Of a stretch of DNA of 42,419 nucleotides, positions 1 through 42,419 are shown piece by piece. Made by a program: the position numbers and the translations under genes. Within the stretch, counting starts at the first letter, position 1; each line of letters starts with the position of its first letter. This DNA is from Candidatus Poribacteria bacterium (GTDB taxonomy: Bacteria > Poribacteria > WGA-4E > WGA-3G). The notes beneath the pieces are model-generated. The model did no database searches. It saw only the letters and a list, made by a program, of their open reading frames with translations, and was not told the DNA's origin. Where the stretch lies: contig JAGWBU010000004.1 in NCBI GenBank assembly GCA_021295735.1, positions 7,185 to 49,603 of the forward strand, read 5' to 3'.

Positions 1-2
1 AC

Positions 3-377
3 CAACCGAATCTGGTCGGCACTGTGATGATAGCCCTGATGGTTTGTGGTGGTTTTGTTTATGCTTTCGCTTTCGATGGGTTTAATGTGGAAACTGCTAC
101 AGGTGGCGAAGTAGAGGCTTGGCTCGCACAGGCTGGTGGGGGAAACTATAGTTATACTTGTGATCAAGATTGTTCGCATATACTATGTCCCGCGAAAACG
201 CAGAATACGGGGGACTGCACAGGTTGTTCTAAGGTGGCATTTTGCAACGGAACTTGTAGTAAGAATCACACGTGTAGAAATACTGGAGGGTGTCCTCATC
301 TTTATGACGGTCGTTCGGGTGGCTGTTCCGGATATAACACTCAAAGAAGTTGTCCCACTAGCTGTACGCAAAGGTAA
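3..377 (+). CDS. Cysteine-rich exported protein, 5' end off the window
   Basis: The frame is open from the window edge. The first usable start inside is GTG at 24, directly before an ATG at 27. An N-terminal hydrophobic stretch (about residues 2-16 from the GTG) looks like a signal or anchor segment. It is followed by a Gly-rich linker and a roughly 73-residue tail with 12 cysteines in CxxxC, CxxC and GGC spacings. This is typical of a disulfide-bonded secreted domain or a small metal-binding module. I do not recognise a family. Because codons upstream of 24 remain open, the true start probably lies left of the window. There is no clear partner downstream, where a repeat-rich gap begins. Confidence 0.45.
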   Translation, partial: QPNLVGTVMIALMVCGGFVYAFAFDGFNVETATGGEVEAWLAQAGGGNYSYTCDQDCSHILCPAKTQNTGDCTGCSKVAFCNGTCSKNHTCRNTGGCPHLYDGRSGGCSGYNTQRSCPTSCTQR

Positions 378-463
378 AATTGATTTAGGAAATTTTTATG
401 TTTCTTGAAGGTTTTAGGATATTATTCTTTAAATTTTGCTTCTGATGTAAATTGTAGTTGTCC

Positions 464-820
464 ATCTAATGTGAGTTCGAAAAATGCCGTAGGGTATCAA
501 CGCTGAATGCGCTTTTGGCATTCAGCGGGGTAGAATAATGTGAAACCCATAGGTGTCAACTTAAGAACAAAATTGCTGGATTATCTCTTGTTAGAGGGCT
601 TTGTAAGCCCGATTTTTAAGATTCAAGCAGTTAAATCCAAATCAACGCTGAATGCGCTTTTGGCATTTGGAGGGGTTGAAAACCCTTCCAACAGGAAGAA
701 ATATCCTTAAGTTGACATCTATGGGTTTCGTTACGCTCTACCCCGACGGATGTCAAAAGAGCATTCAGCGTTATACCCTTACGTCTAAATTTGGATATTA
801 TTATCGAACTCACGTTAGAT
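464..820. mobile_element. Imperfect palindromic (MITE-like) element filling the 378-897 gap
   Basis: Positions 464-480 are repeated in inverted orientation at 804-820 (16 of 17 match). Positions 488-565 are repeated inverted at 706-783 (about 60 of 78 match, equal length). Inside, a 27-bp perfect direct repeat occurs at 496-522 and 641-667. The left arm contains a hairpin with a perfect 10-bp stem (501-510 with 518-527). No ORF in it looks like a protein gene. The nested inverted repeats around a non-coding core suggest a non-autonomous transposable element. I saw no clear target-site duplication. The rest of the 378-897 gap holds nothing I can name. Confidence 0.6.
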
Positions 821-897
821 ATACTTTTATGCTGAGTATTCACGTAGCATGTTGCAGATAAATTTAATCAAAAAGGCAAGTTACTTACAGGTTTTCT

Positions 898-2907
898 ATG
901 AATAAAAATAATTTCACTGTTTGGGAACTGCCACAGGGCGCGATTGCTCGTTACGGACAGGGTTTCTTAAATGATTTAGCTGTTTCCGCAGATGGGACGT
1001 ATTTGGCAGTTGGTAGTTGGGCTGGCGTGTGGTGGTATAACCTCACGACACGTCAGCCCGTTACGTTGTTTGAAACGGAACGAGGCATGGTCGACCGCAT
1101 TGCCCTCTGTTTAGATCAACCGTGGTTGGCAGTGAAAAACAGTGACAAAGATGGTAATGAGGTCATTAAGATATGGGATATGCAAAGACAGAAATGTATC
1201 GCTGTCATGGAGTATCCTGTGAGGTTGCTGAATGATCCACCTCAAAATTATTTATGCAGCCTCTGTTTTTCTCCATCGGGGCAATGGCTTGCTGCAAGTC
1301 GCTATGGTAGCGTTGTCGTTGACATCTATGAGCCGTCAACCGGCAGATTGCACACAGAGCTGAAATTATCTTCTGAAGAAATAGAGGTATGTTGCGATGC
1401 TAATGGATTCAGTTGGTATTTTAGCGGTGCCTTGGCGTTTTCACCTGACAATCGTCTATTTGCGTCGTCACTTATGGCTGATTTTATCAGCGTATGGGAT
1501 ATAACGCTCCGTGAACGGATCATCCGTCTCACGGGACATCCCGAGGGTATACACTCGCTCAGTTTTTCACCTTGCGGTCAGTTCCTTGCTGTTGGAGGGG
1601 TGAAGGGGACTGTGCAAGTCTGGGAGACATCCTCCTGGCAGATACATCAAACGTATCCATCGTCTGGTGATGATTGGATGGACATATTCTATGCCCTCGA
1701 TGGCACCCTTCGAGCAGCAGGTATCTCTCACGATCAATGCACAGTTACTCTGTGGGATGTCGCACAGCGAAAGGCGTTGTATACTTTTCAAGAAAAAAAT
1801 TATTGTAATGCAGAAATTTATCCTATTCACTTTTCCAATGGGAGACATCTTGCCTTCCAAAGCGATTTTAAGGTGAAAGTTAAGACAGTGGGAGGGACAA
1901 AACCCATCGCGAAATTGCCATGGGAACTTGGCGATCTACATTCACTAACATTTTCACCTGATGGAAAGACACTCTGTGCAGGGTATCGGCAATTTGGTGG
2001 AGTCATCCTATGGGATGTTACAACCGATCGTCTGCAACGTGTCATTACAGAGCCGCGTTGTCATATCGTTGCCGTTTATTCGGACACCGCGACTGGAAAC
2101 TTTTATGCAACAGGGTTTCCTCCAGGAGAATCTGACTTGTGGAGCAACACCCTGAATCTGTGGGAAATTGGACAAAGTGAACCGATAGCTGAACTCACAA
2201 TCCCTGGAGAATTACCTAATCGGCGTGCAATGGCATACGCGCCCACCACGAATCTGCTTGCCTGTGGGAATGGAACGGAAAAGGATGATGAGAGCCGGCA
2301 GGAAAATGACTCTGAAAATGGTGCAGTCTATGTATGGGATGTCGCAAGCGGACAGATGCGACACATATTCAGAGGTAAACATACAAATTGGATAACCTTC
2401 GTGAGATTCAGTCCGGATGGCACACGCCTTCTCAGCGTAGATTGGGACGACACAAGGGTTCTGTGGGACGTGATGTGCGGTGAAGAGCTCTGTGAGTTTC
2501 CAGATTTTATTCCCCAAGTTTTTTCTCCCTGTGGAAATTTAATTGCGGGACATTTTTCTAATAACAAGATACTTGTGTGGGATATAGAGCGGTGTGAAGC
2601 ACGCATGATAATACACATACCTCCCACAGTGCCAAATGGAGCACCTCCTTTGGTGGATCCGATAGCGTTTTCGCCTTGCGGCCAGTATTTAGCTTACGGT
2701 GAGATTTGGTGGTACCCTGGTGGTGTTGAGAAAGTTCCTGTTCGGTTATGGGATATTGAAACCGGTGAAAACATAGCCACTTTTCTGGGGCATCCGACAG
2801 ATATTCAATGTCTTGCGTTTTCACCGGATAGCACCATCTTGGCAAGTGGTAGTTTTGATCACACTATTCTGCTCTGGGATTTGAAACCTTATTTGAGAAA
2901 CACATAA
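898..2907 (+). CDS. WD40-repeat protein, about 14 blades
   Basis: The 669-residue protein is built almost entirely of WD40 repeats. Blade-ending signatures recur about every 45-50 residues: IWDM, VWDI, VWET, LWDV, LWDV, LWEI, VWDV, LWDV, VWDI, LWDI and LWDL, plus three degenerate ones near the N-terminus and residue 330. The inner signature FSPDG or FSPCG precedes most of them. About 14 blades would make two seven-bladed propellers. No signal peptide, kinase, caspase or NACHT domain is attached, so it is a stand-alone scaffold of unknown partner, probably cytoplasmic. The Shine-Dalgarno in front of the ATG is weak. The next gene starts 9 bases after the stop and may be co-transcribed. Confidence 0.85.
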   Translation: MNKNNFTVWELPQGAIARYGQGFLNDLAVSADGTYLAVGSWAGVWWYNLTTRQPVTLFETERGMVDRIALCLDQPWLAVKNSDKDGNEVIKIWDMQRQKCIAVMEYPVRLLNDPPQNYLCSLCFSPSGQWLAASRYGSVVVDIYEPSTGRLHTELKLSSEEIEVCCDANGFSWYFSGALAFSPDNRLFASSLMADFISVWDITLRERIIRLTGHPEGIHSLSFSPCGQFLAVGGVKGTVQVWETSSWQIHQTYPSSGDDWMDIFYALDGTLRAAGISHDQCTVTLWDVAQRKALYTFQEKNYCNAEIYPIHFSNGRHLAFQSDFKVKVKTVGGTKPIAKLPWELGDLHSLTFSPDGKTLCAGYRQFGGVILWDVTTDRLQRVITEPRCHIVAVYSDTATGNFYATGFPPGESDLWSNTLNLWEIGQSEPIAELTIPGELPNRRAMAYAPTTNLLACGNGTEKDDESRQENDSENGAVYVWDVASGQMRHIFRGKHTNWITFVRFSPDGTRLLSVDWDDTRVLWDVMCGEELCEFPDFIPQVFSPCGNLIAGHFSNNKILVWDIERCEARMIIHIPPTVPNGAPPLVDPIAFSPCGQYLAYGEIWWYPGGVEKVPVRLWDIETGENIATFLGHPTDIQCLAFSPDSTILASGSFDHTILLWDLKPYLRNT

Positions 2908-2916
2908 GGAGCATTT

Positions 2917-3913
2917 TTGAAACAAAGCGCGTTTATCACCATACTTTTTCTTTTTTTCGCGGCTGTCGTTTTAGCAGATACGTCGGAAGAACATCAAGAC
3001 TGTCCCGCCCCTATAAGTGTTATAGGTAATCATGTGCATACCTCGGGTGAAATGATGTTTTCCTGGTCTACAATCTGGCACGGATGCCATAGAAACAGCG
3101 GATGTGCTAAAAGAGTTTATGATGGCACCGACATCAATGGACATGAAGATGCACATGTTTGGTGTCATGTTCGCCCCGCATGACAAGATCACGTTGATGG
3201 GGATGAATAGCTACCAGCAGCGTCACATGGAGATGGAGGGTGCACATCAGCACACAACAGGACACCACAATCACTCTGTGGGCACACATGAGATGTCCAG
3301 CGCAGGCATCGGTGATGTCAAGCTGGACTCGCTTTTGACGTTATGGAAAAGAGATAACTTCACGCTCCTCGGCAATGTGGGCGTATCGTTTCCCACAGGA
3401 TCCATTACACAGCAGGCAGACGATGGGAGCATTCTCCCTTATCCGATGCAATTAGGAAGCGGTTCCTTTGAAGCGCGCCCGGGTATAACGTTTTCCGGTG
3501 CTCACGGCAATTGGTCTTACGGTGGTCAGCTGCGTGGGACGTTTCCGCTACGGACCAATAGTAGTGAGTATCGGCACGGGAACACGCTCACTGCCACAAC
3601 TTGGGGTGCGCGGCGTGTTAATAATTGGATCAGTCTCAGCGCGAGGTTACTATTTTCGCATATGGGAAGTATAACGGGAAACCATCCAGATTTGGATCTA
3701 AGCAGGAGTCCAAGCCACCGTCCTGATTTTCAGGGTTTCAATAGGCTTGATATTGCGATTTCAAGTAATTTGATAGTACCGACAGGGGCGTTGGCGGGGA
3801 AGCGTCTCGCTATTGAGTTCATGGTGCCTGTTTATCAAAATCTCACTGGAACGCAACTTAAAAACACGTGGAAACTTGTCCTCGGTTGGCAATATGCTTT
3901 CCGGCTATTGTAA
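2917..3913 (+). pseudogene. Outer-membrane transporter-like protein, frameshifted
   Basis: A TTG at 2917 behind AAGGAG (2906-2911) opens a signal peptide followed by a conserved-looking start (CPAPISV, then GNHVH and GEMMFS). That frame then runs into unrelated residues and stops at 3183. The continuation lies in another frame: DVLKEFMMAPT, then MHMFGVMFAP, a His/Met-rich loop, and a beta-barrel-like C-terminus to 3913. Together they resemble the 'transporter' or Phenol_MetA_deg-like barrel family. The switch must fall around 3065-3090 and corresponds to one extra base. The downstream part alone could start at GTG 3104 but would lack a signal peptide. Genuine decay and a sequencing indel are both possible. 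Family identity is from memory of such proteins, not a search. Confidence 0.65.
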
Positions 3914-4174
3914 AAAGGAAACACCGGTAGGGTTATAGTATATGAGATCAGGGCACCTTCCGTGGCATAGAATAGGGAATTATCTGTTCGGAGGACTCTT
4001 TTTTTCACTATCGGGTATTGGGTCAAAAAGAATCTTATTATTCTTGATGGCAAAGTACTCATTTCTTGGCATGAATCTTCCTATCTGTCAATCTCCTTTC
4101 CGCTTTGGTGTGTAAATCTAATTGCCGGGGCACTTCTACTTTACGCACTTCTTTTAATACTCCCCAATTTTACA

Positions 4175-5842
4175 GTGTTGCAGCAACAGCGGGTTCACGC
4201 TGTTGTTTTTTGCATTTTGCTACCGATCTGTGCGTTGCCACTGTACGCCCATTTTAATTATGTAAAACGCCTTTCAGATTTATATAGTATGGTTGTTAAT
4301 AGTGTCGGTATAGTTTTATGTTTTCGCGGATTAATCGGCATGCGGCTCTCGCGTATTCATAAAATCTGTTCTTGTATAATCCAATGGATCCGCAATATCC
4401 GCCCGCGTCCATTTATGATTGGGATGTTTATCGGCTGTGTGCTAATCTGCAGTTCCATTTCTTGGCACATGTTTGATGGCGTACCCGGATTTTTGGACAG
4501 TTGTTCATACATGTTCCAGGCGCGCTTGTTTGCACACGGCATGCTTTCTGCACCACTGCCTCCCGAAACCCAATTTTTTGAAGTCGGGAATACTATCCTT
4601 TCCGATAAATGGTATACGGTATATCCACCAGGATACCCCGCAGTCCTGGCGTTAGGTGTGCTTTTCAGAATTACTTGGCTTGTCAACCCTATTCTTGCTG
4701 CATTGACAATCGTTTGCATCTTTCTACTTGCCAAAGAACTATATGGAGATAACACTGCAAAACTCTCTGTCGTGTTGACATGTGCAAGCAGCTTCTTTCT
4801 ATTTATGTCCTCAGAGTTTGCTTCACACACTTCAACCCTCTTTTTTATAACGACAGCTTTTCTGAGTTTCGTCCGGATGACAAAAAAGAAACGCCCACTC
4901 TTGTCAGCAATGGTCTGCGGCACGGCTTTAGGGATCGCTCTATTATGCCGTCCCTATACAACAGCATGGATCTGTGCCTATCTCGGAATTGCAGCAATTG
5001 TGATGCGGAAACATTTGTCTATTCGGTACATACTTATCGGCGCTACACCTCTCATTGCCGCTTGTTTGGCATTCCTTGCATATAACGCCGCAACAACGGG
5101 ACATCCACTGCTTTTGGGTTATATTGCCGCACACGGTAGAGAGCATCTTCCAGGCTTTCATCAAGACCCCTGGATGGAAAAGCCACACACAATTATCCAG
5201 GGTATGAAATACCTGATCGGCAACCTGAATGGACTTAACTATTATCTATTTGAGTGGCCAGTCCCATCGCTTTTTTTTGTTGTTCTATACCTTGCATTCG
5301 GGAAAAAAGAGACATGGGACTGGATGCTTGTCGGGTGGCTGAGCTCTTTGTTCGTAGGGCACATTTTCTATTTTTTCAACACGTTTCACTTGGGACCAAG
5401 GTTTGTGTATGAAACGTTACCCGCAGCCATTCTATTAACAAGTAAGGGAATTGTCACAAGCACGCAACTTTTAGCAGCTTGGCCAAAAACACCTTCTTAT
5501 GCACACGCACGAAGTGCCATCTGTTTTATACTCACAGGACTTTTTCTGTTTGCGATACTTTTCAATATGCCAAAAACTGCCGAAACATATCACGAGTATG
5601 GCGAAGACGTTACAATTCAGAAGTATCTCAACGAAAAAAATATTGAAAAAGCACTGGTCTTTGTGAAAAACTCACGCGCCTATTGGGTGCATTATCCATT
5701 TAACGCTCCTTTTGCCAAACCGCACATCTACGCTAAAGATAGAGAAAACGAAAACCGAAAACTCGCAGAAAAATTTCCAGATTACCGATACTTTATCGCA
5801 GATGAAAATGATGTTGTAGAAGTCTCTATGGATGAACTGTGA
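4175..5842 (+). CDS. GT-C fold glycosyltransferase (GT39/ArnT-like), probably 5'-frameshifted
   Basis: This is a polytopic inner-membrane protein with about 12 hydrophobic segments. The first periplasmic loop has the pattern expected of GT-C enzymes (FDGVPGFLDS followed by FQARLFAHG). They transfer sugars from lipid-linked donors to lipids or proteins. A soluble C-terminal tail follows the last membrane segment. The only starts in this frame are GTG 4172 and TTG 4175, neither with a ribosome site. The same frame stays open and protein-like back to about 4000. An ATG at 3942 in a neighbouring frame supplies a plausible N-terminus (MRSGHLPW). One missing T in the seven-T run 3999-4005 would join them into a protein of about 630 residues. 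Exact acceptor and donor are unknown. Confidence 0.7.
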   Translation: MLQQQRVHAVVFCILLPICALPLYAHFNYVKRLSDLYSMVVNSVGIVLCFRGLIGMRLSRIHKICSCIIQWIRNIRPRPFMIGMFIGCVLICSSISWHMFDGVPGFLDSCSYMFQARLFAHGMLSAPLPPETQFFEVGNTILSDKWYTVYPPGYPAVLALGVLFRITWLVNPILAALTIVCIFLLAKELYGDNTAKLSVVLTCASSFFLFMSSEFASHTSTLFFITTAFLSFVRMTKKKRPLLSAMVCGTALGIALLCRPYTTAWICAYLGIAAIVMRKHLSIRYILIGATPLIAACLAFLAYNAATTGHPLLLGYIAAHGREHLPGFHQDPWMEKPHTIIQGMKYLIGNLNGLNYYLFEWPVPSLFFVVLYLAFGKKETWDWMLVGWLSSLFVGHIFYFFNTFHLGPRFVYETLPAAILLTSKGIVTSTQLLAAWPKTPSYAHARSAICFILTGLFLFAILFNMPKTAETYHEYGEDVTIQKYLNEKNIEKALVFVKNSRAYWVHYPFNAPFAKPHIYAKDRENENRKLAEKFPDYRYFIADENDVVEVSMDEL

Positions 5843-5988
5843 GACCCATATCTTATTGCTCAACATAAATGATAAAACAGCGTTTTACGCCTCTGTCTTG
5901 TTTATTTTCTCTTGTGTTTCTAATTTGAATTATCAATCCCTCCTTTTTCTTGCCAACATCCCAAAAATTGTAAATTTTATTAAAAAAC

Positions 5989-6017
5989 TTGACACATCTT
6001 CCCTAAATATGTAAAAC
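5989..6017 (+). promoter_or_regulatory. Sigma70-like promoter for trkH
   Basis: TTGACA at 5989-5994 and TAAAAC at 6012-6017 are separated by 17 bases, about 50 bases before the trkH start. The stretch from the -35 to just past the -10 closely resembles that at 8667-8694 upstream of nuoA (both contain AATATGTAAAA followed by TATA). The 5843-5988 part of this gap shows nothing else. Confidence 0.55.
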
Positions 6018-6066
6018 TATATTTCACCGCACTGCGAAACCTTTATTTTACCGGTAACCACCACCT

Positions 6067-7575
6067 ATGAGTCGAAAACTCATTTTCCATACACTTGGCA
6101 ACCTATTAATTTGTCTCGCCGGTACAATGCTGTTGCCGTTAGGCATAGCTATCTATTACTATTTCAGCGCGGGTGAACCGAAAGAGGATCTGTTTGCGTT
6201 CGTTTATGCTACCGTTATAACCCTGTGTGTCGGTTTAATCCTTCGGTTCACCATCAGACCGGCAGAACCAGAACTTGGAATACGTGAGGGATTTGCTATT
6301 GTCGCTTTAGGGTGGGTGTTTGTAGCACTCTTTGGCTCTTTTCCTTATCTTTTTGCAGATGTTTTCTCAGCAGAAGGACGCTCACCTTTAGAAGAATTCT
6401 CGTTCTGTTATTTTGAATCTATGTCCGGTTTTTCAACAACCGGTGCTACAGTTTTAACAGAGATTGAACACCTTTCACATGCGATGCTATTTTGGCGCAG
6501 CTTCAGCCATTGGCTTGGCGGTATGGGAATTGTTGTGCTTGCTGTAGCGATTCTCCCAATGCTCGGTGTGGGCGGAATGCAGCTGTTTCGCGCAGAGGCA
6601 CCAGGTCCCCAAACAGATCGGCTAACACCACGTATCGCGCAAACAGCCAAATTGCTGTGGGGAGTCTACATTTTACTCTCGGTATTGGAGACGCTGCTGC
6701 TTTGGCTCGGAGACATGACCCTTTTTGATGCGCTCTGTCATACCTTTGGGACAATGGCTACTGGCGGATTTTCAACTAAAAATGGTAGCATCGCGCATTA
6801 CGATAGCGTTTATATTGAAACGGTCATTACTTTTTTTATGTTCCTTGCAGGAACTAATTTCGCCTTGCACTATCGTGCACTCCGAGGTGATGTCAAAAGT
6901 TATTTCAAAGATACTGAATTTAGATTCTATTGTGTCGTGATTCTTTCAAGTATTCTCCTCGTTTCTTGGAATACTGTCAGATTTGAAAACGTTGATGGTC
7001 AAATTCCCTACGATTCCGTATGGGTTTCCATTCGACATGCGACATTCCAAGTACTATCTATAACAACCACAACAGGATATGGCTCTGCTGATTTTGAAAT
7101 GTGGCCTGCCTTATCTCAGTTTATATTGGTAACCCTCATGTTTTATGGCGGGTGTGCTGGATCAACAGGTGGCGGGATGAAACAGATGCGCTTCTTACTT
7201 CTCATCAAGCAAAGCGGTGCTGAAATTAAGCGACTTATCTTCCCGCACGCTGTCCTCCCTGTACGTGTCAATGACAGAGTCGTGCCACCCGAAGTGCTTA
7301 CACATGTTCTTGGCTTTTTCTTCTTTTTTATTGGCATATTTGCTATCGTGACGTGTATTATGGCAACCTTGGGTTTGGATTTAATTACCGCCGCAGGTTG
7401 CACAATTGCTACGATGGGGAACATAGGTCCTGGACTCGGTGATGTAGGTCCTATTGATAATTACGCGCATATCCACACTGCAGGCAAATTTGTCCTGACT
7501 TTCTGCATGTTACTCGGACGCTTGGAACTCTACACCGTGCTTATTCTCTTTTCACCGAATTACTGGAAAAAATAA
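6067..7575 (+). CDS. trkH: TrkH-type potassium uptake channel subunit
   Basis: The 502-residue polytopic protein forms the K+-translocating pore of Trk/Ktr systems in the inner membrane. All four pore-loop repeats are visible: GFSTTGATV (about residue 120), TMATGGFST (about 230), TTTGYGSAD (about 335) and GNIGPGLG (about 455). Length fits the TrkH family (about 480-510). No TrkA/KtrA regulatory subunit with a nucleotide-binding fold is found nearby, so it must lie elsewhere. The ATG at 6067 has no strong ribosome site but fits the family N-terminus. pdxH follows after 2 bases, suggesting a two-gene transcript from the promoter at 5989. Confidence 0.93.
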   Translation: MSRKLIFHTLGNLLICLAGTMLLPLGIAIYYYFSAGEPKEDLFAFVYATVITLCVGLILRFTIRPAEPELGIREGFAIVALGWVFVALFGSFPYLFADVFSAEGRSPLEEFSFCYFESMSGFSTTGATVLTEIEHLSHAMLFWRSFSHWLGGMGIVVLAVAILPMLGVGGMQLFRAEAPGPQTDRLTPRIAQTAKLLWGVYILLSVLETLLLWLGDMTLFDALCHTFGTMATGGFSTKNGSIAHYDSVYIETVITFFMFLAGTNFALHYRALRGDVKSYFKDTEFRFYCVVILSSILLVSWNTVRFENVDGQIPYDSVWVSIRHATFQVLSITTTTGYGSADFEMWPALSQFILVTLMFYGGCAGSTGGGMKQMRFLLLIKQSGAEIKRLIFPHAVLPVRVNDRVVPPEVLTHVLGFFFFFIGIFAIVTCIMATLGLDLITAAGCTIATMGNIGPGLGDVGPIDNYAHIHTAGKFVLTFCMLLGRLELYTVLILFSPNYWKK

Positions 7576-7577
7576 TT

Positions 7578-8219
7578 ATGAACACTAACAAACTCCGTAG
7601 GGAATATCAATCACACGGAGAATTAACCGAAGACAATATCGCCAAAAATCCGTTTAACCAGTTTGAAAAATGGTTAAATGATGCCGTAGCAGCAGAGATT
7701 GATCTACCAGACGCAATGACTCTGGCAACCGCAACGCCAGATGGAATCCCCTCCGCCCGTATGGTTGTCCTGAGAGGATTTGACGAAAATGGCTTCTGTT
7801 TCTATACAGACTATGACAGTCAAAAAGGAAGGGAATTGGCAGAGAACCCTCATGCAGCACTTGTTTTCTATTGGCGAGAACTTGATCGGCAAGTGAGAAC
7901 CAACGGCACGGTTGAAAAAATGACATCTGCGGAATCGGATGCATATTTTGCCAGTCGTCCAAATGATAGTCAACTTGCTGTCTGGACAGAACGGCAAAGC
8001 ATCGTTATTTCTGGGAGAGAACATCTGACGACAAACTTCAAGAAAGCAGAACAAACTTATCAGGGTGATGATATTCCGCGTCCTCCGCATTGGGGAGGAT
8101 ATAGGCTTATTCCGAATATGTTCGAATTCTGGCAAGGATGTCCAAGTCGACTTCATGATCGAATCCGTTATATATTAAAAGACAATGGAGGCTGGGAAAT
8201 AGAGAGGTTATCACCATGA
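7578..8219 (+). CDS. pdxH: Pyridoxine/pyridoxamine 5'-phosphate oxidase
   Basis: This FMN enzyme oxidises pyridoxine or pyridoxamine 5'-phosphate to pyridoxal phosphate in the cytoplasm. At 213 residues it has the usual PdxH length. It shows the conserved order: MTLATAT, then PSARMVVLRG and YTDYDSQKG (FMN site), ALVFYWREL, QVRTNG, SRPNDSQL, RPPHWGGYR, FWQG and RLHDR, ending in the typical ERLSP. The start ATG is 2 bases after the trkH stop, so the pair is probably translationally linked, although no functional link between K+ uptake and vitamin B6 is obvious. Confidence 0.95.
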   Translation: MNTNKLRREYQSHGELTEDNIAKNPFNQFEKWLNDAVAAEIDLPDAMTLATATPDGIPSARMVVLRGFDENGFCFYTDYDSQKGRELAENPHAALVFYWRELDRQVRTNGTVEKMTSAESDAYFASRPNDSQLAVWTERQSIVISGREHLTTNFKKAEQTYQGDDIPRPPHWGGYRLIPNMFEFWQGCPSRLHDRIRYILKDNGGWEIERLSP

Positions 8220-8248
8220 TGGTGAATGTAAATTTTGGCAGGTAAAAA

Positions 8249-8277
8249 TTGACAAAATTCAAATTTTCGTTTATTAT
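8249..8277 (+). promoter_or_regulatory. Sigma70-like promoter
   Basis: TTGACA at 8249-8254 and TATTAT at 8272-8277 have an optimal 17-base spacing. They lie about 85 bases upstream of the small gene at 8361. Confidence 0.5.
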
Positions 8278-8360
8278 CATCAAAAGTTGGTATTTGCTGA
8301 CTTTTAGAGTTTTGCTATAAGGTGGAGAACAGGACACTCTCCGTGTCAAGAAAGGCAAAA

Positions 8361-8603
8361 ATGAAAACACAATTCATGATCCTTGTTTCTCAACCGCATC
8401 AGCATGTATCTGCTTCTGGTGAAGTCGTAAAGCATACGCATAGATACCACCCACCGACTCCATCTGAACTGACCGACTCGGATAATGACCAAACAAAGCG
8501 TCCCATACTCCGTGTTTGGGAAAAACTTGACCTTGAAGCCATCAGGAGGGATTACCAACCCTATACTGTACAAGAAATGATGCAACCGAAGAAGCATCAA
8601 TAA
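8361..8603 (+). CDS. Small hypothetical protein (80 aa)
   Basis: The ATG at 8361 has a good ribosome site (AAGAAAGG, 8346-8353). An upstream GTG at 8322 in the same frame has none. The product is polar, with no membrane segment, several His/Pro residues in the middle (VKHTHRYHPPTP) and a C-terminal stretch with the charged pattern LDLEAIRRDYQPYTVQEM. I recognise no domain. It has its own promoter at 8249. It precedes the NADH dehydrogenase locus but is separated from it by a 240-base leader containing another promoter. Confidence 0.5.
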   Translation: MKTQFMILVSQPHQHVSASGEVVKHTHRYHPPTPSELTDSDNDQTKRPILRVWEKLDLEAIRRDYQPYTVQEMMQPKKHQ

Positions 8604-8666
8604 ATCACGGTAACACATCAATTTTCAACAATATTTAAAAAAATGTAATTTTTTCTTGAAAAAGAC

Positions 8667-8694
8667 TTGACACTTTTCTCTGAATATGTAAAAT
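8667..8694 (+). promoter_or_regulatory. Probable main promoter of the nuo locus
   Basis: TTGACA at 8667-8672 and TAAAAT at 8689-8694 are spaced by 16 bases, leaving a leader of about 145 bases before nuoA. The sequence context is shared with the trkH promoter at 5989-6017. The leader shows no strong hairpin. Confidence 0.5.
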
Positions 8695-8846
8695 TATAAG
8701 GACGTTTAATAAATTCTTTGTAAATTTGAACGCAAAACTCTTAATCAGTGTTAATTATTGGCAACGTCAGAAGTTCATCCTATAATAGGGAAATAACGGA
8801 TAGTATAATCTGAATGTTGCTGGAGGCTTAAAATAGATTCAAGCAA

Positions 8847-9221
8847 ATGTCAGAATTAGCTAAGTATCTTCCGATAGTATTTTTAGGACTCTTTGCAGTC
8901 CTCTTTGCAGGTGTTAATCTCGCCCTGACCCATCTTCTTGGACCTAAAAAACCCACACGTGTTAAACTTTCCGTCTACGAATCTGGTGTGCAACCCGTCG
9001 GTGATGCAAGACAAAGATTCACTATTCGGTTTGACCTCATTGCGATGCTCTTTATCATCTTTGATATTGAGGTAGTCTTTCTCTATCCATGGGCAGTGGT
9101 TTTTAAGAAGATGTCCGCAGATAACGGTTTATTTATTTTAATTGAGATGCTGGTATTTATCGGTATTCTCCTTCTGGGCTATATCTACGCTTGGAAAAAA
9201 GGAGGCTTAACATGGGATTAG
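8847..9221 (+). CDS. nuoA: NADH-quinone oxidoreductase subunit A
   Basis: NuoA is a small membrane-arm subunit of complex I near the quinone channel. The 124-residue protein has three membrane segments. The hallmark loop between segments 1 and 2 ([15 protein letters not shown]) corresponds to the family's YECG-P-GxA-RF motif, but with Ser at the Cys position. [13 protein letters not shown] in segment 2 is canonical. A GGAGG sits about 20 bases upstream, farther than usual, but no alternative start is possible because the frame is closed just upstream. The 3' end overlaps nuoB by 10 bases. Confidence 0.95.
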
Positions 9222-9739
9222 CCAAAACCCATATACAAAGTGGATCAAGCACCGAACAAACTGATGGTAATATCATCACAACGACTATTGACAAAGTCGT
9301 TAACTGGGGACGAAAAAATTCCTTGTGGCCGATGCCGTTCGGTACCGCTTGTTGTGCAATAGAGATGATGGCAACCTTGGCTTCCAAATTCGACCTTTCT
9401 CGATTCGGTTCTGAGGCAATCCGCTTTTCGCCACGTCAATCCGATCTACTCATCGTTTCAGGGCGAATTTCAATTAAAATGATGCCAGTGTTGAAACGAA
9501 TTTATGATCAGATGCCAGACCCGAAGTGGGTTATCTCAATGGGTGCATGTGCATCCTGCGGCGGTGTCTTTGATACCTATACCTTAATACAAGGCGTTGA
9601 CCAATTCCTTCCTGTTGATGTCTATATTCCTGGATGCCCACCACGACCAGAAGATTTGATTGATGCTGTCATGCAAGTGCAACGGCAAATCCAAAAAGGT
9701 GAGCTCCCCAAAGGTTCTGAGGTCGCATATAATGAATGA
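9212..9739 (+). CDS. nuoB: NADH-quinone oxidoreductase subunit B
   Basis: NuoB carries the terminal N2 [4Fe-4S] cluster that hands electrons to quinone. Cluster ligands are visible: the tandem cysteines in GTACCAIEM (about residue 46), GACASCGG (about 110) and PGCPPRP (about 140). The start chosen is the ATG at 9212, 6 bases after a strong AAGGAGG (9199-9205), giving 175 residues. A longer reading from 9191 would be inside nuoA without a ribosome site. It overlaps nuoA by 10 bases and nuoC by 8, so A-B-C are translationally coupled. Confidence 0.96.
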
Positions 9740-10277
9740 AGAGAAAGAAAGTACGGAAGAAACGCAACCACTTGTACTTGAAAAACTACGAGAAAAGTTT
9801 GCAGATGTGCTCTTAGCGGATGCGGAAACCAGTAATGGTGTTGCTGTTGTTGTAAGTAAAGAACACAGTTATGCCCTGTTAGAATATCTAAAGACAGAAC
9901 TCGCCTACGCATTTCTTGTTGATGTCACTGCGGTTGACAATTCCAATTTGGAATCGGAATTGATGCAGTATGACTATGCCCGATTCATGGTCGTCTATCA
10001 CCTTTGGACCTTTGAAGGGGAAACGCCTCGTATCCGAGTCAAAGTGCCGGTGCATGAAAAAGATTTGAAAATTCCCTCAGTAACAAAGTTATGGAAGGGT
10101 GCCAATTGGTTGGAGCGGGAAACTTACGATATGTTCGGAATAGACTTTGAGGGACACCCCGATCTGCGTCGAATTTTAATGCCTGATGATTATGAGGGAC
10201 ATCCACTCCGTAAGGATTATCCGCTGCGTGGACATGGTGAGCGCGAACGTTTCAATTTTGATAAACAGAATGCCTAA
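9732..10277 (+). CDS. nuoC: NADH-quinone oxidoreductase subunit C (30 kDa)
   Basis: NuoC is a peripheral-arm subunit packing against NuoD. The 181-residue protein ends with the family signature: [34 protein letters not shown]. The start is the ATG at 9732, inside the nuoB stop region (8-base overlap). An upstream in-frame start at 9660 would add 24 residues unlike the family. NuoC and NuoD are separate proteins here, and nuoD is displaced by 1.57 kb of unrelated genes. Confidence 0.95.
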
Positions 10278-10295
10278 CACACTAAGAGGGAAAAA

Positions 10296-10939
10296 ATGAA
10301 AAGTTTATATTTTTTATCATCCCAATTGTGGTTATTTTGTTAGTAACGGAGACTGCCAACTATTCAGCAGACACGCCAAAAGATACAATTGAGATACCTG
10401 AGTTACAACTTGATATACACGTGGAAATATCGTGCAGTGATAATACCACAAAATCTTTGATAGAAAGTTATATAAAGCGAGAACTGCGTAGTTTGGGGGA
10501 TATAGAACTTGTTGATAGGAAAGACGCAAAATGGATACTTTCTTTAATAGTTATTCCTCATACCAGCAAAACAACAGGAAATAAAACAGGTCGAACATCA
10601 ATAGCAATTATGAGACTATATCAATTTACATGCGACACTGCTATACATGAGGGTATCATTAAGTTTGTAGAAGCCTATGATAAAGTGATATGGAAAGACT
10701 TTGGTAAGGACTGTTTTTCAAAAATGAAAGAAATTTCTAATGACATAGTTCGTCCTGTTTATAATGACCCTGACTTAGCACTAATTGTAAACATAGAGAA
10801 TAATGATTTACATAACACTTGTAAAGAAATTGTGGCTGAGTTTGATGTTGAGGACTTAGAACCCAGAAGAAAAAATCATCAACAATATAAAGAAATGATT
10901 GAAGAGATAAACAAAAAGTATCAGCAACCCGTAGATTGA
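10296..10939 (+). CDS. Exported protein of unknown function, start region frameshifted
   Basis: The long frame has GTG 10328 as its first start. A ribosome site (AGAGGG, 10285-10290) instead points to ATG 10296, whose frame closes after 15 codons. One extra A in the four-A run 10299-10302 would give a normal signal peptide (MKKFIFF then IIPIVVILLVTE) joined to the long frame, so I take 10296 as the intended start. The mature part is about 190 charged residues, with a lysine/glutamate-rich helical C-terminus, and belongs to no family I recognise. Base composition is more AT-rich than in the nuo genes, suggesting acquired cargo between nuoC and nuoD. Confidence 0.6.
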
Positions 10940-10992
10940 GTAAAGCGCAGCGAAACCTAACAATTCAAACGCTCACAAAAGAAGACATCTTA

Positions 10993-11535
10993 ATGGATTG
11001 GGTAAACATTCTTAGTGTTGTAATAACAACCGTAGCTACTGTTGTGCTGGCATTTTTTAATATAAAATATGTGCGTCTTGTACGGAAAATGTTAATCACC
11101 TCTCACAGACCAGAAATTATTGTAGGTTATAATTGGAATAAATTTGAGAATGGAGGATTGAAAGATAACGATTTCAGAATGTTTCTTTATGTTAAAAATG
11201 TAGGACGTGGTGCTGCTTATAACATAGAATTTATATATGATAAATCTTACGAACTACCTATACTTGGAGCAGAATTTCCACCAAATAGAACTCTTGATGA
11301 AATAAAGGTTCTCCAAGACGGTATCTCTATTCTTGAACAGGGTGGTAAAAGAACAGAAATTGCATTTGGGGGAAATACTTTTAAATTTAACAGTCTAAAA
11401 CAATTTTGGGAGAAAGAGGAAAAACACGCTACTAATATAACTGTGATCTACGAAGATTCAGAGAAGGTTTCATATAATCAAACTTTAACAATTGATTTTT
11501 GTAGACCGAACTATTCTAACGAATTCAATCCGTAA
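10993..11535 (+). CDS. Single-span membrane protein of unknown function
   Basis: The 180-residue product has one N-terminal membrane segment (about residues 4-24, WVNILSVVITT onward) and a short basic stretch. A soluble domain with beta-strand character follows (VGRGAAYNIEF, ISILEQGGKRTEIAF). This layout resembles small anchored proteins with an Ig-like fold. I prefer ATG 10993, which has an A/G-rich ribosome-like site (AAAAGAAG) and leaves the anchor at the N-terminus. An upstream TTG at 10936 overlaps the previous gene's stop and would add 19 polar residues. The coding is AT-rich, unlike its nuo neighbours. Confidence 0.5.
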   Translation: MDWVNILSVVITTVATVVLAFFNIKYVRLVRKMLITSHRPEIIVGYNWNKFENGGLKDNDFRMFLYVKNVGRGAAYNIEFIYDKSYELPILGAEFPPNRTLDEIKVLQDGISILEQGGKRTEIAFGGNTFKFNSLKQFWEKEEKHATNITVIYEDSEKVSYNQTLTIDFCRPNYSNEFNP

Positions 11536-11536
11536 T

Positions 11537-11812
11537 ACTGATGTCAAGTTCTATAATCCAAATGCCACACAAGACGATTTAACACGTGAAAGTCCATTAA
11601 GATGTGCGAGGAAAGTAAACTTGACCAGATAGAACAAGAGGGCGTTGTGCTAAAAAAGATAAATAATTTGGCAAAAACGGCAGAACAAAAAGAAAGGGTA
11701 TACACAACCCAACGGCCCGATAGATCTCCAAGATGCTTTAACTTGGACAAGAGCGTTTTTGATACAAACGATACGCGAAACACCATATCAACTTAAACTC
11801 AACAATTTCTAA
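11537..11812 (+). pseudogene. Remnant of a small unknown gene
   Basis: Protein-like stretches occur in two frames. One frame reads DVKFYNPNATQDDLTRESP just after the preceding stop and later PIDLQDALTWTRAF near the 3' end, stopping at 11810-11812. The middle (LDQIEQEGVVLKKINNLA) lies in a second frame, open from 11602 to 11796. No start with a ribosome site fits any single frame. This looks like a decayed or doubly frameshifted gene. The alternative, a genuine 64-residue protein from 11602, is weaker because it has no Shine-Dalgarno. Confidence 0.35.
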
Positions 11813-11851
11813 CCAAAAACAACTATTTACGATTTTAAAAAGGAGTACTTT

Positions 11852-13048
11852 ATGCAAGGTGGGATGGAACGCACAACAGGCGAGAAGATGGTTCTCAACT
11901 TCGGACCGCAACACCCTGCCACGCACGGCACCCTTCGTATCGTCCTTGAACTTGACGGTGAATCTATTTTGAAGGCGACACCACACGCGGGATACTTACA
12001 TACCGGATTTGAAAAACTTGGTGAACACTTAGATTATAACCAGTACATCGTTGTTACTGACCGGATGAATTATCTGTCGCCGTTGTCTAATAATTTTGGG
12101 TATGTGCTTGCAGTGGAACAACTGCTCGGTATTGAAGTGCCAAAACGGTGTCAATATATCCGAATTTTGATGGCAGAACTTTCTCGGTTGGCTGACCATC
12201 TGCTATGGCTCGGCACTGCAGCTTTAGATTTAGGGGCATTTTCAGTTTTTCTCTATAGTTTCCGGGAACGCGAAAAACTCTATAGTATTTTCGAAAAGAC
12301 AACAGGGGCGCGGCTGACAACAAGTTATACCCGTGTCGGTGGTGTTTTCCGCGATCTCTATGATGGTTTTGAAACAGATGCCCGTGATTTCATCACCAAT
12401 TTTCCTAAGGCGTTAAAGGAAACACATACATTGTTAACCCGCAACAGGATTTGGATGGACAGGACAAAAGGAGTTGGTGCAATTTCTCCTGAAGATGCGA
12501 TTAATTACGGGTTAACTGGTCCCTGCCTGCGTGCAACCGGTGTTGCGCACGATATCCGCAAGGCTGAGCCGTATTCCTCTTACAATGAAATGAAATTTGA
12601 GGTGCCTGTAGGCACTAACGGCGATGCGTACGACCGGTATTTAGTGCGAATGGAGGAGATGATTCAAAGCTGCAGTATCGTAGGACAAGCACTTGATAAT
12701 CTGCCGGATGGACCATTTAGTGTTGAAGACAACAAAATCATGATGCCAGACAAATCAGATGCGTATGGACATATAGAAGGATTGATCCACCATTTTAAAA
12801 TCGTTATGGATGGACATGGTGTGCAGCCGCCCAAAGGCGACCATTATTGTGCTACGGAATCGCCAAATGGAGAATTAGGATTCTACATTGTGAGCGATGG
12901 CAGTGGTACTGCCTATCGGATTAGAATTCGTCCACCGAGTTTCTTTCATTTTCAAGCACTGCCGCACATGTTGGAAGGCGGCATGGTATCGGATACGGTG
13001 GCTGTGTTGGGTAGTTTGAACGTGATCGCAGGAGAGTTAGATCGGTAA
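11852..13048 (+). CDS. nuoD: NADH-quinone oxidoreductase subunit D (49 kDa)
   Basis: NuoD forms the quinone-binding cavity with NuoB. The 398-residue protein matches the family length. It shows FGPQHPATHGTLR at about residue 15-27, DYNQYIVVTDRMNY, LMAELSRLADHLLWLG, ARLTTSYTRVGGV and the C-terminal GELGFYIVSDGSG and DTVAVLGSLNVIAGELDR. The ATG at 11852 is preceded by AAAAAGGAG. It stands alone between two blocks of cargo genes, probably carried on the same long transcript. Confidence 0.96.
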   Translation: MQGGMERTTGEKMVLNFGPQHPATHGTLRIVLELDGESILKATPHAGYLHTGFEKLGEHLDYNQYIVVTDRMNYLSPLSNNFGYVLAVEQLLGIEVPKRCQYIRILMAELSRLADHLLWLGTAALDLGAFSVFLYSFREREKLYSIFEKTTGARLTTSYTRVGGVFRDLYDGFETDARDFITNFPKALKETHTLLTRNRIWMDRTKGVGAISPEDAINYGLTGPCLRATGVAHDIRKAEPYSSYNEMKFEVPVGTNGDAYDRYLVRMEEMIQSCSIVGQALDNLPDGPFSVEDNKIMMPDKSDAYGHIEGLIHHFKIVMDGHGVQPPKGDHYCATESPNGELGFYIVSDGSGTAYRIRIRPPSFFHFQALPHMLEGGMVSDTVAVLGSLNVIAGELDR

Positions 13049-13092
13049 ATTGTCTTAAAACAACATTTAGCTTGATGCTGGGAGATGACACG

Positions 13093-13797
13093 ATGCGGAA
13101 AAAGATACAGTCTGCACCGACAATATTCTATCCGGAATCAGACGGCAAACCGATGGCAGAAACAGATACACACCGCAAGTTGATGATGGATTTTATTCTG
13201 ATGCTTGAAGACCATTTCGAAAATGATGGCGATGTTTATGTCTCTGGTAACTTATTTTTGTATTACGAAGAAGGGGATCCAAAGAAAGTTATATCTCCCG
13301 ATGTGTTCGTTGTTTTTGGTGTTGATAAGAAACTGCGGAACACTTTTCAAACGTGGGCAGAAGCAAACACTCCTGATTTCGTACTTGAGGTAGCAAGTCC
13401 CAAAACTTTTAAAAATGATATGGGACACAAGAAGGACCTATACGCATCTGTGCTCGCGGTGAAGGAATATTATATCTACGATCCGCTTGGTCAGATCGTG
13501 CCGAGTTTTGTCGGATACCGACTTGTTGATGGTGTATATCAAGAGATTGATTTTGTAAATGAGCGTTTACCAGCAAAGACATTAGGTTTAGAATTGGGCG
13601 AACATGACGGTAAGTTGAGCCTCTATAATCCCAATACGTCGCAGTGGTTGCAAACGCCATCGGAAGAGGTAAAAGAGGTTAGGGCACGTGCAGAAAACGC
13701 TGAGGCACGCGCGCAACAAGAGGCTAACGCACGCCAAAATGTTGAAGCAGAACTTGCAAAGGCTTTAGCTGAAGTTGAACGCCTTCGTGCAGAGTAA
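13093..13797 (+). CDS. Uma2-family (PD-(D/E)XK nuclease-fold) protein with coiled-coil tail
   Basis: Residues about 15-185 form a Uma2 domain: a GDVYVSGN-like strand, SPDVFVVFG (likely metal-binding Asp), DFVLEVASP (catalytic Glu position), KKDLYA and EYYIYDP. Residues about 190-234 are an Ala/Glu/Arg-rich coiled coil. The start ATG 13093 has GGGAG 8 bases upstream; a TTG at 13072 is less likely. Uma2 proteins are abundant in cyanobacteria and some metagenomic phyla. They have a nuclease fold but usually unknown substrates. It is a paralog of the gene at 14231, with a glyoxalase-fold gene between them. Confidence 0.88.
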   Translation: MRKKIQSAPTIFYPESDGKPMAETDTHRKLMMDFILMLEDHFENDGDVYVSGNLFLYYEEGDPKKVISPDVFVVFGVDKKLRNTFQTWAEANTPDFVLEVASPKTFKNDMGHKKDLYASVLAVKEYYIYDPLGQIVPSFVGYRLVDGVYQEIDFVNERLPAKTLGLELGEHDGKLSLYNPNTSQWLQTPSEEVKEVRARAENAEARAQQEANARQNVEAELAKALAEVERLRAE

Positions 13798-13806
13798 CAG
13801 GCAATT

Positions 13807-14148
13807 ATGTATCTTGGCAGTATAATCCTTTTTGTCAAAAACATGAAATCTGTAATTGCATTTTATAGGGATGTTGTCGGATTAACGCCTGATGAAGACC
13901 AACCGTTTCCTGAACATCGGTTTTTTCGTTTTGACACTGGAGAATGCAAACTATGTCTGCATAGTGCAAGCAAACCAAACGAAGGGAGACAAAAGATTGG
14001 TTTTCATGTTGAAAGTGTGAGTGCCGTTCATCAGGATTTGAAAGCAAAGGGGCTGCGATTGAGACCATTAGAAAATGAGGATGGTCTTGCGTGTTTTGAC
14101 ATTAGAGACCCAGAGAAAAACCGAATTCAGTTTTGGGGAAAATACTAA
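13807..14148 (+). CDS. VOC-superfamily (glyoxalase/bleomycin-resistance fold) protein
   Basis: The 113-residue protein is one VOC module of two beta-alpha-beta-beta-beta units: FVKNMKSVIAFYRDVVGL at the N-terminus, FRFDTGECKLCLH, KIGFHVESVSAVHQDLKAKG, and the closing DIRDPEKNRIQFWGKY with the usual metal-binding Glu position replaced (RIQFW instead of RIEFW-like). Such proteins are dioxygenases, lyases or resistance binders. No specific substrate can be read from sequence. It lies 9 bases after a Uma2 gene. Confidence 0.85.
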   Translation: MYLGSIILFVKNMKSVIAFYRDVVGLTPDEDQPFPEHRFFRFDTGECKLCLHSASKPNEGRQKIGFHVESVSAVHQDLKAKGLRLRPLENEDGLACFDIRDPEKNRIQFWGKY

Positions 14149-14230
14149 CTTATGGGTGAGGTTGGGAAGGTAAAATATTGGTGTTAGGAAATAGGAGACG
14201 AAAGGACTATATACTTTTAAGGAGAACATA

Positions 14231-15043
14231 ATGGCACGTTCATATTCAAAAGATACCTCTATTTCTTATGTCCCTACTGACGATAGAGACCTTTACCCTT
14301 CTGAAGATGGAAAACCCGTGGCAGCAAGCGATTATCATTTAAGATTACTAATATGGACGCTGCAAGCGCTTGAGGCACATTTCGAACAAAACCCGGAAGT
14401 CTATATCTCTGGTGACATAATGATGTATTACAGAGAGGGGGATCCCCGAAAATCTATATCTCCAGATGTCCTCGTCTGTTTTGGCATAAACCCAAAGATG
14501 CGTCTAACGTATAAAACATGGGAGGAAGGAAAAGTTCCCGATTTCGTGATGGAGTTCTCCAGTAAAAGCACTTATGATAAAGACTTAGGTGAGAAGATGG
14601 ATGTTTACGCTTCATTGGGAATACAGAATTACTTCTTATACGATGCAGAGGGGTTGTATTTGCCATCTCCGCTGATGGGATTCACGTTAGTGGACGGTGT
14701 ATATGTCGCTGTTTCTGCGGATGAGCGGGGAGGTTTTCTCGCCTCGGTTTTGGATTTGGATTTCCATCTTCGCGATGGAGAGATAGCGATTTATGACCCT
14801 GTTGCGGATGAATGGCTTCAGACATTGGCAGAGAAAGAAGCTGCTCGCGCAGCAAATGCTGAAGCACGCGCTGAACAGGAAACCATCGCACGAGAGAACG
14901 CTGAAACACGCGCAGAGCAAGAAGCCACACGTGCAGCAAACGCTGAAACACGCGCAGAACAAGAAGCTACACGTGCTGAAAATGCTGAAGCAGAAGTCGC
15001 GCAACTCCGTGAAGAACTGGCACGTTTGAAAGCACCCAGCTAA
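14231..15043 (+). CDS. Uma2-family protein with repetitive coiled-coil tail
   Basis: Residues about 20-195 are a Uma2 domain paralogous to the one at 13093 (SISPDVLVCFGI, PDFVMEFSSKSTYD, KMDVYASLGIQNYFLYDAEG). Here the expected acidic residue is kept in VMEF. Residues 205 to the end form an alanine/glutamate/arginine coiled coil made of 14-residue units, closing with LREELARLKAP. The ATG at 14231 follows AAGGAGA. The tail probably mediates self-association or pairing with the upstream paralog's tail; that is inference. Confidence 0.88.
   Translation: MARSYSKDTSISYVPTDDRDLYPSEDGKPVAASDYHLRLLIWTLQALEAHFEQNPEVYISGDIMMYYREGDPRKSISPDVLVCFGINPKMRLTYKTWEEGKVPDFVMEFSSKSTYDKDLGEKMDVYASLGIQNYFLYDAEGLYLPSPLMGFTLVDGVYVAVSADERGGFLASVLDLDFHLRDGEIAIYDPVADEWLQTLAEKEAARAANAEARAEQETIARENAETRAEQEATRAANAETRAEQEATRAENAEAEVAQLREELARLKAPS
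14846..14992 (+). repeat. 42-bp coding tandem repeat (coiled coil)
   Basis: Three 42-base units (14846-14887, 14888-14929, 14930-14971) plus a partial fourth encode the 14-residue unit RAxNAETRAEQEAT. This is two heptads with alanines on one face. Unit copies are near-identical in DNA, so copy number may vary between strains. Confidence 0.75.
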
Positions 15044-15070
15044 CCCTCTGACAACTCGATAACTTTATGT

Positions 15071-15859
15071 TTGGCAAAGCGATATGAATTTGAGACAGTT
15101 GATATGATTACTTGGGGTAAAAAAGCGAGAATATTAGGTAGTACAGAAATTTACCACTGTGATGTGTGTAACGACGAATTGTCGCATACTGTGGTATTTC
15201 ATTACCGTGTATTTGGTTTCTTTTGGATATTCTTAGCAGCATTTTCAAAATCGTATGACCGTGTGTGCAACAAATGTGGTGAAAAAACGAGAATACGACA
15301 AATCTCAGATGAATTAAAATTAGCATCCACAATACCATTTTTTCATAGATTCGGATTGTTGATATTTATTTGCATCGGACTAATAGCCTGGTATTTTCAA
15401 GCTTCAAGCGAAAAAGCCGCAAAGGAAATCCTTGACAATGAGCGAGTTCGGGTTATGGAATCGCTGTTTAGTTCCGGTGAGAAACTAACTATAGATGGCG
15501 AAGAGAAATTAATGTTCCGATTAAATGACTACGGCGCTGGCCTTTTATCTGAATTCTACAAGGATGCAGAAAGTAAACCGGTTCCTAATTTTCTTGCAAC
15601 TGATGGTCTACAAATAAAGTCGTATGAAATCCCTGAAAAAGGGTTTAGCGATAGAGTTCGCGCATTTATGTACGTAGACGATGCGTCAAATCAACAATAT
15701 GTTGATGAAATTGGATTTGAAGTATTAATACTTTACGAATTAAGTCGTACTATGTCGTTATCCGATCGTGTAGAGATCGCAAATGCCATGAACTGGTATA
15801 GTGGACAATGGAATTCTACAGATTGTTTCTTCATATATGACGTGCTGTTGTCCAAGTAA
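15071..15859 (+). CDS. Membrane protein with N-terminal zinc-ribbon
   Basis: The protein has a CDVC (about residue 30) and a CNKC (about residue 66) that would form a zinc ribbon, with a hydrophobic stretch between them (FGFFWIFLAAF). A membrane segment lies around residues 93-111, followed by a soluble domain of about 150 residues. The start is uncertain: TTG 15071 gives MAKRYEF, while ATG 15104 (MITWGKKAR) is also possible; neither has a strong ribosome site. WGKKAR followed by a zinc ribbon recalls small zinc-ribbon membrane proteins seen in several phyla. The C-terminal domain is not recognised. The gene is AT-rich. Confidence 0.5.
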   Translation: MAKRYEFETVDMITWGKKARILGSTEIYHCDVCNDELSHTVVFHYRVFGFFWIFLAAFSKSYDRVCNKCGEKTRIRQISDELKLASTIPFFHRFGLLIFICIGLIAWYFQASSEKAAKEILDNERVRVMESLFSSGEKLTIDGEEKLMFRLNDYGAGLLSEFYKDAESKPVPNFLATDGLQIKSYEIPEKGFSDRVRAFMYVDDASNQQYVDEIGFEVLILYELSRTMSLSDRVEIANAMNWYSGQWNSTDCFFIYDVLLSK

Positions 15860-15922
15860 CTTTGTTTCGGCAGATAAATGCAAATTATTCCAATTATAAA
15901 AAATAACCACATCTTAAAGAAG

Positions 15923-16190
15923 TACTATAGTTTGGACAATTCCTGTTAATCTCCTGTTGAGTTTTCAAGTATTTTCCTATTTTTGCGAGTTTATGTCGGA
16001 TCGTAACTTGCAAAAAAGAAGCATATTGAAGCAGCCCCAGCGGGGCGAAAGGTGTATAGAAAACGATATCCTCACCATAACAAGCCCCAGCGGGGCGAAA
16101 GGTGTATCCGGGGAAATCCTATGGATGCCATGGTGTTTCTATTAAATCAGACTATCACTCATGAACATAAAATCTGTCCAAACTATAGTA
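15923..16190. mobile_element. MITE-like element with 16-bp perfect terminal inverted repeats
   Basis: TACTATAGTTTGGACA at 15923-15938 is repeated exactly inverted at 16175-16190. Flanks read AAGAAG on the left and AAGAAA on the right, an imperfect candidate target duplication. Inside are two identical 25-bp copies (16033-16057 and 16083-16107, period 50). Each contains GCCCC-AGC-GGGGC, a GC-rich hairpin. No transposase is encoded, so it would be non-autonomous. It fills most of the 15860-16278 gap. The remainder (16191-16278) holds only a short GCGCAAT hairpin near 16216-16231. Confidence 0.65.
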
Positions 16191-16278
16191 AAGAAATAGA
16201 ACGTTTGTTGTTGCGCAATTTATTGCGCCTCATACATTCTTTTCAAATATGCCAATGTCTTGTAGGGAAAGAAAAGAA

Positions 16279-17118
16279 ATGAAGTCATCTATAATATATC
16301 TGATAGTGATTTTGACAGTTGTGATTGTGGGGTGTGGTCCTTCGACGCGATCATATTGGGAACCTACAGTGTGGCATGTTCAAGAAAACAAGAGTAACGT
16401 TCCAGAAATTGGTACGTTACAGGACAATCAATTCAATTATAACGTTATTGTAACAGATTTTGGTAAAGTAGTCCGGGGTTATGATATCATTGATGGAACA
16501 CCGTACGTAACCCAAAAACCTAAAAAACTGATTGCTGTTGTCGTAAGATGCCAAAATACGTCAAATGGAACACTGCTATTAGATTCCGATCCAATTCAAC
16601 TGATTGATGCTTCTCAAACACTCGCTAAGAAATTGACGCATCAAGAGGTAATATTCAGACTTTATGGGGGTAGAATGCGACAGTCATCACAGTTAAGACG
16701 ACTTAGGGAACTCAAAAGACCTATGCCGGAAATGTCAACTTTTCTCGGTGCTGTCCTCGCCGGTTATGTTGAAGCATTAAGAGCTGATGAACGTGCGATG
16801 ATAATCAATGAAATATATCAAAAAGAATATGCAGGATATGATATTCTTCACCAACGGTTTGAACCGAGTTCATTACCCAGTGGCGTTTCTACAAATTGGG
16901 TACAGTACTATCAATATTCCCCTGGACCTATTAGAATCGTATTGCAAGGACAGAATGTTAGTGATGGGCTTCTATTTGCTTTACCACCACCAAAACCGCC
17001 TCCTGCCAAACCCGCACCTGTGGAAGTAGAAAAACACGAATTTTCACCCGGTATATTTATTGCGTTTGTAGGAATAATAGTTGGTGCTGTCATTATTGGA
17101 TCAAGTTTAATTGACTAA
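16279..17118 (+). CDS. Lipoprotein of unknown function with C-terminal membrane segment
   Basis: From ATG 16279 the protein starts with a lipoprotein signal peptide ending in the lipobox VIVGC (Cys at about residue 19). About 220 soluble residues follow, with a VVVRCQNTSNGTLLLDSDP stretch like a beta-sandwich found in surface lipoproteins. Then come a proline-rich hinge (PPPKPPPAKPAP) and a hydrophobic segment (GIFIAFVGIIVGAVIIG) at the C-terminus. I chose 16279 because it places the signal peptide at the N-terminus and a purine-rich ribosome site (GGGAAAGAAAAG) precedes it. The function is unknown. It is the last cargo gene before nuoE. Confidence 0.65.
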   Translation: MKSSIIYLIVILTVVIVGCGPSTRSYWEPTVWHVQENKSNVPEIGTLQDNQFNYNVIVTDFGKVVRGYDIIDGTPYVTQKPKKLIAVVVRCQNTSNGTLLLDSDPIQLIDASQTLAKKLTHQEVIFRLYGGRMRQSSQLRRLRELKRPMPEMSTFLGAVLAGYVEALRADERAMIINEIYQKEYAGYDILHQRFEPSSLPSGVSTNWVQYYQYSPGPIRIVLQGQNVSDGLLFALPPPKPPPAKPAPVEVEKHEFSPGIFIAFVGIIVGAVIIGSSLID

Positions 17119-17194
17119 TTGCTTTAGGATTTCACATTGTTAGACTTAACCTACTACAAACTGACTGCCGATTGCCAACAAAAGGAAAACATTG

Positions 17195-17719
17195 ATGTCA
17201 GAGGAAATTATACAAATCGAAACACCATTTCAGTTTAACGAAGAAAACAAACAAGAATTTGACGAACTGATTGGTCGGTACCCTGTTAAAGAAGCCGCGA
17301 TGCTTCCTACGCTCCACTTGGCACAACGGCAAGAAGGTTATATTAGTCCTGCTGTCATGAAGTATGTCGCGGAATTGTTGGAACTTTCCGTGATGAAGGT
17401 AAAAGACGTGGTAACCTTCTATCCGATGTTCTTTGAGGAACCGGTTGGCAAGTATGTTATCCGCGTCTGTCATACGCTGCCTTGTGCACTGCGCGACTGT
17501 AAGGTAGTTTTGGAACATCTCAAAGCGAAACTCGGTACAGACATCGCTTCGGAAACGAATCTCGCAAAAGGGACAACTGATGATGGTAAGTTCACCTTGA
17601 TGAAAGTTGAGTGCCTCGCATCGTGTGATGTGGCACCTGTTATTATGGTGAATGACGATTTATATAAAAATTTGACCCCAGAAAAGGTTGATGAAATTTT
17701 GGAGCAGCTTCCAAGCTAA
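17195..17719 (+). CDS. nuoE: NADH-quinone oxidoreductase subunit E (24 kDa)
   Basis: NuoE is the N1a [2Fe-2S] subunit of the NADH-dehydrogenase module. The 174-residue protein has the four ligands: CHTLPC (C-x4-C, about residue 92-97) and CLASC (C-x3-C, about 139-143). The thioredoxin-like fold signatures LHLAQRQEGYI and VVTFYPMF are also visible. ATG 17195 with AAAGGA (17181-17186) is preferred over the TTG one codon earlier. It is separated from nuoF by the restriction-modification genes. Confidence 0.96.
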   Translation: MSEEIIQIETPFQFNEENKQEFDELIGRYPVKEAAMLPTLHLAQRQEGYISPAVMKYVAELLELSVMKVKDVVTFYPMFFEEPVGKYVIRVCHTLPCALRDCKVVLEHLKAKLGTDIASETNLAKGTTDDGKFTLMKVECLASCDVAPVIMVNDDLYKNLTPEKVDEILEQLPS

Positions 17720-17755
17720 ATTAGGAATAATGGACTAAAGATCGGAGAAATTAGG

Positions 17756-18535
17756 ATGGCGATAAAAGAAGGTTTTTTTATCGCAGATTGTGTCGAATTT
17801 ATGAACGGTATGGATGCAGGTATCGTGGACTTAACTGTGACATCGCCGCCTTACGATAATCTGCGCCACTACGAGGGTTATTCGTTTGATTTTGAGAATA
17901 TCGCCAAGCAACTATATAGAGTGACCAAACAAGGCGGGATCGTTGTTTGGGTAGTCGGTGACAAAATTAATGGTGGTCGAACACTCACAAGTTTTCGGCA
18001 AGGACTATTTTTTCAAGAGATCGGTTTTCAGATGCACGATGTCATGATCTATCAGAAAAAGAATACACCTTTTATGCGGAGCAACGCTTACACAAACTGC
18101 TACGAATTTATGTTTGTATTGTCAAAAGGAAAACCTAATATCTTCAATCCGTTGAAAACCAGAACTGCCAGACACGGGCCGGAAATGCTTGTTCACAATA
18201 AGGGCCCTGATGGTATCAATAAAAAAGTCCTAAAAGAGTTGAAAAAGGAAAAGACTCGAACAAATATCTGGCAGTATGCAGTAGGTTTAGGTGGCACAAC
18301 AAAGGATAGAATAGCGTTTCAGCACCCCGCTGTTTTTCCTGAAAAATTAGCAGAAGATCATATTTTGTCGTGGACCAATTCCGGCGATCTTGTATTTGAT
18401 CCCATGTGTGGAAGCGGTACAACCGGTAAAATGGCACTCAAAAATAATCGAAAATTCATCGGAGTTGATATTTCCAAAGAATACATCACTATAGCAAAAA
18501 AACGCATAGAAGGGATAACTACAACTCTATTATGA
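17756..18535 (+). CDS. Beta-class DNA methyltransferase of a type II R-M system
   Basis: TSPPY (about residue 29-33, catalytic motif IV) comes before DPMCGSGTT (about 220, SAM-binding motif I), the permuted order of beta-class amino-methyltransferases. This class methylates exocyclic amines of adenine (N6) or cytosine (N4); which one cannot be decided from SPPY alone. GVDISKEYITIA (motif II) follows. Length, 259 residues, is typical. It overlaps the next ORF by 4 bases (ATGA), as expected for a modification gene coupled to its restriction gene. That partner is interrupted, so this enzyme may now act alone. Confidence 0.9.
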   Translation: MAIKEGFFIADCVEFMNGMDAGIVDLTVTSPPYDNLRHYEGYSFDFENIAKQLYRVTKQGGIVVWVVGDKINGGRTLTSFRQGLFFQEIGFQMHDVMIYQKKNTPFMRSNAYTNCYEFMFVLSKGKPNIFNPLKTRTARHGPEMLVHNKGPDGINKKVLKELKKEKTRTNIWQYAVGLGGTTKDRIAFQHPAVFPEKLAEDHILSWTNSGDLVFDPMCGSGTTGKMALKNNRKFIGVDISKEYITIAKKRIEGITTTLL

Positions 18536-18672
18536 AACTTGACGATTTTGTCATTGCTACTCAACCTATCAATGGTATTGTTCCTAATTCTGTTGGGATC
18601 GTCAATTCAATTGACAAAGGAAAGGCACAAGTCTATTTCATTGGAAAGAATAAAGTGATAATACCCAATTAA
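18532..18672 (+). pseudogene. N-terminal fragment of the partner restriction endonuclease
   Basis: A 46-residue ORF starts in the methyltransferase stop (ATGA overlap) and ends right where an inverted-repeat insertion begins. Its sequence (KLDDFVIATQPINGI, VGIVNSIDKGKAQVYFIGKNK) is a small SH3-like barrel pattern that I recall at the N-terminus of Hpy99I-like HNH restriction enzymes. The rest of such an enzyme lies immediately after the insertion at 18743-19186, in a different frame. Confidence 0.6.
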
Positions 18673-18744
18673 CGCGATCCGTATTGCTAAGTGTGCGGTT
18701 AGGAAACCGCACCTACCGTCGGGAAAAGACAAATCCCGTTAATT
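18667..18744. mobile_element. 78-bp inverted-repeat insertion splitting a restriction gene
   Basis: Terminal inverted repeats of 16 bases (18667-18682 and 18729-18744, 13 of 16 match, outer 8 perfect: AATTAACG / CGTTAATT) enclose a perfect 8-bp hairpin (18693-18700 with 18705-18712). It interrupts the nuclease coding sequence. Removing 76 bp here, for example 18667-18742, would rejoin both halves in one frame. It encodes nothing, so it is a MITE or REP-like insertion. Confidence 0.6.
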
Positions 18745-19186
18745 TGGTATAATAGCATCTCTTGATTCTATTTCCGTTATAGATGTTGAGAAGGTAGGAG
18801 ATGAATACCCAAACAAAATATGCAATGTATGCCACATATTCAAACCTACAGAGGAGTTCAGCAGGAATCAGAATCAGGCTGGTGGGAGACCTATTAGACG
18901 GCCAAGTTGTCAAAGTTGTAGAAAAGTTATTGATGGAAAGAAGTTGACTGCTGCAGAACGGAAAAGGATGAATGAGAAACGACCACCAAATAAAACCGTT
19001 TTTGTGTGTCCTGTCTGTGAAAAGCGAACAATCGTAGGTATTACTGCAAATATCGTTGCTGATCATGACCACGAAACAGGAAAAGGGCGAGAATGGATAT
19101 GTGACAGTTGCAATACAGGTTTAGGTCGATTCAAGGATGATATTGCGATCTTAGAAAGGGTCATTGATTACCTAAAACGTTTTTGA
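18743..19186 (+). pseudogene. C-terminal fragment of an HNH (Endonuclease VII / Hpy99I-like) restriction enzyme
   Basis: The frame is open from 18743 and reads DSISVIDVEKVGDEYP, then CNVC and CQSC (first zinc site), CPVC, the catalytic-type VADHDHETGKGREW (beta-beta-alpha-Me core) and CDSC (second zinc site), then GLGRFKDD. Two four-cysteine zinc ribbons around an HNH core match the architecture of Hpy99I and phage T4 endonuclease VII relatives. There is no start codon with a ribosome site after the insertion. An internal ATG at 18968 or TTG at 18944 would lack the first zinc site. The fragment is therefore probably inactive. Confidence 0.7.
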
Positions 19187-19224
19187 GGATTTGCATATTT
19201 AACAATATGACGAAACTATAATTT

Positions 19225-19253
19225 TTGGAAATTTTCTTATACTTTACTATAAT
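19225..19253 (+). promoter_or_regulatory. Sigma70-like promoter for nuoF
   Basis: TTGGAA at 19225-19230 and TATAAT at 19248-19253 are 17 bases apart, about 50 bases before nuoF. The later half of the nuo locus may thus be expressed independently of the cargo upstream. Confidence 0.55.
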
Positions 19254-19301
19254 CTGTTTTATTTCACTTGCTATTACGAGACAATATTATAGAGGAAAAA
19301 T

Positions 19302-20780
19302 ATGGTTCAAGAAAAACGGATTCTCTACGAGCATCTGGATGTACCAAATATAAACACCTTTGATGTCTTTCGACAACATGAAGGTTACACCCGTTTTGAA
19401 AAGGCTATCGCCGAATATCAACCTGAAGAAATTGCACAAATGGTGTGGGATGCAGGGTTGAAAGGTAGAGGCGGTGCTGGTTTTTCCACCGGGGAAAAGT
19501 GGAGTTTTGTCCCAAGGGATATTGAGCCGCGTTATCTCTGTTGCAACGCTGACGAAAGTGAGCCTGGCACCTTCAGTAATCGTTATGTCTTGGAGAAAAA
19601 TCCGCATCTATTAATTGAAGGTATCCTCATCTGTTGCTATGCAATGGGAATTGAGACCACTTATGTTTACATCCGTGGTGAATTCACGCTTGGGAAAAAG
19701 ATGTTAGATGCCGCCATTAAAGAGGCTTACGAACAAGGTTATCTTGGGGAAAATGTCCGCGGCGCAGGACAAACTATTAACATCTATACGCATCCGGGTG
19801 CTGGTGCATATATCTGTGGTGAAGAGACTGGATTGATTGAATCGCTTGAGGGGAAACGGGGACAACCCCGCAACAAACCGCCTTTCCCTGCTGTACAAGG
19901 TGTGTTCATGAAACCCACCGTCGTGCAGAATGTGGAAACTTTGTGCAACCTACCCTTCATCGTCGGGAATGGTGTGGAATGGTATACACAGATGGGACCG
20001 ACATACGGAGATGCGCGATTTGATCCGCCAAAAGCAGACCCGAACACAGGCACAAAACTCTATTGTATCAGTGGTGATGTCAACGAACCGGGTGTTTATG
20101 AATTGGAACTCGGTTTGACATGCACAGAGCTTATTGAGGTAGCAGGAGGCTTGCGCGGTGAAGAAGTCAAAGCTGTAATTCCTGGCGGCAGTTCCGCACC
20201 GATCTTAACACATTACGAATTAGACACACGACTTGATTTTACATCGCTCACGCTTGCAAAATCTATGTTAGGTTCGGGTGGTATCATTGTGATGAATGAA
20301 ACCCGCAATATCGTTGATTGCTTGCTCAATATCATGAAATTCTACGCGCATGAATCGTGTGGGCAATGCACACCGTGTCGGTGGGGCACGCCGTGGGTGC
20401 GTGATATTGTTCAACGGATTGCCGATGGTGAAGGCAGACAAACCACTATCACACGACCAAAGTTTGGCGTCACTGAAAGCGGCAGATGGGGTGATACTGG
20501 CGAAACAGAAGAAATTTACGAAGACCTTGACCTGCTGGAAAGCGTTGCGAACAACATTGCGAATGTGGATACGATGACATGGAACACTATCTGTGTCTTT
20601 GGTATTGCTGTTTCGTGGCCAGCAGTCAGTTATATGCGCAAGTTCAGACCTGAATTTGAGGCTACTATCCGAGAAAGTAAATTGGTCACCTTGCCTGTTG
20701 CTGAAGCGACAGTACCACCAGAGGAAAATTACGCGTATCAACAGCGGTTTATTCCGAAAGAGTTTGCTGACTTGGAATAG
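19302..20780 (+). CDS. nuoF: NADH-quinone oxidoreductase subunit F (51 kDa)
   Basis: NuoF binds NADH and FMN and holds the N3 [4Fe-4S] cluster. Visible are GRGGAGFSTG (NADH/FMN loop, about residue 51-60), CNADESEPGTF (about 87), GAYICGEETGLIESLEGKRGQPR (about 166-188, FMN site) and ESCGQCTPCRWGT (about 351, cluster ligands) with the fourth Cys in NTICVFG. At 492 residues it is somewhat longer than the usual 420-450. The extra residues are a charged loop (about 385-405, TRPKFGVTESG region) between the cluster motif and the last Cys. The ATG at 19302 has AGAGGA. Confidence 0.96.
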   Translation: MVQEKRILYEHLDVPNINTFDVFRQHEGYTRFEKAIAEYQPEEIAQMVWDAGLKGRGGAGFSTGEKWSFVPRDIEPRYLCCNADESEPGTFSNRYVLEKNPHLLIEGILICCYAMGIETTYVYIRGEFTLGKKMLDAAIKEAYEQGYLGENVRGAGQTINIYTHPGAGAYICGEETGLIESLEGKRGQPRNKPPFPAVQGVFMKPTVVQNVETLCNLPFIVGNGVEWYTQMGPTYGDARFDPPKADPNTGTKLYCISGDVNEPGVYELELGLTCTELIEVAGGLRGEEVKAVIPGGSSAPILTHYELDTRLDFTSLTLAKSMLGSGGIIVMNETRNIVDCLLNIMKFYAHESCGQCTPCRWGTPWVRDIVQRIADGEGRQTTITRPKFGVTESGRWGDTGETEEIYEDLDLLESVANNIANVDTMTWNTICVFGIAVSWPAVSYMRKFRPEFEATIRESKLVTLPVAEATVPPEENYAYQQRFIPKEFADLE

Positions 20781-20827
20781 AGGTAAAGTGAGGACATAAT
20801 TGGCGACGGTCAAAAGGAACATCTATT

Positions 20828-21214
20828 ATGAGGACGTTGTTTTTTACCATTATGGTATTTTTATGTCTAAGCACTGTCGCGTCTGCGGAACTAAGCGTTG
20901 AAGACTTAGAAAAGATCCGCCAGATTGTAAACGAGGCAGAGGTGCGTTTAGAAAAGCGGATCACCGAAACTGAGGTGCGTTTAGAAAAACACTTTGCTGA
21001 TCGCTTCACAGATCAAAGCAAAAGGTTAGACTTTCATGCAACATTGATAATAACACTCATCGGCACGCTTATAGCCTTTGTGGGTGTGCCGTTAGTCCTA
21101 ATTGCATATCAGCAGAACAGACGCATACAACAAGACGATACCATAAAAGCACAAGCTACGGAGATTCAGGCATTGCGCGAGAAATTTGAGTCACTTGAAA
21201 AATTGTTAAGTTGA
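20828..21214 (+). CDS. Small exported coiled-coil membrane protein
   Basis: The 128-residue protein starts with a signal peptide (MRTLFFTIMVFLCL, cleavage near VASA). It continues with a coiled coil containing two 11-residue units (EAEVRLEKRIT and ETEVRLEKHFA, encoded by a 16-bp direct repeat at 20940-20955 and 20973-20988), then one membrane segment (LIITLIGTLIAFVGVPLVLIA) and a second short coiled coil. AAAGGA lies 8 bases before the ATG. Similar small proteins are common in Poribacteria-like genomes but have no assigned role. It separates nuoF from nuoG by about 480 bases. Confidence 0.6.
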   Translation: MRTLFFTIMVFLCLSTVASAELSVEDLEKIRQIVNEAEVRLEKRITETEVRLEKHFADRFTDQSKRLDFHATLIITLIGTLIAFVGVPLVLIAYQQNRRIQQDDTIKAQATEIQALREKFESLEKLLS

Positions 21215-21258
21215 CATAAGCTTAACTTTTCTGGTAGGAACACATTGGAGTAATATTT

Positions 21259-22914
21259 ATGGCATTTATTAAACTGAATGACCTTGAAATAGAGGTTGAA
21301 GACGGAACAAATGTAGTTGAGATTGCAAGGCAACACGGCATTGAGGTGCCTCACTACTGTTATCATCCAGGATTGAGCCGTCCGGCAAACTGTAGAATGT
21401 GTCTCGTTGAACCTTACGGTCCCATACCAGGTGCTCCTCCAGGCACAATTGGTCCAGCACGACAATTAGCAACGGGCTGTACAACTACCGTTCGAACTGC
21501 ACCACCTGAACGAAAATTGGAAGATAAATATGATGCTATCGTTTACACAGATAGTCCCCGTGTAAAAAAGGCACGGGAAGATATACTTGAATTTTTGCTT
21601 GTGCATCATCCACTTGATTGCCCCGTCTGTGACCAAGCAGGTGAATGCGATCTGCAAGACTTTAGTTACCGGCATGGGCACGATAAAAGTCGGTATCTGG
21701 AAGTCAAAAACGTTCCGCCAAAGAAGGACTTAGGTCCGGATGTTTTGCTTTATTCAACACGTTGTATCGTCTGCACGCGGTGTATCCGATTCTGTGATGA
21801 GGTTTCAGGGAGTGGTGAACTTGGATTAATTAATCGCGGTTCCCACGATGAGATTGATATTCCCCGAAGCCATGAAGGGATTCCCATTCAGCTGCTTGAT
21901 AATAAACTGGCTGGAAATGTCGTAGATATTTGTCCCGTTGGTGCGCTCATTAGTAAGGATTTCCTGTTCAAATCTCGTCCGTGGTTTATGGAAAAGGCAA
22001 ATAGCGTTTGTTCAGGATGTAGCGTTGGCTGTAACGTCACGGTTGAGTATAAAGCAGATGGTGTTTATCGCATCAAGCCTCGCTTCCATGCAGATATTAA
22101 CCAACACTGGATGTGTGACGATGGTCGCCTCGGTTACCACTATGTCAACAGCGATGACCGCCTCCAACTTCCCCAAAAGAGAGTTGATGGCGAACTCTTA
22201 ACAACGCAGTGGGCAGATGCCTTGACGTTGATAACCGAAAATTTATCCGAAGTTGATGCGGCGGATATTGTTGTTATCGGTTCTGCGCAAGGCACGAATG
22301 AAGACAACTACGTTTTACAGCAGTTTGCACATGATGTGCTAAAGACAACGCAATTGGGGCTCTTTGGGCAGCTGCCCGGTGAAGAACACAAATTCCCGCA
22401 ATTTACCATTGAAGCGGACAAGAACCCGAACACCGCAGGTGCGCGAACAGTCCTCGGTTCTGCAAATGGAAACGTCGTTTTAGAAGGCGATGCGCTTTGG
22501 GAAAAAGTCGCAGGTGCGAAGGTTGTATATCTCGTTAGCGGTGTGCCGGAACGCGCGCTTGAAGATGTTGAAAGAGAAGCATTAGAAAAGGTTGATTTCC
22601 TAATTGTGCAAGATGTTTTACCATCAGAGGTTACGGAATTAGCCGATGTGGTATTACCGGGGACAACGTTCGCGGAAAAAGACGGCACCTTCACCAATTC
22701 GACAGGATGGGTTCAACGAATTCGTAAGGCAATTGATCCACCGGGTGAAGCGCAGGTAGATTGGGAAATTACACAGCAGCTTGCAAAGCATCTCGGTGGA
22801 GAGATTGACTACCATTTCGCGGGTGAGATTGCCATAGCAATTGCAGAGAATGTAGAGGGATACAGTGACGCAACACATCAAAATATTGGAGATGCGGGTA
22901 TTAAGTTAGACTAA
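21259..22914 (+). CDS. nuoG: NADH-quinone oxidoreductase subunit G (75 kDa), short form
   Basis: NuoG is the Fe-S-rich subunit linking NuoEF to the rest of the peripheral arm. In order: a [2Fe-2S] domain (HYCYHPGLSRPANCRMC, residues about 31-50, and TGC), the HHPLDCPVCDQAGECDLQ cluster (about 115), CIVCTRCIRFC with CPVGAL (about 170-235), a CSGCSVGC [4Fe-4S] site (about 251-258) and a shortened molybdopterin-oxidoreductase-like domain. Length is 551 against 680-910 in many bacteria, so the C-terminal domain is trimmed. A TGGAG precedes the ATG. nuoH follows after 42 bases. Confidence 0.95.
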   Translation: MAFIKLNDLEIEVEDGTNVVEIARQHGIEVPHYCYHPGLSRPANCRMCLVEPYGPIPGAPPGTIGPARQLATGCTTTVRTAPPERKLEDKYDAIVYTDSPRVKKAREDILEFLLVHHPLDCPVCDQAGECDLQDFSYRHGHDKSRYLEVKNVPPKKDLGPDVLLYSTRCIVCTRCIRFCDEVSGSGELGLINRGSHDEIDIPRSHEGIPIQLLDNKLAGNVVDICPVGALISKDFLFKSRPWFMEKANSVCSGCSVGCNVTVEYKADGVYRIKPRFHADINQHWMCDDGRLGYHYVNSDDRLQLPQKRVDGELLTTQWADALTLITENLSEVDAADIVVIGSAQGTNEDNYVLQQFAHDVLKTTQLGLFGQLPGEEHKFPQFTIEADKNPNTAGARTVLGSANGNVVLEGDALWEKVAGAKVVYLVSGVPERALEDVEREALEKVDFLIVQDVLPSEVTELADVVLPGTTFAEKDGTFTNSTGWVQRIRKAIDPPGEAQVDWEITQQLAKHLGGEIDYHFAGEIAIAIAENVEGYSDATHQNIGDAGIKLD

Positions 22915-22956
22915 CTCGCTAACTTCAATCATGCGCGTCATCAAGAAGGAGAAAGT

Positions 22957-24150
22957 ATGGATATAGATATAGTAAGTATTATAATTATTCCAATCATCAA
23001 AATTCTCTTCATTGCCCATCTGCTGATTATTGGCGTGATGGCGATGATTTGGTCTGAGCGGCGAGTGAGTGGATGGATGCAGGATCGACTCGGACCGAAT
23101 CGCGTTGGACCGCAAGGACTACTCCAACCTATCGCAGATGGGATTAAGTTCCTCTTTAAGGAAGACCTCATCCCAAATCACGTAGATAAGCCACTTTACG
23201 TGCTTGCCCCCGCCATGCTTTTAGTCCCTGCGATGATTGCGATTGCTGTTGTGCCGTTTGGTGACTCTATTAGCGTATTCGGGTATGATAATATACCTCT
23301 TCAAATTGCTGACATTAACATCGGAATTCTGTATATTTTAGCGATAACGTCGCTTGGGGTTTACGGTGTTGTTATCGGTGCGTGGGCATCAAATAATAAA
23401 TACTCACTTTTAGGTGGTTTACGTTCATCTGCACAAATGATAAGTTACGAATTGACACTGGGATTGGCAATTATTGGTGTGCTGATGCTTTCCGAATCGC
23501 TCAGTCTTCGCACAATCGCTGAAGGACAAGGATCATATCCGTGGAAATGGAACTTTCTCATACACTTCCCCGCCTTTCTTGCATTTACAACAGCAATGTT
23601 CGCAGAAACAAACCGATTGCCTTTTGACCTTGCCGAAGCAGAACAGGAACTTGTCGCAGGGTACCATACTGAATACAGCAGTATGAAATTCGCGATATTC
23701 TTCATGGCAGAATATATGAACATGATCGTGGGTTCTGCTGTGGTTGTAACGCTTTTCTTAGGCGGATGGCACTTCTTTGGATTAGAAAATATGGGAGGTC
23801 CCTTCTGGAGTGGAGTTATCTCATTTGTGATCTTCTTTATCAAAACGGGTATTTTCTTGTTCGTGTTTATTTGGGTGCGTTGGACACTTCCACGATTCCG
23901 ATATGACCAACTCATGAATTTCGGTTGGAAATTCTTGTTACCAGTTGCGTTGACATCAATCGTTGTTACCGGCACCTTATCAATAGTGACAAAAGGAAAT
24001 CTTCTGTGGATAGGGATCGGTAATGTTGTTGGAGCGTTTATCGTTGTAGCAATCGTTGCGGGGATGCTTGCCATGGACAATAACAGCAAATCTGCAGCGC
24101 AAAGCACTCCTGCTGCTGCACCGCTGCGCGGATTAGACGCAGTAGAATAG
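22957..24150 (+). CDS. nuoH: NADH-quinone oxidoreductase subunit H
   Basis: NuoH joins the peripheral and membrane arms and lines the quinone channel. The family signatures are the cytosolic loop SGWMQDRLGPNRVGPQG (about residue 39-55) and AETNRLPFDLAEAEQELVAG (about 225-244) followed by EYSSMKFAIFFMAEY. About 8-9 membrane segments are visible. The 397-residue length includes a polar C-terminal tail of about 25 residues (KSAAQSTPAAAP region) beyond the usual end. AAGGAG sits at the right distance before ATG 22957. NuoI, which often follows, is missing. Confidence 0.96.
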   Translation: MDIDIVSIIIIPIIKILFIAHLLIIGVMAMIWSERRVSGWMQDRLGPNRVGPQGLLQPIADGIKFLFKEDLIPNHVDKPLYVLAPAMLLVPAMIAIAVVPFGDSISVFGYDNIPLQIADINIGILYILAITSLGVYGVVIGAWASNNKYSLLGGLRSSAQMISYELTLGLAIIGVLMLSESLSLRTIAEGQGSYPWKWNFLIHFPAFLAFTTAMFAETNRLPFDLAEAEQELVAGYHTEYSSMKFAIFFMAEYMNMIVGSAVVVTLFLGGWHFFGLENMGGPFWSGVISFVIFFIKTGIFLFVFIWVRWTLPRFRYDQLMNFGWKFLLPVALTSIVVTGTLSIVTKGNLLWIGIGNVVGAFIVVAIVAGMLAMDNNSKSAAQSTPAAAPLRGLDAVE

Positions 24151-24161
24151 GAGACGTGCTA

Positions 24162-24704
24162 ATGACTGCAGAAATGATTCTATTTTTTATCTTTGGCGCC
24201 GTGGCACTAATCGGTGCGATCGCTGTCATCTCGTTTCGGCATCCGATCTATAGTGCGCTTTCGCTTATAGTGACATTTTTCGCACAAGCGGGATTGTTCG
24301 TGCTTTTGGGCGCGCACTTCGTTGCTGCTGTTCAAGTGATTGTGTATGCTGGGGCGATTATGGTGTTGTTCCTCTTTGTGATTATGCTGCTGAACCTCGG
24401 CACACTCTCTGTAAAAGGTGCTCTCACAGGGAAACTGAAAGGCGTTGCTATAGTTTTGGGTATCCTCTTAGCTGCCCAAGGCATTTATATTGCCGTTAAC
24501 GCACTCAATGATACTGCGGTCGGATCGGAAAAAGCAATGGAAAAGGCAGCTGCCCTCGCTGATAATCCGATCGAAACTTACGATATTGGCGAGCTTTTAT
24601 TTACTAAATACCTTTTGCCGTTTGAAGTTACCTCGCTTATTTTGTTGGCAGCATTGATTGGCGTTATTGTCTTGGTAAAACGCGAAAACCAAACTGAAAA
24701 CTAA
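24162..24704 (+). CDS. nuoJ: NADH-quinone oxidoreductase subunit J
   Basis: NuoJ is a five-segment membrane subunit. The conserved VQVIVYAGAIMVLFLFVIML (third segment, containing the pi-bulge region) is present at about residues 57-76, and LLFTKYLLPFEVTSLILL near the C-terminus is typical. The ATG 24162 lies 8 bases after AGGAG (24149-24153); a GTG at 24156 is too close to that site. The gene follows nuoH directly, where nuoI would be expected. Confidence 0.94.
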   Translation: MTAEMILFFIFGAVALIGAIAVISFRHPIYSALSLIVTFFAQAGLFVLLGAHFVAAVQVIVYAGAIMVLFLFVIMLLNLGTLSVKGALTGKLKGVAIVLGILLAAQGIYIAVNALNDTAVGSEKAMEKAAALADNPIETYDIGELLFTKYLLPFEVTSLILLAALIGVIVLVKRENQTEN

Positions 24705-24754
24705 CAGCAGTTTAAGATATAGGATTTAAAATATAGTAAGAAAAAGGATTTTAT

Positions 24755-25054
24755 ATGTCGTTAGAGTATTATCTCATCTTGAGCGCGCTTCTGTTTACAA
24801 TAGGCGTTATCGGTGTTCTCATCCGCAGAAATGCAATTATCATCTTTATGTGTATTGAACTGATGCTAAACGCAGCGAATCTCGCCTTTGTAGCAATCAG
24901 TCGGAGTCTTGGTGATCCAGATGGACAGTTGTTCGTCTTTTTCGTGATGGCTGTCGCTGCTGCCGAAGTCGCAATCGGATTAGCAATTATTGTCAGTGTT
25001 TTCAAGCATCGGGAAACAATTAATGTGGATGAAGTTAATTCGCTGAAAGGATAA
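24755..25054 (+). CDS. nuoK: NADH-quinone oxidoreductase subunit K
   Basis: The 99-residue, three-segment subunit is part of the proton path of complex I. Both conserved membrane glutamates are seen: in [14 protein letters not shown] (about residue 32) and [13 protein letters not shown] (about 69). Length is exactly that of the family. An AAAAAGGA site precedes the ATG. nuoL begins 3 bases after the stop. Confidence 0.96.
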
Positions 25055-25057
25055 AAC

Positions 25058-26980
25058 ATGTTTGAACAACTAATTATTATCTTATTAATTTCACCACTTG
25101 TCGGATTTCTGATTAACGGGTTGTTTGGCAAATGGTTAAAAGGTAATGAGAAACTGAGCGGGACAATCGGTGCACTTGCGGTACTTGTATCCTTAATCTG
25201 TTCAATTATCGCTTTTGTGAAGGTCCAGGGCGGAACTACGCTTCCTAATCCAGATGAAGATGGGATCATTTATAAATGGATTTCGAGTGAAATTTTAGGT
25301 AAATCATTCGATTTCAATATCGCATTCCACGTTGATGCCCTGACGACTGTAATGTTGTTGGTTATCACAGGTGTCGGATTTCTCATCCACGTATATTCCA
25401 TCGGCTACATGCACGGCGATGAAGGATATACCCGCTATTTTGCGTATCTAAATCTGTTTGTTTTCGCAATGCTTATCCTCGTCCTTGGCAACAACTATCT
25501 GATGATGTTTGTTGGCTGGGAAGGTGTCGGACTCTGCTCCTATCTACTCATAGGGTTCTGGTATGAGAAACAATCCGCTACGGATGCAGGTAAAAAGGCG
25601 TTTATTGTCAACAGGATTGGTGATTTCGGTTTCCTATTGGGGATGTTTACGTTGTTTGCAGTGTTTGGTAGCCTTGACTTCACAACAATCTTCAGTGAAG
25701 CCGAAGCAAACAGTGCAGTGCAGGTATTCGGTGTAAATGCGATAGTGTTGGCGACCTTGCTGCTTTTTGTCGGTGCAATAGGTAAGTCCGCACAAATCCC
25801 GCTCTATGTCTGGCTACCGGACGCGATGGAAGGTCCAACCCCTGTTAGCGCATTGATACACGCCGCCACTATGGTCACCGCGGGTGTTTATATGATAGCG
25901 CGTTCCGCTGTGCTTTATAATATCGCAGAAACAGGAGCGGTTGTCGCGTGGATTGGGGTATTAACAGCGTTGTTCGCCGCAATAATTGCCCTCAAACAGA
26001 ATGACATTAAACGTATCCTGGCATATTCTACTGTAAGTCAATTGGGATATATGTTTGTCGGTGTTGGTGTCGGTGCTTATGCTTCTGGTATTTTCCATTT
26101 GGTAACACATGCATTCTTTAAAGGGTTGATGTTCCTGACTGCTGGTAGTGTGATGCACGCAATGGCAAATGAATTAGATATACGAAAAATGGGGGGATTG
26201 CGAAACAAATTACCGATAACCCATGCCACATTTTTGGTTGGTGCTTTAGCAATTGCAGGCGCACCATTCCTGAGTGGATTCTGGAGCAAGGATGAAATTT
26301 TGCACAGCGCGTGGGGAAGTTCAAAAGCGATTTATATCATCGGATTAATTACGGCATTCCTGACAGCGTTTTATATGTTCCGTCTAATTTTCGTAACTTT
26401 TTATGGGAAATCTCGCGTTGAACCTGAAGTAGCCTCACATCTGCATGAATCGCCAGCGGTGATGTGGTTACCCTTAGCTATTCTCGCGGTTCCTTCTGCT
26501 CTGATTGGTTTGCTGTTGGGTGTGGGTGGACATAATAGCTGGTTCCACCACTTCACAGAAAAGGTAGCAGGTTTTAAAGGTGAGCACGGTGAAGCATTAG
26601 GCAGTGCAATTCCATTCATGATAATTTCCTCAATTGTTGGTTTACTTGGCATCGCATTTGCATGGACACGTTATAAAAATCGCGTGCCTTCTGATGAGCC
26701 AACAAACGCACTGCAGAAACTTGTCGCTAACAAGTTCTACATTGATGAGATATATAATACCTTCATCGTACAGCCCATCAAAAACGCTTCTCACTTCCTT
26801 TTGTGGAAACTTTTTGATACCGGAATTATTGATGGTATAGTAAATAGCGTAGCTGCAATTATCCGAGTGCTTGGTGGAACGTTACGAAGACTGCAAACAG
26901 GACTCGTTCAAGTATATATAGCGTCAATGGTTGTAGGAATAGTGTTTTTTCTTGCATACTATCTGTTTTTCGCTAATTGA
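25058..26980 (+). CDS. nuoL: NADH-quinone oxidoreductase subunit L
   Basis: NuoL is the distal antiporter-like proton pump with the long lateral helix. The 640-residue protein shows MMFVGWEGVGLCSYLLIGFW (conserved Glu in segment 5, about residue 149), KSAQIPLYVWLPDAMEGPTP (about 243), the conserved lysines and HAATMVTAGVYM, THAFFKGLMFLTAGSVMHA and the GGLRNKLP/FLSGFWSKDEIL region. The C-terminal amphipathic stretch and final helix are present. The next ORF is an unrelated methyltransferase, which separates nuoL from nuoM. Confidence 0.96.
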   Translation: MFEQLIIILLISPLVGFLINGLFGKWLKGNEKLSGTIGALAVLVSLICSIIAFVKVQGGTTLPNPDEDGIIYKWISSEILGKSFDFNIAFHVDALTTVMLLVITGVGFLIHVYSIGYMHGDEGYTRYFAYLNLFVFAMLILVLGNNYLMMFVGWEGVGLCSYLLIGFWYEKQSATDAGKKAFIVNRIGDFGFLLGMFTLFAVFGSLDFTTIFSEAEANSAVQVFGVNAIVLATLLLFVGAIGKSAQIPLYVWLPDAMEGPTPVSALIHAATMVTAGVYMIARSAVLYNIAETGAVVAWIGVLTALFAAIIALKQNDIKRILAYSTVSQLGYMFVGVGVGAYASGIFHLVTHAFFKGLMFLTAGSVMHAMANELDIRKMGGLRNKLPITHATFLVGALAIAGAPFLSGFWSKDEILHSAWGSSKAIYIIGLITAFLTAFYMFRLIFVTFYGKSRVEPEVASHLHESPAVMWLPLAILAVPSALIGLLLGVGGHNSWFHHFTEKVAGFKGEHGEALGSAIPFMIISSIVGLLGIAFAWTRYKNRVPSDEPTNALQKLVANKFYIDEIYNTFIVQPIKNASHFLLWKLFDTGIIDGIVNSVAAIIRVLGGTLRRLQTGLVQVYIASMVVGIVFFLAYYLFFAN

Positions 26981-27004
26981 TTGTTAGGATTTAATGGCAG
27001 AAAA

Positions 27005-28177
27005 ATGAGTCAGGCACATCTGGAATATAAAGACAGGGTCAACTTGGGGAGTTACTATACGCCACCTAAATTTGTCCAGTTGGCGTGGGAATTAATTGAA
27101 TCGTCCATAGATTCACAGACAGCCATAATTGATAGTGCTTGTGGATACGGAGATTTTCTAAAAAATTATGGACAATCTGTAACAATCGGATGTGATATAG
27201 ACGAAGATGCAATAGAGATAGCAAGAAAAAACACAGATAAAGTCCAATTCTTTCGGACAAACGCTTTATCCAACGTTTCAAGGGAAAAATTCGGTATTCC
27301 TCAGCAATCTACAAGATTGATAGTCGTAGGAAACCCGCCTTATAACGATAGAACTTCACTTATTCGTCATAAGATTAAAAATGTTGATTTTGAGGTAGAT
27401 GAAGATATAGCGAGTAGAGACTTAGGCATATCATTTCTCCGTTCTTATAATAAACTTGCAGCGGACTTTGTCTGTATTTTACACCCATTGTCCTACTTAA
27501 TAAAACAAACTAATTTCAGACACCTAAAGGAGTTTACTGCAAATTATAAATTGATAGATGGGGTCCTTATTAGTAGTGGGGAATTCCCGGAATCGGCTAA
27601 ACACACGCCTTTTCCGATTGTCATTGCATTTTATCAACGGGATACCAAAGGGATGGAATATGATTATATCCGTTCCTTCCCATTTAGAATAGGAGATGGA
27701 CTTCATTTTTGTCTGAGTGATTTTGATTATATCATAAATTATATTAACAAATATCCCAGCAAGCAGCATCAACCGATATCTGATGATTCTCTCTTTTTCT
27801 GGACAATGAGAGACATTAACGCATTAAAAAGAAATCGAACTTTTGTCCAAAACTATAGTAATAACACGATTGTCCTTGACAAAAGCAAACTGGATTATTA
27901 CGCTTATGTGGATGTGTTTAAGAGAAACATCCATCGGCTTCCTTTCTATTTTGGAAACTGTGATGTTCCTATAGATGATACACTTTTCAAGCAGTCCAAA
28001 CACTGTTTTATCAGTGATACTATTAGGCATCATCCTTATTTAGAAAAGCACTTTCAGATAAATCCAATAGAAAAAGAAGAGGTAGAAACCGAACTGGATA
28101 AGTATTTCAGATTATTATTAGGAAAACATCATCAATGTAACAAGGTGTTTTATGACTTGAAATCCTCTCTTTTTTAG
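27005..28177 (+). CDS. Gamma-class N6-adenine DNA methyltransferase, apparently orphan
   Basis: SAM-binding motif I (DSACGYGDFL, about residue 37) precedes the catalytic NPPYND (about 109-114), the order of gamma-class N6-adenine enzymes related to TaqI and Eco57I methylases. The N-terminal GSYYTPPKFVQLA is the usual motif X region. ATG 27005 is chosen; the open frame starts at 26981 without a ribosome site. At 390 residues it has no nuclease domain. No restriction gene is next to it: the following gene is DUF5069. Coding is AT-richer than nuoL and nuoM, pointing to acquisition into the operon. The target site is unknown. Confidence 0.82.
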   Translation: MSQAHLEYKDRVNLGSYYTPPKFVQLAWELIESSIDSQTAIIDSACGYGDFLKNYGQSVTIGCDIDEDAIEIARKNTDKVQFFRTNALSNVSREKFGIPQQSTRLIVVGNPPYNDRTSLIRHKIKNVDFEVDEDIASRDLGISFLRSYNKLAADFVCILHPLSYLIKQTNFRHLKEFTANYKLIDGVLISSGEFPESAKHTPFPIVIAFYQRDTKGMEYDYIRSFPFRIGDGLHFCLSDFDYIINYINKYPSKQHQPISDDSLFFWTMRDINALKRNRTFVQNYSNNTIVLDKSKLDYYAYVDVFKRNIHRLPFYFGNCDVPIDDTLFKQSKHCFISDTIRHHPYLEKHFQINPIEKEEVETELDKYFRLLLGKHHQCNKVFYDLKSSLF

Positions 28178-28200
28178 AAAATGCTAACGGAGGAAGAAAA

Positions 28201-28623
28201 ATGAAACAGAAAAATTTTCGACCGCGAGATATGCTCAACCAAGAAGTTGCTGGCATCTGCGGTGTCGCAAGACTGACAGATAAAGCACGGGCTGCCCATG
28301 CTGGAGAAATTGGGAGTTATAAATACGGTGCTGATTCTGAACAAGATACTGGAATATTATCCTTTCTTGGTATCTCAGCAGATTCATTTCAGTTAGCAGC
28401 TGTCCGGATTGACAATGATATTAAATTAGGGGTATGGGTTATGGACAACTGCAGTAGGTCGTCTAACGAAATATCGAAATTCAATCGTAAGCTAAAGTTT
28501 TGGTGGCAGAGCAAAATGCCTCGTGACACTTATTCAAGGCGTCGCCGCGAATTGGCACGCCGCAGAGAATCATCCGAGTCATCTGAGATAGACTCGGTAT
28601 TATTCATGATTATTAGTTCCTGA
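28201..28623 (+). CDS. DUF5069-type protein
   Basis: The 140-residue protein resembles DUF5069: PRDMLNQEVAGICGVARLTDKARAAHAGEIG is the family's N-terminal signature, followed by LSFLGISADSFQLA and a C-terminal basic segment with RRRRELARRRES. The role of the family is not established to my knowledge. GGAGG precedes the ATG. It is between a DNA methyltransferase and nuoM. I see no nuclease motif that would make it the restriction partner. Confidence 0.7.
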   Translation: MKQKNFRPRDMLNQEVAGICGVARLTDKARAAHAGEIGSYKYGADSEQDTGILSFLGISADSFQLAAVRIDNDIKLGVWVMDNCSRSSNEISKFNRKLKFWWQSKMPRDTYSRRRRELARRRESSESSEIDSVLFMIISS

Positions 28624-28657
28624 TGATGAAAGTTAAGTTATTCTAAAGGAGATTTTT

Positions 28658-30271
28658 TTGTTACTTTCAATAGTTATTTTTTTACCACTGCTTGGCGTAA
28701 TAGCAATAGCGTTGCTCAGAAATATGGGGGCATCTGCTATTAAAGGCATCGCGCTTGTCGTTAGCTTATTGACATTTGTTATCTCGCTTGGACTTTACAC
28801 TGGGTTTGATGCAGGAATAGAAGGATTCCAAACTGACTCTCAACTCTACCAGAAACTGCCATGGATTGCCGGATTAGGCATAGGTTACCACATCGGCATT
28901 GACGGCATTTCGTTGTGGTTAGTCTTACTTACTACGTTCCTCACACCGATATGTATCCTTGCCGCATGGAATTCTGTAGAGAAAGGGTTGAGCGGTTTTA
29001 TGATGTCGCTTCTCGCCTTGGAAACAGGCATGTTAGGCGTTTTTTGTGCATTAGATCTATTCCTTTTCTTCGTGTTCTGGGAGGCAATGTTGATCCCGAT
29101 GTACTTCCTTATCGGAATATGGGGCGGGGAACGTCGAATTTACGCCACGATAAAGTTCGTGCTTTATACAATGGCAGGCAGTGCGCTCATGTTAGTCGGT
29201 ATTTTAGCACTGTACTTCCAAAACGGGGATAATGGTTTTGATCTCACGACACTCCTTGCGCAAACGTCTGCTGCAGGATTTAAATTTGACCATTCCATGC
29301 TCTTATTCCTTGCATTTTTCATTGCTTTTGCAATTAAAGTCCCGCTCTTCCCCTTCCATACATGGCTACCAGATGCACACGTTGAAGCACCTACTGTAGG
29401 CAGTGTTATCCTTGCGGGTGTCTTGCTCAAGATGGGCACATACGGGATAGTCCGATTCTGCCTACCACTTTTCCCAGAAGCCGCAGCGGATGCTACACCT
29501 TGGATAGTACCACTTGCTGTTATCGGTATAATTTACGGTGCATTGGTAGCAATGGTGCAACCGGATCTGAAAAAACTTGTGGCATATTCCAGTGTGAGTC
29601 ACCTCGGTTTTGTTGTATTAGGTCTCTTCTCAAAAAGTCACTTAGGTATTCAGGGAAGCGTTTTGCAAATGATCAATCATGGTCTAAGTACGGGCGCGCT
29701 ATTCCTCTTAGTAGGTATGATTTATGAACGACGGCATAGCCGAATGATTGTAGATTTTGGCGGGTTGGCAAAGAAAATGCCTATCTTTGCCACCATCTTT
29801 TTGATTGTAACCCTGTCGTCCATCGGATTACCCGGTCTGAACGGTTTTGTCGGTGAATTTATGATTCTGCTTGGAAGTTTTGTTGGTGGGGCATTCTCTA
29901 AATGGTACGTGGTCTTTGCTACAACAGGTGTCATTTTGGCAGCAGTTTATATGCTCTGGATGTTCCAGCGAGTAATGTTTGGCACACCGGACAAAACGAA
30001 CGCTGCTTTACCCGACCTGAAACCACGCGAAATCGCGGTACTATTACCGATACTGCTGTTTATTGTATGGATTGGCGTTTTTCCAAAAACATTCCTCAAA
30101 CCTATGGAATCGTCTGTAAATGCTGTTGCAGCGAAAGTTAAAGTTAATGCAGAAGAAAATACACCAGCAGTTGGACAAGTAATTATTGACGGTGAAACTC
30201 AAAACCCCGTTATTCTGAAAGTCGAAACTGCAGACCTACAGTCGATTGAAGAGGAGGCACAGACGAAATAG
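28658..30271 (+). CDS. nuoM: NADH-quinone oxidoreductase subunit M
   Basis: NuoM is the middle antiporter-like proton-pumping subunit. The 537-residue protein starts with TTG 28658 behind a strong AAAGGAG, with the hydrophobic family N-terminus. Key motifs are FVFWEAMLIPMYFLIGIWG (Glu of segment 5, about residue 147), KVPLFPFHTWLPDAHVEAPT (about 227), LAGVLLKMGTYG, and VGEFMILLGSF. The tail beyond about residue 490 is a polar, glutamate-rich extension. The stop overlaps the first base of the next gene's GTG, so the antiporter is translationally coupled. Confidence 0.95.
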   Translation: MLLSIVIFLPLLGVIAIALLRNMGASAIKGIALVVSLLTFVISLGLYTGFDAGIEGFQTDSQLYQKLPWIAGLGIGYHIGIDGISLWLVLLTTFLTPICILAAWNSVEKGLSGFMMSLLALETGMLGVFCALDLFLFFVFWEAMLIPMYFLIGIWGGERRIYATIKFVLYTMAGSALMLVGILALYFQNGDNGFDLTTLLAQTSAAGFKFDHSMLLFLAFFIAFAIKVPLFPFHTWLPDAHVEAPTVGSVILAGVLLKMGTYGIVRFCLPLFPEAAADATPWIVPLAVIGIIYGALVAMVQPDLKKLVAYSSVSHLGFVVLGLFSKSHLGIQGSVLQMINHGLSTGALFLLVGMIYERRHSRMIVDFGGLAKKMPIFATIFLIVTLSSIGLPGLNGFVGEFMILLGSFVGGAFSKWYVVFATTGVILAAVYMLWMFQRVMFGTPDKTNAALPDLKPREIAVLLPILLFIVWIGVFPKTFLKPMESSVNAVAAKVKVNAEENTPAVGQVIIDGETQNPVILKVETADLQSIEEEAQTK

Positions 30272-31758
30272 TGAAGTCAAAACTTGCCTCTTTTCTTGTC
30301 CTATGCATCATTGTGGGGCTTACTTTAGCAGTTTCAGTGGAAACCTTTGCTGCTGATGAGACACATGGTGAGGGTGGACACTTTCGCGTAGATGGTTCTA
30401 TATTACCTATCTGGAGCATTATTCCTTTTGTAGGAATTCTCCTCTCAATTGCACTTTTCCCACTCCTGTTAGATTCCCATTTTCTTGTCCACCATGGTGG
30501 AAAAATGTCATTGGTATGGGCGTTATTATTCGCAATCCCATATCTTGTTGTTTTCAGAGGTGACGCTTTTCACGATATTTTATATATCTACTTGATAGAT
30601 TACATTCCGTTCATCATACTGTTATGGGGTTTGTTCACGGTTGCAGGCGGGATACTCGTACGCGGCACATTGCGCGGCACACCGATGGTCAACACGCTGT
30701 TACTGCTAATCGGCACTGTGATAGCCTCTTGGATAGGAACAACAGGCGCATCAATGCTCCTCATTCGTCCGTTGATTCGAGCAAATGCCTACCGAAAGAG
30801 TAAAGTTCATCTTGTTGTCTTCTTCATCTTTTTGGTAAGCAATATCGGCGGTTCCTTAACTCCTCTTGGCGATCCGCCGCTCTTTCTTGGATTTCTACAC
30901 GGCGTGCCTTTCTTCTGGACAACAACTGCACTCTTTCCACACATGGTATTTATTAGTGTCATTCTAATTGTTCTCTTTTTCGTAATAGACACATTCATGT
31001 TCAAACGGGAAGGTGGCGTAGTGCCAGATGATGGCACTAATGAACCGATTCGGATTGATGGTCTCTTTAATCTCGTTTTCTTATTCGGTATCGTTGCGGC
31101 AGTCTTAATGAGTGGCTCTTTCAAATGGGGAGATGTCAACATTTTGGGCGTTCATGTATACTGGCAAAATATCGCCCGCGATGTCCTGATTGTTGCCATG
31201 GGACTATTGTCGCTCCAATTTACTCCCTTTAAAGGTGAATTACGGCAATCAAACGAGTTTTCATGGGAACCAATTGAAGAGGTCGCAAAAGTTTTCGCTG
31301 GAATCTTTATCACCATTATTCCCGCCTTGACAATTCTCGGTGTCGGTACAAAAGGAGCATTGAGCGGGTTAATCGGGGCAATTGAACAACCCTGGCACTA
31401 CTTCTGGATAACTGGGGTTTTGTCCAGTTTCTTAGACAACGCACCAACCTATTTGACATTTTTCAACACTGCACTTGGAAAATTAGAGCTTACTGAGGCG
31501 GTTGTTCCACAAATTTTGTCAGGACAATTGACTGAACCGCAACACCTTGAATTTGTCAGATTGCTAACGGCTATATCCGTCGGTGCAGTTTTTATGGGTG
31601 CAAATACATATATCGGTAATGCACCAAATTTCATGGTTAAATCAATTGCGGAACAGAGTGGAATCCGCATGCCGAGTTTCTTTGGATATATGATCTGGTC
31701 AGTCGTAATTTTAGTCCCGCTTTTTGTGATTGTTACGTTCGTGTTTCTCCGCAGTTAG
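30271..31758 (+). CDS. Sodium:proton antiporter (NhaD/ArsB-CitM superfamily)
   Basis: The 495-residue polytopic protein has about 12 membrane segments after an N-terminal hydrophobic leader ending at VETFAADE, plus a short His-rich periplasmic stretch (DETHGEGGH). The ion-transporter superfamily signatures include ASWIGTTGASMLLIRPLIRAN (about residue 150-170), NIGGSLTPLGDPPLFLGF (about 191-208), LSSFLDNAPTYLTFFN (about 388-403) and GANTYIGNAPNFMVKSIAE (about 444). These match sodium:proton antiporters of the NhaD type. GTG 30271 shares one base with the nuoM stop, which places antiport inside the complex I operon. The exact ion is inferred. Confidence 0.85.
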   Translation: MKSKLASFLVLCIIVGLTLAVSVETFAADETHGEGGHFRVDGSILPIWSIIPFVGILLSIALFPLLLDSHFLVHHGGKMSLVWALLFAIPYLVVFRGDAFHDILYIYLIDYIPFIILLWGLFTVAGGILVRGTLRGTPMVNTLLLLIGTVIASWIGTTGASMLLIRPLIRANAYRKSKVHLVVFFIFLVSNIGGSLTPLGDPPLFLGFLHGVPFFWTTTALFPHMVFISVILIVLFFVIDTFMFKREGGVVPDDGTNEPIRIDGLFNLVFLFGIVAAVLMSGSFKWGDVNILGVHVYWQNIARDVLIVAMGLLSLQFTPFKGELRQSNEFSWEPIEEVAKVFAGIFITIIPALTILGVGTKGALSGLIGAIEQPWHYFWITGVLSSFLDNAPTYLTFFNTALGKLELTEAVVPQILSGQLTEPQHLEFVRLLTAISVGAVFMGANTYIGNAPNFMVKSIAEQSGIRMPSFFGYMIWSVVILVPLFVIVTFVFLRS

Positions 31759-31795
31759 GCTGCATATTGTCGGAGTTCAAAAATGGAGGTTTTGA

Positions 31796-33241
31796 ATGCA
31801 AATTGACTGGTCTTTGTTAATGCCAGAACTTGTCATCGTTTCAACATTACTCATTGTCCTTATCTTTGACATGATTGACGCAATCTCAAAAAAGGCATTG
31901 GGATGGATGACAATCGTTGGTGCGGGAATCGCCTTAGTGGTATCTATCCAGATGCTACAAGCTGGTGAAGTTGGCACCACATTCACACAAGTTGGCGAAG
32001 TTGCAACTGAATCCGAAGGTATGTTTAAGGTTGATACTTATTCCCTCTTTTTCAACATTATCTTCCTCGTTTCAACGATTTTGGTTGCCCTCATCTCAAT
32101 TAGTTATTTAGGGAGAGAAGATAAAAAGCAGGGACCATATTTCCTACTCATCCTTCTTGCAACGCTCGGCATGATGCTAATGGCTGCTGGCAACGAGTTA
32201 ATTATTGTTTTCCTCGGCTTGGAACTAATGTCGTTATCGTTATATGTGTTGGCAGGCTATTTTCGAGAAAGTCCTGCTTCAAGCGAAGCGGGTATGAAAT
32301 ATCTGCTGCTCGGTGCGTTTGCAAGCGCGTTTTTCCTCTACGGAATTGCGTTAATTTACGGTGCTGCTGGAACAACAAGTATTCCAGGGATTGCAGAGAA
32401 ACTCACCGCTGAAAGCCAATCTCCGCTACTATTAGCAGGTACTTTCCTACTCATCGTTGGGTTCGGATTTAAGGTCGCGATCGTTCCGTTCCATCAATGG
32501 GCACCAGATGTTTACGAAGGCGCACCTACCACAATTGCAGCCTTTATCTCTGCGGGTCCAAAAGCAGCAGGTTTTGCGGCGTTCCTGAGAATCTTTGTTG
32601 AAGCGTTGCCTAACGCGCAAACCGAATGGAGTTGGATTGTCATTGTATTGGCAATGCTGACAATGACAGTTGGCAATATCATTGCTATTGCACAGACGAA
32701 CATCAAACGGATGCTTGCATACTCAAGTATTGCACATGCAGGGTACGTGTTGATAGGATTAGCGGCAGCAAATCCTGAAGGTAAATCAAGCGCGATGCTA
32801 TACCTACTTGTTTATTGCGTTATGAATATCGGTGCATTCGGTGCGGTTATCATGGCAAGAACTGCTGATGGAGAAAGTTTAACGATTTCCGATTATGCAG
32901 GACTTGGCTTCCGAAAACCTTTACTCGGCATGTTCATGACGCTAATGCTTCTATCCCTTGCAGGTTTTCCACCCACTGCTGGTTTTGTTGGAAAATTCTA
33001 TCTCTTTAAATCCGCTATCGGTGCAGAACTCTATCTACTTGTCATCGTAGGTGCAATCAATACTGCGATTTCGGCTTTCTATTATCTACGCGTTGTCGTA
33101 ACGATGTATATGCGTGAACCGGAAGAAGAGTTGGAGTTCAACCCATATCCTTCTACCTTGGTCATCGGATTAGTTTTCGCATCAATTGGTGTTTTACTCG
33201 TTGGTATTCTCCCATCGCACCTTCTTAATTTTCTGTTTTAA
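31796..33241 (+). CDS. nuoN: NADH-quinone oxidoreductase subunit N
   Basis: NuoN is the proximal antiporter-like subunit. The 481-residue protein shows IVFLGLELMSLSLYVLAGYF (conserved Glu in segment 5, about residue 142), FKVAIVPFHQWAPDVYEGAPTT (about 224-245), MLAYSSIAHAGYVLIGL and LSLAGFPPTAGFVGKFYLF. GGAGG lies before ATG 31796. It is the last gene of the nuo locus and is followed by a terminator-like hairpin. Confidence 0.96.
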   Translation: MQIDWSLLMPELVIVSTLLIVLIFDMIDAISKKALGWMTIVGAGIALVVSIQMLQAGEVGTTFTQVGEVATESEGMFKVDTYSLFFNIIFLVSTILVALISISYLGREDKKQGPYFLLILLATLGMMLMAAGNELIIVFLGLELMSLSLYVLAGYFRESPASSEAGMKYLLLGAFASAFFLYGIALIYGAAGTTSIPGIAEKLTAESQSPLLLAGTFLLIVGFGFKVAIVPFHQWAPDVYEGAPTTIAAFISAGPKAAGFAAFLRIFVEALPNAQTEWSWIVIVLAMLTMTVGNIIAIAQTNIKRMLAYSSIAHAGYVLIGLAAANPEGKSSAMLYLLVYCVMNIGAFGAVIMARTADGESLTISDYAGLGFRKPLLGMFMTLMLLSLAGFPPTAGFVGKFYLFKSAIGAELYLLVIVGAINTAISAFYYLRVVVTMYMREPEEELEFNPYPSTLVIGLVFASIGVLLVGILPSHLLNFLF

Positions 33242-33294
33242 CTTAGGGATATAAGATAATTTCGCTAATTTGAAGATATTCCATTTCCACAACA

Positions 33295-33348
33295 GCCTCA
33301 GTACCGATTCGTATAGGTTTAAAATCCTGAAAATCGGTTTTGAGGCTT
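33295..33348 (+). terminator. Probable terminator of the nuo locus
   Basis: GCCTCA...ACCGATT (33295-33309) pairs with AATCGG...TGAGGC (33332-33346), 13 of 15 positions, followed by TTTATTTGT. The T-run is interrupted, so it is a moderate terminator. The rest of the 33242-33554 gap has a second inverted pair (CACTCTCTT at 33407-33415 with 33442-33450) in the sigma gene leader and a TTGACA at 33376 with only a weak -10. Confidence 0.5.
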
Positions 33349-33554
33349 TATTTGTACCACTACCTCTTAACACCGTTGACATACTATTGCAAAATCACAA
33401 TTATTACACTCTCTTGTAGACGTGGTTTAAAATCGTGCCATAAGAGAGTGAACTTCTACATATTTTTGTCGAATTTTCAAAAATACGCAAAAAGATGCAA
33501 CTTTTTTGCAACTTGATTGTAGTAGCGTTAACCCCGAGCGCGCGGAGTTGCAAC

Positions 33555-34082
33555 ATGACAGAAGATGAATTCCTTGAACTGGTCCGCAAGCATCAAGATC
33601 AGGTTTATCGGCATGCACTTTATTTACTCAAAAACAGTGAAGACGCAAAAGATATGACACAAGAAACCTTTATCAAGGCATGGCAACATCGCGGGAAATT
33701 AAGGCGAGAAACAGTTCACTCCTGGCTTCTGAAATGCGCGCAGAATCTCTGTTTCAACCAACTAAAACGCCGCAAGTTTCAAGTGCACTTATCCGAAGAA
33801 AACGGCGAAACGCTTGAAATGCTACTGCATACACATTCATATCAGTCGAATCCAACCCCGGAGGAAACTGCCATTAAGCAGGAACATAAGCAGTTAGTGC
33901 ATCAAGCGATTGGTGAATTACCACCCGCTATGCGATCAATAGTAATCATGCGGGAGTTAGAAGAAATGAGTTACAAGGAAATCGCACAAGTCTCAAAACA
34001 ATCCGAAAACAGTGTTAAATCAACCGTATTTCGTGCTCGCAAGAAATTGCGTAAGATACTGAACCGCCTAATGGAGACATAA
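33555..34082 (+). CDS. ECF-type RNA polymerase sigma factor
   Basis: The 175-residue protein has the two ECF regions. Region 2 (about residues 3-75: VRKHQDQVYRHALYLL, DAKDMTQETFIKAWQ, WLLKCAQNLCFNQLKR) binds core polymerase and the -10. Region 4 (about 110-170: LPPAMRSIVIMRELEEMSYKEIA, SVKSTVFRARKKLRK) binds the -35. The ATG 33555 has GGAG 7 bases upstream; an in-frame ATG at 33495 would add an unlike 20 residues. An anti-sigma gene follows 3 bases later, so this is a regulated sigma/anti-sigma pair controlling, by analogy, the envelope genes downstream. Confidence 0.93.
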   Translation: MTEDEFLELVRKHQDQVYRHALYLLKNSEDAKDMTQETFIKAWQHRGKLRRETVHSWLLKCAQNLCFNQLKRRKFQVHLSEENGETLEMLLHTHSYQSNPTPEETAIKQEHKQLVHQAIGELPPAMRSIVIMRELEEMSYKEIAQVSKQSENSVKSTVFRARKKLRKILNRLMET

Positions 34083-34085
34083 CCG

Positions 34086-34769
34086 ATGACCCAAAATTCA
34101 TCACACGGAATGACTTGTCCAGACTTCCAAACACTCATGGAGGAATACATCGCGGATGAATTGGATACCGCTACCGAATCTGCAATCGCATCCCATCTCG
34201 CCACATGTGACAGTTGTCAACACGAATTGCGTTTAGCGAAGACAATTGACTCGGTATTAGATGACTTGCCTAAACCTACGTCACCTCCCGACATTTTACG
34301 AGAAGTTACGGCTTATGTTCGGGCGAATCCTCACAACAGCGGTTGGATGCGTCGGTTTCTTCATACCTTCGCGGACTGGGATATCATTCGTTCTCCGTTC
34401 CTTCGAGCGAGCGTATTAGTCTGTCTTGTTGGGATAGCGTTATTCGGTATCCACCAACATCAAAAGGATGTTGAATTAGCACAAGCAAAAAGCGACTTCG
34501 ACTATGCAATTAGTAAGATGCAGTATGCGTTCCATAGAACAGGTATTGCAGTAAACGATAGCTTCACATCTCTCAATCTTGATGAAGCACCACGCCGTGC
34601 CCTGAAACCGACGGCAAATATCTCATCAGCAATTAACCGGAGTTTGGGCATCCTGAACCGCTTAACCGGTGTTGCTCCGAATTCAGATACAATTACGCCT
34701 GAACATAAACGCTCTGATGGTAATCCAACAGAGACTACCACACCAAATCAAGGAGGAAATACCCAATGA
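34086..34769 (+). CDS. Membrane anti-sigma factor with zinc-binding domain
   Basis: The N-terminus has the ZAS signature: CPDFQTLMEEYIADELD then HLATCDSC (H-x3-C-x2-C, about residue 38-45). It would hold the sigma factor at the membrane. One membrane segment follows (SVLVCLVGIALFGI, about 117-130), then a periplasmic domain of about 95 residues ending in a Thr/Pro/Asn-rich tail. The stop overlaps the next ATG (ATGA), linking it to the DUF4252 gene. Signal release is presumably by periplasmic sensing; the inducer is unknown. Confidence 0.88.
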   Translation: MTQNSSHGMTCPDFQTLMEEYIADELDTATESAIASHLATCDSCQHELRLAKTIDSVLDDLPKPTSPPDILREVTAYVRANPHNSGWMRRFLHTFADWDIIRSPFLRASVLVCLVGIALFGIHQHQKDVELAQAKSDFDYAISKMQYAFHRTGIAVNDSFTSLNLDEAPRRALKPTANISSAINRSLGILNRLTGVAPNSDTITPEHKRSDGNPTETTTPNQGGNTQ

Positions 34770-35278
34770 AACGAATCACCCTTATAACACTTTTAACCGC
34801 TTTCTGCTTTTTTGGTAATGGTATAGCGGAAACCGAATCAATTCGCGGCAAAATAGAGATGAACGTGCCGAATACACAGACACTTACGGTTTTCGGCCTC
34901 GAGTTCACCACGTTTTTACCTGAATATGCGGAGTATGTGGATATGATAGAGGGAGTCTTCATATGTAGATACGATAAAGAAGCAGGCAACCTAACTAAAA
35001 TGAAAAGCCACTATCAGAAAACCCTCAAAACCGAAAAGTGGGAGCACCTTATTAAGGTTAAGGACCAACTTCACGTCAGCCTACTCTTCGCCGATGAACC
35101 CGGTATATTACACGGGATTTTTATTTCTTTCACTGATAAGCATAACACTACTTTCGTGAATATTTTTGGGAAGATAGATTTCGAAAAACTCGGAACTCTC
35201 TTTGGTAAACTTATTGAATCCGATTCGGAGTTCTTGAAGAACCTCAAAATTGATAAGAAAATCAAAATTGAAAAATAA
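34766..35278 (+). CDS. Exported DUF4252-like protein
   Basis: The 170-residue protein has a signal peptide (MKRITLITLLTAFCFFGNGIA). Its domain resembles DUF4252: MIEGVFICRYDKE (about residue 57), KSHYQKTLKTEKWEHLIKVKDQ, HVSLLFADE, and FVNIFGKIDFEKLGTLFGKL. DUF4252 genes often sit beside sigma/anti-sigma pairs. It is paralogous to the N-terminal domain of the next protein (MIDGIYLRTYEK, KYYQNKLKENEWEILVKIKEKD, INIVGKIAPERISELL). The start overlaps the anti-sigma stop by 4 bases. Confidence 0.75.
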   Translation: MKRITLITLLTAFCFFGNGIAETESIRGKIEMNVPNTQTLTVFGLEFTTFLPEYAEYVDMIEGVFICRYDKEAGNLTKMKSHYQKTLKTEKWEHLIKVKDQLHVSLLFADEPGILHGIFISFTDKHNTTFVNIFGKIDFEKLGTLFGKLIESDSEFLKNLKIDKKIKIEK

Positions 35279-35366
35279 TCGAGATGCTGCACAAATGGAC
35301 AGACCGACACACTCTCAAGCAAGTTTTCTGTCGTTTGAAGCATTATACAGAAAGGAGAACAACGCA

Positions 35367-37841
35367 ATGAAATGGCAAAGACACCTTATACTTTTGTTCA
35401 CGGGGTTCTTTTTAGCATTGGGGATTTTGCCGATCCATCAGGCATTAGCACAAGAAGAACAACCAGATGAAAAAGTAAAAAAAGGACAAATCCCGTTTGA
35501 CTACTTGGATTCGCTTGAAGCACAGGTTGAAATCAATCTAACTGACAAACTCATCAATTTGGTAACCAAATCCGTCAGTTCGAGACCAGAGGTGGCGGAA
35601 CTGATTCAGATGATTGACGGTATCTACCTCCGAACCTATGAAAAATATGGTGAATCCGAATCAGGGATGATAAAGTATTACCAGAATAAATTGAAGGAAA
35701 ATGAGTGGGAAATACTCGTCAAAATCAAGGAAAAAGATGAAATAGTTGAAATCAGTTTGCTGTTTGATGAAGATGTGGCTTATGGAATCTTCGTAATCAT
35801 TGCATCTTATGAATCTGATGAAGTCACCCTAATAAACATTGTCGGTAAAATCGCGCCAGAGAGAATTAGTGAATTGCTCAGAAACTTAAGCAATTTCGGT
35901 ATGACAGATATTGATGTCGGTGATAAATTAAAGGTAAAGGTAGAATCAAACCCAGATAGAGATACCGTCCAAAAAAAGATGCTTGCGGTCAGAACTGAAA
36001 AACCGCCAAAAATTGATGGAAAACTTGATGACAAGTGCTGGAAAATCGCACCGCAAGCCGATGAATTCACACATGTAGACACTGATAAACCGGTAAAAGA
36101 TCAAACTAAAGTCAAACTGGTTTACACTGATAAATCGATCTACGTCGCATGGAGACTCTACGATTCCCAACCCGATAAAATCGTGGCCCGTCAAAAAAAG
36201 GATCATGTTCGTTTTAAAGACGAGGATTCGGTCTGCTTTAGTATAGACCCATTTCATACACATCAATCCACACATCGCACCCTGTTTATGGCAAACCCAC
36301 TTGGCAAGAAATATGTTCATTTTGCTTCGGCGCGTTCAATGAATCCTGAATGGGCTAACCAGTGGAAAGTTGCAGCTAACACTGTCAAAGATGGATGGGT
36401 GGTGGAGATGGAAATCCCTTGGCAGATATTGGATTATCCAGAAACTACCGATCCAATCCTGATGGGTATTAACTTTGATAGGAAACAACAACGTACAGGT
36501 GAACATTCTTGGTGGTCAAATGTCGGCGTTCAAAAGTTATACAGCAACGATGGAAATTGGTTGCAAGTTTTACCACCATCAAAATCGTCACGCATGCACG
36601 GGATGTTAGATGCATTTGAAAAAGGCAAATACAACGCATCAGGCGTTTTTACTCACGGCAACGGTTCTCCCAAAGACAGGGATTTTTTTCGCCTTGTGAA
36701 TACCAGTGGCTTGAATCCCGTTGATGGGCTACGACTCGGTGGTGGATTTGAACTCGGTAAACGATGGAATTCTGACCCATTCTTTTTTGAAAGATCTGGT
36801 GAAACGATACGACGTAATCCAGACGCTGCATCAATTGCAATTAATGAAAACGATTTCGGTATACGATCCAGTCTCTCACCGAAACCCTTCGCATTTGGTA
36901 CTATGAGTTATGCGCTTCGGACAGAAACCCCAAACTATCGGCTTGGGGGTGGTATGGCATTCGGTGAGAAATCAAATCTGACATATAGTGTCCAAATTCA
37001 TAGACTAACATCTGCCAGGGATAGGGATATCTTGCTAAGTGGCAGCGAACAGTTTTTGAGAGCGTTCTTCGATTCGGATTTTCAAGACTACTATATTAGA
37101 CAGGGCGGCGTGATGGCACTGCAATGGCAGCACGCAACGCTGAAACACACACTCGGGCTATCACTGCTATTAGAAGAACATGAAAGCATTTGGAATGATA
37201 GCACTTCTTACTTTAGAATTGGAACTTCAAGTTATCACTTAGGCACATTTGCAAGGGAAAATTCTCCAATATACGAAGGTAGAATGCATAGTGTTTCCTT
37301 AAAATATGATTTTGATACTCGAGAAAACACCAAAGTTGGATACGACTTAGGAAACCGAGGAAACAGTAACGAGTGGTATAATACATTTCTTGTTGAACAC
37401 TCAAATTCTGCAATCGGTTCAGAGTATGACTTCACGCGCTTTGTGGCACATCTTCGCAACTACCATCCCATCGGAAAAGATCGGATTGATACACGTTTAA
37501 AGGTTGGACTTGCGTCTACTCCATACATGCTGCCTTTCCAACGCCAATTTGTGATTGGTGGCACAGGAACATTACGAGGATACTCACTCTACGAATTTGT
37601 AGGTAACCACGGATTCCTCTTCAATTTGGAGTATCTCCATAGTTTAGCGAAAGGTTTTTTCATTGTGCCTTTTGTAGATGTAGGACAAACATATAACCGC
37701 CTTGCAGACATAAAGGATGTTTACCCAAAGGTCAATCTCGGCATCGGTTTCCAACTGGGCATTTTCAGAGTGAACTTCGCAAGAGCGCTTGAGAGGGATC
37801 GTGGATATCAAGCTAATTTTAAATGGTCCCGCACGTTTTAA
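35367..37841 (+). CDS. DUF4252 - CBM9-like - Omp85-type barrel chimera
   Basis: The 824-residue outer-membrane protein starts at ATG 35367 behind AAAGGAG; the frame is open 117 bases further up without a ribosome site. After a signal peptide ending ALAQ (about residue 29), a DUF4252-like domain occupies about 45-185. A CBM9-like domain follows at about 205-400 (PPKIDGKLDDKCWK, VYTDKSIYVAWRLYD, WVVEMEIPWQILDYPE, RTGEHSWWSN). From about 420 on it is a beta barrel. Its end has Omp85/FhaC-like signatures (QFVIGGTGTLRGYSLYEFVG at about 728, FNLEYLHSL, VPFVDVGQ, VNLGIGFQL). The order is unusual, as CBM9 domains of this type normally precede a DUF5916 barrel. Confidence 0.8.
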   Translation: MKWQRHLILLFTGFFLALGILPIHQALAQEEQPDEKVKKGQIPFDYLDSLEAQVEINLTDKLINLVTKSVSSRPEVAELIQMIDGIYLRTYEKYGESESGMIKYYQNKLKENEWEILVKIKEKDEIVEISLLFDEDVAYGIFVIIASYESDEVTLINIVGKIAPERISELLRNLSNFGMTDIDVGDKLKVKVESNPDRDTVQKKMLAVRTEKPPKIDGKLDDKCWKIAPQADEFTHVDTDKPVKDQTKVKLVYTDKSIYVAWRLYDSQPDKIVARQKKDHVRFKDEDSVCFSIDPFHTHQSTHRTLFMANPLGKKYVHFASARSMNPEWANQWKVAANTVKDGWVVEMEIPWQILDYPETTDPILMGINFDRKQQRTGEHSWWSNVGVQKLYSNDGNWLQVLPPSKSSRMHGMLDAFEKGKYNASGVFTHGNGSPKDRDFFRLVNTSGLNPVDGLRLGGGFELGKRWNSDPFFFERSGETIRRNPDAASIAINENDFGIRSSLSPKPFAFGTMSYALRTETPNYRLGGGMAFGEKSNLTYSVQIHRLTSARDRDILLSGSEQFLRAFFDSDFQDYYIRQGGVMALQWQHATLKHTLGLSLLLEEHESIWNDSTSYFRIGTSSYHLGTFARENSPIYEGRMHSVSLKYDFDTRENTKVGYDLGNRGNSNEWYNTFLVEHSNSAIGSEYDFTRFVAHLRNYHPIGKDRIDTRLKVGLASTPYMLPFQRQFVIGGTGTLRGYSLYEFVGNHGFLFNLEYLHSLAKGFFIVPFVDVGQTYNRLADIKDVYPKVNLGIGFQLGIFRVNFARALERDRGYQANFKWSRTF

Positions 37842-37940
37842 TCTAATTGAACGAACTGCGTCAATGCCTGCGCATTATTGAATTTTTAAAGTATGTCTGT
37901 GAAAGATATTTTTAATTTCCAATTCTGAAAGGAGAGCCCA

Positions 37941-38483
37941 ATGAAAAAATTGAATCCGTTTTTAAGCTTTATCGTTATTGTCTTTCTGCTTACGTTCCCT
38001 TTTCTTATCGGTTGTAGTGAAGGGGATCGCGAAATGATGTTTCCTAATACGGATATACCTGAAAGTGTAACCGTGACTGTAGAGGCACCCGCAGAAGCAG
38101 CGTTCAATCTGATTATCTCTACCGACTACAGAGAAGAGAAGGACAATTTCGGTAATAAAGTCATTATCCACAATAACGAAAAGAATTACTCTGTAACACA
38201 GGATTTTAGAGAAACAATCTTTTTTGATTCTGAGGAACCACGTATTTCAGTCAAACTGACTTGTACTAAGATTGACTCTATAAACGAGAATAGTTCAAAT
38301 TCAGTTCATCTCATCGTCCAGTTTAACGGTGATGGAAATTTTGACAGAGGAAATCACAATCATAGGCAACCGATTGAATTGGGTTCATTTATAAGTGTAC
38401 AGAGTACTTTTAGTCGATATGATGGTGTTTCATATAGGATCTTACGTGATATAGATCCTGAAATATTTAATTTCCGTCAGTAG
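37941..38483 (+). CDS. Lipoprotein of unknown function
   Basis: The 180-residue product has a lipobox FLIGC (Cys about residue 25) after a signal segment, and AAAGGAG precedes the ATG. The mature part has an acidic start and beta-strand-rich stretches (SVTVTVEAP, RISVKLTCTKID, SVHLIVQFNGDGNFD). I recognise no family. It is the last gene before a strong terminator and belongs to the sigma/anti-sigma envelope unit by position. Confidence 0.7.
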   Translation: MKKLNPFLSFIVIVFLLTFPFLIGCSEGDREMMFPNTDIPESVTVTVEAPAEAAFNLIISTDYREEKDNFGNKVIIHNNEKNYSVTQDFRETIFFDSEEPRISVKLTCTKIDSINENSSNSVHLIVQFNGDGNFDRGNHNHRQPIELGSFISVQSTFSRYDGVSYRILRDIDPEIFNFRQ

Positions 38484-38531
38484 ACTGTTCCCTTACCCAA
38501 AATGTCTGTAGAAATGTAGGTTACAGTAATG

Positions 38532-38575
38532 AATAGACGCCAAATGCCATACGTGTATTCGGCGTCTATTTTTTT
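38532..38575 (+). terminator. Rho-independent terminator
   Basis: AATAGACGCC (38532-38541) pairs perfectly with GGCGTCTATT (38561-38570), followed by five more T (an eight-T stretch including the stem end). It closes the sigma/anti-sigma unit. Confidence 0.8.
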
Positions 38576-38652
38576 GCATCGTTGTTTCTAAACTCGGCAC
38601 ATGGCACCCTCTATATCCAGAAACATTAAACTGAATGGCTTTCCCAATGTTA

Positions 38653-38854
38653 GCAGGGTTATTTAGTTTTCGGTTTTTCTGGCGTATTTCATCACATCAG
38701 TTAATTTTCATATAGTGTTGTAGGTTGGGTAGAGCGAAGCGAAACCCGACACGTTTAGCCCTTGTCGGGTTTCGCTAACGCTTCTACCCGACGGACGACG
38801 TAAACTTTCAGTAATACTCGTCGATAGGTAATTCATAAAACTAAATAACCCTGC
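38653..38854. mobile_element. 202-bp MITE with perfect terminal repeats and target duplication
   Basis: An 18-bp sequence at 38653-38670 is repeated exactly inverted at 38837-38854. AATGTTA occurs directly outside both ends (38646-38652 and 38855-38861), a 7-bp target-site duplication. The core carries a long imperfect palindrome (38724-38751 with 38763-38792) of the GGGTAGAGCGAAGCGAAACCC type, known from REP-like repeats. No protein is encoded. It makes up most of the 38484-38928 gap together with the terminator. Confidence 0.8.
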
Positions 38855-38890
38855 AATGTTAGTTTTACAATAGCACTCGTTCTTCTGGCA

Positions 38891-38899
38891 TGCTATAAT
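38891..38899 (+). promoter_or_regulatory. Extended -10 promoter for the DUF5694 gene
   Basis: TGCTATAAT (TGn followed by TATAAT) lies 29 bases before ATG 38929. A TTTACA at 38864-38869 is 24 bases from the -10, too far to be a normal -35, so the extended -10 would carry the promoter. Confidence 0.5.
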
Positions 38900-38928
38900 G
38901 TTTGAAATATCAAAAGGAGAAACACAAT

Positions 38929-39738
38929 ATGAAACCAACAATCATGATTCTTGGCAGTGGACACTTAGCGAATCCTGGCATGGACGCATACAATTTCAAA
39001 ATGGACGATGTGCTTGCGCCAAAACGCCAAAGCGAAATAGAACAACTCGTGACACTACTTAAACCGTTCCATCCGACTAAGATTGCCCTTGAGGCAGATG
39101 AAAGGTTTATGTCTGAAATTAATGCGAACTACCAAGGTTATCTGGAAGGCACATACAAACTCAAGCGTGGAGAAGGCGACCAGATTGGGTTTAGATTAGC
39201 TAAGCAGATGGGACACCAGAAGTTGTACGGTGTTGATTATTGGCCAAAGCATAACCCGTTTTTTCCAGAAGATTTTGACTCGGATTTGACGGATGCTGAC
39301 AAATTTGCAAAGGGACACAATCAAGAACACTTGTTGTCAAGCATAGAGGACTATTATCCTGATGCCGACGTGGAATTCCACGAGGAGGAAGATGGCAGAG
39401 TCTGGATTGTACCCGTGAAATACGAATCACTCAAAGACATGTACATACGTGGTAACGAACCTGAAGGCAGGCGCGCCGACCATCAGTTATACCTACGGGG
39501 TGCACGGATTGGATTAGGGGATCAATACCCCGGGGCGAATTGGCTTGCGCATCGTTGGTATGCCCGCAATCTCAAAATTTTTGTCAATCTGACGCGTATC
39601 ACCGAATCTGAAGAAGACCGGATATTGTTAATTATTGGTGGTGGACATGTCTTTCTGGTACAGCAGTTTCTTGAAGATTCAGGGGACTACATCGTTGAAA
39701 GTCCACTAAAATACTTGAAATCAGAGGATGCTAATTGA
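38929..39738 (+). CDS. DUF5694-type protein
   Basis: The 269-residue protein starts at ATG 38929 behind AAAAGGAGA. It resembles DUF5694 proteins: IMILGSGHLANPGMDAYNF at the N-terminus, DVLAPKRQSEIEQLVTLLKPFHPTKIALE, YQGYLEGTYKLKRGEGDQIGFRLAKQ, YGVDYWP, and the C-terminal LLIIGGGHVFLVQQFLEDS. The family is related to the TraB/ChaN-like fold with conserved His and Glu residues (GSGH, IALE, GGGH visible). No signal peptide is present. Its catalytic role is not established. It stands alone between a MITE and the sigma-FtsZ gene. Confidence 0.75.
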   Translation: MKPTIMILGSGHLANPGMDAYNFKMDDVLAPKRQSEIEQLVTLLKPFHPTKIALEADERFMSEINANYQGYLEGTYKLKRGEGDQIGFRLAKQMGHQKLYGVDYWPKHNPFFPEDFDSDLTDADKFAKGHNQEHLLSSIEDYYPDADVEFHEEEDGRVWIVPVKYESLKDMYIRGNEPEGRRADHQLYLRGARIGLGDQYPGANWLAHRWYARNLKIFVNLTRITESEEDRILLIIGGGHVFLVQQFLEDSGDYIVESPLKYLKSEDAN

Positions 39739-39846
39739 TGAAATAACTGAAATTCAAAATGGAAAATTTTAAATTCCCAAGTAATTTTGCTTTTTTTAAA
39801 CCCCCTTCCAAAAAAGCACACTCTTTAGGTTAAATCTAATTGGGAA

Positions 39847-41067
39847 ATGTTTATGCGATACGATCTATCAATGTACACGGATCTAACAGATGAGGAACTC
39901 ATCCGGTTTGCACAAGTCGGTGATGAGTCTGCATTTACAGAACTGATGTTACGTTATAGTCCACGCATCTGGAAAGTTGTAATCGCGAATTCGAGACAAC
40001 GCCGTGACGCTGAAGAAATTCTCTTGGACGTCTGGCGATCTGTTTGGGAAAACATCAGCGGACTGCGAAACGTTGAGAGTTTTGGTGGATGGATACATCG
40101 CATTGCTTACAACGCCTGCAAGAGGTACTACACTTCTCGGCACCATTCAAAGGGTGAAATTCTGTGCGATGATGCTTACTTAACCGATCACATTGATCGG
40201 AACGCAGTTGCACGTTTCCGAGAAACAGAACTTCGTGAGGCAGTAGCTGAGGCAGTACATCAACTTCCAGATAGAGTGCGCCGCGTCGCGGAGTTATACT
40301 ATCTGGAATTGTGGAGTGTCAAAGAGATCCATGCAGAACTCGGATTAGCGATAGGAACAATCAAAACCAAATTAAGACAGACACGTGAACTCCTGCGTAA
40401 GGAGTTCGGTGTCGAACCTGAAGGAGTTAGAACAATGTCATCTAAACGAAAAGAATCCAAACGCATCCGAACCAAAACCAAAGTTATCGGTGTCGGTGGC
40501 GCGGGAGGTAATGCTGTCAAACGAATGGTCGGAGCAGGTTTGGCAGACATTGAATTTTACGTTGTGAATACAGATCAACAAGCACTCGAAAAATGTGACA
40601 ATGCAACGCCAGTACAGATCGGTGTTAACACCACGCAAGGGCTTGGTTGTGGAGCAAATCCAGAGATAGGCAAGAGAGCAGCTGAGGAAGACAGAGAAAC
40701 GCTCCAGAACATTGTTGGGGACGCGGATATTGTCTTCATCACTGCTGGCATGGGTGGTGGAACAGGAACAGGTGCTGCACCCCTGATTGCATCTCTTGCA
40801 CGGGAACAAGGTGCTTTAACTGTAGGTATTGTCACTTGTCCGTTTAATTTTGAGGGAGAACGGCGCGCCGAACGCGCAGAAGAAGGACTGCAGGAACTTC
40901 GTGACAATGCTGATTCTGTTCTTGTACTGCCAAACCAACGACTTCTTGATACGGTGGAGCGGCCATTGAAAGTACCCGAGGCGTTTCGTCTCAGTGATGA
41001 AATGCTGCTCCACGGTGTTGCAAGTATTTCGGAATTTCATTCCAGCACCACACACAGAGACACTTAG
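39847..41067 (+). CDS. ECF sigma factor fused to a truncated FtsZ GTPase domain
   Basis: Residues about 13-95 are sigma region 2 (DEELIRFAQVGDESAFTELM, DAEEILLDVWRSVWENI, GGWIHRIAYNACKRYY). About 130-190 are region 4 (LPDRVRRVAELYYLELWSVKEIH, IGTIKTKLRQTRELLRKEF). From about residue 197 an FtsZ domain begins: KVIGVGGAGGNAVKRM, FYVVNTDQQAL, GLGCGANPEIGKRAAEED, the tubulin signature GGGTGTGAAP (about 302-311), CPFNFEGERR, and a final GVASIS. It ends there, before the NxDFADV T7 loop that supplies the catalytic Asp, and lacks the C-terminal domain and tail. GTP binding is therefore plausible, normal polymer GTPase activity is not. An internal ribosome site precedes the FtsZ part. ATG 39847 or 39853 may be the start. 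Confidence 0.9.
   Translation: MFMRYDLSMYTDLTDEELIRFAQVGDESAFTELMLRYSPRIWKVVIANSRQRRDAEEILLDVWRSVWENISGLRNVESFGGWIHRIAYNACKRYYTSRHHSKGEILCDDAYLTDHIDRNAVARFRETELREAVAEAVHQLPDRVRRVAELYYLELWSVKEIHAELGLAIGTIKTKLRQTRELLRKEFGVEPEGVRTMSSKRKESKRIRTKTKVIGVGGAGGNAVKRMVGAGLADIEFYVVNTDQQALEKCDNATPVQIGVNTTQGLGCGANPEIGKRAAEEDRETLQNIVGDADIVFITAGMGGGTGTGAAPLIASLAREQGALTVGIVTCPFNFEGERRAERAEEGLQELRDNADSVLVLPNQRLLDTVERPLKVPEAFRLSDEMLLHGVASISEFHSSTTHRDT
40421..40437 (+). promoter_or_regulatory. Internal ribosome site and in-frame ATG for the FtsZ half
   Basis: AAGGAG at 40421-40426 is followed after 8 bases by ATG 40435, in frame with the fusion. It would give a 210-residue FtsZ-like protein starting MSSKRKESKR. 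It lies exactly at the domain boundary, so it may be a relic of two separate genes or a functional dual start. Confidence 0.6.
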
Positions 41068-41112
41068 TTTTATATTCAGTGCAAGAAAATAAAAGAAGTA
41101 CTGTCTCACTAC

Positions 41113-41256
41113 CTCTTAAGAGTATACGTCTCTATAAGGTAGAGACAAACCCCAACACATCTATCGTCATGAGTTTGCACATATAGTTCGTGTTGGGGTT
41201 TAACCTTTCAGTAGAAACGTTCTAATGAAGATTAAGAAACCACTTCTTAATCTTCA
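41113..41256 (+). promoter_or_regulatory. Series of hairpins between the sigma-FtsZ gene and the DUF5916 gene
   Basis: Four structures follow each other: a CTCTTAAGAG palindrome (41113-41122); a 7-bp stem (41128-41134 with 41140-41146); a perfect 12-bp stem AAACCCCAACAC (41147-41158 with 41190-41201); and a perfect 13-bp stem with a 5-base loop (41226-41238 with 41244-41256). None has a proper T-run, so they are not standard terminators. They could stabilise or regulate the mRNA leader of the gene at 41309. Confidence 0.6.
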
Positions 41257-41308
41257 TCGCATTACAGAGTTGGTATCTTGAAACCCTAAAAATGGAGAAA
41301 CCTAATTG

Positions 41309-42419
41309 ATGAAATCACAGATAATTTATGGAATAATTTTACTCATTACACTATCGCTTATATCAATCACAAACTCACAAACTGTACAAGCGCAAGACAC
41401 ACAGACCGTTAAAAAAGAACTCACCGCAATCAAAACCGAACAACCACCAACTATTGATGGTATTCTTAATGATGTCTGCTGGCAAGATGCACCGAAAGCT
41501 GCCGGTTTCACTGATGAACGCACCGAACAACCGGCAAAAAATCAATCTGCTGGTCGCCTTGTCTATACAGACAAAGCCATCTACGTTGGACTTCACCTCT
41601 ACGACGATATGCCCGACAAAATTGTAGCGCGCCAAACCAAAGATCAGACGCGATTCCAAGGTGAAGACTGGGTATCCTTTAGCCTTGACACATTTCACAC
41701 GCACCAGTTTTCTGACAGAAGCTTCTTCCTCGTAAATCCACTCGGCACGAAATTCGCGCATCTTGCCACCGGGCGTGCTGAAAAAAGCGAATGGATCGGA
41801 CTCTGGAAAACTGCAGCACAAATTGTGGATAACGGCTGGATTGTAGAGATAGAAATCCCATGGCAGATGCTGGATTATCCCGACACAACTAAACCCGTTC
41901 GGATGGGTATCAACATTGACAGGCTACAGCAACGTACCGGGGAACGTTCTTGGTGGTGTAATTTGGGCGTGAATGAGTTTCGCGAGAACGACGGACATTG
42001 GATTGATGTGCTACCCCCGCCTCGCAAGCGTGAACTCAAGGTATTACCGTATCTGATTGGTGGCATCAGTGAAACGGAAACTTCTGTAGGAGCAACCTCC
42101 GAGTCGCGAAGAGAATACACCGCCCGCGCGGGAGCAGATATCCGCTATGAGGTTACGCCGCAATTACGGCTCATCGGCACTGCCAACCCTGATTTCGACA
42201 ATATCGAACAGGCAGTGGAGGGTATCGATTTCTCCTACGGTGAACGCTTCGTATCGGATCGCCGTCCTTTCTTTTCGGAAGGCGGCAATGTCTATCGCCT
42301 CGGTCGCCTGTTCCATTCGCGGCGGATAGTGGATATGGATGGCGGGCTTAAACTCTTTGGCAAACTCGGGAAAAACACCTCTGTCGGCACTTTAGGCACG
42401 TATCATCGGAACAACCAGA
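41309..42419 (+). CDS. CBM9-DUF5916 outer-membrane protein, 3' end off the window
   Basis: The frame runs open from ATG 41309 (TGGAG at 41293-41297) to the window end, 370 residues. A signal peptide (cleavage near VQAQ, about residue 29) is followed by a CBM9-like domain at about 35-230 (PPTIDGILNDVCWQ, VYTDKAIYVGLHLYDD, WIVEIEIPWQMLDYPD, RTGERSWWCN). The first part of a DUF5916 region comes next (NPDFDNIEQAV, SDRRPFFSEGGNVY). The CBM9 part is paralogous to that of the protein at 35367 along its whole length. The barrel is missing here because of the window edge. The family sits in the outer membrane; its substrate is not known. Confidence 0.88.
   Translation, partial: MKSQIIYGIILLITLSLISITNSQTVQAQDTQTVKKELTAIKTEQPPTIDGILNDVCWQDAPKAAGFTDERTEQPAKNQSAGRLVYTDKAIYVGLHLYDDMPDKIVARQTKDQTRFQGEDWVSFSLDTFHTHQFSDRSFFLVNPLGTKFAHLATGRAEKSEWIGLWKTAAQIVDNGWIVEIEIPWQMLDYPDTTKPVRMGINIDRLQQRTGERSWWCNLGVNEFRENDGHWIDVLPPPRKRELKVLPYLIGGISETETSVGATSESRREYTARAGADIRYEVTPQLRLIGTANPDFDNIEQAVEGIDFSYGERFVSDRRPFFSEGGNVYRLGRLFHSRRIVDMDGGLKLFGKLGKNTSVGTLGTYHRNNQ

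Follow-up and report, generated by a model that had tools for sequence, protein, structure and literature searches.

An ECF sigma factor gene that runs in frame into an FtsZ subdomain in sponge-dwelling Poribacteria, with a predicted promoter and a predicted second start of its own

Why would a bacterium carry a sigma factor and a piece of the division protein FtsZ in one reading frame? The question is raised by a gene on a 42,419-nucleotide stretch of DNA, here called the window, from a family of sponge-dwelling Candidatus Poribacteria. An earlier note on this DNA had described sigma regions 2 and 4 running without a stop into an FtsZ GTPase domain, with an intact GGGTGTG motif and a cut ahead of the T7 loop. 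Both parts of this description were borne out, the first by the single frame and Pfam, the second by alignment with a canonical FtsZ.

The open frame spans positions 39847..41067 (+ strand) without interruption and codes for 406 amino acids, counted from its first ATG. The boundaries in the earlier note held for the open frame and less well for its start. The ATG at 39853..39855 (+), which gives 404 amino acids, is the likelier start of the full-length protein, because most relatives keep it and it lies six bases behind GGGAA (39842..39846, +), a probable ribosome-binding site. Behind the gene, at 41147-41201 of the window, a long inverted repeat (AAACCCCAACAC...GTGTTGGGGTTT), possibly a terminator, was noticed by eye.

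Sigma region 2 (residues 34-98; 39946..40140, +) matched Pfam PF04542 (Sigma70_r2, E 2.5e-07), and sigma region 4 (residues 131-182; 40237..40392, +) matched PF08281 (Sigma70_r4_2, E 1.8e-07). No Pfam model for sigma regions 1 and 3 was matched in the window protein. The NCBIfam sigma70-ECF score was 67.2 against a cut-off of 42.9, as expected of an ECF sigma factor. Residues 211-370 matched the Tubulin/FtsZ GTPase family PF00091 (E 3.8e-47; 161.5 bits vs a cut-off of 33), and all three Pfam matches exceeded the gathering score. Foldseek and phmmer placed the FtsZ nucleotide-binding subdomain and helix H7 at residues 211-397 (40477..41037, +). The FtsZ part of the model was 51% identical to S. 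aureus FtsZ 6kvq (E 4e-19, Foldseek); phmmer matched the protein to 5xdv (8.8e-60), and ECF sigma chains were also matched by sequence. The AlphaFold2 model had a mean pLDDT of 73 and a pTM of 0.48, with a disordered linker at 190-207, and its domain arrangement is unreliable.

The GGGTGTG signature of the T4 loop (residues 303-309; 40753..40773, +) is intact in the window protein, in agreement with the FtsZ pattern GGGTG[TS]G, and the alignment showed the GTP-pocket motifs to be largely retained. GTP binding by this truncated FtsZ part (the stub) is plausible. The protein ends past helix H7, just short of the position of NVDFAD, the NxDxxD T7 synergy loop of the canonical copy. A short tail (41038..41064, +) stands in place of T7, the C-terminal domain, the linker and the anchor peptide. 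The window protein gave no Pfam match to FtsZ_C (PF12327), scored 260.3 with TIGR00065 (under the cut-off of 295.2), and lacked the C-terminal anchor peptide (DIPAFLR in the canonical copy). The earlier idea that such a protein might bind GTP and FtsZ ends without normal hydrolysis stands as a possibility, with GGGTGTG kept and T7 missing.

Is there a complete ftsZ elsewhere in the same genome (G000), as the earlier note had asked? One was found on contig C114, coding for 448 amino acids with a C-terminal anchor peptide. Its product is 66% identical to the window stub over the GTPase subdomain and has the T7 loop, C-terminal domain, linker and anchor peptide that the stub lacks. A second sigma-FtsZ gene, of 1435 amino acids, lies on contig C68. 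It shares with the window gene the sigma clade, the junction, the internal start and the promoter motif described below. Unlike the window gene, it continues into a whole FtsZ and then into the PHP, polymerase, finger and HHH domains of DnaE. The genome also has a separate DnaE frame of 1195 amino acids.

A third copy, a sigma-FtsZ stub on the 3.1-kb contig C187 (L003, L037), was 91.5% identical in DNA to the copy of another genus (G034) and was nested in the clade of that genus in the FtsZ tree. This contig is probably an assembly contaminant, and the count for the genome was reduced from three sigma-FtsZ genes to two. The window sigma domain gave 45 matches in this genome, three of which are the sigma-FtsZ genes just described. 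The remainder (e.g. L130-L149) were remote, at 23-33% identity, and many lay in long frames in which beta-propeller repeats (WD40 or others) and a membrane segment were recognised by eye. The window itself, at 898-2907, also encodes a free-standing WD40 repeat protein of 669 amino acids.

The fusion could in principle be an artefact, a frameshift, a mis-assembly or a decaying pseudogene. The source is a metagenome assembly with an estimated contamination of 5.55%, and contig C187 does look like a contaminant (91.5% DNA identity to the G034 copy). On the other hand, a search of related metagenome bins, as the earlier note had proposed, found the fusion again and again. Stub fusions numbered at least 46 in-frame copies (frames of 398-445 amino acids) in at least 44 of 58 genomes of the family, and longer sigma-FtsZ genes at least 43 in at least 43 genomes (30 with frames of at least 994 amino acids, 13 with 474-630). 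At least 89 matches spanned sigma and FtsZ in the 58 genomes, none of those listed with an internal stop, and at least 54 of the 58 genomes had one or more fusions. These counts were made by hand from the match listing and are lower bounds. G011, G019, G021 and G077 gave no spanning match among the matches listed.

Single-contig genomes (G023, G079, G080 and G081) are among the carriers. Together with the 89 listed stop-free matches, they exclude a local sequencing error without recourse to reads, and the junction at 40380-40450, which the earlier note had singled out for resequencing, is real. Purifying selection on both parts and the recurrence of neighbour genes also speak against an artefact: DUF5694, CBM9/DUF5916 and TPR-type ECF genes recur near many stub loci. 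An assembly or frameshift error was rejected on the 89 listed in-frame matches, and an artefact of any kind is scarcely credible. The lack of stops further suggested that the joined form is selected. The homologs are not always two separate genes, the finding that would have spoken against the earlier note; in-frame fusions occur in most genomes of the family, and the stub stands alone in 2 of 58. At one locus (L061:2-5896), six consecutive open frames matching the DUF5694 gene of the window lie beside a sigma-FtsZ gene.

Outside the family, no spanning match was seen in 26 genomes of other families; in 23 of these the listed matches cover FtsZ only, and for G049, G082 and G083 the best E-value alone was shown, weaker than for any fusion. 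In G052, the FtsZ alignment reached back to query residue 163, across two stops. Within a named genome collection, a scan detected the fusion in Poribacteria alone, with Candidatus Poribacteria metagenome assemblies as the relatives; its patterns favour close relatives, and remote cases elsewhere could escape it.

Of 703 sequence pairs, 369 were usable for dN/dS; the medians were 0.14 (sigma part) and 0.17 (stub), and the two stubs standing alone (G002 vs G010) gave 0.24. Four canonical FtsZ pairs had values of 0.03-0.06, with dS exceeding 1 in three. Selection constrains the stub, though less strongly than canonical FtsZ. In the GGGTGTG motif, Ala replaces the second Thr in 30 of 38 stubs, and five stubs additionally have Ala in place of the first Gly; the motif is complete in the window copy. 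The Ala substitution and the higher dN/dS suggested that GTP binding, and docking onto FtsZ, may be weakened in most stubs. The stub ends near the same point in 36 of 38 sequences, the longer tails being those of L025 and of one L058 gene.

FtsZ is not the only partner at this junction. Related sigma factors are joined there to a whole FtsZ, to FtsZ followed by a DnaE core (PHP, polymerase, finger, HHH), to DnaE parts alone (L162), to PurC (L071) or to WD40 repeats (L160). The beta clamp DnaN is the partner in L161 and L074 by Pfam, and in L076 and L242 too. CobQ was considered as the partner in L074 and L076 and rejected, with Pfam DnaN in L074 and PF00712 rings in the L076 gene. Behind apparently the same ABC-permease gene (by eye), FtsZ-DnaE, DnaN, or PurC plus FtsZ was found according to the species.

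The PurC behind the sigma factor in G084 (L071:4319-5827) was the sole PF01259 match in that draft genome, and its NCBIfam equivalog score of 405.5 exceeded the cut-off of 251. G000 and G023 have one free PurC each. This suggested that the cassette of G084 took over the sole purC. Free DnaN copies are also present in G023, in G084 and in the genome of L074.

In the FtsZ tree, canonical FtsZ (97/84), the stub group including the two stub-alone rows (100/99) and the whole-FtsZ group (100/94) each formed one side of a branch. The tree is unrooted and includes 33 stubs and 19 whole-FtsZ rows; the other five stubs and L031, in which the T4 motif differs, were left out. In the sigma tree of 94 rows, the stub genes formed a single clade (100/98). 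The DnaN and PurC partners grouped with one whole-FtsZ set (100/99), DnaE alone fell inside the other (100/100), WD40 stood apart (91/80), and the unjoined sigma factors L095, L096 and L172 fell outside. The branching of this tree alone was used, not counts of partner change.

A predicted ECF promoter, TTTAAACC-N18-CTCTTTA, lies at 39795..39827 (+) ahead of the window gene. ECF sigma factors recognise promoters of the ECF type, in many cases that of their own gene. Among 85 regions upstream of related sigma genes, 80 contained the motif TTAAAC[CT]-N17..19-CTC, each time with a spacing of 18; 0.14 was expected from base shuffles, which preserve base content only. The five of the 85 regions without it were those of L017, L066, the second gene of L071, L095 and L096, the last two with TGAACC-N18-CTCT instead. 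At L161 and L240, two promoter copies 164 bases apart precede sigma-DnaN, as if one had been left from an exchanged gene.

The strict motif had three sites in the 5.07-Mb genome of the window and none for the reversed control. They precede the window gene, the sigma-FtsZ-DnaE gene and, on contig C183 (3341-3373; L225), no sigma gene. The C183 site is an exact promoter copy, the next frame on its strand starts 243 bases on, and it resembles the promoters of sigma-WD40 genes. It is perhaps the relic of a lost gene of this kind. Eight further genomes had 15 exact sites, all in the six that carry the clade. Fourteen preceded clade genes (two of them the same gene), and the remaining one an apparent transposase. 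The two genomes without the clade had no exact site, and the reversed control had five sites over the same eight genomes. No strict site was found at the stub-alone gene of G010.

When one mismatch was allowed in the own genome, the C187 copy and two non-clade sites (C99, C135) were added. Two mismatches or fewer gave 49 sites vs 85 for the reversed control, which is no excess, and a wider regulon was rejected on these counts. No clear other target of the predicted promoter was found. The earlier note had supposed that transcription is tied to GTP level; with exact sites only at the two sigma-FtsZ genes and on C183, this would chiefly mean the transcription of the sigma genes themselves.

A Shine-Dalgarno site, GAAGGAG, is predicted at the junction of the sigma and FtsZ parts (40420..40426, +), from the anti-Shine-Dalgarno pairing in the family and from codon bias. 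It is followed by an ATG (M197; 40435..40437, +), invariant in 26 aligned sequences and the predicted start of the stub alone. In the sigma family, all 86 partner starts had pairing of -5 kcal/mol or below, compared with 88 of 929 other internal Met codons. The 86 rows are the 88-member family set minus two stand-alone sigma factors, and related rows share ancestry, so the counts are not independent. The start codon was ATG in 85 and GTG in one. Eighty-three starts lie at the junction and three at the start of DnaN, which was the author's choice for those rows. The start and the six residues before it took 60 different forms among the 86 members.

Codon usage at this site also pointed to a ribosome-binding site within the coding frame. 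Among distinct 12-mers, Ile was ATA in 17 of 18 cases (23% elsewhere), Arg was AGR in 50 of 51 (28% elsewhere) and Gly was GGR in 49 of 54 (45% elsewhere). Glu and Lys codons gave no bias in this pooled test, in which the DnaN rows were left out; the test is stronger than the per-row one, and shared ancestry stays in it. Row by row, the synonymous test at the junction reached p<0.05 in just 19% of 83 rows. Four sigma-DnaN genes have a strong ribosome-binding site and an ATG immediately ahead of DnaN, as free dnaN does. Their older start at the junction is missing from L074 and L076, and is GTG in L161 and ATG in L242.

In G002 and G010 (2 of 58 genomes), the sigma part is gone and the stub stands alone as a gene of 212-222 amino acids. 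These genes lie behind frames of the DUF5694 kind (by eye), and an apparent relic of the sigma tail was found upstream of them. The two species seem to have deleted the sigma factor and kept the stub. We interpreted the conserved internal start as one that is predicted to let the stub be made without the sigma part. Selection probably acts on both readings, keeping the frame open for the joined protein and the start in place for the partner alone.

A copy of an enzyme joined to a transcription factor is familiar from the MocR and ROK regulators, which are not sigma factors and in which we know of no nested start. To our knowledge, no sigma factor fused to components of the division or replication machinery has been reported. 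None was found in the open-access literature searched, nor was a described sigma-FtsZ protein, in agreement with the claim of the earlier note that no sigma factor with this domain had been described. ECF sigma factors with extensions have regions 2 and 4 and then an extra domain in one chain, as here (PMC8999054). Unlike these, the Poribacteria proteins have as partners copies of core division, replication and purine enzymes, and a second start at the junction. FtsZ has no occurrence in the main text of that review of extended ECF sigma factors.

Among the groups treated there, ECF57 has two conserved Cys linking regions 2 and 4 and a WD40-like extension (PMC8999054). WD40 recurs as a partner in the Poribacteria clade. 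The window protein has FtsZ in that place, and C91 is the sole invariant Cys in 26 sequences. The SnoaL, TPR or cysteine-rich extensions of ECF41, ECF42 and ECF238 were also not seen; behind the window sigma there is only the FtsZ GTPase.

What, then, may the gene do? In an FtsZ filament, subunits pack with the nucleotide face of each against the T7 face of its neighbour. The reading to which we lean, tentatively and without holding it to be probable, is an autoregulated ECF sigma gene with a nested in-frame second start, in which the stub is a switchable division brake. The sigma factor would transcribe its own gene, which, once on, would amplify itself and yield two products, the sigma-FtsZ stub and the free stub. 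Keeping the GTP face of FtsZ and having no T7 face of its own, the stub would attach to the T7 face left exposed on normal FtsZ and halt filament growth. The full-length form may park the sigma factor on FtsZ and so close a feedback loop. The docking surface would be that used by SulA, a protein that binds FtsZ at the T7 loop and acts as a filament cap (PMC4929429). The likeness to SulA and MciZ is one of mechanism only, action on an exposed FtsZ end that blocks growth (PMC4929429); these two are not copies of FtsZ, whereas the Poribacteria inhibitor would consist of an FtsZ subdomain fused to a sigma factor. Several findings count against the brake. The dN/dS of the stub (0.17) exceeds that of canonical FtsZ (0.03-0.06), most stubs carry the Ala substitution in GGGTGTG, WD40 and PurC partners fit poorly with a role in division only, and the stub-alone gene of G010 lacks a strict promoter site.

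Two other explanations are close rivals of the brake. In one, raised in the earlier note, the FtsZ part is a built-in sensor or anti-sigma of the sigma factor to which it is joined. Regulatory C-terminal extensions are well established in some ECF groups (PMC8999054), the joined form is seemingly selected (89 listed spanning matches without a stop), and the window copy largely keeps its GTP-pocket motifs. A sensor, however, would not need a conserved internal ribosome-binding site. Two genomes retain the stub without the sigma factor, the partner behind the same neighbour gene varies (FtsZ-DnaE, DnaN, PurC plus FtsZ), and exact promoter sites lie almost solely at the clade's own genes. The internal start, the stub-alone species and partners that are not GTPases (the beta clamp and PurC) thus tell against sensing as the whole story, and we consider it doubtful. 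In the other explanation, the sigma factor is a self-amplifying driver only and function lies in the partner translated from the internal start; in-frame joining would serve translational coupling or be a by-product. The confinement of promoter sites almost solely to the clade's own genes is as expected from this, as are the likeness of the DnaN partners' ribosome-binding site to that of free dnaN and the PurC of G084, which passes its equivalog score and is the only one found there, behind a sigma factor. G084 is a draft, however, and another purC may be missing from it. If the joined protein were unimportant the frame would be free to break, yet none of the 89 listed matches has a stop, and this explanation appears unlikely.

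An integrated decoy was also considered, in which the partner mimics host proteins attacked by phages (FtsZ, polymerase, clamp) and the binding of an inhibitor turns the sigma factor on. Partners do include FtsZ, DnaE and DnaN, and there is a precedent in Gp0.4 of phage T7, which inhibits FtsZ and with it forms a pair that triggers a defence protein (PMC13423816). From a predicted complex, however, Gp0.4 is reported to contact the synergy-loop surface, which is missing from the stub (PMC13423816). PADLOC found no family in the window protein, the DUF5694 neighbour or the sigma-FtsZ-DnaE protein, and two weak matches in the WD40 fusion L160; membership of an anti-phage family was rejected. There was also no excess of further promoter sites as possible defence targets. 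Such a decoy is quite improbable.

Beyond the brake, the family may represent a gene format of a new type: a sigma cassette that transcribes itself and whose second reading can be exchanged. Its members would form a sigma network that targets essentially those members and interferes directly with division and replication; for and against, we hold this to be almost, though not quite, evenly balanced. If true, one promoter and one sigma factor would drive both a sigma-partner protein and, from the nested start, the partner alone. The partners would be copies of cell-cycle machines (an FtsZ stub, FtsZ with a polymerase III core, a polymerase core, a sliding clamp), or PurC or WD40. For these organisms, which are known from metagenomes, the reading predicts a natural filament-capping FtsZ subdomain, a polymerase core without its C-terminal part, and two proteins per frame. 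If it is right, division or replication would be controlled through copies of the machines themselves, made by a sigma factor that drives chiefly its own genes.
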